From the NCBI GenBank assembly GCA_903926075.1, contig CAIYHQ010000109.1, positions 1 to 43,412 on the forward strand: a stretch of 43,412 nucleotides of DNA, in the 5' to 3' direction. The notes under the pieces are model-generated. The model did no database searches. It was not told where the DNA came from and worked only from the letters and a program-made list of their open reading frames with translations. The DNA comes from an uncultured Methanomicrobiales archaeon. Its GTDB lineage: Archaea; Halobacteriota; Methanomicrobia; Methanomicrobiales; Methanospirillaceae. Below, in pieces: positions 1 to 43,412 of this stretch. Position numbers and translations under genes: made by a program. Each line of letters begins with the position of its first letter. Position 1 is the first letter of the stretch.

Positions 1-1
1 T

Positions 2-157
2 AAACAAGGTGAAAATTTATACTTATTGCACTATGATTCATCTCAAGGTGATTACGAGGATAGTATTTATATTTATGATCCTTCTAAAAATTTAATATAC
101 GATAGAGAGTATCCTGATGATGTTCTTTATCAGTACCAGGGAGATATTCTCAATTAA
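2..157 (+). CDS. C-terminal fragment of an unrecognised protein, cut by the window start
   Basis: An open frame runs from the window edge to a TAA at 155-157 and encodes the last 51 residues of a protein. It is rich in Tyr and Asp, with repeated Tyr-Asp and Ile-Tyr pairs. It has no predicted membrane segment and no motif I recognise. It faces the end of the Hyf-like operon, with the two stops about 50 bases apart. Low G+C matches the local background. It could also be a chance open frame, but a stop-free run of this length in AT-rich DNA with a protein-like composition favours a real 3' end. Confidence 0.45.
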   Translation, partial: KQGENLYLLHYDSSQGDYEDSIYIYDPSKNLIYDREYPDDVLYQYQGDILN

Positions 158-205
158 AACTAAAAATTTAATCAATTTATGCAGGATCCACTTTATAACT
201 TGACC

Positions 206-721
206 CTATTCCCTACGGGCCTTTTTCATTAAGGCAAGCAAACCCGCGAGAATCTGAACCGGAGTAGGGGGATTACCCGGTATTTTCAGGTCGACTGGTA
301 AGATCTTCTCTACTCCTCCAAGCACGGCGTAGGTTCCGGAAAAGATCCCTCCATCGCAGGCATCATCACCAACGGCAACTACAAATTTCGGTGAGGGCAT
401 TGCATCGTAGGTCTTTTTTGCGGCTATCACCATGTTGTGCGTCACACACCCGGTTACAATAAGCACATCTGCATGACGGGGTGATGCTACAAACGTGATA
501 CCAAAACGCTCCACATCATAGAAAGGGTTGTTGAGATTGTTGATCTCAATTTCTGTGGCATTGTCACTGCCAGTATCCAGTTCACGAATCGCAAGGCTCC
601 TCCCAAAAACAGCATTTATTGCTATTTTAATCTCGCGACCGATTACCTCTATTTCTTCATCCAAAACAGGCAGATCTTCAGTTACTTTCTTTTTCAGCAG
701 GCAGGTTAATACACTCACCAT
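206..721 (-). CDS. hyfI: HyfI/NuoB-like small subunit lacking all cluster ligands (Ehr-type complex)
   Basis: A 171-residue homologue of the small subunit of group 4 membrane hydrogenases and complex I (HyfI/HycG/NuoB), which normally carries the proximal [4Fe-4S] cluster and docks on the membrane arm. The fold signatures are plain: FGRSLAIRELDTGS near residue 40, NNLNNPFYD near 61, RFGITFVASPRHAD near 72, VAVGDDACDGG near 116 and IPGNPP near 148. At the four positions where the family has cysteine ligands this protein has Asp53, Thr56, Asp120 and Asn150, so it should not bind that cluster. It is the last gene of the operon, 9 bases after the large subunit. The start ATG at 721 gives a family-typical N-terminus. 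What is seen is ligand loss; a non-redox structural role is inferred. Confidence 0.88.
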   Translation of the reverse strand: MVSVLTCLLKKKVTEDLPVLDEEIEVIGREIKIAINAVFGRSLAIRELDTGSDNATEIEINNLNNPFYDVERFGITFVASPRHADVLIVTGCVTHNMVIAAKKTYDAMPSPKFVVAVGDDACDGGIFSGTYAVLGGVEKILPVDLKIPGNPPTPVQILAGLLALMKKARRE

Positions 722-730
722 TTTTTTACC

Positions 731-2311
731 TCACAGATCCGTTCCCGCATACGAGAGATTCAGGCTCTTGTTTATCACAGGAAAATCCGGAACAATATTT
801 CCCTGAACTGCATGTTCGATTGCGAGCCAGTTGCTAAATGATGCAGTCCTGACCTTGTATCGTTCAATTACACCATCTTTAATCCATACCCAACAGAGGT
901 TTTGTCCCCGTGCAGATTCAACCATTGCAAGAGTGTATCCATCGCGAATTATTGCATCTGACCTGACATCGCCTCCCGGAACGGATGCAATCAGTCGTTC
1001 AATTAAATCGATTGAGTCCATTATCTCCGATGCTTTTATCGTAAACCTTGATAGCACATCTCCATCCCTGAGACGCTGTGGCTTTGGAGCAAATTTATCA
1101 TAGATACCATAAGGGTGATTAAGACGTACATCCACCTTCCCTCCGGAAGCACGTGCAGCAGGACCTGTTATATTGAGCGGTCGTAGTAGTGCAGGAAGAA
1201 TCACACCGGTGGTGGAAAAGCGATCGATAACTGATGCTGTAGAGAGCACAATTTTCAGCCCGATCCTGTACCTTTTACGCAACTGATGAACAAATGAGAG
1301 GAGTTCATCAAGTTGTACCTTGGGGATATCACGACTAATACCGCCTATAGCGATAATTCCCCGCAGGAATCTTGAACCTGTCAACTGGTCACTTTCGCGG
1401 AAACATTCCTCACGGAGCACAGAAAACTGGCTCGCCCCCAACGGAAACGCCACATCGATAAGCATACCAGCCTGATCTCCTAAATGAGAACAGATTCGTT
1501 CTAACTCAAGGAGGATCGTCCGAAGGTACCATGTCCTTTCAGGAACCTGTATATGAGAGATTTGTTCAACCGCCATACAGAATGCAGTTGTATTTGCCAC
1601 AGATTCATCTCCGCTCACCGCTTCTGCTATCCTGATGCAATAAGTGGGAATTTTACCCTCTGCAAGTTTTTCGATGCCCCGGTGCTTGTAAAACATCCGG
1701 CACTCAAGATTGAAGATCGTCTCTCCAATTACACTGAACCTGAAATGGCCAGGCTCAATTATCCCTGCATGAACAGGGCCTACCGGCACCTGGTATACCC
1801 CCTCACCCAGAACTTCCAGGAACGGGTATTCATCAGCAGGGTTAATGATCTCTTTCGTGACAATAGATGCATTTTTAAACGATTTTTTCAAAGGATGGAA
1901 ATCATCAGGATACGTCTCGTGAAGGAATAGTCTGCGGTTATCAAAAGCCCCCTCAAATTCTATACCGAATCCATCACGGCATTCACGTTCAAACCAGGAT
2001 GCGCAAGGATAGATGCCGGCAATTGAAGTTGCATATCCATTGATACCTAAAAAAACCACGAGAATGCTGGTCCTCCGTTCAAATATATAAAAGAGCGTCT
2101 GAGTAGCATGGAGAGAGAATCTTTCACAGCAGAAGATACTTATCAGGACAAACTTGTTGGCAGCCAGATGAGATATTGCTATTTCAAATTCCGACTCTTC
2201 GATAAGTAAATAAAGTTCATTGTTGGGTCCATGCATGATCCGGTCAGCCAGGGCATCACTACCAAGAAATTCCTGCGCAACCCTGATACCAATATCATTA
2301 TCTGTAGTCAT
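731..2311 (-). CDS. hyfG: HyfG/NuoCD-like large subunit without NiFe-binding cysteines
   Basis: A 526-residue fusion of a NuoC-like (30 kDa) N-terminal domain, about residues 1-165, and a NuoD/hydrogenase large-subunit domain, about 175-526. The FYKHRGIEKLAEG signature near residue 207 and the PDFPVINKSLNLS tail are diagnostic. Group 4 hydrogenases bind NiFe through an N-terminal CGIC and a C-terminal CxxC. Here the first reads Ser233-Gly-Asp-Glu236 and the second becomes Ser520/Gly523, so all four ligands are gone, and a conserved His after CGIC is Asn240. The protein therefore belongs with the energy-converting-hydrogenase-related (Ehr) group, not with true hydrogenases. Its ATG follows the hyfF stop with no gap, implying coupled translation. 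No hydrogenase maturation endopeptidase is seen nearby. Confidence 0.9.
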   Translation of the reverse strand: MTTDNDIGIRVAQEFLGSDALADRIMHGPNNELYLLIEESEFEIAISHLAANKFVLISIFCCERFSLHATQTLFYIFERRTSILVVFLGINGYATSIAGIYPCASWFERECRDGFGIEFEGAFDNRRLFLHETYPDDFHPLKKSFKNASIVTKEIINPADEYPFLEVLGEGVYQVPVGPVHAGIIEPGHFRFSVIGETIFNLECRMFYKHRGIEKLAEGKIPTYCIRIAEAVSGDESVANTTAFCMAVEQISHIQVPERTWYLRTILLELERICSHLGDQAGMLIDVAFPLGASQFSVLREECFRESDQLTGSRFLRGIIAIGGISRDIPKVQLDELLSFVHQLRKRYRIGLKIVLSTASVIDRFSTTGVILPALLRPLNITGPAARASGGKVDVRLNHPYGIYDKFAPKPQRLRDGDVLSRFTIKASEIMDSIDLIERLIASVPGGDVRSDAIIRDGYTLAMVESARGQNLCWVWIKDGVIERYKVRTASFSNWLAIEHAVQGNIVPDFPVINKSLNLSYAGTDL

Positions 2312-3793
2312 TTAGAATTTCAGCTCCATTACAATCTGATTGAGATACTCCATGCCATGTGAGGGAAGAAAAATTCCGATAATCAGGAGAAGCCCTATCA
2401 AAAAGATTATTGGAACCTTCATGCTGGCGGGTGTTAGATATGGTTCAATATCTGAACCTGTATCCGGTTCAGACATCTGTGTAAATGTTGTAAGCACAAA
2501 GTATCCAAGTCCGACGGAAGCTATGAAAAGCAGGAGAAGCATAATGCCAAGGACCCATAAGGAGGCCGCACCTAATTGCAACATGATAAAGAATTCGGAA
2601 AAGAAAAGAGGAAACGGAGGCATACCAATGATCGCGAGTCCAGATAAAATAATTATCCACGCTGCAAACGGCTGAAGTCTGAATATGTCGCGTATATCGT
2701 CTGGTGCATCGCTCGAAAAGCGGTTTCGGTACTGTCGGTGCAGGATGCCTGCAGAGAAGAACATTGAGGCCTTTGTTAAGGAATGTGCCACTATCTGGAA
2801 AAGCACCCAAAACAAGGCAACCGGAGTGGATATGGCAAGACCAACAAGCATGATTCCCATATTCTCCACACTGGAAAATGCCACAAGTTTTTTTAAGTTT
2901 TTCTGTGGTAGCATGGAAATGGCTGAAATGCCAACCGTGAGAAGTCCAAAAACCGTAATCATGGGTGCAAGGGTAGTAAATGCAATTGTTTGATGCACAA
3001 TCGCATACATGCGGATGATTCCGTAGATACCAACATTCAGGAGTACTCCGGAAAGAATAGCACTGACTGCTGACGGGGCTTTGGCATGAGCTTCAGGGAG
3101 CCAGGTATGGAACGGGAAGATCCCGGACTTTGCTGCAAATCCTATAAAGACGAGTACAAAGGAAGCGATCAGCATTCCAGTAGGGAATCGGTCAGCATAC
3201 TGCATTAAGACTGTCCAGTTCAGGGTACCGGTACCCAGACTGACCCGTGATATCTCAAAGAGAAAAATGAACCCGACAAAGGCAAATAGCATGGAGATTG
3301 ATGCAATGAAAATATACTTGAACGCGGCATCTATGTTTTCACGGGCAGCGAGAATTGCGATAAGCATTGCTGATATGACTGTGGTCAGTTCTGCAAAGAT
3401 CCAGAAAAGTGCAAAATTATCAGAAAAGAAAGCAAAAACAATTAACAAAAGGAGCAGGGTCCATGCAGCATAGAAAAGTTTTAGACTGCCTTTCTCCAGT
3501 TCCCCGCTCTCAAGAAGTCCTTCGACATACCCACGGGCATAGGTAGCAGCACATGTAAAAATAACGGTGGCGATGAGAACTTCAAAAAGACCAAAGTGAT
3601 CAATAAAAAAGTACTGACTTCCGACGAGAAACGAGAAAACCGGCACATGCTGGGTTAGTGCCAGATAGACCGCCAGGGCAGCAAAGATCAGTGCCTGCAT
3701 GATACAGACTGTGTTCATATGTCGGTGATTACGGGTGACAGCAATTAAGACAAGAGAGACTACCGATACCAGGACAAATGAAATAAGTATCAT
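2312..3793 (-). CDS. hyfF: HyfF-like proton-pumping membrane subunit (NuoN/M family)
   Basis: A 493-residue, very hydrophobic antiporter-like subunit of the Mrp/NuoL-M-N superfamily, with about 13-14 membrane segments. The core features of an ion-translocating subunit are present: a Glu in FWIFAELT near residue 130, and a Lys in FAAKSGIFPFHTWLPEAH followed by the SAVSAILSG loop near 230. Mid-length without the long C-terminal helix fits HyfF rather than HyfB. The start overlaps the hyfE stop by one base, and the stop touches the hyfG start. Within the complex it would be one of two pump modules in the cytoplasmic membrane. The ion (H+ or Na+) cannot be told from sequence. Confidence 0.88.
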   Translation of the reverse strand: MILISFVLVSVVSLVLIAVTRNHRHMNTVCIMQALIFAALAVYLALTQHVPVFSFLVGSQYFFIDHFGLFEVLIATVIFTCAATYARGYVEGLLESGELEKGSLKLFYAAWTLLLLLIVFAFFSDNFALFWIFAELTTVISAMLIAILAARENIDAAFKYIFIASISMLFAFVGFIFLFEISRVSLGTGTLNWTVLMQYADRFPTGMLIASFVLVFIGFAAKSGIFPFHTWLPEAHAKAPSAVSAILSGVLLNVGIYGIIRMYAIVHQTIAFTTLAPMITVFGLLTVGISAISMLPQKNLKKLVAFSSVENMGIMLVGLAISTPVALFWVLFQIVAHSLTKASMFFSAGILHRQYRNRFSSDAPDDIRDIFRLQPFAAWIIILSGLAIIGMPPFPLFFSEFFIMLQLGAASLWVLGIMLLLLFIASVGLGYFVLTTFTQMSEPDTGSDIEPYLTPASMKVPIIFLIGLLLIIGIFLPSHGMEYLNQIVMELKF

Positions 3794-4482
3794 TAATTCT
3801 CCTCCGAATCTTTCAAAAGATGGAACTGGTGGAGACGTTTATGGTAATCCTCAAGTGTTGAGTCAATACCTACAGATAAAACAGCCGTCAGGATAACTAA
3901 AATGATAAGGTCGATAATTATCAAAAATTCGATGATGAACGGGAGTTCAGTGACAAACATACCAAAAAGCAGCACTCCGTTTTCCATGGAGAGAAATCCC
4001 AGAACTTTTGTGATAGCCCGCTTCCGGCTGAATGTTACCATCATGCCCATCAGCATTAAGGATATCCCCAGGACCGCACCAAAAAGAAAGAGGCTGTTAT
4101 GTGCCGGTGTTTCAGGTACTATTTTTGAAAGAGCCATGTAGATTACGAGCATCAGTACCATGGAAAGGAGAAGTGAACTTGTTGGATTTAGATAATGAAA
4201 CTCGATATCCCTTTTGATACGGATCTTTTCCTGAATGGTTGCGATAAAGTAAGGGATTATGATGACCTTACTAAAAAACGTGACCAATGCTATTTCAAGA
4301 AGAACGATGGAACCCTCGAGTGAAAAGAGCGAAATGGCGATAGCAACTAAGGTAAGGCTCTGGAGGGCATAGACTGACACCACTGAAAGCAGGTTTCTCG
4401 TTGAGATAATGTATGCAGCAGTAATTATGATGCAGACAAACAGGATCCTGATAATTCCAATAACTATTGCTGTATCTATCAT
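3793..4482 (-). CDS. hyfE: HyfE-like membrane subunit
   Basis: A 229-residue integral membrane protein with about six or seven hydrophobic helices and a short charged C-terminal tail (LEDYHKRLHQFHLL). Size, position between HyfC and HyfF homologues, and the KVIIIPYFI segment after the third helix match HyfE, which combines NuoK-like and extra helices of the complex I membrane arm. A conserved-type Glu sits in a membrane helix (FSMENG region, about residue 166) as in NuoK relatives. The ATG overlaps the hyfC stop by four bases, implying translational coupling. Sequence conservation in this family is low, so the call leans on order and topology. Confidence 0.82.
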   Translation of the reverse strand: MIDTAIVIGIIRILFVCIIITAAYIISTRNLLSVVSVYALQSLTLVAIAISLFSLEGSIVLLEIALVTFFSKVIIIPYFIATIQEKIRIKRDIEFHYLNPTSSLLLSMVLMLVIYMALSKIVPETPAHNSLFLFGAVLGISLMLMGMMVTFSRKRAITKVLGFLSMENGVLLFGMFVTELPFIIEFLIIIDLIILVILTAVLSVGIDSTLEDYHKRLHQFHLLKDSEEN

Positions 4483-5420
4483 GAGAACACCGCCATGATG
4501 ATTATCAGGGTAGAGAAAAAGAAAGCCATGGCAAAGAGACTGGGTAGCTGAAAGAACCGTTTTTTTGCCATCGAAGATTCAAAGAGTCCGATTAACCCGG
4601 CAAGAATTGAACCTTTTACCACGAAGGCCACTAAAGCTATGAGAATTCCTGCAAGAGTAAGAGTTGTTGTAAGTCCAAAAGGAACTATCAGATTAATGAG
4701 GAGAGCCATAAGTATGGTCATCTTGACCGCAGCGGAAAGTTCCAGAAGGGCAAGATTTCTTCCAGACTGTTCAAGAATCATACCCTCGTGGATCATTGTC
4801 AGTTCCAGATGCGTTTCAGGGTTATCGACCGGTATCCGCGAAGTCTCAACTATTATAATTATAAATAACGATATTGCTATCAAAATCAATGTTGGTGTTT
4901 CAAGTAACCCGTTTGCTGCAGTACTTGCAAACATATCAAAGATATTGAGTGTCTTAAATACGAATGCAAGTGCAGCAAAGACAATAATTGTCGTGGGTTC
5001 AATTATCGCAGAGATGCTCATCTCCCTCGAACTACCCATCCCTCCAAAGGAACTGCCGGCATCCAGACCCGCAAGAGCCATAAAAAACCGGGCTAGTGCA
5101 ATCAGGTACAGAAATAAGATAATGTTGCCAATCCCCCCCTGTGGTTCAGGTAAATAAACGAGCGGGACAAATAGAGCAGCAACAAGGAGGGCGGCCATAG
5201 TAACAAAGGGGGTGACTCGCATGATTCGTGAAGAGTTCGGAGAGTAGATAACTTCCTTTTTTAACAGTTTTATCAATATAAAGTAAGTCTGGAATATCGG
5301 AGGGCCCTGTCGTCCCTGAGTTTTGGCTTTGACCTTTTTTGTTAGACTTACAAAAAGGGGTGATATTGTAACCACAACAAGCGTATTGATTACAAGGTAA
5401 ATGAAAAAATCCAGGTTCAT
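4479..5420 (-). CDS. hyfC: HyfC/NuoH-like membrane anchor subunit
   Basis: About 313 residues with eight hydrophobic helices, homologous to HyfC/HycD and NuoH, the subunit that connects the membrane arm to the peripheral arm. Signatures seen are KVKAKTQGRQGPPIFQTYF near the first loop, GSSFGGMGSSREM mid-protein, and ETHLELTMIHEGMILEQSG in the large charged loop, which holds the conserved Glu/His residues. I place the start at ATG 5420: it overlaps the hyfB TGA as ATGA, and a GGGTGG ribosome-binding site lies just upstream. A GTG nine bases earlier is a weaker alternative. Retention of the charged loop suggests the coupling path is intact even though the peripheral subunits have lost their cofactors. 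Confidence 0.88.
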   Translation of the reverse strand: MNLDFFIYLVINTLVVVTISPLFVSLTKKVKAKTQGRQGPPIFQTYFILIKLLKKEVIYSPNSSRIMRVTPFVTMAALLVAALFVPLVYLPEPQGGIGNIILFLYLIALARFFMALAGLDAGSSFGGMGSSREMSISAIIEPTTIIVFAALAFVFKTLNIFDMFASTAANGLLETPTLILIAISLFIIIIVETSRIPVDNPETHLELTMIHEGMILEQSGRNLALLELSAAVKMTILMALLINLIVPFGLTTTLTLAGILIALVAFVVKGSILAGLIGLFESSMAKKRFFQLPSLFAMAFFFSTLIIIMAVFS

Positions 5421-7360
5421 GCAAACCACCCGAGGAAGATGATTAAGGCAATTACAGCAACAAATACATATAGGAGATAGGTGTCAAGGCAACCATTCTG
5501 GAATCTTGCGACAAATCGAGCTCCTTTCATGGAATACTTAGCAATGGGGTGGTAAAGGTATTCCTCAAAGACCTTTAAGAGACGGATCTCTCCTGAACCT
5601 TCCTTAAAGAGGCAACTCTTCTGATCAAAGAACTTTCGTTCATTTTTTATACGGGTCCGATAGATGGCAGAAAAGATGACGTCAAGAGGTTCTGAAAAAC
5701 CATGACCACTATATTCTGCCGATGCCTTCTGCGAGAGCAATCCACATCCCCAGGTTTCACTCACCCGTACCTCATGGGAAGCGGTGAAATACAGGACCAA
5801 ATATGTGAAAACAGCCATTCCTACGAGCAGGATGCTGACAAACAGCATATCCGGCAAGGGGACTGCAAAACCAACGACCGTAAAGATCTGTAGGGCAAAA
5901 ACTCCCAAAAGAATGCAGGCAGCTGCAAGGATACCTGGCCCAATTAGCATTGCACTGGGAACTTCATGGGCATCAGTGCTCTCCGGCGAACGGGGCATGG
6001 CAAGAAATATGGATCCAAACGCCTTGACAAAACACGAGGCAGACAGGGCACTCGTTAAGGCAAAAAGGGCAATGCTGATAAAAAGAAGTACTTTAAACAG
6101 TGGATTCACTACGGCCACTGAGGTGAAGAACGCAATGAAGATAAGTAACTCGCTTGCAAATCCGTTGAGTGGAGGGAGGGCTGCAATCGAAACAGCACCT
6201 ACAAAGAAAAACGCAGAAGTAACTGGCATCCGGTGGGCTAGTCCACCCATGTGTTCAATATCCCGTGTATTGGTGGCAGATACAACAGAACCCGCAGTTA
6301 GGAATAGCAGACTTTTGAATATGGCGTGGTTTAACGAATGGAATAGGGCTCCGAGAAGGCTAATAGTCGCCAAAAGAGGAAGGTTACTGGCAGTGAAGAT
6401 AATAGACAGCCCAATACCAATGAAGATAACCCCGATATTCTCAATACTTGAATACGCGAGCATCATCTTGACATCATGCTCTTTTAATGCGTAGATGATG
6501 CCAAGGACCGCCGAAACTGTACCTGCTATAAGGATCAACACACCCCAGGAGACGTCCGGAGTGAAGACATCTAACAGAAAACGCACAAGACCATACACAG
6601 CGACCTTGAGCATTACTCCTGACATTAGAGCAGAGATTGGAGATGGACTTGCCGGATGTGCATACGGTAGCCATTTATGGAATGGGATGATTCCTGCCTT
6701 GATGGAAAATCCTGTAAAAAGAGCTAAGAATGCAATGGTAACAAGAGGTACTGATGAAGTTGCCAGATGCAGAAATGCAAATGAATTGGTAATAACAAAG
6801 AGAATGATGATTCCCAGCAGGACAAATAGAGATGATAACTGGGTCATGATAAAATAAAAGATTCCAGCTTTTTTAGTCTCCTCCCGGGTATATTCATAGG
6901 TTACGAGCAGAAACGAACTTGCAGCCATCAGTTCCCAGAACAGAAAAAATGAGAGCGTATTTGCGGAGGCAATTACAAGCACCATTGCCAGAATGAAAAG
7001 ACAGGTACTACTGCAGAGCAGGTTCCTGCGGGAATTTCCATCCATATGTTCAATATACTCAGTGAAATAGATGGCGACACAAGCCGAGACTATTGATGTG
7101 AGAAGCAGAAAAAATGAGGAGAGCCTGTCGATTTCAAATGACAGGGAAAATAGTTTGATAGGCTGGTATACAGTAAATAACACTGATTCACCTGAGATCA
7201 GATTAATAAAAGAGAAAATACCGAGCAGAATGGATGAAACTATAATAAATGATAAAGAGGTTGTCCGTATAAATTTTCGGTCCAAAGATGCAGTTATAAG
7301 AGGGAATATTGTTCCGGCCAGAAGAACGAAAATTGCAATAATAAAAAGTATTAGAATCAT
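5417..7360 (-). CDS. hyfB: HyfB-like large proton-pumping membrane subunit (NuoL family)
   Basis: A 647-residue NuoL/HyfB-type subunit with about 16 membrane segments. Conserved pump residues are visible: Glu in FFLFWELMAAS near residue 143, Lys in GFSIKAGIIPFHKWLPYAHPA near 218, and a second Lys in the LKVAVYG helix. The long C-terminal stretch, with a soluble WGCGLL...SAEYSG segment and a final helix, is typical of HyfB and extends beyond HyfF. The start ATG at 7360 follows a GAGGAG ribosome-binding site by a few bases. It begins the run of six overlapping or abutting genes and lies 36 bases after the acetyltransferase on the same strand, so the two may share a transcript. Confidence 0.9.
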   Translation of the reverse strand: MILILFIIAIFVLLAGTIFPLITASLDRKFIRTTSLSFIIVSSILLGIFSFINLISGESVLFTVYQPIKLFSLSFEIDRLSSFFLLLTSIVSACVAIYFTEYIEHMDGNSRRNLLCSSTCLFILAMVLVIASANTLSFFLFWELMAASSFLLVTYEYTREETKKAGIFYFIMTQLSSLFVLLGIIILFVITNSFAFLHLATSSVPLVTIAFLALFTGFSIKAGIIPFHKWLPYAHPASPSPISALMSGVMLKVAVYGLVRFLLDVFTPDVSWGVLILIAGTVSAVLGIIYALKEHDVKMMLAYSSIENIGVIFIGIGLSIIFTASNLPLLATISLLGALFHSLNHAIFKSLLFLTAGSVVSATNTRDIEHMGGLAHRMPVTSAFFFVGAVSIAALPPLNGFASELLIFIAFFTSVAVVNPLFKVLLFISIALFALTSALSASCFVKAFGSIFLAMPRSPESTDAHEVPSAMLIGPGILAAACILLGVFALQIFTVVGFAVPLPDMLFVSILLVGMAVFTYLVLYFTASHEVRVSETWGCGLLSQKASAEYSGHGFSEPLDVIFSAIYRTRIKNERKFFDQKSCLFKEGSGEIRLLKVFEEYLYHPIAKYSMKGARFVARFQNGCLDTYLLYVFVAVIALIIFLGWFA

Positions 7361-7396
7361 TCGTTGCTCCTCATAAATTTATTTTGAAAAACCTTT

Positions 7397-8047
7397 TTAC
7401 TCGTTTTTAATTAATTCAGTAAAAAGAGGAGCTGGATCTCGTTTCATATGACAGATTTCAGTTCCCTCGATAAATTCCCGGCTGAACTCAAACCGGCTCC
7501 TGATTGTTTTTGGTAATTCCTTCTCGGTTATAGGATAGAAACCCAGACTTCCATAAAAATCTACCAATGCAAATTTTGAATACAAGTAAAGGGTCTCCTG
7601 TCTGCCACATTCTTCTATGAGACGGTGCATAACAGAACGTGCAAATCCATGTCGCCTGTAGTCATCCAGAACATAGACTGAATCAACTTCAAGACAGTCA
7701 GGATGACGCGAGCAACGTGATACCCCAATTAGTTTTTTACCCGCAAATGCAGCAAAAAGCCGGTCATTGACGCGATCCACGGTCTGGTGATGATAGTGGG
7801 CCCAAAGTTCCCTTTCGGCACGGTTGAGTTCAGAGGGGGTAAGTTCTCTTACATCCACAGTACCGATATCCTGCACCCGGGAGTGAACTATACCATGAGA
7901 GAACAGGGCCCTGCTAATTCGAATAAAAAAGTGAGGGCGGAATGTAACAAAGCCCCCACTTTCCTCTCCGGCAAGCGAGTAGAGGGTAAGTAGCGTCTGG
8001 TCCTCACTGAAGGGTTCCGGCTCAACATACGAAGAAATGATCGGTAT
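7397..8047 (-). CDS. GNAT N-acetyltransferase; N-terminus extends upstream to a probable ATA start
   Basis: A GCN5-related acetyltransferase that would transfer an acetyl group from acetyl-CoA to an unknown amine. The acetyl-CoA motif A is seen as DDYRRHGFARSVM, followed by the YGSLGFYPI strand-helix. The first ordinary start codon is a GTG at 7876 (159 residues). The frame stays open without ATG, GTG or TTG for a further 57 codons, of moderate G+C and protein-like composition (SSYVEPEPFSEDQ, SGGFVTFRPHFFIRISRAL). This ends at an ATA-CCG preceded at the right distance by GGAGGTG (8052-8058). I therefore take the protein as about 216 residues, starting at a non-standard ATA, or a gene whose ATG has mutated. 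Homologue alignment would decide. It lies upstream of the Hyf-like operon. Confidence 0.72.
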   Translation of the reverse strand: MPIISSYVEPEPFSEDQTLLTLYSLAGEESGGFVTFRPHFFIRISRALFSHGIVHSRVQDIGTVDVRELTPSELNRAERELWAHYHHQTVDRVNDRLFAAFAGKKLIGVSRCSRHPDCLEVDSVYVLDDYRRHGFARSVMHRLIEECGRQETLYLYSKFALVDFYGSLGFYPITEKELPKTIRSRFEFSREFIEGTEICHMKRDPAPLFTELIKNE

Positions 8048-8051
8048 ACTG

Positions 8052-8058
8052 CACCTCC
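8052..8058 (-). promoter_or_regulatory. Shine-Dalgarno GGAGGTG placed before an ATA codon
   Basis: On the minus strand GGAGGTG is followed by four bases and then ATA (8047-8045), which opens the long frame of the GNAT protein. This is a near-perfect archaeal ribosome-binding site and no ATG, GTG or TTG in that frame is near it. It is the main reason for choosing the longer GNAT product. Confidence 0.6.
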
Positions 8059-8541
8059 ATAAAAGAAGTTCTCCAGGTAGTGATATGATAAGGGTAATTA
8101 TTCATTTAGATCATCAATTAGACGTGTCCCTATATTTTCACTTTAGAAGCATAAATGAATCCTCTGATCTTTATGGAAATAATCGGATGTAAAAGAAATT
8201 TTTTTCTTCTTCGTATCCTGCAATAAGATGAAAATCATTTTTTTAATAAAAAGATCATTTTGATATCGAATCAGGGAATAAATTTCGATTATTCGGGTTG
8301 ATGCGCGGCAATATAATTTCTTGGTTTTGCATAATTCATATTACTAAAAATAAGCCGATAGAAAAAAAACCTCCCAAAATAAACAGTGTTGCAAATAGTC
8401 GGCTAAAATATGATTAAAAAGTTCAATCGGTCCGACAGCGGATTATTGTTATTCTGTTTATAATTATAATGATAGTGAGAAATAATTAGGACAATATGTC
8501 AGAGACAGCAAAGCCGGTGAAAGCATAAATAATAACCTTAA
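8059..8541. other. AT-rich intergenic region between divergent GNAT and photolyase genes
   Basis: About 480 bases with a sharp drop in G+C relative to both flanking genes. It must hold the promoters for both directions. A candidate minus-strand TATA element (AAAATATA, around 8131-8140) could serve the GNAT/Hyf-like transcript. Several short poly-A and poly-T runs occur around 8200-8240 and 8360. I see no tRNA, no open frame of note, no repeat shared with the rest of the window and no strong hairpin. Confidence 0.5.
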
Positions 8542-8550
8542 GTGTTATCT

Positions 8551-9909
8551 ATGATAACCCGTGTTGCAGAGGAACGAGTCAGATTCCTAAACAATGAAAA
8601 GATTAGGACTGGAAGGTATGTTCTCTACTGGATGCAGTCTTCCCATAGGACTGTAGATAATCCGGCATTACAGTATGCGGTTGAAAGAGCTGACCATTCC
8701 AATGCTCCGGTCATTGTTTACTTTGGTTTATCAGAGACTTATCCTGAAGCCAACCTCCGCCACTTTAATTTTATGTTAGAAGGCCTTGAAGAAGTTTCAA
8801 AATCTTTTGAAGAAATGAACATAAAGTTTATTCTCAAGGTGGAATCACCAGATGAAGGGGCCCTAAATCTTTCCCGTGATGCAAGCGTTGTTGTAGTTGA
8901 TAGGGGCTATCTAAAACACCAAATCGGGTTATACAACTTAGTAGCTGAGCGTTGTAGGTGTCCATTCATACAAGTTGAAGGGAATGTAGTAGTACCGGTA
9001 GAGACTGCATCCCCAAAGGAGGAGTATTCAGCCGGGACTTTTCGACCTAAAATTACCCGGCTTCTAGACCGTTTTCTCCATCCGGTTGAAAATATAAGTC
9101 CCAAACTATCTTCACTACATTTTGATTTCCCATCTCTTGTTGGTGAGCCAATCCAATCAATTCTTTCAGGACTTAATATAGACAAGAGCGTTCCCGTCTC
9201 CAGTTTATTTAAAGGGGGGACTAATGAAGCCAAACTGATTTTTACTGAGTTTATGCAGGAGCGTCTGGACTCGTTCTCTGAAGGTCGTAATGATCCTGGG
9301 GGTATAGGGAGTTCTAATATGAGCCCATATCTACACTTTGGCCAGGTCTCACCAGTATCACTTGCTATCCAATCTCAGGAACATGGGGGTAAAGGAACAA
9401 GTGTTTTTCTCGAAGAACTTATTGTACGCCGTGAGCTGGCAGTAAATTTTGTCAGGTATAATAATCAATATGATAATTTCCAAGGACTTCCTAAATGGTC
9501 ACAGAATACTCTTAACAGTCATACTGATGATAAAAGGGAATATGTGTATTCATTAGACGAACTTGAAAATGCTTCAACTCATGACCAATATTGGAATGCA
9601 TCACAGCTCGAAATGAAAAAGACCGGAAAAATGCAGGGTTATATGAGGATGTACTGGGGAAAAAAGATCCTGGAATGGACAGAGGACCCAAGGGAAGCTT
9701 ATACCAATGCGGTATTTCTAAATAACAAGTATGAGATTGATGGCCGTGACCCTGGTGGATATGCAGGTATTGCCTGGTGTTTTGGTAAACATGACCGTCC
9801 CTGGAAGGAACGGGAAATTTTCGGGATGGTACGTTATATGAATTTCCAGGGCCTCAAACGAAAATTTTCGATGGACAATTACGTTCAAAAAATCAGAAGA
9901 TTTTATTAA
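8551..9909 (+). CDS. phr: Class II CPD photolyase
   Basis: About 452 residues homologous to class II deoxyribodipyrimidine photolyases, which use FAD and light to split cyclobutane pyrimidine dimers. The N-terminal DNA-photolyase alpha/beta domain spans about 25-160 (YVLYWMQSSHRT, YFGLSETYPEANLRHF). The C-terminal FAD-binding helical domain carries the class II signatures RRELAVNFVRYNNQYD, THDQYWNASQLEM, GYMRMYWGKKILEW and DGRDPGGYAGIAWCFGKHDRPW. Conserved tryptophans of the electron path are present. I prefer ATG 8551 to the GTG at 8542 because neither has a ribosome-binding site and the residues between add nothing conserved. The length is normal for the class. It stands alone in front of a small unknown gene. 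Confidence 0.93.
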   Translation: MITRVAEERVRFLNNEKIRTGRYVLYWMQSSHRTVDNPALQYAVERADHSNAPVIVYFGLSETYPEANLRHFNFMLEGLEEVSKSFEEMNIKFILKVESPDEGALNLSRDASVVVVDRGYLKHQIGLYNLVAERCRCPFIQVEGNVVVPVETASPKEEYSAGTFRPKITRLLDRFLHPVENISPKLSSLHFDFPSLVGEPIQSILSGLNIDKSVPVSSLFKGGTNEAKLIFTEFMQERLDSFSEGRNDPGGIGSSNMSPYLHFGQVSPVSLAIQSQEHGGKGTSVFLEELIVRRELAVNFVRYNNQYDNFQGLPKWSQNTLNSHTDDKREYVYSLDELENASTHDQYWNASQLEMKKTGKMQGYMRMYWGKKILEWTEDPREAYTNAVFLNNKYEIDGRDPGGYAGIAWCFGKHDRPWKEREIFGMVRYMNFQGLKRKFSMDNYVQKIRRFY

Positions 9910-9945
9910 GTTTCAGGTTAAAATAGCGAATATCTATTTCGGTTA

Positions 9946-10221
9946 ATGAATTATCCGTTAGTAGAAAGGTATGGCGACATTATGATCTATTACGTAAATG
10001 TTCCAATGGGCGGGGAGTATACCATTGAAAACCCGTTTGATATGTATAAAGCGGATGATAGTCAAATCTGGGCAGTGTCAAGAAAGGAGGGTAAATGGGT
10101 AAAAATAGCGCAATTTGGCACCGGACTAAGGAAAGAATTTATACAGAGTGTTAAGTATTATCCAATATCAGAAGCGGACGCAGCAAAGATAGCACAAAAG
10201 TGGGGTATAGTGGGTGATTAA
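9946..10221 (+). CDS. Small hypothetical protein, 91 residues
   Basis: I do not recognise this protein. It is soluble, without signal peptide or membrane helix, rich in Tyr, Lys and Asp, and appears to be a compact alpha/beta fold: strands around DIMIYYVNVPMG and QIWAVSRKEGKWVKIAQF, then a C-terminal helix (SEADAAKIAQKWGI). It starts 36 bases after the photolyase on the same strand with no clear ribosome-binding site, so it may be co-transcribed or leaderless. It has no cysteine, so it is unlikely to bind metal. The codon composition is coding-like. Confidence 0.6.
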   Translation: MNYPLVERYGDIMIYYVNVPMGGEYTIENPFDMYKADDSQIWAVSRKEGKWVKIAQFGTGLRKEFIQSVKYYPISEADAAKIAQKWGIVGD

Positions 10222-10262
10222 CTGGAGAGATCAGTTAAACTTTCTCTATTGAATAGTCTCAA

Positions 10263-10655
10263 TCACCCTCTCGTTGTCTTTCGGTATACCATACCCTGAA
10301 AGATAGCAATATTCTCTTCTTTATCATCTGTAATTTTCACAGTATACGTGGCTATCTTTGGGCTAATTGAGAATTCCTCAGCTTCAGCATACAAGGTTCC
10401 GGATGAAGCTGATTTCACATAGGAGATGTGGGCGTTAATTGCTGCCGCCGGGACCCCTTGGGAGTTGGAGGCCAGGGCAAACGCCGTGTCTGCAAGGGTG
10501 AAGATTACACCACCATGCACAGTCCCATGGCTGTTTTTATGTCGATCTCCGATAAGCATTTTTACCTTTGCTCTTCCTGGTGAGACATCCATGAACTCTA
10601 TTCCCGCTTCTTTTGCCCAGGCATCTTTTGCAAAAAACTGATCAGTAGTATTCAC
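10263..10655 (-). CDS. Hotdog-fold thioesterase, PaaI family
   Basis: A 130-residue single-hotdog protein that would hydrolyse acyl- or aryl-CoA thioesters. The PaaI signature is clear: NSHGTVHGGVIFTLADTAFA near residues 42-61, with the His-Gly-Gly-Val-Ile that forms the CoA-binding turn and the Asp that activates water. It continues with the strand INAHISYVKSASSG and a final strand IAIFQGMVYRK. The length is normal. It is monocistronic and convergent with the small protein before it. The substrate cannot be set from sequence. Confidence 0.85.
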   Translation of the reverse strand: MNTTDQFFAKDAWAKEAGIEFMDVSPGRAKVKMLIGDRHKNSHGTVHGGVIFTLADTAFALASNSQGVPAAAINAHISYVKSASSGTLYAEAEEFSISPKIATYTVKITDDKEENIAIFQGMVYRKTTRG

Positions 10656-10759
10656 AATAAAACACTTTAGGTGTATAAGATGATAAATTGGAATAAGTAA
10701 GGAACCCGACTATTTTTAATAGAAAAAAGTTGAACATTCTTTAATACGCACCTTATATT

Positions 10760-10900
10760 CATTTTATGCCGTATTTAGAGAGAACAGAGTGTAATTATAG
10801 TTATTTATTGTTTAAAAGGTAATTTTCTTTTTTGGACATTAGAGGAAAATCCATAAGGGTCAAGTATGAAAACTCGCTCAAATTTCTTATGAAAAATGCA
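10760..10900. repeat. ~140-bp direct repeat, copy 1 (left of the toxin-antitoxin pair)
   Basis: This copy begins with CATTTTATGCCGTATTTAG and is identical to 11988 onward for 41 bases (through GTGTAATTATAG). It then continues as a diverged match through AAACTCGCTCAAATTTCTTA and ends near AAATGCA. Both copies are in the same orientation and flank the RelE/antitoxin pair. The rest of 10656-10995 is AT-rich and shows no gene. Confidence 0.8.
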
Positions 10901-10995
10901 CATGGCAGGAGGTCAGATGGTTTTCACATTTCCAAGAGTATATAGCACTATAGGGACTGATGATTATGGATTATTACTTAAATCAAACAAATTCC

Positions 10996-11262
10996 TTAAT
11001 TATAGATATTTTTTCGATTACCAATATCAATAACAACAATTACCATTATTTGGTCTTTAAAAGTGAGAAGAACTCGGTATACCCCTATACGATATCGATA
11101 CACTTTTCCTTGATATTTCCCTTCAATTTTAACGAGATATTTTCTTGGATTCGCAACAGATTCAAGGAAAAGAAGCTTTTCTTTTATTCGCCTTGAATCA
11201 TTCAAGGGTAATTGATGTAAATATTGCTCTGCGTCTTCTGTAAAATCGATACAATATGGCAA
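10996..11262 (-). CDS. RelE/ParE-family toxin
   Basis: An 88-residue basic protein with the RelE/ParE fold: the helix AEQYLHQLPLNDSRRIKEKLLFL, then KIEGKYQGKVYRYRIGVYRVLLTF and a last strand VIVVIDIGNRKNIY. The Arg-Tyr-Arg-Ile-Gly-x-Tyr-Arg block is the family hallmark. RelE members cut mRNA in the ribosome, ParE members poison gyrase; this one resembles the RelE side, but that is not certain. The probable start is TTG 11262, directly after the antitoxin TAA with no gap and an AGGGAT upstream, so translation is coupled to the antitoxin. It lies between two direct repeats. Confidence 0.85.
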   Translation of the reverse strand: MPYCIDFTEDAEQYLHQLPLNDSRRIKEKLLFLESVANPRKYLVKIEGKYQGKVYRYRIGVYRVLLTFKDQIMVIVVIDIGNRKNIYN

Positions 11263-11490
11263 TTATATCCCTAAATTTTCGGTTATAGTTCGCAAAGGTC
11301 TGTGATTCCCCAATTCAACATCCTCAAGCCCTTTTCTGACGCGGGCATCGGTTTCTTCATCAATCTCATCATCTTCAGAATAGAACCTAACCAATTTGGA
11401 AATAATATCGATTGGAGTTTCTTCAGGTTCACTCTGTAACGCTTCAATCTTGTGAAAAAGATCTTCCGGGACTTCAAGTGTAACAGACAT
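11263..11490 (-). CDS. Antitoxin of the RelE pair
   Basis: About 75 acidic residues from ATG 11490 (a TTG at 11496 is the alternative). The N-terminus, SVTLEVPEDLFHKIEAL, looks like a ribbon-helix-helix strand and first helix. The C-terminus is highly acidic (YSEDDEIDEETDARVRKGLEDVELGN), as expected for the part that wraps a basic toxin. Its stop abuts the toxin start. By analogy with known pairs it should bind its own promoter and be degraded under stress; the promoter would lie around 11500-11560. Confidence 0.8.
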   Translation of the reverse strand: MSVTLEVPEDLFHKIEALQSEPEETPIDIISKLVRFYSEDDEIDEETDARVRKGLEDVELGNHRPLRTITENLGI

Positions 11491-11844
11491 AATCAAAATC
11501 TCTCATGAAGATGATTAATGGTTTTGATTTTCAACTTTGCCATATTATTGACTCCTAAATATAAGATGCCTCAATGATAAAATCCAGATAAATTTTTACT
11601 TATGGATATATGTTTCGTTTCGTTCTCTGAAGAATTATTTCTTTTATCAACGGAAGCATTACGAATCCTGAACAATTTCTAGCTCACTGCATCCCACAAA
11701 CGTATTGAATTAAGTTTCAATTATAAGTGGAACATGAATTGATTTCATGTACCCCTCATCTGTGTCTATGTATTAATTCTTTTCTTACTTCTTTATAGGC
11801 CGGGTGTACTCTTGAATATGTGAATCAATAACATATAATTAAAA

Positions 11845-11884
11845 TTTTCATGTCCTACACCCAGTGTAGGGGTGCATATGAAAA
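11845..11884. repeat. Nested inverted repeat
   Basis: The inner arms CCTACAC (11854-11860) and GTGTAGG (11864-11870) enclose a 3-base loop. The outer arms TTTTCAT (11845-11851) and ATGAAAA (11878-11884) enclose the whole. The inner stem is G+C-rich in an AT-rich background. It could be an operator, a transcript hairpin or a mobile-element end. Confidence 0.6.
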
Positions 11885-11987
11885 AACAAGGTCAATTGGA
11901 AATTAAATACGAAATCCTACCTATCAATACATATAAATGAGATATTAGGGTATTTTGTCACCGGGTAATGTCCATGGATCCTATCTC

Positions 11988-12134
11988 CATTTTATGCCGT
12001 ATTTAGAGAGAACAGAGTGTAATTATAGCCTTTTATTGCTTATAAGATATTTTTTTGTGGACATCAGAGACCCGATCATAATGGGCAAGTCTGAAAACCT
12101 GCTAAAGTGTCTTATAAATCGCTTGTAAAATGCA
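11988..12134. repeat. ~140-bp direct repeat, copy 2 (right of the toxin-antitoxin pair)
   Basis: This is the second copy of the element at 10760-10900. The first 41 bases are identical; the remainder is alignable with substitutions and small indels (for example GGACATCAGAGA against GGACATTAGAGG, and CTTATAAATCGCTTGTAAAATGCA against CTTATGAAAAATGCA). The copies are about 1.23 kb apart. Confidence 0.8.
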
Positions 12135-12269
12135 TATTTTTAAGGAGTGCAACATAACACTCGAAATTAGGCTTTATTTCTTTAATACTTGCTCAATATC
12201 TATATTTCTTCTAACCTTCTTTTTTCATTCATTCAAGTAAACAAAAAATCAAGAATACTCTTTCACTTT

Positions 12270-12443
12270 TCATTTAATTCCCAGGCGATTTTCAATATCA
12301 TCCCGTGAGATTAAATCCCCATTCTCATTTACATGCTTGAAATGCCTAATAATATCCTGTTTATACTGGTCTGAAACCAGATCAGATATAAGCTGATCAA
12401 AGGTTTCACCTGGCTTTTTTAGAAGTGAGAATTGATACCACGC
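12270..12443 (-). pseudogene. Relic of a VapB-type antitoxin
   Basis: A frame ending at TGA 12272-12270 encodes KKPGETFDQLISDLV followed by an acidic helix and a tail with NGDLISRDDIENRLGI. The Lys-Lys-Pro-Gly-Glu-Thr-Phe core and the DLISxDDxxxxLGI tail resemble archaeal VapB-type antitoxins. The upstream part lacks a start codon and the expected N-terminal strand, and its frame runs into unrelated sequence. I therefore call it a decayed 3' fragment. No cognate toxin adjoins it. Confidence 0.5.
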
Positions 12444-12559
12444 ACGGCCTGGATTTTGTGAAGGTTGCGCATAATAAAGGAAAGTGATCCTTCGAATATT
12501 TTCGGCAAAAAGGAGAAGACCGGAAGGTTCAACATCCCTTCCTCTGTTGCCAGGTTCAT

Positions 12560-12766
12560 GTTCACAAGGCGTAATAGTTCTTCTCTTGAATTGACACGGG
12601 GTTTATCCGCACCGCTCTTCAGCCAGAAAACTCAGTTCCTATCAAAATAAGATTTATCCAGTCCTTTTGGAATAGTAAGGATAGTAACAACCTGGTCGTC
12701 ATTTGTACTGACAGTTTTTTTTATAAAATCACATAAACGATGGGCGTTAAACAAATCTGTAAGGCA
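12560..12766 (-). pseudogene. Fragment of an AlbA_2-domain (Schlafen-type) protein with a nonsense codon
   Basis: One reading frame gives LFNAHRLCDFIKKTVSTND, then VVTILTIPKGLDKSYFDRN, then TGA at 12634-12632, then in the same frame VFWLKSGADKPRVNSREELLRL. The block resembles the IPKGLDKPYFDRNGxxxLKSGADKRRVNSREE region of AlbA_2/divergent-AAA proteins, with the TGA sitting where a Gly (GGA) codon is expected. Stops occur just upstream and the downstream frame is lost. This is a broken internal piece, about 65 codons of a gene that is normally several hundred long. Confidence 0.6.
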
Positions 12767-12817
12767 CTATTGTTAGTGGAAACCTTTTTTGGTGCTGTAA
12801 CTTACAAATTATAATCT

Positions 12818-13072
12818 ATGACAAAAGCCACTTCCATGTCCATCTCTAAATCCCAGGTTCTTAAAAAAGATTCATCTGGAAAGAATAGTAAAACGACAAT
12901 TCAGATCCTTGGGCCTACAAAACACTGGCTTAACCAGATAATTGAAGAGAAGGGTTTTTCGACCTATGATGCAGCAATTATGTATCTCATAGAAGAAAGG
13001 CAAAAAAACCTGCCCTCTGGTTTCGGTAGCCGGCCGGACTTAGAAGATTATGTCTGTCCTGGAGAGGATTAA
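12818..13072 (+). CDS. Probable antitoxin partner of a broken PIN toxin
   Basis: An 84-residue small protein with a basic, Ser-rich N-terminus, a central TTIQILGPTKHWLNQIIEEKGFSTYDAAIMYLIEE that reads as a strand-helix-helix DNA-binding unit, and a short acidic tail (DLEDYVCPGED). Size, layout and the 23-base overlap with a downstream PIN-domain frame identify it as a likely VapB-like antitoxin. The start ATG at 12818 has a Met alternative seven codons in. Because its toxin is disrupted, the gene may be under relaxed selection, although its own frame is intact. Confidence 0.65.
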   Translation: MTKATSMSISKSQVLKKDSSGKNSKTTIQILGPTKHWLNQIIEEKGFSTYDAAIMYLIEERQKNLPSGFGSRPDLEDYVCPGED

Positions 13073-13291
13073 AATCGTCATAGTCATTGATACATGGGCA
13101 TGGATAGAGTATTGGAGTGGTAAAAACCGAAGGGTTCGTGACTATATCGATGGTTCCGGAGAATGCTGAAGGAGGGTGGTATTGGTGATGCAATAATTTA
13201 TGCAACCCCTCAAGTGCATCATGGTGAAGTCCTTACTGGAGACCCCCATTTCAGGGATTTACCTGGTGTTATCTATATTACAAGAGAATAA
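13050..13291 (+). pseudogene. PIN-domain (VapC-like) toxin with internal deletion
   Basis: An ATG at 13050, overlapping the antitoxin end, opens MSVLERIKIVIVIDTWAWIEYW, the first strand and first acidic Asp of a PIN ribonuclease. The frame hits TGA at 13167. After a frame change, KEGGIGDAIIYATPQVHH and then VLTGDPHFRDLPGVIYITRE follow, ending at TAA 13291; these are the last two PIN motifs with their Asp residues. About 60-80 central residues are missing, so the protein is not functional. Both halves are recognisable, so the deletion is probably recent. Confidence 0.75.
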
Positions 13292-13334
13292 TATTCTTTC
13301 CTGTTAATTTCGCATCACTTTCATTATAAAATGG

Positions 13335-14336
13335 TTATTGAAAAACTTTCGATAATTCAACAAGTGAGAACCATCTATCTGGATCGGTATGCCAGGCATT
13401 TATTTTCAGGTTACATGGCCGGATAGTATCTTCTATCCTTTTACGACTGAATTTTCGGGAGATTTCGGTAAAAATTGATTCACCCTTCTTAATATGAACT
13501 GTAAGAGGGATCTTCTCGAAAATCACGGTAACAGGCCGGTTAGCAACGAGGTGCATCTCAATCTGTTCACGCCCTGTATTATAAAAAGCAAGATGATCGA
13601 AATCATCCAACTCGAAATCTGCTGATACTTCCCTGTTAATGACATTAAGTATGTTTTTATTAAATTCTGCAGTGATTCCAAGGGAGTCATTGTATGCCGC
13701 TTCAAGAATGACGGGATCTTTTACCATATCAATGCCTAGGAGAAAACGGTCTCCGGGATTCATCGCCCTGCTGACATCGCAAAAGAGTGTATACATCTCT
13801 TCATCTGTGAAATTTCCAATAGTACTTCCAAGAAGGATGAATATCGTATTTTCAACGTGTGGCAGATGATGGAGATGACGTGTAAAATCGGCCACATATC
13901 CAAGAACCTGGATCCGGGGAAATTGAGAAGTTAGACATCTTGCTGCCTCATACAGGGCAGATTCTGAAACATCAAACGCAATATACCTGATACCTTCTCC
14001 CTGTAGATAGGAAGATGCCCTTATCAGCCGTGCAATTTTCGTGTCTGATCCAGAACCCATTTCTACCAGGTCTATCTGCGAGGAGGAACCAATGATATAG
14101 GGTGCAATATTCTCAAGTATCGAGATTTCAGTCCTGGTAAGGTAATATTCGGGCAGGGTACAAATCTCTTCAAAGAGCTGTGAACCATTTAAATCGTAAA
14201 AATACTTACTTGGGATATATTTCTTTTTTCCTGTCATTCCCAGTGTAATATCCTGAACGAGATGGTCTGCAAAGGAGTAGTCAAGATAGTTATAAATTTC
14301 ACATCTGGAGTTCAGGACTTGTTTTTTTCCTTTCAT
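13335..14336 (-). CDS. egtD: L-histidine N-alpha-methyltransferase (EgtD)
   Basis: A 333-residue SAM-dependent enzyme that trimethylates the alpha-amino group of histidine to hercynine, the first step to ergothioneine. The family signatures are seen in order: YIPSKYFYDLNGSQLFEEIC (residues 40-59), PEYYLTRTE, the SAM loop VEMGSGSDTKIARL (91-104), FDVSESAL (121-128), LGSTIGNFTDEE (169-180) and HIKKGESIFTEISRKF (281-296). In the characterised mycobacterial enzyme, Asn, Glu and Ser at the equivalents of Asn175, Glu291 and Ser293 bind histidine, and all three are kept here. The length is normal. It is the last gene of an operon, starting 12 bases after the fusion enzyme that would use its product. 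Confidence 0.93.
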   Translation of the reverse strand: MKGKKQVLNSRCEIYNYLDYSFADHLVQDITLGMTGKKKYIPSKYFYDLNGSQLFEEICTLPEYYLTRTEISILENIAPYIIGSSSQIDLVEMGSGSDTKIARLIRASSYLQGEGIRYIAFDVSESALYEAARCLTSQFPRIQVLGYVADFTRHLHHLPHVENTIFILLGSTIGNFTDEEMYTLFCDVSRAMNPGDRFLLGIDMVKDPVILEAAYNDSLGITAEFNKNILNVINREVSADFELDDFDHLAFYNTGREQIEMHLVANRPVTVIFEKIPLTVHIKKGESIFTEISRKFSRKRIEDTIRPCNLKINAWHTDPDRWFSLVELSKVFQ

Positions 14337-14348
14337 TATTTTTCTCTT

Positions 14349-17300
14349 TTACCGGCAGGTGACAAACCTCACCAGGGGTTTTTGTTCTGTGACAAGAACT
14401 TGCAATTCCTGGAGAAATCTATCAACTTCTTCACAGGTTGAATGAATACCCAGAGATATACGGATTGAGCAGTGCACTTCTTCATCTGATAAATTCATGG
14501 CACACAGTATATGTGAGGGTTTAGGAGACCCTGAATGGCAGGCCGACCCGGCAGATATATCAATTCCTCTCTGGTCCAGGGCGAGCACAAGAGACTCTCC
14601 ACGGTAGCCAGGGAGGTACATATTGAGCGTATTGGGCAGTCTCCTGGTCGGGTGGCCGTTTAACCGTGCAGCAGGCAGGATCTCACGTATCCCCTGTAGG
14701 AGGCGGTCTCTTAAGGAGAGAATTTCATCTGTTTGCATAAGGTGTGTCCTTGCCAGTTCTGCCGCCTTTCCAAGACCCGCAATACCTGCAACATTTTCGG
14801 TACCTGAACGAATCCCACCTTCCTGTTCACCACCATGCAGAAGAATATCGATGTTGGTGCCCTTTTTCATGAATAAAGCACCTACACCTTTAGGGCCATA
14901 AATTTTATGACCAGATAGTGAGAGAAAATCAATACCAAGATCAACAACGTCGATAGGGATCTTACCAATTGCCTGGGTTGCATCAGTGTGAAACAATGCC
15001 CCGTTTTGATGAGCGATTGTGCAGAGTTCGCGTATAGGCATTACTGTCCCGGTCTCGTTGTTGGCCGCCATAATTGAAACGAGAAGTGTATCAAGGGTAA
15101 TCACGGCCTTAAGATCCTCAGGTCTTACCATGCCGGTCACGTCTACAGGTAGGAAAGTCACCCGGAACCCATGCTCAGCGAGCCATCTGCATGGTTCAAG
15201 GACAGATGAGTGTTCAACAGCAGATGTGATGATATGACGCCTGTCGCTATTCCAGTTAGCAAAAGCGAGACCCTTGATGATAGTATTGTTAGCTTCAGTA
15301 CAACAACCGGTAAAGATTATTCTTCTTGCAGTGCAGCCCAACAACTGGGCAAGGGATCGTCGGGATGCCTCAACCGCGGTCCTCGCTTCTCTTCCCTCCC
15401 GGTAGATGCTTGAAGGATTCCCGAAACTGAGAGAGAGGTATGGCTTCATGGCTTCGAATACTGCGGGATGGACTGGAGTCGTTGCATTGTTATCGAAGTA
15501 TATACGGGTCACAGGTATTCTCTGTTCAGTGATAACAGGTGCCTCTTCCAGTTCCCCGCTGCAAATTGAAACCCTCCCAATTTGACTTTCTTCCTTTGTC
15601 ACCTCGCAGAGAAGCACTTTGTAAACTGGGAATCCGGATATTGGGTCATAATTATTGAGATCGGTGAGGAGGTTTACGTTTCCATCCTGCCAGGCTTCTG
15701 GACCGACATGGCATCCTCCTCCCATATTTGCCTCGATAACCCCTTGGATGATATCATCAGTGACGATTGCCCTTAGTCGGACTTCACCCCGTGGGCTCCT
15801 TACAACCACCCGGTCTCCATTATTAATACTCCTTACTGCTGCATCCCTGGTATTGAGGGTTACGGTAGGCTCTGGGCGTTCCTTAAGTAATCCCCTGATC
15901 CCATGATGTTGTGCATGGAAATCAGTAGTGACTCTTGCCCCTGAATTAAAGATAAGTGGGTATTTCTTTGCCAAATCTGGACGCGAGACTGGACTCTCTG
16001 ATGGTTCAGTGTATTCCGGGAGTGGACTATACCCGTTCTCCTCTAGAATTGTAGACCAGATCTCAAATTTTCCAGTGGGCGTATCAAAACCAGGTCTTCC
16101 ATCAGGCCGAAGAAGACCTTTCTCCCATTTCTTATACCCGGTTATATCGGTGGGTGAAATGACAGTTCCACCTGCATTCTTCACATCATCAAGCGAGAAC
16201 CCGGATCCTTTTAGTACCCGGTGTAGCACATCCTCCTCGGTTTCTGGGAAGAGAGGGCCGTAACCGAGGCGTTTTGCCAGTTCACCCATGATTACAAGGT
16301 CATTTCTTGCCTCACCTCGGGGAGGAATAACTCGTTCCCTCAAGCGGAATATCGGGCCATAGGTCATGTATGAATAATTTTCATAGAGCGTTGTTGCAGG
16401 GAGAACAAGGTCAGCGTACGCCGCATCAGCGGTAAGGTGGCGATCAATGCATACCAGAAAATCAAGGCTGTTCAGGGTCTCCCTCCACACCGGAGTCTGG
16501 GGCCATGAAATGAGAAGAGATCCAGCCTGGATTATCAGCCCTCTGATGCGGTAAGGCCTGCCTTCTAACACTGATTCCGGAAGTGCAATTGCATGTGACT
16601 CTTTACGGTATGCGGTATAGAGGGGAAACCTGTCTGTCCCTATAGCTTTTGAGAGATCTGGATTTGAAAGATAATCAGATCGATTAATGGGAAATTGATT
16701 GCCGGGCATTGTGAAGCACCGGCCGCCCGGAACATCAAGCTGGCCTGCAAGGGCCCAGAGAACAATGGCGGCCCGGATTGCCTGCACACCACTGTTACTA
16801 TACTCAATACCTGCATACATCGCATATGTAGCCCCGTTGGAATCTGCAATCCTCCGGGCAAGAGATATTATCGTTTCACCTGGAATTCCCGTTATCTTCT
16901 CTACTACCTCAGGCCGATAATGCTGGACAAGGTTTGAGAAATCACTAAATCCATGTGTCCAGTTCTTCACGAACTCCTCATTATAGAGTTCTTCTGTAAT
17001 GAGTACATTGCACATTCCCAGGGCAAGTGCACCATCAGTGCCAGGGCGAACAGGTACCCATTCTGCATTGCAGAGTTCAACGGTTTTTGTCCTCCTTGGG
17101 TCGATCACTATCACATCCGCACCGCGTTTCCTGGCCTCCAGGATCTTTTTCAGGGTAAGCGGAGGTGAATCAGTTGCCGGGTTGGTCCCCCAAACTACTA
17201 TCAGGTTTGCATTTTCATAATCAGAATAGGTGTTAATATGCATCCGTCCCATCGTTACATGTGGAGCAATCATGGCAAATGAGACATAACAAAGTGCCCC

Positions 17301-17744
17301 TACACCCATGGTATTGGGCGAACCATAGGGAAAGAGGACACTTGACGCCGATGAAACTGCGACATCCCGTGGTTGGTAGACATCACAGTGTGATAGTTCG
17401 AAACTGCCGGAACCAGTGTAAATTGCCATCGCTTCAGGACCGGATTCTTCCCGAATTATCTTCATCCTCTCAACAATGATGTCATACGCCTCGTCCCAAC
17501 TAATCTGTTCGAATTCATAAGTACCCTTTTTACCGATACGTTTTAAGGGATGGAGGACCCGGTCATCTGAATAGACCATTTCAGGGGAGTGTTCGCCAAG
17601 CTTACAGATAATGCCCAGTTCTGAATTTTCATCAGCCCTTACAGCGGCAATTCTCCCCTCATTGTCATAATTAACAACGATGCCACACCCAGCAGAACAA
17701 ATACCACAAATGGCCCGCTTTTCTTCAAATTCGAATTTAGCCAT
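14349..17744 (-). CDS. Metallopterin-dependent ergothioneine synthase: molybdopterin oxidoreductase fused to cysteine desulfurase
   Basis: A 1131-residue two-part enzyme. Residues 1-715 are a DMSO-reductase-family molybdo/tungstopterin protein with a [4Fe-4S] motif (Cys13, Cys16, Cys20, Cys47), the MGD-binding VVWGTNPATDSPP, VIVIDPRRTKTVEL and VRPGTDGALALGM segments, and a C-terminal dinucleotide-binding domain (VTLNTRDA, NGDRVVVRSPRGEV). Cys152 in GALCY is a candidate metal ligand. Residues 745-1131 are a NifS/IscS-type desulfurase with EHSSV, SGHK (PLP-Lys947) and SAGSACHSG (persulfide Cys1069). This architecture is that of the enzyme reported from Caldithrix abyssi, where the desulfurase passes sulfur from cysteine to the metallopterin module, which puts it on trimethylhistidine without O2. 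Neighbouring EgtD supports the same role. The substrate is inferred, not proved. Confidence 0.9.
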   Translation of the reverse strand: MAKFEFEEKRAICGICSAGCGIVVNYDNEGRIAAVRADENSELGIICKLGEHSPEMVYSDDRVLHPLKRIGKKGTYEFEQISWDEAYDIIVERMKIIREESGPEAMAIYTGSGSFELSHCDVYQPRDVAVSSASSVLFPYGSPNTMGVGALCYVSFAMIAPHVTMGRMHINTYSDYENANLIVVWGTNPATDSPPLTLKKILEARKRGADVIVIDPRRTKTVELCNAEWVPVRPGTDGALALGMCNVLITEELYNEEFVKNWTHGFSDFSNLVQHYRPEVVEKITGIPGETIISLARRIADSNGATYAMYAGIEYSNSGVQAIRAAIVLWALAGQLDVPGGRCFTMPGNQFPINRSDYLSNPDLSKAIGTDRFPLYTAYRKESHAIALPESVLEGRPYRIRGLIIQAGSLLISWPQTPVWRETLNSLDFLVCIDRHLTADAAYADLVLPATTLYENYSYMTYGPIFRLRERVIPPRGEARNDLVIMGELAKRLGYGPLFPETEEDVLHRVLKGSGFSLDDVKNAGGTVISPTDITGYKKWEKGLLRPDGRPGFDTPTGKFEIWSTILEENGYSPLPEYTEPSESPVSRPDLAKKYPLIFNSGARVTTDFHAQHHGIRGLLKERPEPTVTLNTRDAAVRSINNGDRVVVRSPRGEVRLRAIVTDDIIQGVIEANMGGGCHVGPEAWQDGNVNLLTDLNNYDPISGFPVYKVLLCEVTKEESQIGRVSICSGELEEAPVITEQRIPVTRIYFDNNATTPVHPAVFEAMKPYLSLSFGNPSSIYREGREARTAVEASRRSLAQLLGCTARRIIFTGCCTEANNTIIKGLAFANWNSDRRHIITSAVEHSSVLEPCRWLAEHGFRVTFLPVDVTGMVRPEDLKAVITLDTLLVSIMAANNETGTVMPIRELCTIAHQNGALFHTDATQAIGKIPIDVVDLGIDFLSLSGHKIYGPKGVGALFMKKGTNIDILLHGGEQEGGIRSGTENVAGIAGLGKAAELARTHLMQTDEILSLRDRLLQGIREILPAARLNGHPTRRLPNTLNMYLPGYRGESLVLALDQRGIDISAGSACHSGSPKPSHILCAMNLSDEEVHCSIRISLGIHSTCEEVDRFLQELQVLVTEQKPLVRFVTCR

Positions 17745-17755
17745 ATAAGTTTTTC

Positions 17756-19471
17756 CTAACTATGTTCAATCTGAGTTACATCAAGCATTATAGTCCGGTC
17801 CATTCTACTCGCTACATGTGACGAATGCGTAATACAGATTATGGTCTGATTCTTCATAATCGAGAACAGGTCGTCAAGAATTTGTTCTTCAGTAACACTA
17901 TCCAGCCCTGATGTAAACTCATCCGCAATCAGAACCTGTGGTACACGGATGAGGGCACGAGCGAGGGAAATACGTTGTTGCTGACCTTTTGAAAGTGAGA
18001 GACCTTCAACATTAAGGACAGTATCAGCCTTGTCAGGGAGTGCATTAATAAAATCACTAATATGAAGATTTTCAAGAAGGGAGGTGAAGATAAGGTCATC
18101 AGAGATAAACCACCCCATCTCGATATTATCCCTGACACTGAGCCTGAAAATATGAGAATTCTGACTTGCATAGGAGAAGAATGTATAGAAAAAATGGGGT
18201 GGAAAAGAGCAAATATCCTTTCCTCCAAATAATATTATACCTGAATCCGGTTTAATCAGCCCAAGAAGGAGACGGGCAAATGTTGTCTTTCCAAATCCGC
18301 TTGGTGCCATAATGGCAACTTTTTCTCCAGGATTAATGACAAGGTTCAGACAGCTAAATATTTTTTTCCCTGAAGGATAAGTAAATGCAACATCCCTGAA
18401 CTCTATCGCTCCAGAATCAGGTGTCTGTTCAATCCTGACAGGAGGTAATTCTATCTTTGGATACGCATCAAGTATCTCATCGATGCGATCTATCGAGGGT
18501 ACAACTGATAAACTTCTTATAGAGGAATAGGCAAGGGACGTGATATATCTTGAGCAATAAACCATAACCTGACTGAATGCAACCAAAACCCCGACTGTTG
18601 CGCCAGCAGCATGATAACAAATAAAAATAGCACCAATGATGATAGGTAACACGTTCATTATGCGGGAAAAACGATCAAGTGTTGCCCAGACAGAATCCCT
18701 CGACCAAACCGCCCGGATCTGGGCGTTACAGTATTCCAGTCCCTTTTTATTAAAACGTTCCTGGAACGTTGATTCCTGTTGATATACCCTGATTTCGGAT
18801 TCTCCATCAAGAATATCCTGGATAAGATCATTTCTTTCTGAATTTTTATTCTGTGCAATCCGGACATTTCTGACAATAAACTTGTACTTTAAGGCCGATA
18901 CCAAAAAATATATTGAAAAAAATATGCAGCATAATGTAGCAAGCATCCAGTTCAGATAAAACATCCAGATGATAAAGGCAATCGTAATTGTCAGATAAAT
19001 AAAATTAAATAATACATAATCTAAAAAAAATTCACCTATCCTGAAGAGATCATTTGCAAACCTTGTAATGATATCTGCAGAATTATAATGATCAAAAAAA
19101 ATTGGATCCTTGGAAAGTATCTGGCCGATAAGTCTTCTGCTTTTGGCATAAACTGCCTTTTCTGTTACTATAATTGCAGATTTGACCACTACAAGATAAA
19201 TTCGATAAGCAAACAACAGGGAAACGATAATTTCCAGTGAATATAGCCCGACGAGGTAAATATTTTTCTGGGGAATTGCAATATCGATCAACTGCTGTGT
19301 CAGGTAAGGACACAGAATGTCAATAATGCTTACAGTTATTGTTAGAAGAAAAAATAGGAGAAGCCTTTTTCTCTCAGTTGCGAGTTCACTCTTAAAGAAA
19401 AAGATAACCTTTTTCACTGAATGAAAGAAATTTTCCTCGATTTGAGTGGATTCAACATTATTCTTAATCAT
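17756..19471 (-). CDS. ABC exporter half-transporter (membrane + ATPase fused) of the ergothioneine operon
   Basis: 571 residues: a six-helix exporter-type membrane domain (about 35-320) followed by an ABC ATPase domain (about 345-571). The nucleotide-binding motifs are Walker A MAPSGFGKTT (first Gly replaced by Ala), Q-loop SYASQNSHIF, signature LSLSKGQQQR (LSGGQ changed to LSKGQ), Walker B VLIADEFTSGLD and the H-loop ICITHSSH. The catalytic Glu and His are present, so it should hydrolyse ATP as a homodimer. It is 11 bases upstream of the fusion enzyme on the same strand, so export or uptake of ergothioneine or hercynine is a reasonable inference. Its ATG overlaps the stop of a decayed kinase remnant (ATGA). 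No strong ribosome-binding site is seen. Confidence 0.87.
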   Translation of the reverse strand: MIKNNVESTQIEENFFHSVKKVIFFFKSELATERKRLLLFFLLTITVSIIDILCPYLTQQLIDIAIPQKNIYLVGLYSLEIIVSLLFAYRIYLVVVKSAIIVTEKAVYAKSRRLIGQILSKDPIFFDHYNSADIITRFANDLFRIGEFFLDYVLFNFIYLTITIAFIIWMFYLNWMLATLCCIFFSIYFLVSALKYKFIVRNVRIAQNKNSERNDLIQDILDGESEIRVYQQESTFQERFNKKGLEYCNAQIRAVWSRDSVWATLDRFSRIMNVLPIIIGAIFICYHAAGATVGVLVAFSQVMVYCSRYITSLAYSSIRSLSVVPSIDRIDEILDAYPKIELPPVRIEQTPDSGAIEFRDVAFTYPSGKKIFSCLNLVINPGEKVAIMAPSGFGKTTFARLLLGLIKPDSGIILFGGKDICSFPPHFFYTFFSYASQNSHIFRLSVRDNIEMGWFISDDLIFTSLLENLHISDFINALPDKADTVLNVEGLSLSKGQQQRISLARALIRVPQVLIADEFTSGLDSVTEEQILDDLFSIMKNQTIICITHSSHVASRMDRTIMLDVTQIEHS

Positions 19472-20057
19472 TCAGTATTTCCAAAGTGCCACTTTCCCTT
19501 CGGCACTGTTATTTCAAACCGTGCCCCATCCCAGTGATCTTCCCAAATCCACATTCAAAAAATTTTTCCTTCCCTTCGGCCGGTACACCCTCGCCATCAT
19601 CTTTACATACAATCGTATGATAATCGCTGCTGGGGATTCCTCTGAAATAATCCAGAATTCCCAATCATAAGTGAAATCAGCCATTATGCGATATTTTTCC
19701 TCGCTCGCCTCCTTTCTGTAGATGAAAATCAGCACCTTCGTTAAGCGCCTTGATAACCACTTCTTCGCGTCCTTTACCAGTAAAGATGATAAACGGGGGG
19801 TATCCCCTAATATTTTGAGTTGCTTAAGAAATGTTATCCCATCCATCCCCTGGCATCCGGTAATCTGATATATTGACATCGAAGCATTGTTGTTCGAGGA
19901 GATCTAATGTAACATATACCGAATCTATATTTGTAACTGAAAATTCACCTGATTTTTCAAGAAACAGTCTTTCGATCTCGAGAAGAATAGGTTCGTCATC
20001 AACATAGAGAACCCTGATTGGCTCTGTATCAATAGTCATTGTCCTTCGAACCGCCAC
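19468..20057 (-). pseudogene. Shattered response-regulator/histidine-kinase gene
   Basis: In three frames one can read the parts of a longer protein. A receiver-domain start (IRVLYVDDEPILLEIERLFLE) runs to ISDYRMPG. After a frameshift comes [18 protein letters not shown]. After a jump comes a PAS-domain start ([20 protein letters not shown]). Finally, after a large deletion and more frameshifts, the end of a kinase ATPase domain appears (FECGFGK, DGARFEITVPKGKWHF, stop 19470-19468). The receiver Asp and phospho-site are partly present, but no continuous protein is possible. Its 5' end overlaps the 3' end of the intact kinase upstream. The last codon overlaps the ABC exporter ATG. Confidence 0.8.
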
Positions 20058-23000
20058 TTCCCATTCGGCACCGTGATCTCGAACTGTGCTCCCATCCCTG
20101 ACTTACCGGTATCCTGTATTGTCATCCCGGTAATTGCAAGAATTTCACGTGAAAGATAAAGTCCGAGACCGGTATTCTTACCGAATCCTTTTGTGAACAG
20201 TTTTTGTTTATCTTCAATACTAATCCCATCACCATCATCTTCAAATAAAATTAAATATCCCCTCTCATCATTATGATTATTGATACGGATATTTGTCATT
20301 TGCTCTCCCCCATAACGCAGAGCGTTGTCTATGAGGTTGTAGAACACTTTCTCAAGCAAAGGATCACCAAAGATTTCGATATCAGGATCCCCAATATCCA
20401 CTAGGATATTTCTCATGGGAAGTCTCGAAGTTACATCTCTCACAATATTAGAGACACTTTGCCAAATTGGTGCTTTTATCCCCATTTCTTCATAATCTTT
20501 TGTAAAATCGATCTGGCGGGAAATCGTTTCAGCAATATGCTCCTCTTTTGTAATAAATTCTAAAATTTTTCCGGTATCATTGATAAAATTTCTTGAAATC
20601 TCCAGATATCCATTAAGTGCGGTTAATTGATTCCTGATATCATGCCGTGTGATTCCAGAGAGAAGATTAAGTTTGTGATTTGCTTGTTTAAGAGCTCTTT
20701 CCACAATTTTACGTTCGGTAATATCCATAAGAATTCCAGACAGGAATAATTCACTATTCTCATCAATTCTGTTCTGGATGAAATCCGAAATCCATTTTAT
20801 TTGCCCTTTTTTCGTGAATATTCGGTATTCTCTCTGGATACTACAATTGATATTAGTTAAAAGTTTCTCATTATCCCGCTGTTGTATCATAATAAGATCA
20901 AGAGGATGGATTATTTGGTCCCACCTGGGATTTCCGGTAATAAAATCCTGTTCTGTATACCCAGTTATCTCTTCAACCGCCCCATGGAAGAAGATAGGGA
21001 TCCAGTTTGAAGCTGAAAGATATGCGATACCTTGGAATGACTGAACAAATGAACGATAGCGATTTTCGCTTTCTTTGAGTGCCTCTTCTGCATTTTTACG
21101 ATTTGTTATATCAATAAAACTACTTCGGATAAGAGTACGGCCAGTAGATTGTAATTTAATGAGCCTGACTTCTATAACAAGATCTTCATCTCTGGCATTT
21201 CGAATATATCTCTCAAATATTATCTTTTCCCCTGCCAGAGCATGTTGGCGATGTTCAGTTACTGTTTCAGAGAATTGCCTTAAATCAGGTTGATAATGCC
21301 TGTAAAATTGTTGAGGACCAAGATCTAACAATTGCTGCCGACTACACCCAAATAACTGTTCTGCGCTTACATTTGCCTCAACATACCGGTCAAGGTTAAC
21401 ATCAAAAAGGAGTATTGCCTCCGGTGCCTTCTCGATGGAAATTCTGAACAACTCTTCGCTCTCCATCAAGGCTGTTCTTGCTATACCTGAATTTACAACA
21501 TATGAAAGAGTATTGGCAAGATCTAAAAGAAGTTTCTCCTCACGGTTTACTATTTCAGTTTTCCGAAACAACGCCATCACTCCATTCAGTTTAGATTCAT
21601 CTGATAAGATCCGAAATCCTGCAAATGAGACCAGTCCGAGGGATCTGGCCCATCCATGATCATGCACTTGAGGATCATTGGAGGCATCGTTTGTTATGAA
21701 AAACGGTTCTTCTCCCGAAGCGACACGACCGATTTTGTAACATCCCAGCGGGACCCGTTGGTGATTACCATTGATATGCGTGTATCGGCCGGAACTTACT
21801 TTGAGATGAAGACAATGATCCCGGTTTCTGCATACATCCGGCCCTTCAATAACAGATGCATGTACGCAACCATTATAGCATAGATCAGCATTATCAACGA
21901 GCCATATTCGAGCAAAGTCAGCGTCAAAAATATCGATCATTGCATCACTGATCATTTTAAGTTGGATTTCCAGATCTGTGGCCTCTAACAGTTTTTCTTT
22001 GAGATTACTCAGTTTGATGATCTGTTCCTCATTCTTCTTACGTTCAGTGATATCACGTCCATAGATTGCAAGGCGGAATACTTCTCTGTTTTTATCCAAA
22101 ATCGGAGATATATTATTCTCGATAATTCGGCCAAGCCGAATATCCTCGAATTGAACCGTTTCGCCCGTTCTAATCACATTTTGGACCAATTGTTGCCTTG
22201 ATGTTTTGAGTTCAGGAGGAAGGACGGAATATGCACTTTTACCTATTATTTCTCCTATATTATTCCAGCCAAGCCGGTTTGCAGTAATAGTATTTGCTGC
22301 AAGAATTATACCATGAGTATCAATGAGCAAAGCTGATTCATTTGTTGCATTTAGCAGGGCTTTTGCCGTGGCTTCACTTTCACGCAACGACATTTCATTT
22401 TTTTGTCTCTCTGTTGTATCATGGGCATATACTGCAACACCACTAATTATACCCCTGATATTTCTTATAGGGTTGTGAGATACTTCAAAATACAGCCTCT
22501 TCTTTCTCTCCTCGCCCGAATATGCCATTTCTAAAAAATGTTCACCTTTCAAAGCCCTATCCAGGTTCATTCTTGCTTTTATACGGTCCTCTGCGACGGT
22601 TTGGTATTCCAGGATATTATACCCAAGTTCAATTTCTGCTCCATATAATTCTTTCATTACCAATTTATGGCTGTCATTAAAACTGGTATAGATATATCCG
22701 GTATCAACAGAAAATATCGGACTATTTGAGCTCTCTATGATTCCCTGGAGAGTGGTATACTGGTCCTCGATTATTTTTTCAGCACTTCTCCGTTGTAAAT
22801 ATCCAGCAACCTGTCGAATGAAAAGGGAAATAACTTTCGGGTTTTCCAGTTGAAATCCGGGAGGTAGAATGAATGTTGTGACACCATGAAGAACTCCTTT
22901 CCAGCTGATACCAGTGCCATAGATTTTACCGAAGAATGGCATCTGTTCAATTTTTGTGCATATGTCTTTCGGAAGTCCTCCAAATGTTAATGTAAGAAGG

Positions 23001-23350
23001 CCTCCTTCCAACTCGTCACATGTCCCAGTACGTAGTGGGATCATAGCAGGATCAGGTAATGAGAATGAAATTCCGATTAGCTGGCATCCAAGCATAGCTT
23101 CGATTTGAGGGAGGTAAGGGTTAAGGCCCTCGAATGCTTGTAAAGTAACCGTTTTCTTATCAGGTTCAATGGAATTAGCGAGAATTATTGTCCCGGGCGG
23201 TGTAACTTTTTTCAGTGATCTAACAATATAAGCATAGATATTATCATCGGAAGAGAAATCAAAAAGTTCTGTTGCAGTTTGTGTTAAAAAATCTATATTG
23301 CTCTCGGACTCATTCATCATATTATTTTTTTCTTCTTCAGTTCCTATCAT
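20036..23350 (-). CDS. Multi-sensor histidine kinase (GAF-PAS-PAS-GAF-PAS-PAS-kinase)
   Basis: A 1104-residue soluble sensor kinase. In order: a GAF-like N-terminal region (about 15-190), two PAS domains (about 200-320 and 330-445, each ending near DxTERxKNE), a Cys-rich GAF domain (about 455-625; CYNGCVH, VCRNRDHCLHL, GCYKIGR), two more PAS domains (635-755 and 770-890), a dimerisation helix with the phospho-acceptor His903 in TRHDIRNQL, and a HATPase domain with N-box YNLIDNALRYGG, G1 EDDGDG and G2 GFGKNTGLGLYL. There is no membrane helix, so it senses cytoplasmic signals. The ATG at 23350 has a GGGGAG upstream. The adjacent receiver gene is broken, so its partner is elsewhere or lost. The signal is unknown; the conserved Cys and His in GAF-2 may bind metal or heme. 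Confidence 0.92.
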   Translation of the reverse strand: MIGTEEEKNNMMNESESNIDFLTQTATELFDFSSDDNIYAYIVRSLKKVTPPGTIILANSIEPDKKTVTLQAFEGLNPYLPQIEAMLGCQLIGISFSLPDPAMIPLRTGTCDELEGGLLTLTFGGLPKDICTKIEQMPFFGKIYGTGISWKGVLHGVTTFILPPGFQLENPKVISLFIRQVAGYLQRRSAEKIIEDQYTTLQGIIESSNSPIFSVDTGYIYTSFNDSHKLVMKELYGAEIELGYNILEYQTVAEDRIKARMNLDRALKGEHFLEMAYSGEERKKRLYFEVSHNPIRNIRGIISGVAVYAHDTTERQKNEMSLRESEATAKALLNATNESALLIDTHGIILAANTITANRLGWNNIGEIIGKSAYSVLPPELKTSRQQLVQNVIRTGETVQFEDIRLGRIIENNISPILDKNREVFRLAIYGRDITERKKNEEQIIKLSNLKEKLLEATDLEIQLKMISDAMIDIFDADFARIWLVDNADLCYNGCVHASVIEGPDVCRNRDHCLHLKVSSGRYTHINGNHQRVPLGCYKIGRVASGEEPFFITNDASNDPQVHDHGWARSLGLVSFAGFRILSDESKLNGVMALFRKTEIVNREEKLLLDLANTLSYVVNSGIARTALMESEELFRISIEKAPEAILLFDVNLDRYVEANVSAEQLFGCSRQQLLDLGPQQFYRHYQPDLRQFSETVTEHRQHALAGEKIIFERYIRNARDEDLVIEVRLIKLQSTGRTLIRSSFIDITNRKNAEEALKESENRYRSFVQSFQGIAYLSASNWIPIFFHGAVEEITGYTEQDFITGNPRWDQIIHPLDLIMIQQRDNEKLLTNINCSIQREYRIFTKKGQIKWISDFIQNRIDENSELFLSGILMDITERKIVERALKQANHKLNLLSGITRHDIRNQLTALNGYLEISRNFINDTGKILEFITKEEHIAETISRQIDFTKDYEEMGIKAPIWQSVSNIVRDVTSRLPMRNILVDIGDPDIEIFGDPLLEKVFYNLIDNALRYGGEQMTNIRINNHNDERGYLILFEDDGDGISIEDKQKLFTKGFGKNTGLGLYLSREILAITGMTIQDTGKSGMGAQFEITVPNGKWRFEGQ

Positions 23351-23888
23351 CCCAATCTCTCCCCGAAAGAATAAAGGAATAAGTCATTTATTATTGTTAA
23401 TTATAGGAGTTAAAAATTCTCATTTCAAGATATTCCATTATAAATTATTCCATTCAATCCTTTTTCACCCACTTTAGCACGAGGGAGCGAAGGGGTTTCA
23501 CCCGTCATCAGATGAGAGGAATGACTTCTCAAAGTCTGTGGGATGACGAATTCACGTAATTGGGAAAGCAATCAGTCCGGTTCTTTTAGAAGATTGGGGG
23601 TTGAACTTGGGAACTCTTATGAGCTTCCGGAAACACCTACTTTTCAGGCGATTTATTGAGGTTTTGGTCAATTGTTTTAGATCAAGATTATAAAGACATA
23701 TGACCAAAAAAAGTTCAGTGGTATAAAGAGGATATAACTTTTCAATATGACTCTCCACTCTATCCCCATTAACTCCCAATACCTGACCTACAATATTGAA
23801 CAACTCTTCTGACCAGGTCACAGTATCGGTTTCTATAACCCAGTCAAATGTTCAAATCGTGCCTTAACATCGGAAAGATGACTGGTCT
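23351..23888. other. Intergenic region with one doubtful open frame (minus 23552-23821)
   Basis: This holds the promoter region of the large sensor kinase (AT-rich, 23360-23460). Next comes a patch of higher G+C around 23470-23560, with a small inverted repeat GGGTTTCACCC. An 89-codon minus-strand frame at 23552-23821 encodes a Leu/Lys-rich sequence (ELFLVICLYNLDLKQL, INRLKSRCFRKLIRVPKF) that I do not recognise. It may be a relic of a longer gene, because coding-like stretches continue upstream after stops. I see no tRNA or terminator. Confidence 0.3.
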
Positions 23889-25298
23889 TTAAGAAACCTT
23901 TACCGTGTTATCATAATTGCCTTCCATCGTAAACATCTTCAGCCCATCCACCTTTCCGCTGCTATTCCGGGTAAAAATAAATGAATCTTTTGACTCCGGG
24001 GTCACAAAAAACGTGTCATTTCCCTCGTAAAAGAGTTCTACCGTCTCTCTGGGCATAACCGAATTATAATACAGGCGGTTATCCTGAGGATACACGGTAA
24101 TCGTCCATGATTTTTCCCATTCCGGTTCATATGTCCCAGTATATTCTGCAAGTTGTTTTACGGTAAGGGGAACTTCCTTTCGGTTAATCTTTTGCGGCAG
24201 GTTATACGACTCATTAAAGACAATTGACGAGAGATCTTTCGTTATTGACATCGGGGTTCTATCATAGTTGGAGAGAAAGATTATACTCGTATTCTTGTCA
24301 GGAGAATAATACGTTTGCGAGATGAAACCGAAGTTGCGGCCGCTATGAAAGATAATGGTCCGGTTATTCAATACATTCTTCTCAATCCCGTACCGGTTTT
24401 TAACCATTGCATCTGTAGATTCCGGAGTAAGGATTCCACCCGGTGTATTGAAGGCACGAACCCACCTGAACATATCTTCAGTTGTGGAATGGATAGACCC
24501 GGCACCATAGGAGTTGTGGATATTCTGGAGATCATAGTGGATTGGTTTTCCAGCCATAGTTGTATACCCGGATGACCTGTTGGTAAAAACATCCCTGGCA
24601 TTGTCCTGCCCGGTGCTGTTCATGCCAAGCGGTAAAAAGAGATTTTTTTTCAGGTAATCCTCATAAGACATTCCTGAAGCCTGTTCGATGATGTAACTCA
24701 GTATGATATACCCATTATTGGAATACGTATAGCTCGATCCAGGTTCAAAGGTCAGGGGTAGAGCAAGAATACGCTCAATTATATCAGGGAGTGCAAGATT
24801 TGCAGGGTCAGTAATGACAAATGCCCCATCTGACTGGATTCCAGCGGTATGATTCAGGAGGTTGTAGATTTTGATATCCTTCCATTTCGTGGCATTGGGA
24901 ATGTACCATGTAACAGGATCGGTTAAATTCAGCTTTCCCTGCTCCTGCAGCTTCATAATAGCTGCAGCTGTGAGCTGCTTGGTGTTTGAGCCGATTGGAA
25001 AAACCGTCTGCGGTGTATTTGGAACTGAGAACTCCTGGTTTGCGAGTCCATAACCTTTCGAGAGAAGTACAGTATCGCCCCTTGCCACAAGCACTGCCCC
25101 ACTAAACCTGCCGGCATCAGTAAGTGCGGTCATATAACTATCGAGTTTCTGGGATACTGCCGCATCAGAACCGGTAAAAGATGCGGGTATGCCTGCAGTA
25201 ACAGTTGCCAGGCCGCTTCTCTCCAGATTTGACGATGTAACACAATAGGCTGTACAGATGATAATTAACAGAATAAAACCTGCAATCTTTAAGTTCAT
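23889..25298 (-). CDS. Exported serine hydrolase, beta-lactamase class C / esterase family
   Basis: About 469 residues with an N-terminal hydrophobic signal segment (IAGFILLIIICTAYCV) and a serine beta-lactamase-like domain. The catalytic motifs are SxxK as Ser-Asn-Thr-Lys (FPIGSNTKQL), Tyr-Ser-Asn (SSYTYSNNGYI) and a His-Ser-Gly triad (IIFHSGRNFGF). A C-terminal beta-rich domain (about 385-469, EYTGTYEPEW) matches the extra domain seen in this family. It probably cleaves esters or D-amino-acyl peptides outside the cell; true beta-lactam targets are unlikely in an archaeon. I choose ATG 25298 because it places the signal peptide correctly; a GTG at 25319 adds seven charged residues. It stands alone, divergent from the next gene. 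Confidence 0.87.
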   Translation of the reverse strand: MNLKIAGFILLIIICTAYCVTSSNLERSGLATVTAGIPASFTGSDAAVSQKLDSYMTALTDAGRFSGAVLVARGDTVLLSKGYGLANQEFSVPNTPQTVFPIGSNTKQLTAAAIMKLQEQGKLNLTDPVTWYIPNATKWKDIKIYNLLNHTAGIQSDGAFVITDPANLALPDIIERILALPLTFEPGSSYTYSNNGYIILSYIIEQASGMSYEDYLKKNLFLPLGMNSTGQDNARDVFTNRSSGYTTMAGKPIHYDLQNIHNSYGAGSIHSTTEDMFRWVRAFNTPGGILTPESTDAMVKNRYGIEKNVLNNRTIIFHSGRNFGFISQTYYSPDKNTSIIFLSNYDRTPMSITKDLSSIVFNESYNLPQKINRKEVPLTVKQLAEYTGTYEPEWEKSWTITVYPQDNRLYYNSVMPRETVELFYEGNDTFFVTPESKDSFIFTRNSSGKVDGLKMFTMEGNYDNTVKVS

Positions 25299-25542
25299 GG
25301 TCTCCACTTCTTTCCCCACCCGGATTATTGTAAAACACCCAGAAGATATGTGAATGGATGATGGATATGAATAAAAAATTTTGCATTACAGATTTATTTC
25401 ATTAGCTGGGAATATTCTCACAGCATCATAGATGATGTTTTTCCAACAAGGGGATAAATCTTATTTTCATTTTAAATAATTACAAAAAAATTAAACGAAT
25501 GAAGGAGACAATAGCTATGCTGATATAAAATTCAGTTGTGTT

Positions 25543-26490
25543 ATGACTTCAATAATAATTCCAACAATAAAAGCAATCATCGTAATTGTCGGCCTGATTG
25601 GGATATGCCTGGTATTGAAAAAGAAAGGAATCATAACTGAACAGCACAGACCCCTTTTTGGAAGACTTGTTACAGATTTTGCACTCCCCGCTTTGATATT
25701 TTCGGGATTAGTTGCAAAAGAACCCAGCATGGAAGTCCTTCTTGCAGTAATGGTGATGGTACTGGCAGTAACCTGTCACCTTGTATTGTCATGGATAATT
25801 GGTAGGATATTACACTTAAAACGTCCTCAACTCGGTTCTTTTATGCTTGTTGCTGCATTTGGAAGTTCCGCGACCCTGGGATACGCCCTTGTTACCCAAA
25901 TCTTCCATCATAATACCGGTGCTATTACAGATGCAGTTATGATCAGTGAGTTAGGGATTGGAATCCCCCTTTTCTGTATAGGGGTAATAATTGCAATGCA
26001 TTTCGGTCAGAAAGAAGGAGGGTCCCTTCTACTCAACATTCGATCATATCTTATATCTCCGATATTCATAGCCCTGATAGTTGGTTTTATCGCCTCGTTT
26101 TTTCTTGCTGGATTTAAAAATCCTGTATGGGAAATTATTCTTTCAATTACTCATTTAATCGCATCTTCCCTTGTTGTATTTGTCGCATTGAGTATTGCAC
26201 TTATGCTACGTAAAATACCTCTAAAATCGTTTGGAATACTTGCAATTGCAACAATCTTCCTGACTCTTATACTGCAACCACTTATAGCACGTTATTTATC
26301 AGGCATTATCCACCTGAGTTCAATAGAAACAGATATCCTGGTACTGGAAACTGCAATGCCTTCGGGAATGGTGGCAGCGGTTCTTTCTGACCGATATGGG
26401 TGTGATGGTCAACTCGCATCAGTACTTGTTGTCACCACATATATCTTCAGTTTGATAACACTTCCTTTTATTATGATTCTGGCCCCATAA
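25543..26490 (+). CDS. AEC-family membrane carrier
   Basis: 315 residues with about ten hydrophobic helices in two inverted halves, as in the auxin efflux carrier (AEC/BART superfamily) permeases. Family cues are TDFALPALIFSGLV near residue 45, in the first half, and ETAMPSGMVAAVLSDRYGCD near 270, in the second half. AEC proteins move organic anions or amino-acid-like solutes; the substrate is not evident here. The start ATG at 25543 has no clear ribosome-binding site. It is monocistronic, between a serine hydrolase facing away and a lipoprotein 119 bases downstream. Confidence 0.88.
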   Translation: MTSIIIPTIKAIIVIVGLIGICLVLKKKGIITEQHRPLFGRLVTDFALPALIFSGLVAKEPSMEVLLAVMVMVLAVTCHLVLSWIIGRILHLKRPQLGSFMLVAAFGSSATLGYALVTQIFHHNTGAITDAVMISELGIGIPLFCIGVIIAMHFGQKEGGSLLLNIRSYLISPIFIALIVGFIASFFLAGFKNPVWEIILSITHLIASSLVVFVALSIALMLRKIPLKSFGILAIATIFLTLILQPLIARYLSGIIHLSSIETDILVLETAMPSGMVAAVLSDRYGCDGQLASVLVVTTYIFSLITLPFIMILAP

Positions 26491-26609
26491 TTTTCAGACC
26501 TTATAGTAGTGTTCTGCCAAAGTGAAGTCAACAAAACCACACTTTCAACCCGAAAATTTCATTAGGTTTCAGAGCAGAAAAACAAATATCAACTAAGGAA
26601 TGTGAAATT

Positions 26610-27083
26610 ATGCAAAACTGGCAAAATCTCGGAATACTTGCAATTTTGATAACGGGATTTTTATTGATTAGTGGATGTACAACAAATGCCCCTGCCGGGC
26701 AACCTGTACAAACAGCGAATCAGGTAACAATTCCAAATTTGACAGGAACATGGAAAATAGAAACTCAAGGCGGAGTCATACAAAAATCAAAAGTCCCGGG
26801 ACAATGGACTCATCACAAAGGCGATTACGACACTCTGACCGCTCAGGCAGTGATAACCGATCAAAAAGACAGAGTCATGCATGGAAAATTTTCAGCACCA
26901 CTTGGTAACGATGAGAGTTTTATAGCAGTAATTGGTATGGACAATCAAAGCTGGTATTATGCCGATTATGATGGTACAGCTGAAGGACAAATTGTCAATA
27001 ATGATCTGATAAAATTTGTTTACAGACAGGTTTCAGCTAATGATACCGTTATTGGAGTTGGAACCTGGACACGGGTCAAGTAA
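26610..27083 (+). CDS. Small lipoprotein of unknown function
   Basis: A 157-residue secreted lipoprotein. The N-terminus has a hydrophobic stretch ending in a lipobox (LLISGC, lipid-attached Cys23), then a Thr/Gln-rich linker, then a domain of about 110 residues that starts with LTGTWKIETQGG. It is beta-rich and ends GVGTWTRVK. The repeated Gly-Thr-Trp motif at both ends resembles lipocalin-like or DUF-type beta barrels, but I cannot assign a family. The ATG at 26610 follows an AAGGA. It is monocistronic. After its stop a T-rich run (27140-27165) may terminate transcription of this gene or the opposing one. Confidence 0.75.
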   Translation: MQNWQNLGILAILITGFLLISGCTTNAPAGQPVQTANQVTIPNLTGTWKIETQGGVIQKSKVPGQWTHHKGDYDTLTAQAVITDQKDRVMHGKFSAPLGNDESFIAVIGMDNQSWYYADYDGTAEGQIVNNDLIKFVYRQVSANDTVIGVGTWTRVK

Positions 27084-27174
27084 AATCGCACATCTATAAC
27101 TTTTACAAAAAAAGGGTCGGAAGGGTATAATCTATCAGGTTCATAAACCCTTTTTTTCTTTATTTTCATACTCA

Positions 27175-28779
27175 CTATCGGGCATGAAGTGTAAATGTAT
27201 CGCCGGTTATCCAGGTCCTGGTCTCGGAATTATACATTTTTTGCACCCCGCTGAATGTCCCGGTATCTTCATGAACAGTAATGATGATATAACCAACTTT
27301 CTGATCACTCTGAGATATTACTTTACGTGGGTATTCCAGAGTCAGTGCCGGGTCGGAAGACGCCGGATCAAAACCCTGCATAGGGGCCCCTGCATTCCCG
27401 CTGACAATCTGACTAAGACCGTCTTTTTCACCATGGAAATAAAGGTGAGCATGTCCACAGAAATAAACTGATACTTTGTTGTTCACCATGCTATTCCAGA
27501 AAGTGTCGCGTTCTGTGGGATGAATCGCAAGGCTGTAGGGAATGTCTTCCGTATCGTTGTTCACGAGGTATACAGGGGAATGACCGAAGACAAACATGAA
27601 TGGCAGGGTATCCTGTGTGAGTTGCCCGTTAACCCAGCTCTGGTTCACGGTTTCCTTAAGACCATTGTGTTTGATATAATCGTCTGTAGCGATGAATTTT
27701 GCTCCTTTGTGGATGAATGAGTAAGTTAGTTTCTGTTCATCAGACGGCCCGTTTGTTGGCATGCCTGATGCCACGGTTGAAAGATATGTGTCGAGAAGGG
27801 GAGTAATATTTTGGGGAGGACCATCTTCATGATTTCCTCGGACGACATACAGCGGGATACCAGTGCTGGTGGTATAGTTATAGATGGGAGAGACCGCCCC
27901 CATCCAGTTCTGAAACTGCCCTCTATAATTATTCTGCATTGGCGATTTATTGGAGAGGGACCACCCATTGATCAGATCACCGATATACAGGGCAAGGTCT
28001 GGCTTCTCAGCGGAAATCGTCTTTGCAATCAGACTAAGGGCCGGGCTGACTCCATTTGTAGTATTGATCGCAGGGTCAGGTGAGTCTCCGAATACGACAA
28101 ATTTCCATGTGCCATTTCTTGTTGTTGTCTTAATTATTTCAGTATTCTGCTGATTTCCGGTTTTTGTTGGAACCGGAGTCTTTGTTGCTGGTCCGGGGTT
28201 CCCGGTAGGGTCAGGTAATTCACTATTACCTGATAGATTGAATTTTTCAGTTTTCCCACCTGAATAAGAATAGGTTACACTCTCATGCGAAACAGAAACC
28301 CCTTCTTGTGAAATATTTCGAATATTCAAGGTGACTAATATTGATTCAATTGGGAGTTTTTCATCCACAAGTTTTGTCTTTGCAAGTGAATTAAGAGATT
28401 TTATTACATCTTTTGCACTTTTCATGTAATCCTTCACAACTTGTGATGTTGTGTTAGCTCCTCCATTCTTGAGTTCTGCAAGAACATTACCTGGAACTGA
28501 TTTTAGTGGAAGAGCAACGAGGATATAGCCATCAAGCTTATAACCCCCTCCACCGAATGTCCCATTTGAATTAACAAGTGTTGAGTATTCTCCTCCCCAG
28601 ATGGCACTATTCGTGACAAAGATGTAATCCGGATAATCCTTTATATTGGATATAACATAAGTGATACCCTTATTTTGCATTCCCGGAACTGGAATATCCG
28701 CAGAGACAAAAACAGGGTAAATAAGTAGTACATTCACAATAATAAAGAAGATAATAAATATTTTGTCCAAATTCTTCAT
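27175..28779 (-). CDS. Secreted calcineurin-like metallophosphoesterase
   Basis: 534 residues. A signal peptide (residues 5-28) is followed by an unknown N-terminal domain of about 170 residues (VISNIKDYPDYIFVTNSAIWGGEY), a Pro/Thr linker (DPTGNPGPATKTPVPTKTG) and a metallophosphoesterase domain. The metal-binding motifs are FGDSPD, YIGDLING, VRGNHEDGP, FVFGHSPVY and YFCGHAHLYFHG, giving the expected dinuclear centre; the usual GD-x-H start is GDS. It would hydrolyse phosphoesters outside the cell. The ATG at 28779 fits the signal peptide. It is monocistronic, convergent with the lipoprotein gene. The N-terminal domain may bind the target surface; that is speculation. Confidence 0.88.
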   Translation of the reverse strand: MKNLDKIFIIFFIIVNVLLIYPVFVSADIPVPGMQNKGITYVISNIKDYPDYIFVTNSAIWGGEYSTLVNSNGTFGGGGYKLDGYILVALPLKSVPGNVLAELKNGGANTTSQVVKDYMKSAKDVIKSLNSLAKTKLVDEKLPIESILVTLNIRNISQEGVSVSHESVTYSYSGGKTEKFNLSGNSELPDPTGNPGPATKTPVPTKTGNQQNTEIIKTTTRNGTWKFVVFGDSPDPAINTTNGVSPALSLIAKTISAEKPDLALYIGDLINGWSLSNKSPMQNNYRGQFQNWMGAVSPIYNYTTSTGIPLYVVRGNHEDGPPQNITPLLDTYLSTVASGMPTNGPSDEQKLTYSFIHKGAKFIATDDYIKHNGLKETVNQSWVNGQLTQDTLPFMFVFGHSPVYLVNNDTEDIPYSLAIHPTERDTFWNSMVNNKVSVYFCGHAHLYFHGEKDGLSQIVSGNAGAPMQGFDPASSDPALTLEYPRKVISQSDQKVGYIIITVHEDTGTFSGVQKMYNSETRTWITGDTFTLHAR

Positions 28780-28883
28780 AACCGGTTCCCTTGAGTTTTA
28801 TAGTTTTTCAAAGGGAAAAGGATATCGCAGAACATAATTGGCAATTAAATTGCCTGTAGCCAAAATTATTTTTTTGAATTATC

Positions 28884-30551
28884 TCATTTATTATTTACTC
28901 CTTTTGCCAGCTCCTCGCATATCCTTCGAAGCTGGGGTGTGATGTCAGTTTTTTCGAGAACTACTTCGATTATTGACAAGTCTTTTGATGACATTGATTC
29001 CTTCAAAGCCTGTACAAATTCATCTTCTGTTTGAACAAGGTATCCCCTGCCACTTTCCAGAATATCAGGGATGCGGTGATAACGCCAGAGAGATACATCA
29101 TTAAAGGGACCATCAATCATTGGGCGTTCTGTCCCAAATCCACTATTGTTAAGAATTATAACTATTGGGTCCATCAGGTACCTGGCTGCTGTGGATATTT
29201 CCATTCCAGTCATCTGGAATGCACCATCCCCCACGATGACAAGTGGCCTGAGATCCGGACGGGCAGCCTTAGCTCCGATGGCAGCAGGGACCGAAAATCC
29301 CAGGGAAGAATAATATATGGGGCAGAGGAACTGCATGGGCTTCGGAACTGTGATACCCATGCAACCCATACCTGAATCTCCAACATCGGCAATAAGCAGT
29401 ACCGATTCATTCAGTAGGGAATTCACGGCAAGGAAAAGTCTTTCTGCTGTAATTTTTGTGTTAGTCGGAAAAAATGGAGAGTTCCTCTGAGCTTTTGTCA
29501 GGGGGATCTGACTAATATTATGAGAAACGAAAACCTTTTCACATAACTCTGGTATTGCCTCAAGACCTGCTCCGCTGTAAGATCTGCTGCCAATCATACA
29601 CCCTTCACTAGACAAAGTGATTAAGTAATCAGGATTGAGTTTCGCAGTATTGGCTCCAAGGTTTACATCATTTAATATTACACCCATTAGAAGGAGGCAG
29701 TCGCTTGATTCGACATAATCACGTACCTGCTGATTTTCAATAACACCTGCATATACACCAAGGTATAAGGGGTTAGCCTCATCAATCGCAGATTTCCCAA
29801 GCATTGAAGAAACAAGAGGTATTTGGGCTTTATTTGCTAAATCATGTATATAATGTCCGAGATGGTTTCTTGCTATTTCCACACCGGCCATTATTACAGG
29901 GCGGGTTGATCTATTAACCCTGTTTACAATTTGCTCTAAAACATCAGGATGGATCTTCTGGCTGCCAATTTCTGATTTAATAATAACCGTACTGGATTTT
30001 ATATCGTGTTCCGGTACCTGGTTGACAATGTCCCTTCGAAGTTCTATATAACCTGGTCCCTTTTTTTGAATTATTTCTGCGAGGACACGGTCAATTTCTT
30101 CATATGCATTAATATTCTCCCTGAGTTCAGTAGAGGCTACGGTGATTCGTTTGAATATTTGATATTGATCATCATATTCCTTGACCTTGTGATGAAGAAG
30201 CGTATATTTTTTCCTTTCCTCCAACCCCGGGGCACCGGCAATAACAAGTACAGGTGACTTTTCTGCGTAGGCCTCTGCTGTCGTATTAATGACTTTTAAT
30301 CCACCGACATTATATGTCACGCATACAACCCCAAAGCCATTGATTCTTGCATAGGCATCAGCTGCAAACCCTGCTCCCTGTTCATCGCAGGTATTGATAA
30401 CCGTGATCCGGCTATTAGTGAGCATGGCATAGAAATTCAGAATATAGTCTCCTGGCACTCCAAAGACATGCAGGACCCCTATTTCATAAAGTCTCTTAAT
30501 CAGGTATTCGGCAACCGTCAGATGGGAATTCGTGGAGTTCAATTCATCCAT
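28884..30551 (-). CDS. ThDP-dependent 2-keto-acid decarboxylase (pyruvate/indolepyruvate decarboxylase family)
   Basis: About 555 residues with the three-domain ThDP enzyme layout. The catalytic Glu57 lies in CDEQGAGFAADAYAR, and the His120-His121 pair typical of pyruvate-type decarboxylases in TLLHHKVKEYDDQ. The middle domain is about 195-330. The ThDP/Mg motif GDGAFQMTGMEIS, with NNSGFGTERPMIDGP closing the motif, is near 450. It should split a 2-keto acid to an aldehyde and CO2; pyruvate, phenylpyruvate or indolepyruvate are possible substrates. I place the start at ATG 30551, where homology begins and a TATA box lies about 20-30 bases upstream, rather than 99 bases earlier in AT-rich DNA. 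An aldehyde-forming decarboxylase is unusual in a methanogen-like genome. Confidence 0.87.
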   Translation of the reverse strand: MDELNSTNSHLTVAEYLIKRLYEIGVLHVFGVPGDYILNFYAMLTNSRITVINTCDEQGAGFAADAYARINGFGVVCVTYNVGGLKVINTTAEAYAEKSPVLVIAGAPGLEERKKYTLLHHKVKEYDDQYQIFKRITVASTELRENINAYEEIDRVLAEIIQKKGPGYIELRRDIVNQVPEHDIKSSTVIIKSEIGSQKIHPDVLEQIVNRVNRSTRPVIMAGVEIARNHLGHYIHDLANKAQIPLVSSMLGKSAIDEANPLYLGVYAGVIENQQVRDYVESSDCLLLMGVILNDVNLGANTAKLNPDYLITLSSEGCMIGSRSYSGAGLEAIPELCEKVFVSHNISQIPLTKAQRNSPFFPTNTKITAERLFLAVNSLLNESVLLIADVGDSGMGCMGITVPKPMQFLCPIYYSSLGFSVPAAIGAKAARPDLRPLVIVGDGAFQMTGMEISTAARYLMDPIVIILNNSGFGTERPMIDGPFNDVSLWRYHRIPDILESGRGYLVQTEDEFVQALKESMSSKDLSIIEVVLEKTDITPQLRRICEELAKGVNNK

Positions 30552-30570
30552 ACAAAAAAGAGGGTATTTG

Positions 30571-30580
30571 AATATATACA
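30571..30580 (-). promoter_or_regulatory. TATA box for a leaderless decarboxylase transcript
   Basis: On the minus strand TGTATATATT lies 20-29 bases before the ATG at 30551 and no ribosome-binding site is present between them. This spacing puts the transcript start at or very near the ATG, which suggests a leaderless mRNA. It supports the internal start chosen for the decarboxylase. Confidence 0.5.
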
Positions 30581-30666
30581 ATTTTTCGTGATTTACGTAT
30601 ACCCAGTAATTAGAAAAAGTTATGAATATGAAGTCCTTTTCATTTTCCAATTTATTTTTAAAAAAC

Positions 30667-30693
30667 TATAAATATAATAAGAAGGAAACTTCC
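30667..30693 (+). promoter_or_regulatory. amtB promoter: TATA box and GGAA-N2-TTCC element
   Basis: TATAAATATAA at 30667-30677 is a good archaeal TATA box. GGAAACTTCC at 30684-30693 sits between it and the expected transcript start. In some methanogens the nitrogen repressor NrpR binds GGAA-N6-TTCC; the half-sites match but the spacing is two, not six, so regulation by nitrogen is likely from context while the binding protein is uncertain. Confidence 0.5.
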
Positions 30694-30766
30694 TACTATA
30701 TTGAGGGAATCTAATTAAAAACCTCAATTCTTTTTACGAAATGAAAAAAATGGCTTGTGAGAAGAA

Positions 30767-31978
30767 ATGATGATTGACACTGGGGCGACTGCCTGGGTTC
30801 TTGCTGCGACTGCACTCGTTATGATTATGACACCCGGCGTTGGGTTTTTCTATGGAGGGCTCGTCAGGAAAAAAAATGTTATCAATATGATTGCTCTTGC
30901 TTTCCTTGCATTTGCACTTATTAGTATACAGTGGATTTTATTGGGTTATTCACTTGCTTTTGGACCTGATGTAGGAGGTATCATTGGATCTTTATCCAAT
31001 ATCGGACTTTCTGGAATTGGAGTTAATCCGGCAGTTATTGCCGGGACTGAATATCCAATCCCTGGACTTCTCTATGTAATGTTTCAACTGGTCTTTGCAA
31101 CTGTTACAATTGCAATTGTAACCTCGGGTCTCGCTGAAAGAGTAAAATTGAGTGGGTTTATTATCCTTGCTCTCCTCTGGACTACTATTGTTTATGACCC
31201 CCTTGCACACTGGTTCTGGGGTGGCGGATGGTTAGGGACGCTCGGTTGCCTTGACTTTGCCGGAGGGGCAGTTATTCATATCAGTTCCGGATTTGCTGCA
31301 TTGGCAATAGCCATTGTAATAGGAAAACGTTCTGGTTTTGGTGAATATAGTATTGAACCAGGAAATATTCCAATGGCTCTCCTTGGAGCGGCTCTTCTCT
31401 GGTTTGGTTATTTTGGGTTTAATGCAGGAAGTGCATTAGCAGCAAATGGTGTTGCAGCCAATGCATTACTTGTAACGAATACAGCCGGGGCAACAGGCGC
31501 TATAGTCTGGATGATAGTAAGCTGGATTAATGGAAAACCTGCTTCACTTGGTATCGTAAGTGGTGCAATTGCCGGACTTGTTGCGGTTACACCTGCAGCC
31601 GGATATGTGACACCACTTTCAGCAATGGTAATCGGAGGAGTAGGCGGTGGCTTATGTTACATGATGATGATGTTCCGGATTAAAAAAGGTTTTGATGAAA
31701 GTCTTGATGCCTGGGCAATTCATGGAATGGGAGGTTTATGGGGTGTAATTGCTACCGGGATCTTTGCATCTGCCGCTGTCGGTGGGAAAAATGGCTTGAT
31801 ATATGGAAATGTTCAGCAATTTATTGTAAATTGTACTGGAGCATTTGCAACAGTTATCTATGCATTTGTTATTACCCTAGTGATTGCATTTATTGTTCAG
31901 AAAACAATTGGACTGCGGGCATCAGAAAATGAAGAGTATATAGGACTTGATCTCTCCCAGCATGGTGAGAGGGTTTAG
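30767..31978 (+). CDS. amtB: Ammonium transporter AmtB
   Basis: 403 residues with eleven membrane helices. Family hallmarks include [14 protein letters not shown] near residue 24, [20 protein letters not shown] near 110, [14 protein letters not shown] near 142 with the first pore His, [14 protein letters not shown] near 167, and [18 protein letters not shown] near 314 with the second pore His. It carries ammonium into the cell. The signal-like N-terminus of some bacterial AmtB proteins is absent. The C-terminal tail is short ([16 protein letters not shown]). The gene for the PII protein GlnK follows after 14 bases, the standard pairing, in which GlnK blocks the pore under nitrogen excess. Confidence 0.96.
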
Positions 31979-31992
31979 GGAGCATATCTGGT

Positions 31993-32322
31993 ATGAAATT
32001 AATAAAAGCAATAATCAAACCAGAAAGATTCGAGAAAGTAAAGAAATCTCTTGAAGAAAAAAATATCTTTGGTATGACCATTACCGAAGTAAAGGGTAGA
32101 GGAGAGCAAAAAGGCCTCACTCTCCAATATAGAGGTGGGTCAATGATTGTAGATCTTATACCAAAGATTGAGATAGACCTGGTTGTAGAAGATAGTAATG
32201 TTGATATTACGCTCCAGATAATCATGGAAGCTGCTGAAACTGGAAAAATTGGGGACGGGAGAATCTTTGTTGTTCCAGTAGAACGTTCAATAAAAGTGAG
32301 GACTGGCGAAGAGGTAAAATAA
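31993..32322 (+). CDS. glnK: Nitrogen regulatory PII protein GlnK
   Basis: A 109-residue PII protein that would bind ATP/ADP and 2-oxoglutarate and gate AmtB. The N-terminal MKLIKAIIKPERFEKVKKSL, the T-loop GRGEQKGLTLQYRGGSMIVDLIPK and the C-terminal GDGRIFVVPVERSIKVRTGE are standard, including the Lys before the TGKIGDGRIF nucleotide loop. At the T-loop site where bacterial PII has the uridylylated Tyr51 this protein has Met, while Tyr46 is kept, so it is not modified by uridylylation at the classical site. A GGGAG ribosome-binding site precedes ATG 31993. It is co-transcribed with amtB. Confidence 0.95.
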   Translation: MKLIKAIIKPERFEKVKKSLEEKNIFGMTITEVKGRGEQKGLTLQYRGGSMIVDLIPKIEIDLVVEDSNVDITLQIIMEAAETGKIGDGRIFVVPVERSIKVRTGEEVK

Positions 32323-32324
32323 AG

Positions 32325-32344
32325 ATTATTAATTAATTAATAAT
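32325..32344. terminator. AT palindrome between convergent glnK and hdrD-like genes
   Basis: ATTATTAATTAATTAATAAT is a perfect 20-base palindrome located exactly between the two convergent stops and overlapping the end of the hdrD-like gene. It could serve as a two-way transcription end signal. AT-only palindromes can arise by chance, so the function is uncertain. Confidence 0.4.
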
Positions 32345-33566
32345 TTTCCTTGTCCATAAACCGGTCAACCAATTCTATCACGTCTAGTACTTCAATGTCC
32401 AGACCAGAACCGATGCGTGCATCATCCAGGTTTCTCCTACAAAACGGGCATGTTGAAGCCAGAATATCAATATTTATCCGTTGAATGAAATCAAACTTTT
32501 CATGCGCAATACTTTGGGCTAGCGCCGGGTCTCCTGTCTTTACACCCCCTCCAGCACCGCAACAGGCTGAAAACTCACGGTTCTCAGAATATTCAAAAAG
32601 TTCGAGACCCGGGATAGCAGTTAGAACATCCCTCGGGGCCTGGAATACCCAGTCCTTTCCCAGGTGATGCATCAGCTGTCTACCCCCATGGCAGGGGTCA
32701 TGGTACAGTACCCGCAGTTTATGGCGTGAACTGAAAATTATCTTATTTTCTTTAATAAGATCGCGAAGAAAGACTGAAAAAGGTATAGTTTTAAATGGCA
32801 GCGATCGACCGTATAACCGCGGCCAGTCAACTGTTGCTGTTTTCAAGCAGCCTGCACATAAAAACAGGACTAATTTTACCCCTAGTTTCTCGAAATCCTG
32901 TATCATTGTTAATATTGTACCTGAATACTCATTCATTGACCCTGTGCGGAACAGAAATGATCCACAGCACGATTCACTCGGTCCAAGCATGCAGAAGTTT
33001 GTCTTTGAGAGTGTCAAGATACGTAGAGCTGCCTGACCCAGTTCTGGTTGTCTGAATGCAATTGTGCAGCCGGCAAAGAAGCCTACCGGTGCAAATTCAG
33101 CACCTTTGATGTCATCTGGGATCCATGCCGACCGAATTTTGGATGTCATGGCATATGGATTTTTCATCTGCGTTATTATTTCGGCAGTCTTTTCAACAGC
33201 CGCATCCTTAAACCCAAGTTCACGGCCGGCACCCCTCATGGATTCCCAGAGAGATGTGGTGGAGATTCCGGATTCGCAGACTACTGAACAAATACCACAA
33301 GTTGTACAACGGAAAAGACTCTCAAAGAGGGCAGTCAGATCCGATCCTGATTCGGACTTTTTTAAAAGGAAAGATTTTAACCGGTTTATAGGCGAACATG
33401 TCCTCCTCCAGACTTCTATTCTTTCCATGGCTCCGTCAGGAATACCTGCCCTGACGACCGGACAAGCAGCCACACATTCCTGGCACCTTGTGCAGGCATC
33501 AAGTTCGAGCATCTGGAGAGGTGTAAACCAATGTGACTGAATTTCAGAGAAATTGTCTCCCTCCAC
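32337..33566 (-). CDS. HdrD-like iron-sulfur protein with two CCG domains
   Basis: 409 residues: two [4Fe-4S] ferredoxin motifs (Cys25/28/31/35 in CTRCQECVAACP and Cys87/90/93/97 in CTTCGICSVVC), then two complete cysteine-rich CCG domains. The first reads CX32CCX35CXXC (FFAGC, SCCGSF, LCAGC), the second about CX42CCX36CXXC (HDPCHGG, ACCGAGGG, CPFC). These are the motifs that hold the noncubane clusters of heterodisulfide reductase HdrB/HdrD. With the cytochrome b-like gene one base upstream it forms an HdrDE-like pair. It could reduce a heterodisulfide or another disulfide, or act as a 2-hydroxyacid-type oxidoreductase. The start ATG at 33566 and the length are normal. Confidence 0.87.
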   Translation of the reverse strand: MEGDNFSEIQSHWFTPLQMLELDACTRCQECVAACPVVRAGIPDGAMERIEVWRRTCSPINRLKSFLLKKSESGSDLTALFESLFRCTTCGICSVVCESGISTTSLWESMRGAGRELGFKDAAVEKTAEIITQMKNPYAMTSKIRSAWIPDDIKGAEFAPVGFFAGCTIAFRQPELGQAALRILTLSKTNFCMLGPSESCCGSFLFRTGSMNEYSGTILTMIQDFEKLGVKLVLFLCAGCLKTATVDWPRLYGRSLPFKTIPFSVFLRDLIKENKIIFSSRHKLRVLYHDPCHGGRQLMHHLGKDWVFQAPRDVLTAIPGLELFEYSENREFSACCGAGGGVKTGDPALAQSIAHEKFDFIQRINIDILASTCPFCRRNLDDARIGSGLDIEVLDVIELVDRFMDKENY

Positions 33567-33567
33567 C

Positions 33568-34287
33568 TTAATCCCCTCCTCTTCTTGAGAACAGGGTTAG
33601 CGGAACTGTTATTATATGTCTGAACTTTGTCCAGGGTATGACCATCGCGAAAAGGAGGAATGCCACATATATATGCCATGACATGAATTCAAGGGCTAAA
33701 TTCCAGTTTTTTATGAAAGGACCTACCAATGTCGCATAACCGCTGAACCACTCTGCCATCATTCCTGTTAGTGCTATAACAAAAACGGTTCCTACAAGAA
33801 AAAAGTCCGAAAAATTGGTGCGTTCACGAACTTTTTTGACGATGAGTCTTCTTCCAAGTGCAATACCGGAGCCCACCAATATAAAATATCCAAGCAGATC
33901 ATAAGGAAGGTGAAAACCTGCTATATAGTGGGAGAAATTGCCACCTGGGCCAGTTGGATCGATATATCCAAAGATAATTCCGATGATTGATAATATGGTA
34001 AAAGCAGTTAGTATAATGAAACCCCAGAACATTATGAGATGTATTGCCCAGCGGCGTTTACTCCTGTGCCATATCCTCCTGAATAGGAGGATATCAAAGA
34101 CGAGAACCCGTGAAAAAGATATAACTCCATCTCTGAATGATTCATTCAACCAGACCGAAAAGAACCTTAATGAGCTACGATGGCCCCATCTGGAGATGAG
34201 AAGCCAGAAACCGGCGATACAAATGATAAAGGAAACAACCAAAAGGATGTAAGATGTTAATCCACCGGTAAATGCATGAACGGCCAT
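33568..34287 (-). CDS. HdrE/NarI-like membrane cytochrome b subunit
   Basis: 239 residues with about five to six membrane helices, of the nitrate-reductase-gamma/HdrE/DsrM type. Candidate heme b ligands are His83 (RRWAIHLIMFWGF), His205 (MSWHIYVAF) and His224 (KFRHIITVP); His120 and His126 are also at a membrane edge (NFSHYIAGFHLPYD). It would pass electrons between the membrane and the HdrD-like partner, encoded one base downstream. Members of Methanomicrobiales are generally described as lacking cytochromes, so a membrane cytochrome b subunit is notable if heme is really bound. The ATG at 34287 has no strong ribosome-binding site. Confidence 0.85.
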   Translation of the reverse strand: MAVHAFTGGLTSYILLVVSFIICIAGFWLLISRWGHRSSLRFFSVWLNESFRDGVISFSRVLVFDILLFRRIWHRSKRRWAIHLIMFWGFIILTAFTILSIIGIIFGYIDPTGPGGNFSHYIAGFHLPYDLLGYFILVGSGIALGRRLIVKKVRERTNFSDFFLVGTVFVIALTGMMAEWFSGYATLVGPFIKNWNLALEFMSWHIYVAFLLFAMVIPWTKFRHIITVPLTLFSRRGGD

Positions 34288-34558
34288 TATATATCAAATA
34301 TTATGTTCATCGGTTTTATTTAATTGTACTGAAAACAATAAAGAGATGAATATTCTGAATAATCGGGCTTCTCTTGCATATAGATTAATTTATTTTCCCC
34401 AACCAGTTATTCGCGAGCGACGTCATATACCTCTCTACTAGATGTTAGGGAAAACTCTAATTAGGCGGATATACAAAAAAATAGTAGTTGGAAAATAAAA
34501 TTCAGGACTTTTCCCGGATTAATATACACTTAGCAGATCAGATGAGAAGGACAATAGC

Positions 34559-36796
34559 ATGAACTGGACAATCAGAACAAAAATGATCATACTTCTTATT
34601 CCTGCAATAATCATAGTCCTTACTATAGCAACAGTGTTGTCACTTCAGATAAGCAGTTATGAACAGAAAGAAACAGAATTTAACAGCACACAGAACCTTG
34701 CCCGGGTATATGCAGAGGAATTTAACACGGAGATGTTTAATTTCCTAGTAATTTCCAGGACTTTCTCAACTGTCCTTGATCAGAATACCGGATTGACAAG
34801 GAAAAGTGTACTTGATATCCAGCATGTCATTCTCAATAATAACCCAAGTGTCATCGGTGTTGGTGTCATTTTTGAACCTGAAACTTTTGACGGTCAGGAT
34901 GCAAGTTATGCAAATACACCCGGTCATGATGCAAGTGGGCGGTTTGCTACGTATTGGAACCGGATTAATGGGACTGAATCACTTATTCCAGTTGTAGACA
35001 TCGAGACATCTGACTGGTACACTATTCCAAAAGAGACAAAAAAAGAGGTCGTAATGGAACCTCTTCTCTATGAAAATGTGCCGATGACCTCATTTATTAC
35101 TCCGATTATCCGAAATAACACTTTTACCGGTACAGTGGGTATGGATGTCCCACTTCAAAACATTGACAGGATAGTGAGCAATGTAAAGGTATTTGAAACC
35201 GGATACGCCTTCCTTGTAAGCAACACTGGTATTTTCATATCATACCCGAATAAAAATTTCATTGGTAAAATGTCCCTCTTTAAAATAAGCCAGGAAAAGA
35301 ATAACCCTGTTCTCGCTGCAATGGCAAGTGATATCAATATGGGAAAAGAGGGCAATAGGGAGATGACTGACCCTTTAACTGGTAAAAACGTTGTCATGTT
35401 TTACAGCCCAATCAGAACTGGTAACTGGAGCATGGTCGTTGTTGCACCTACAGATGAGATGCTTGCAGGGGTGAAAAATCTAGGCACGATTATGCTTATA
35501 ATCGCATTGATTTCCATCATACTGATAGGTGTAATTGTTTATTTTGTTTCAAGAAATCTTTCAAAACCCATTATAGCGATGAGCCGGACGGCAGACCAGA
35601 TTGCATCCGGTGACCTTGATATCAATGTACCTGGACAAAGTGGTGAACTGGGTATTCTCGCTAATGCATTCAATAATATGGCAGCTCGTTTGCGGGAGCT
35701 TATTGACAGGCTTCAGACAAAGGTGGATGAACTCCAGAATACGCAACAGGCCCTGAGGAAGAGCGAGGAAAAATACCGTACATTGTTGGAGAGTCTGCCA
35801 GAGTGCATCTTCGTGCATAGAAACGGTAAAATTCTCTATGCTAACCCGGCATTTCAAAAAGAACTAGGTTATTCATTTGAAGAACTATTAAATCAGTCCA
35901 TGATGCCTATAATTGCCCCTGAATTCCATGAAAAAGTCGAAACCGCCATTAAACAAAGGATGTCAGGCGAAGAAATAATTCCTTATGAAATTGATATTTT
36001 TGAGAAAGACGGCAGTCGGAAGACAATGGTCATTCAGGGAAGTCTCATTGATTTTGAGGGTGCTCCAGCTTCCTTAAATATGTTAACTGATGTTACTGAT
36101 AGAAAGCGTGCTGAAGAAAAGATCAAACTTGCCAACCGAAAACTTGCCCTCATGACTGATGTGACTTATCAGGATATTCAGAATAAAGTAACGGCATTAA
36201 GGGGATTTGTTGACTTCAGTCGATTTGCACAGAATGAACAGAATCGTTTGTCAACATTAAAAAAAGAGGACGAGATTCTTGAGACGATTCACAACCTTAT
36301 CAAAAAGACAAAAGAATACCAGCAAATGGGAATAGATAAACTTCGATGGGTCAAACTGGAGCATTCAATCAAAATCCAGACTGCTCTTGTAAGTGGGAAA
36401 TCGGAAATAAAGGTAAATATTGATCTCCAAGGACTAGAAATTTATACAGATCCCCTGATTGACAGGGTAATATACAACTTCGTTGATAATGCGGTAAAAC
36501 ATGGAAAGACACTTACACATATCTCTTTTTATTGCCACTCAAATCCCGAAGACCTTACTATTATCTGTGAAGATGACGGCGTTGGTATTCCTAACCATGA
36601 AAAAAACCATATCTTCAACCGTATCGTAGGAGAGGGCCAGTTTGGATTGTTCTTTGCCCATGAATTTTTAACAATATCTGGTATGACAATTAAAGAAACT
36701 GGTGATCCCGGAAAAGGTGCCAGGTTTGAGATTACAGTACCGAAAGGGATGTACAGGTTTGTAAAAATAGATAACAGGGAAGATAAGATAAGCTGA
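34559..36796 (+). CDS. Membrane sensor kinase (Cache-HAMP-PAS-HATPase) lacking the phospho-acceptor His
   Basis: 745 residues. TM1 (about 10-30) is followed by an extracytoplasmic dCache domain (about 35-290; VIGVGVIFEPETFDG, DWYTIPKETKKEVV, TGTVGMDVPLQNID, TGNWSMVVVAP), then TM2 (about 307-327), HAMP (about 330-385), a coiled coil, PAS (about 400-515) and a kinase region. Where related kinases have RHDIRNQL, this one reads YQDIQNKV, so Gln538 stands in place of the His. The HATPase motifs (NFVDNAVKHG, EDDGVGIP, GEGQFGLFFA) are present. It may bind ATP without autophosphorylating in cis. The ATG at 34559 follows GAAGGA. No receiver gene is near. The three Cache-repeat protein genes lie immediately downstream. 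Confidence 0.9.
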   Translation: MNWTIRTKMIILLIPAIIIVLTIATVLSLQISSYEQKETEFNSTQNLARVYAEEFNTEMFNFLVISRTFSTVLDQNTGLTRKSVLDIQHVILNNNPSVIGVGVIFEPETFDGQDASYANTPGHDASGRFATYWNRINGTESLIPVVDIETSDWYTIPKETKKEVVMEPLLYENVPMTSFITPIIRNNTFTGTVGMDVPLQNIDRIVSNVKVFETGYAFLVSNTGIFISYPNKNFIGKMSLFKISQEKNNPVLAAMASDINMGKEGNREMTDPLTGKNVVMFYSPIRTGNWSMVVVAPTDEMLAGVKNLGTIMLIIALISIILIGVIVYFVSRNLSKPIIAMSRTADQIASGDLDINVPGQSGELGILANAFNNMAARLRELIDRLQTKVDELQNTQQALRKSEEKYRTLLESLPECIFVHRNGKILYANPAFQKELGYSFEELLNQSMMPIIAPEFHEKVETAIKQRMSGEEIIPYEIDIFEKDGSRKTMVIQGSLIDFEGAPASLNMLTDVTDRKRAEEKIKLANRKLALMTDVTYQDIQNKVTALRGFVDFSRFAQNEQNRLSTLKKEDEILETIHNLIKKTKEYQQMGIDKLRWVKLEHSIKIQTALVSGKSEIKVNIDLQGLEIYTDPLIDRVIYNFVDNAVKHGKTLTHISFYCHSNPEDLTIICEDDGVGIPNHEKNHIFNRIVGEGQFGLFFAHEFLTISGMTIKETGDPGKGARFEITVPKGMYRFVKIDNREDKIS

Positions 36797-36849
36797 AATA
36801 CTGATTAACACTTTAAAACATTTGAAAAATTTTTTTAATCGAATCAGCA

Positions 36850-37782
36850 TTATATACTGATTTGTGACTGACCTGGCACAATATACCTCCCAGAGCCAAG
36901 GAACCATGTCCCATCAACATTGGTAACATAACTGATCTTAAGATCCGTCATATTTGTCGCAGGATTTACAGAGTAATAATCAACTAGTCCACTTCCGTTT
37001 CTCGCAGTGTCAATCATGGCCTTTATGTGATATGTGCCCATTGGATCTATTGAGTTATACCTGTTTGCGCCGACAAGGTCGGGCCTGTAAGGCCAGGCAA
37101 GAAGGGTCCCGTTATAATCGTAGGCAAAGATATAGAGTTCACCGTTAATGAATGGGCCATTAAGATTATTGAACTCTTTGAGAGCTTTCTCTCTTCCATA
37201 TAACAGAGAATAATTTCTTGCATCATACACAAACTTTTTGAGTGTTTTATCAATCAGTTGATCCTCGCTTGTATAGATGCCAGCTCCTATAAAATACGTA
37301 TCATCAACAGGGCTGATATAGCTTATCTTGTAACTGCTTGTGAAATTGTCAACGGGTTTTGGGTATTTATAAAGGAGGAATCCACCGCCAGACTTCGCAA
37401 GACTAATTCCAAGATTCGTTGTAGATTTTCCGGATGCATCCGTAACATTCATGTAATTTTTACCCAGAAGATGCGTATTGTACGGTTGGGCAAGTGTTGT
37501 ACCTGAGAAATCTATTGCGTAGATATATAGGTCTCCTTTTACAAATGGCCCGGATTTATTGTTAAAAGAAGCGATTGCTGCTGCTTTTCCCACTTTTTTT
37601 GCGTATAGAACTGCATTTTTAACATAGTCACTGATATCCTGGGAAGTCTCAGGCGCAGGAGTTACCTGTGTAACAACAGGTGTCGCATTATCAGATGAAA
37701 CATGCTTTTCTGTGCAGCCTGATCCAAAAATTAAAATGCACATAAGAGAACAAAGGATGATACCTGCTAGTCCTGGTTTCAT
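36850..37782 (-). CDS. Lipoprotein with two Cache-type repeats
   Basis: 310 residues with a signal peptide and lipobox (GSGC, Cys23), a short linker, and two copies of a ~120-residue unit (about 50-170 and 175-300). Each copy has a helix like YVKNAVLYAKKVGKAAAI, then FxNxxGPFxxGxLYIYAxDxxGTxLAxPY, a GKN or GxN turn, and an end like KISYxxxVDxTxFxGxGxY. This is the single-Cache fold known from chemoreceptors, here without any signalling domain, so it is a secreted ligand-binding protein attached by lipid. It is divergent from the three-repeat paralogue, with an 84-base gap. The ligand is unknown; small organic acids are common for Cache domains. Confidence 0.85.
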   Translation of the reverse strand: MKPGLAGIILCSLMCILIFGSGCTEKHVSSDNATPVVTQVTPAPETSQDISDYVKNAVLYAKKVGKAAAIASFNNKSGPFVKGDLYIYAIDFSGTTLAQPYNTHLLGKNYMNVTDASGKSTTNLGISLAKSGGGFLLYKYPKPVDNFTSSYKISYISPVDDTYFIGAGIYTSEDQLIDKTLKKFVYDARNYSLLYGREKALKEFNNLNGPFINGELYIFAYDYNGTLLAWPYRPDLVGANRYNSIDPMGTYHIKAMIDTARNGSGLVDYYSVNPATNMTDLKISYVTNVDGTWFLGSGRYIVPGQSQISI

Positions 37783-37866
37783 ATAATATTAATTCAGACT
37801 CGATCCTATTTAAGGAATTTTTTTAAAAAACATTAGACTCAAATAGTCTCTCTTCCCAAATCACGT

Positions 37867-39216
37867 ATGGATAAACAGTCTCTCTGCCTGATCCTTTTTT
37901 TTATAATAATTATTATCACTTCCGGTTGCTCTTCCTTAACTCAACAATCATCGAGCAATTCTAAAACTTTAAATCTTTCAGTTACTCCCGATAAAAATGG
38001 AACCCAATCTTCAGCACAAATAGATCTGATTTCATTTGTTAATGACGCAGTTGTATACTCACAGAGGGTTGGAAAGGACGAGGCGCTTAAAGAATTTTCC
38101 AATCCAAATGGTTCCTTTATCAGAGGGGACTCTTATATCTCGGCTTACGATTTTAATGGCGTAAACCTTGCAAATCCCTATCATCCTGAATTGAAGGGGA
38201 AAAACGAGTTACTCCTGAAAGACAGCTCAGGAGTCAGGATGATAGGTCAGATGATGGAAAAGGCACGAAATGGAAGTGGATTTGTAGCATACCATTATAT
38301 CAATCCTGAAACAGATTCAACCGAAACACGACTTGTTTACGTCAAAAAAGTCGATGATTACTGGTGGCTAGCATCAGAAATATATGGATCAAATGCCAGT
38401 ATCCCATTTAATTCTCCTGATGCAATAAGGGATGTCCTTCACGCAAAGGTAGAATATGCAGTCGAATTTGCGCGTGAAGCTGGAAAAGAAGAGACTGTTT
38501 CTGAATTTTCAAATATTTCCGGACCTTTTACAGAGAATGGTTCTTATTTCTTCGCATTTTACATGAACGGTACTGCCCTCGCAAGACCTTATGACAAGCA
38601 ATGGATAGGTGTAAATGCGACAAATGTAACAGACCCAAACGGTATACCAATAGGTGAAGCCAAATTGACCAATGCAAAAAAAGGCGGGGGTTATTTCTAT
38701 TACATCTTTAATAATTCTGCTAATGCAGGGAAACCGGAATTTAAGATCTCATACGTAGAGCCAGTCGATTCCAACTGGTCAGTCGGGACCGGAATCTATC
38801 TTCCCTCGGTTCCCACCTCATTCTCTGAGGGAAAACGTAATGAGTTGATATCACACGTGAATGAAGCAGTTGAGTATGTGAATGAAAATGGAAGGGATGC
38901 AGCAGTTCAGGAGTTCAGCAATCCCAATGGAACCTTTTCCCGTCGTGATATGTTTATCTATGCCTTTGACGAGAACGGGACTCTTCTCGCCGATCCACAT
39001 CTCCCCGGAATTGTAGGTGTAAACCGTCTTACAGACCGTGATCCTTACGGAGAATATCCTGTTCAGAACATCGTATCAAATGCAGAAAACGGAGGCGGAT
39101 TCACTTACTATTTCTTTGCAGATCCTGCAAATAATTACAATGTCAGTTTGAAACTCGGTTATTCCAGGTTGGCCGGAGATTCCCTTGTGGTAGGAGCCGG
39201 AATATTTCCGGATTGA
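37867..39216 (+). CDS. Lipoprotein with three Cache-type repeats
   Basis: 449 residues: signal peptide with lipobox (TSGC, Cys21), a Ser/Thr-rich linker, and three tandem copies of the same Cache unit (about 58-175, 190-315 and 325-445). Each copy holds the EFSNPNGxFxRxDxxIxAxDxNGxxLAxP core and ends VDxxWxxGxxIY-like. Repeat 1 ends with WWLASEIYG and repeat 3 with LVVGAGIF, so they have diverged. There is no membrane helix after the lipobox and no signalling domain. It ends 12 bases before the convergent one-repeat paralogue. Three repeats in one chain suggest several ligand sites or a rod-like assembly; that is inference. Confidence 0.85.
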   Translation: MDKQSLCLILFFIIIIITSGCSSLTQQSSSNSKTLNLSVTPDKNGTQSSAQIDLISFVNDAVVYSQRVGKDEALKEFSNPNGSFIRGDSYISAYDFNGVNLANPYHPELKGKNELLLKDSSGVRMIGQMMEKARNGSGFVAYHYINPETDSTETRLVYVKKVDDYWWLASEIYGSNASIPFNSPDAIRDVLHAKVEYAVEFAREAGKEETVSEFSNISGPFTENGSYFFAFYMNGTALARPYDKQWIGVNATNVTDPNGIPIGEAKLTNAKKGGGYFYYIFNNSANAGKPEFKISYVEPVDSNWSVGTGIYLPSVPTSFSEGKRNELISHVNEAVEYVNENGRDAAVQEFSNPNGTFSRRDMFIYAFDENGTLLADPHLPGIVGVNRLTDRDPYGEYPVQNIVSNAENGGGFTYYFFADPANNYNVSLKLGYSRLAGDSLVVGAGIFPD

Positions 39217-39228
39217 AAATTGATAAAT

Positions 39229-40530
39229 TTAAATGATTTTATTAATTAATATCTTCCAGTCATTTCCATAGAGCCCTATTGTTGTCCAGGCAGCCGCTTT
39301 TTTGACTATATCATCACTTTGGGAGTACTGGTTCTGCGGGTCAGGTGTTGAACCTCTAATAAATATATATGAGCCAGATCCCGTTTTCTCGGACATTATT
39401 CTCTTTATAATACTTTCAAGGGATGGAAAATCTTTGAAAAGCAAACTATTAACCGAATTTTCCCCAATCTGTTTTTTATCACTATCATAAATTATAGTCC
39501 CGTCTTTTTGGATTACCGTGGCAGCGATTAAATCCGAACCAGTTGAATTAACTATGTCTGAAAAAAATGGATCAGAATTCAGAAGCAATGTAGTTGCTCC
39601 TATAATTTCACCGTTCCTGTTGAAAACAGGATAAGCATTATCAATGGCATCAACTCCTTCGACTGTTTCTATAAGATCACTCATTTGGGGTGTTTCTGTC
39701 TCAAATAACTTCTTGATGTGGTCCTGATCAGCAATGTTCTGACCAATCACTGATGAATACTGTGGGGGCTCTGCAGCCATTATCGTTCCATTATTTGCAA
39801 TAGTTATGCAGTCTATCGAATAAGGAGTTGTTTCTGACAATTTTTTCAGGGCTGCGTCTGCACTGTTTCCAGTTAGACCTGTTACTGAAAGTACCTCTGA
39901 TGTACCTTTTAACCCATTATCAATCGAACTAAGTTGCGTTGTCGCATTCTTTGCAATGATATCAATATCTTTCTGTAAATCGGTATTTGCTGTTGTAAAA
40001 GACTTTTTGATAGTATTATTTGTGTACCGTCCTGCACCTAGGAACCACGACCCATCAACATCAGTTACATATGAGATCTTTTCTTCCTCTTTAAAGTCAT
40101 CCTTTGGATTCTCTGTAGAATATGTTATAAATCCAGCTCCATTATCTGCAATATCCCTGAGTCCCTCCACAGAACGGAATAATGATGAATCCAAGTGATT
40201 TAACCGGTTTGTACCGATATAAGAGGGCTGATACGGCTGGGCAAGTGTGTTCCCTTCATAGTCATAGGCAAAAATGTAAAGTCCATCCTTTGTAAAAGGA
40301 CCATTTACATCATTGAAGACAAACAGTGCTTTTTCTTTGCCGTTTTCAATTGCATAATCCAGTGCTTTATTAACAAATTCTTTCAAATCAGTATTTTTTG
40401 TACCAATAACTGCAGCGGTTGCGCTAGTCTTGTTGGAAAAACCGTTTTGATTGTCGGATGATGAAACTACAAAAGATAATATAATACACAATGCAAGTAT
40501 CGCGAATAAAGAACCGGCCAAATGTTTCAT
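39229..40530 (-). CDS. Secreted protein with one Cache repeat plus a double-Cache domain
   Basis: 433 residues: an N-terminal hydrophobic segment (signal or anchor, about 4-23, without a lipobox Cys), one Cache unit of the same kind as its neighbours (about 48-170; FNDVNGPFTKDGLYIFAYD, VDGSWFLGAGRY), a helix, and a second region (about 185-430) with the look of a dCache domain (DCITIANNGTIMAAEPPQY, VIGQNIADQDHI, VFNRNGEIIGATTLLLNS, DGTIIYDSDK, DWKILIN). No cytoplasmic part follows. It may be a free or membrane-tethered sensor subunit that contacts a separate signalling protein such as the upstream kinase; no direct evidence exists. It is the third member of this paralogous group. Confidence 0.83.
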   Translation of the reverse strand: MKHLAGSLFAILALCIILSFVVSSSDNQNGFSNKTSATAAVIGTKNTDLKEFVNKALDYAIENGKEKALFVFNDVNGPFTKDGLYIFAYDYEGNTLAQPYQPSYIGTNRLNHLDSSLFRSVEGLRDIADNGAGFITYSTENPKDDFKEEEKISYVTDVDGSWFLGAGRYTNNTIKKSFTTANTDLQKDIDIIAKNATTQLSSIDNGLKGTSEVLSVTGLTGNSADAALKKLSETTPYSIDCITIANNGTIMAAEPPQYSSVIGQNIADQDHIKKLFETETPQMSDLIETVEGVDAIDNAYPVFNRNGEIIGATTLLLNSDPFFSDIVNSTGSDLIAATVIQKDGTIIYDSDKKQIGENSVNSLLFKDFPSLESIIKRIMSEKTGSGSYIFIRGSTPDPQNQYSQSDDIVKKAAAWTTIGLYGNDWKILINKII

Positions 40531-40608
40531 AATTTACTCTTATATATCTACATTTATTTATGAATTTGTAACAAGTCGAATATCCCATTATATTTTGATT
40601 AATTACTT

Positions 40609-40658
40609 TTTTCGCGAGCTGTGAAAGTGTAAAAGAGAAAACTAATAACTCGCGAAAA
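40609..40658. repeat. 10-bp perfect inverted repeat
   Basis: TTTTCGCGAG (40609-40618) and CTCGCGAAAA (40649-40658) are perfect inverted copies 30 bases apart, in the 252-base gap upstream of the one-repeat Cache gene and downstream of the binding-lipoprotein gene. The CG-rich core is unusual in this AT-rich DNA. TTCGCGAGC also occurs at about 34411, upstream of the Cache kinase. It could be a hairpin terminator for the binding-protein gene or an operator. Confidence 0.55.
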
Positions 40659-40782
40659 CAAGACCGGGACCTTCTCGTCATCTTTAATAAAGATTGATCA
40701 TGTATTCTGCCTGTTTGGTGCCTACAGACCGACATCCTTGGCAACATTAAAAAATTTTTGAATTTATTTGCAAAGAGCCAGT

Positions 40783-42108
40783 TCAGGCACTTCCTGGTTT
40801 GTACCAGTCAGGTAGTACTAAGTTGCTTTGACTCAGATCAGCAGGATAAATAATATTAGGCCTGAGTTCCTGCGTTTTGTTATTCCAGGCGAGCTGTTCC
40901 ATATAGAGATTAAAATTAGCTTCACGGTAATCCTTTGAGAAGGTAATCTTTCCGTCTTTCATCTCTTCTATCATTTCAGTCATGTTTGTCCCTGCTAGAG
41001 CATTCCTGATCTTTGCTTTGTCAAGTGAACCCGCCTGTTCTACTGCATTTGCAACAATTTTTACACTTTCGTAGGTTGTTGCTCCCATCATACCCGGAAG
41101 CCCTCCCCATCTTCCCTGGTATGTATTCTTGAATGCAACTGCAGCGTCGGATGTAGTTCCATTGGGGACAGTATAGGGGCTGAAATGACTTTCAATAACC
41201 GAACCCTCACCATAACTACCCAGACCCTTATAATAACCCGGGTCATCGTTACATTCAACCACGACAAATATGGTATTCAGGCCTACATCCCTTCTTGCTT
41301 GTGTAATCATGGGGATCTGTTCATTGAGGAAAGCTGCAGAATATATCACATCGGGTTTGGATGCCTTTACATTCGTGAGCAATGTCCGGAAATCCGTCTC
41401 ACCCATCTTAAATAGTTCAGTGCTTACATTTGCAACAGGCAGATTAGAATTCTTTATCGTGTCCTGAACTGCAGCGAGAACACCTTTCCCGTAAGGACTG
41501 TCCTGATATATAATTGCGAGTCGTAGAGGACGGTCTTCACTAAGGTTGAATTTCTGATAAATTGCAGGTCTGAGTAAATTACTAATAAACAGTGTGGTCT
41601 CTCTTCCATAGTCATCAGTTGTGGGACAGAAGTGATACATATACGAAGTATCAATGTCGGTTCTCCTCGTAATAGTCGGACTTGATGCACCAGAAATGAC
41701 ATATGGAACTTTATTTTCTGCAACTACTGACTGATGTGAGGTTGTGACAGCACTGGAAAAACCGCCTACTAGAGCATCAACCTTATCAGAGGAAATGGCC
41801 TTTGAAACAGCTTTCTGTCCCCCCTCACGAGTTGATTCATCATCAACCGGAATTAATTTAACTGGGATCTTCTGCCCGAATTCCTTTACATAAACTCCTC
41901 CATTGGCATTTATTTCATCTGCTGCAATCTGTGCAGACTGCCACATGTCTTTTCCTGTCACAGCTGACGGCCCGGTTAATGAAACAACGACACCTATCTT
42001 AATCTCCTTGGGTACCCCAGTAGTCTGGCTGGTACAACCTGATATAATGACACCTGCAAGAATAAGACCCGCCATCAATATCAGCAGAAAATACGTAGAT
42101 CCTTTCAT
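40783..42108 (-). CDS. Branched-chain amino-acid-type ABC substrate-binding lipoprotein
   Basis: About 441 residues, with the lipobox SGCTSQ after a hydrophobic signal and a two-lobed periplasmic-binding-protein fold (LivK/Peripla_BP_6). Cues are KIGVVVSLTGPSAVTGKDM, AADEINANGGVYV, VDDESTREGGQKAV, VDALVGGFSSAVT, PYVISGASSPTI and AIIYQDSPYGKGVLAA. It would bind amino acids, amides or small aromatic acids outside the cell. I set the start at ATG 42108, which has GAGGGA upstream, rather than eight codons earlier. No permease or ATPase gene lies within the window, so it is an orphan here, perhaps a receptor for a separate sensor or a partner of a distant transporter. Confidence 0.88.
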   Translation of the reverse strand: MKGSTYFLLILMAGLILAGVIISGCTSQTTGVPKEIKIGVVVSLTGPSAVTGKDMWQSAQIAADEINANGGVYVKEFGQKIPVKLIPVDDESTREGGQKAVSKAISSDKVDALVGGFSSAVTTSHQSVVAENKVPYVISGASSPTITRRTDIDTSYMYHFCPTTDDYGRETTLFISNLLRPAIYQKFNLSEDRPLRLAIIYQDSPYGKGVLAAVQDTIKNSNLPVANVSTELFKMGETDFRTLLTNVKASKPDVIYSAAFLNEQIPMITQARRDVGLNTIFVVVECNDDPGYYKGLGSYGEGSVIESHFSPYTVPNGTTSDAAVAFKNTYQGRWGGLPGMMGATTYESVKIVANAVEQAGSLDKAKIRNALAGTNMTEMIEEMKDGKITFSKDYREANFNLYMEQLAWNNKTQELRPNIIYPADLSQSNLVLPDWYKPGSA

Positions 42109-42280
42109 CAGAATTCCCTCTTTACCATACATTTTCTTTGCATCACATTTTGAACAGTTATTGGGATATTTCTTGAATAATTACAATATCCCTGCACTAT
42201 CGCCCTGTTATTTGTTTTTATAAAGATTTTAAACATAACAAATCACCTTTCGGTAAACTTTAAAAAATGCCTTTACAGGA

Positions 42281-42301
42281 GGCCTGGCAATCTGCCAGGT
42301 C
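42281..42301. repeat. Short G+C-rich hairpin
   Basis: CCTGGCA (42283-42289) and TGCCAGG (42293-42299) form a 7-bp stem with a 3-base loop. One G-C and one G-T pair extend it. It follows an AGGAGG string at 42277-42282, so on the plus strand the hairpin would cover a ribosome-binding-like site. Confidence 0.6.
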
Positions 42302-42327
42302 CCCTATCTAAAGGAGAAAAAAAGAAA

Positions 42328-42376
42328 GTCTGCTACTTGATTTTTATTTGTGCAAAACTTACACATTGTAGCAGAC
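42328..42376. repeat. 9-bp inverted repeat with an inner stem
   Basis: GTCTGCTAC (42328-42336) pairs with GTAGCAGAC (42368-42376). Inside it TGTG and CACA can pair around an A-rich loop. Together with the hairpin 27 bases upstream it makes a roughly 100-base structured block that no protein-coding signal explains. Confidence 0.6.
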
Positions 42377-42548
42377 ATTGGTTTACCTGATTATATTTAT
42401 TCAAATTCTTTATACTTATTCCTTGCTATGAATTGACATGTTGAGGAGTTATTTACTGATCTAATATTGGTATAAAAAATTTTTTCCACTCTTTTATTTC
42501 GTAAGACCTATATTCCATGATGTTCTATGATATTATAGGGTGAACCCT

Positions 42549-42911
42549 GTGAAAAAAATTAAAATCTGGATAGTATTATTGATAGCCATTCTTATGGCAA
42601 TTTCAATGGTATCGGTTGAAGGTGTAATTGTTTTTGGACCTGTAATAATGCCACCGTCAGGAGCGGGTTCAGTTTCACTAGTTATCCATCCTGTAATTAA
42701 TGTAACACCGACACATGGAACCACAACAAATTCAACAGTTAGTGGAAGTTGTAAACCAGGCGAACCATGTTACCAGAAAAATTCAGTCGGCGTAAAATAC
42801 TGGGGTTTCAGTGTACCACCACCCCAGGTGTTGAATGGAGGATTCATTTTCCTCCCAGGAATGCCTAACATTCCAATGATATCTGATATAAGTGGAGGGG
42901 GTTGCTGTTGA
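42549..42911 (+). CDS. Small secreted Pro/Cys-containing protein
   Basis: About 120 residues, starting at GTG 42549, which has GGGTGA five bases upstream (a GTG nine bases earlier lacks one). A signal peptide (IKIWIVLLIAILMAISMVSVEG) is followed by a Val/Pro-rich part (VIVFGPVIMPPSGAGS), a pair of cysteines in SCKPGEPCYQ, Pro-rich PPPQVLNGGFIFLPGMPNIP, and a GGGCC end. I do not recognise a family. The four cysteines could form disulfides outside the cell, and the size and Gly-Gly-Gly-Cys-Cys tail recall small secreted peptides, but there is no transporter or processing enzyme beside it. The 3' part lies within a tandem duplication. Confidence 0.62.
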   Translation: MKKIKIWIVLLIAILMAISMVSVEGVIVFGPVIMPPSGAGSVSLVIHPVINVTPTHGTTTNSTVSGSCKPGEPCYQKNSVGVKYWGFSVPPPQVLNGGFIFLPGMPNIPMISDISGGGCC

Positions 42912-42949
42912 CATTTATTTTCCTCCCAAGAATGCCTAACATTCCAATG
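42846..42949. repeat. 33-bp direct repeat overlapping the 3' end of the small secreted protein gene
   Basis: ATTTTCCTCCCAGGAATGCC is continued identically to CCAATG at 42846-42878 and again at 42917-42949, with one mismatch (AGG/AAG) and a period of 71 bases. Each copy contains the hairpin GGAATG-CCTAA-CATTCC (one arm base changed in the second copy). The first copy is coding (FLPGMPNIPM region) and the second lies after the stop. Confidence 0.75.
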
Positions 42950-43038
42950 TCTGCATAATAACCTTTTATTGGTTATTTCCGAATAATTTTTTCTGATTTT
43001 ATTGACCTTGAGAAATTTTACCAGTTATAAGATAGAAT

Positions 43039-43323
43039 ATGACATTCAATTGTGTTCAATGCGGAAAATGCTGTATGTACATGGGAGATTATATTCAGAT
43101 AGAGAAACAAGTCTCAAAGTTCGAATATATCATATCATCTGTCTCAACAGGCACCACGGTGAAAGCAGTCATTGACACCGACAAGAGAGAGATAGAACTT
43201 CCAAATAGCTGGAAAAATGAAAATCCTCATGCCTGCTCTTTTCTTCGCCCTCAAAATTCAAAGGTCCTCTGTATCCTAAATAGAGAAAAAATGATCACTA
43301 CAATGTTCTTACCTTACCCTTGA
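43039..43323 (+). CDS. Truncated YkgJ-type Cys-cluster protein
   Basis: 94 residues starting with the YkgJ/Fe-S or zinc chelating signature NCVQCGKCC (Cys5, Cys8, Cys11, Cys12). The middle keeps ACSFL and VLCIL, the third and fourth cysteine sites. In the family these are followed by Pro-rich turns and one or two more cysteines (usually RPxxC). Here the last 14 residues (REKMITTMFLPYP) do not match, so the C-terminus is probably lost by frameshift or rearrangement. The last bases overlap an opposing open frame by 26 bases. It may be intact as a short variant, but a broken gene is more likely. Confidence 0.6.
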   Translation: MTFNCVQCGKCCMYMGDYIQIEKQVSKFEYIISSVSTGTTVKAVIDTDKREIELPNSWKNENPHACSFLRPQNSKVLCILNREKMITTMFLPYP

Positions 43324-43412
43324 ACACAATATCAAGACCTACATTAGAGAGAAGTTTCAACGTCTTTTTTTGCATATTGATAAAGTAAGCATCCATTGAA
43401 TCACCTACATTA
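43298..43412 (-). CDS. C-terminal fragment of an unrecognised protein at the window end
   Basis: A minus-strand frame without stops from the window edge to TAG at 43300-43298 encodes 37 residues, with GDSMDAYFINMQKKTLKLL and ending GLDIVFKGKVRTL. The composition is protein-like. It overlaps the 3' end of the YkgJ-type gene on the other strand by 26 bases. I cannot name it, and it could be chance. Confidence 0.35.
   Translation of the reverse strand, partial: NVGDSMDAYFINMQKKTLKLLSNVGLDIVFKGKVRTL

Follow-up and report, generated by a model that had tools for sequence, protein, structure and literature searches.

A predicted metallopterin-dependent ergothioneine synthase encoded next to EgtD in a Methanomicrobiales archaeon, and related modules lacking the desulfurase

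Introduction

Metallopterin-dependent ergothioneine synthases (MES) were described as a class in which a metallopterin module is fused to a cysteine desulfurase and co-encoded with the histidine methyltransferase EgtD (Beliaeva & Seebeck, 2022; PMC9516567). In that paper, MES was counted in 55 genomes, four MES enzymes were active in E. coli, one of them euryarchaeal, and the MES of Caldithrix abyssi produced ergothioneine in E. coli whether Mo or W was supplied, the supplementation making no difference. Lys952, Cys153, Cys1074, and Cys1135 were essential in the C. abyssi enzyme, and Cys1097 was non-essential, with an approximately twofold effect. Two inactive C. abyssi chains did not complement each other, and in-chain sulfur transfer was found to be obligatory. 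A desulfurase mutant of this enzyme still had an active metal site, which swapped sulfur between ergothioneine and trimethylhistidine (PMC9516567). Our literature search for MES in methanogens returned nothing beyond this paper and two papers mentioning that work.

Here, we describe a MES-like gene in the window, i.e., the whole stretch of 43,412 nucleotides that was analyzed, from an uncultured Methanomicrobiales archaeon. By analogy with C. abyssi, this gene very probably encodes a MES that works with the adjacent EgtD via a Cys1069/Cys1130/Cys152 relay. It is another member of the class published in 2022, and in this sense already known. The features of the locus are as follows.

13335..14336, minus strand: EgtD, L-histidine N-alpha-methyltransferase, 333 aa (TIGR03438, PF10017), the sole EgtD of the genome
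14349..17744, minus strand: predicted MES, with a metallopterin module (residues 1 to about 720) and a NifS-type cysteine desulfurase (about 747-1131), from the ORF, domains, conservation, AlphaFold2, and Foldseek
15585..17744, minus strand: metallopterin (bis-MGD) module, residues 1-720, from the alignment to 2e7z and conservation in 64/64 relatives
within the metallopterin module, minus strand: predicted [4Fe-4S] ligands Cys13, Cys16, Cys20, and Cys47 and metal ligand Cys152, from the 2e7z alignment and 64/64 relatives
14352..15506, minus strand: cysteine desulfurase domain, residues 747-1131, with Lys947, Cys1069, Cys1092, and Cys1130, from NCBIfam, Pfam, conservation, and the C. abyssi alignment
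within the desulfurase domain, minus strand: predicted PLP Lys947, persulfide Cys1069, Cys1092, and C-terminal relay Cys1130, matching C. abyssi Lys952, Cys1074, Cys1097, and Cys1135
17756..19471, minus strand: ABC-type half-exporter, 571 aa, 11 bp upstream of the MES gene, from NCBIfam, Pfam, and locus comparison

Results

The minus-strand ORF at 14349-17744 starts with ATG and encodes 1131 aa with no internal stops. Pfam places Molybdopterin (PF00384) at residues 62-492 and Molydop_binding (PF01568) at 601-710, and the N-terminus has significant NCBIfam matches to the formate dehydrogenase/DMSO reductase family. On the same chain, Aminotran_5 spans residues 748-1110 with 371 of 371 profile positions. 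The best NCBIfam match of the ORF is NifS (TIGR03402; residues 748-1122, positions 1-374 of 379), with a score of 475.5 bits that lies below the curated equivalog cut-off of 530.75. These results agree with the first-pass annotation, made from the sequence alone, which had described, with no strand given, one 1131-residue chain combining a complete metallopterin enzyme with a full-length desulfurase rather than a remnant. A PDB sequence search gave acetylene hydratase 2e7z for the first part (E = 4e-69) and cysteine desulfurases for the second. An assembly chimera was ruled out, since the same fusion is present as an intact single frame in dozens of genomes, many of them unrelated.

About 85,000 genomes were scanned for relatives; this yielded 255 candidates, and the loci of the best 80 of these were read. 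In the 64 full-length fused relatives from this set, Cys13, Cys16, Cys20, Cys47, Cys120, and Cys152 were invariant, Lys947 was kept in 63 (it is masked in the remaining one), Cys1069 in 63, and Cys1130 in 61. Almost all of these relatives have Cys1130 as their second-to-last residue, as does the window protein, which ends in VTCR. The exceptions of one relative (L122) at positions 947, 1069, and 1130 fall in a masked, frame-broken stretch, and a Cys152 to Ser exchange is confined to a decayed fragment (L043). The functional residues that had been named for both halves are thus conserved in 63-64 of 64 relatives, and this includes Cys152, whose conservation in the clade the first-pass annotation had named beforehand as a point on which its reading could fail. 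That residue list was correct as far as it went; it overlooked the second relay cysteine, Cys1130. Two further cysteines of the metallopterin module are near-invariant, namely Cys120 (64/64) and Cys713 (63/64 full-length relatives; Gly in the stand-alone relative L153), and we found no discussion of them in the available text of PMC9516567.

The C. abyssi MES in our set (L084, isolate HyVt-577, 1136 aa) has Cys153, Lys952, Cys1074, Cys1097, and Cys1135 at exactly the published numbers, and these align with Cys152, Lys947, Cys1069, Cys1092, and Cys1130 of the window protein. The two enzymes also share the order of the two domains, a similar length (1131 vs. 1136 residues), all catalytic and relay residues, and a co-encoded histidine methyltransferase. 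They differ in that the host of the window protein is archaeal, the identity is about 66% and 56% in the two halves, and the activity of the window protein is predicted. Acetylene hydratase 2e7z shares the fold of the N-terminal module, the four Fe-S cysteines, and the Cys metal ligand; in the two alignments that the first-pass annotation had proposed, Cys152 falls on the metal-ligand Cys of 2e7z as well as on Cys153 of C. abyssi. However, the catalytic Asp that follows the second cluster Cys of acetylene hydratase is Ser17 in the window protein (Pro is the consensus among relatives), and acetylene hydratase has no desulfurase. An identity as acetylene hydratase was ruled out, given the missing Asp and the presence of a desulfurase and EgtD. 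Compared with NifS/IscS, the desulfurase has the complete fold, the PLP Lys, and the mobile-loop Cys, but it is fused, and its C-terminus is extended by a VTCR tail that bears the conserved relay Cys.

The AlphaFold2 model (51-row alignment) had a mean pLDDT of 84.4 and a pTM of 0.76, with both domains well ordered and very low confidence at 736-742, in the junction, and at 1127-1131, the tail with Cys1130. Among PDB entries, Foldseek matched the first part best to 2e7z (TM 0.84 by target length) and the second part to NifS/IscS/Nfs1 (TM 0.88-0.95 by target). Counted from Cys713 to residue 750, the junction region is 37 residues long in the window protein and 35 to 48 among relatives, a spread of 13 residues. 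It had been suggested that the short junction limits the geometry; with a length that varies in this way and a poorly modelled segment at 736-742, such a limit was not borne out. As expected for a flexible tether, which the junction may be, model confidence there was very low.

The EgtD gene starts 12 bp past the MES stop codon, and its product scores 340 bits against the TIGR03438 equivalog cut-off of 290.9. It is the single EgtD of the window genome, in which no TIGR03440 match (EgtB) was found. The ABC half-exporter gene is possibly co-transcribed with the MES gene; it may serve to export a product, or it may have no connection with MES. The MES loci of the closest relatives contain no comparable gene, which leaves a conserved role of the exporter in the system unsupported. 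Further upstream, between a PAS kinase gene and the ABC gene, a frame-broken remnant of a response-regulator/histidine-kinase gene occupies window positions 19440-20040 (minus strand). A 121-aa ORF at 19514-19879 is out of frame and is probably no gene.

The best 80 of the 255 candidates came from Methanomicrobiales, anammox Planctomycetes, Nitrospirota, Zixibacteria, Deltaproteobacteria, Chromatiaceae, KSB1, and others. The count of candidates suggests that the distribution of MES extends far beyond the 55 genomes counted in 2022. Of 81 related loci, 54 have EgtD no more than 3 kb from MES, 52 of them on the same strand. The closest relatives among the best 80 were MES of Methanoculleus sp. 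FWC-SCC1 and other Methanomicrobiales (L052, L053, L054, L058), with at best 77% identity over the metallopterin module. They share EgtD directly downstream and the penultimate Cys, whereas the ABC exporter gene 11 bp upstream is present in the window alone. In the tree, the window protein groups with the Methanomicrobiales MES (SH-aLRT 100) within an archaeal MES clade (99). Within its own family, a full-length match was present in the window genome only (1 of 108 genomes), and no MES was found in the other 107. This patchy distribution would fit transfer and loss. With the window MES, a further Methanomicrobiales lineage would be capable of making ergothioneine independently of O2. Genome G284, which belongs to the same order as the window genome, has a MES whose metallopterin module is identical to the one in Methanomicrobiaceae archaeon M17C-73-02 (L054); the window genome is thus most likely a member of Methanomicrobiales from outside Methanomicrobiaceae.

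Several relatives have the metallopterin module without the desulfurase. In three Methanophagales genomes (G309, G273, and G374; loci L039-L041), the module is about 728 aa long, is 70-71% identical, and keeps all cluster cysteines and Cys152, and EgtD begins at the module end or overlaps it. The dN/dS values among these modules were 0.13-0.22, indicating purifying selection. The three genomes are incomplete drafts; in two of them the sole desulfurase found was SufS-like (33-34% identity), and no desulfurase was found in the third. A stand-alone module with EgtD directly after it is also present in two genomes of a Nitrospirota order (L111, L153), and modules without an adjacent EgtD were found in Rhabdochromatium marinum (L115), in a member of the same family (L168), and in a deltaproteobacterium (L091). 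R. marinum has an EgtB-EgtD pair at another locus (L140). Beside the stand-alone modules there was no separate desulfurase gene and no tblastn remnant of one. In the tree, they fall into four distinct groups, each placed within fused enzymes, which suggests that the fused desulfurase was lost repeatedly, about four separate times. A further Methanophagales genome (G377, family f10) has a decayed MES metallopterin module with a truncated EgtD (L043).

Discussion

By analogy with the C. abyssi enzyme, the archaeal protein would act as follows. EgtD would methylate histidine to N-alpha-trimethylhistidine, and the desulfurase would load sulfur onto Cys1069. Cys1130, on the flexible tail at the C-terminus, would then take over the sulfur and deliver it to the Mo/W bis-MGD center held by Cys152, and this center would insert it into the imidazole C2 to give ergothioneine without O2. 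The order Cys1069, Cys1130, metal center is presumed for the C. abyssi enzyme and the window protein alike. The window MES is predicted to be specific for trimethylhistidine; its identity to a C. abyssi MES (66% in the N-terminal and 56% in the C-terminal half) speaks against taking this for certain. The first-pass annotation had considered persulfide hand-over to the Mo/W site within one polypeptide plausible, and this is supported by the C. abyssi work (PMC9516567) and by the match of all residues tested there. Its reading of the enzyme was right; what it missed was that the system had already been published, that the product is ergothioneine, and that EgtD is encoded next door.

A MES-like enzyme might instead sulfurize another heterocycle, with EgtD supplying a different methylated imidazole. 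Of the 81 related loci, 14 lack a nearby EgtD even though their sequence extends more than 1.5 kb to either side; some members of the family may therefore have changed their substrate. The MES authors suggest that further uncharacterized Mo enzymes may sulfurize heterocycles (PMC9516567). For the window protein we regard this as very unlikely, because its EgtD is adjacent and the only one in the genome, and every residue required in the C. abyssi MES is kept. It is scarcely credible that the protein is an oxidoreductase or hydratase of the metallopterin type in which the fused desulfurase serves for a single maturation of the enzyme's own cofactor, comparable to a formate dehydrogenase sulfurase acting in cis. 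Mo cofactors are sulfurated by cysteine desulfurases in other systems (cited in PMC9516567), but the metal site of the C. abyssi desulfurase mutant still exchanges sulfur, which means that turnover, not maturation, requires the desulfurase. The Ser in place of the acetylene hydratase Asp and the linkage to EgtD also argue against this reading.

With the window gene read as a MES, its stand-alone relatives are of greater interest than the gene itself. They are at odds with the obligatory in-chain transfer published for the C. abyssi MES, and no mention of them turned up when the main text of PMC9516567 was searched for such terms. It is about as likely as not that some lineages (Methanophagales and Nitrospirota, perhaps also Chromatiaceae and the deltaproteobacterium) synthesize ergothioneine with a MES module that lacks the desulfurase. 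If they do, the module would draw sulfur in trans or from inorganic sulfide or polysulfide, and a persulfide relay of the C. abyssi type would not be a universal requirement; the in-chain relay may thus be dispensable in some MES. The stand-alone modules are natural material for studying how the metal center obtains sulfur without a fused desulfurase. The Nitrospirota order also contains stand-alone paralogues of the MES metallopterin module (L156 and L158), which are about 40% identical and 737-750 aa long.
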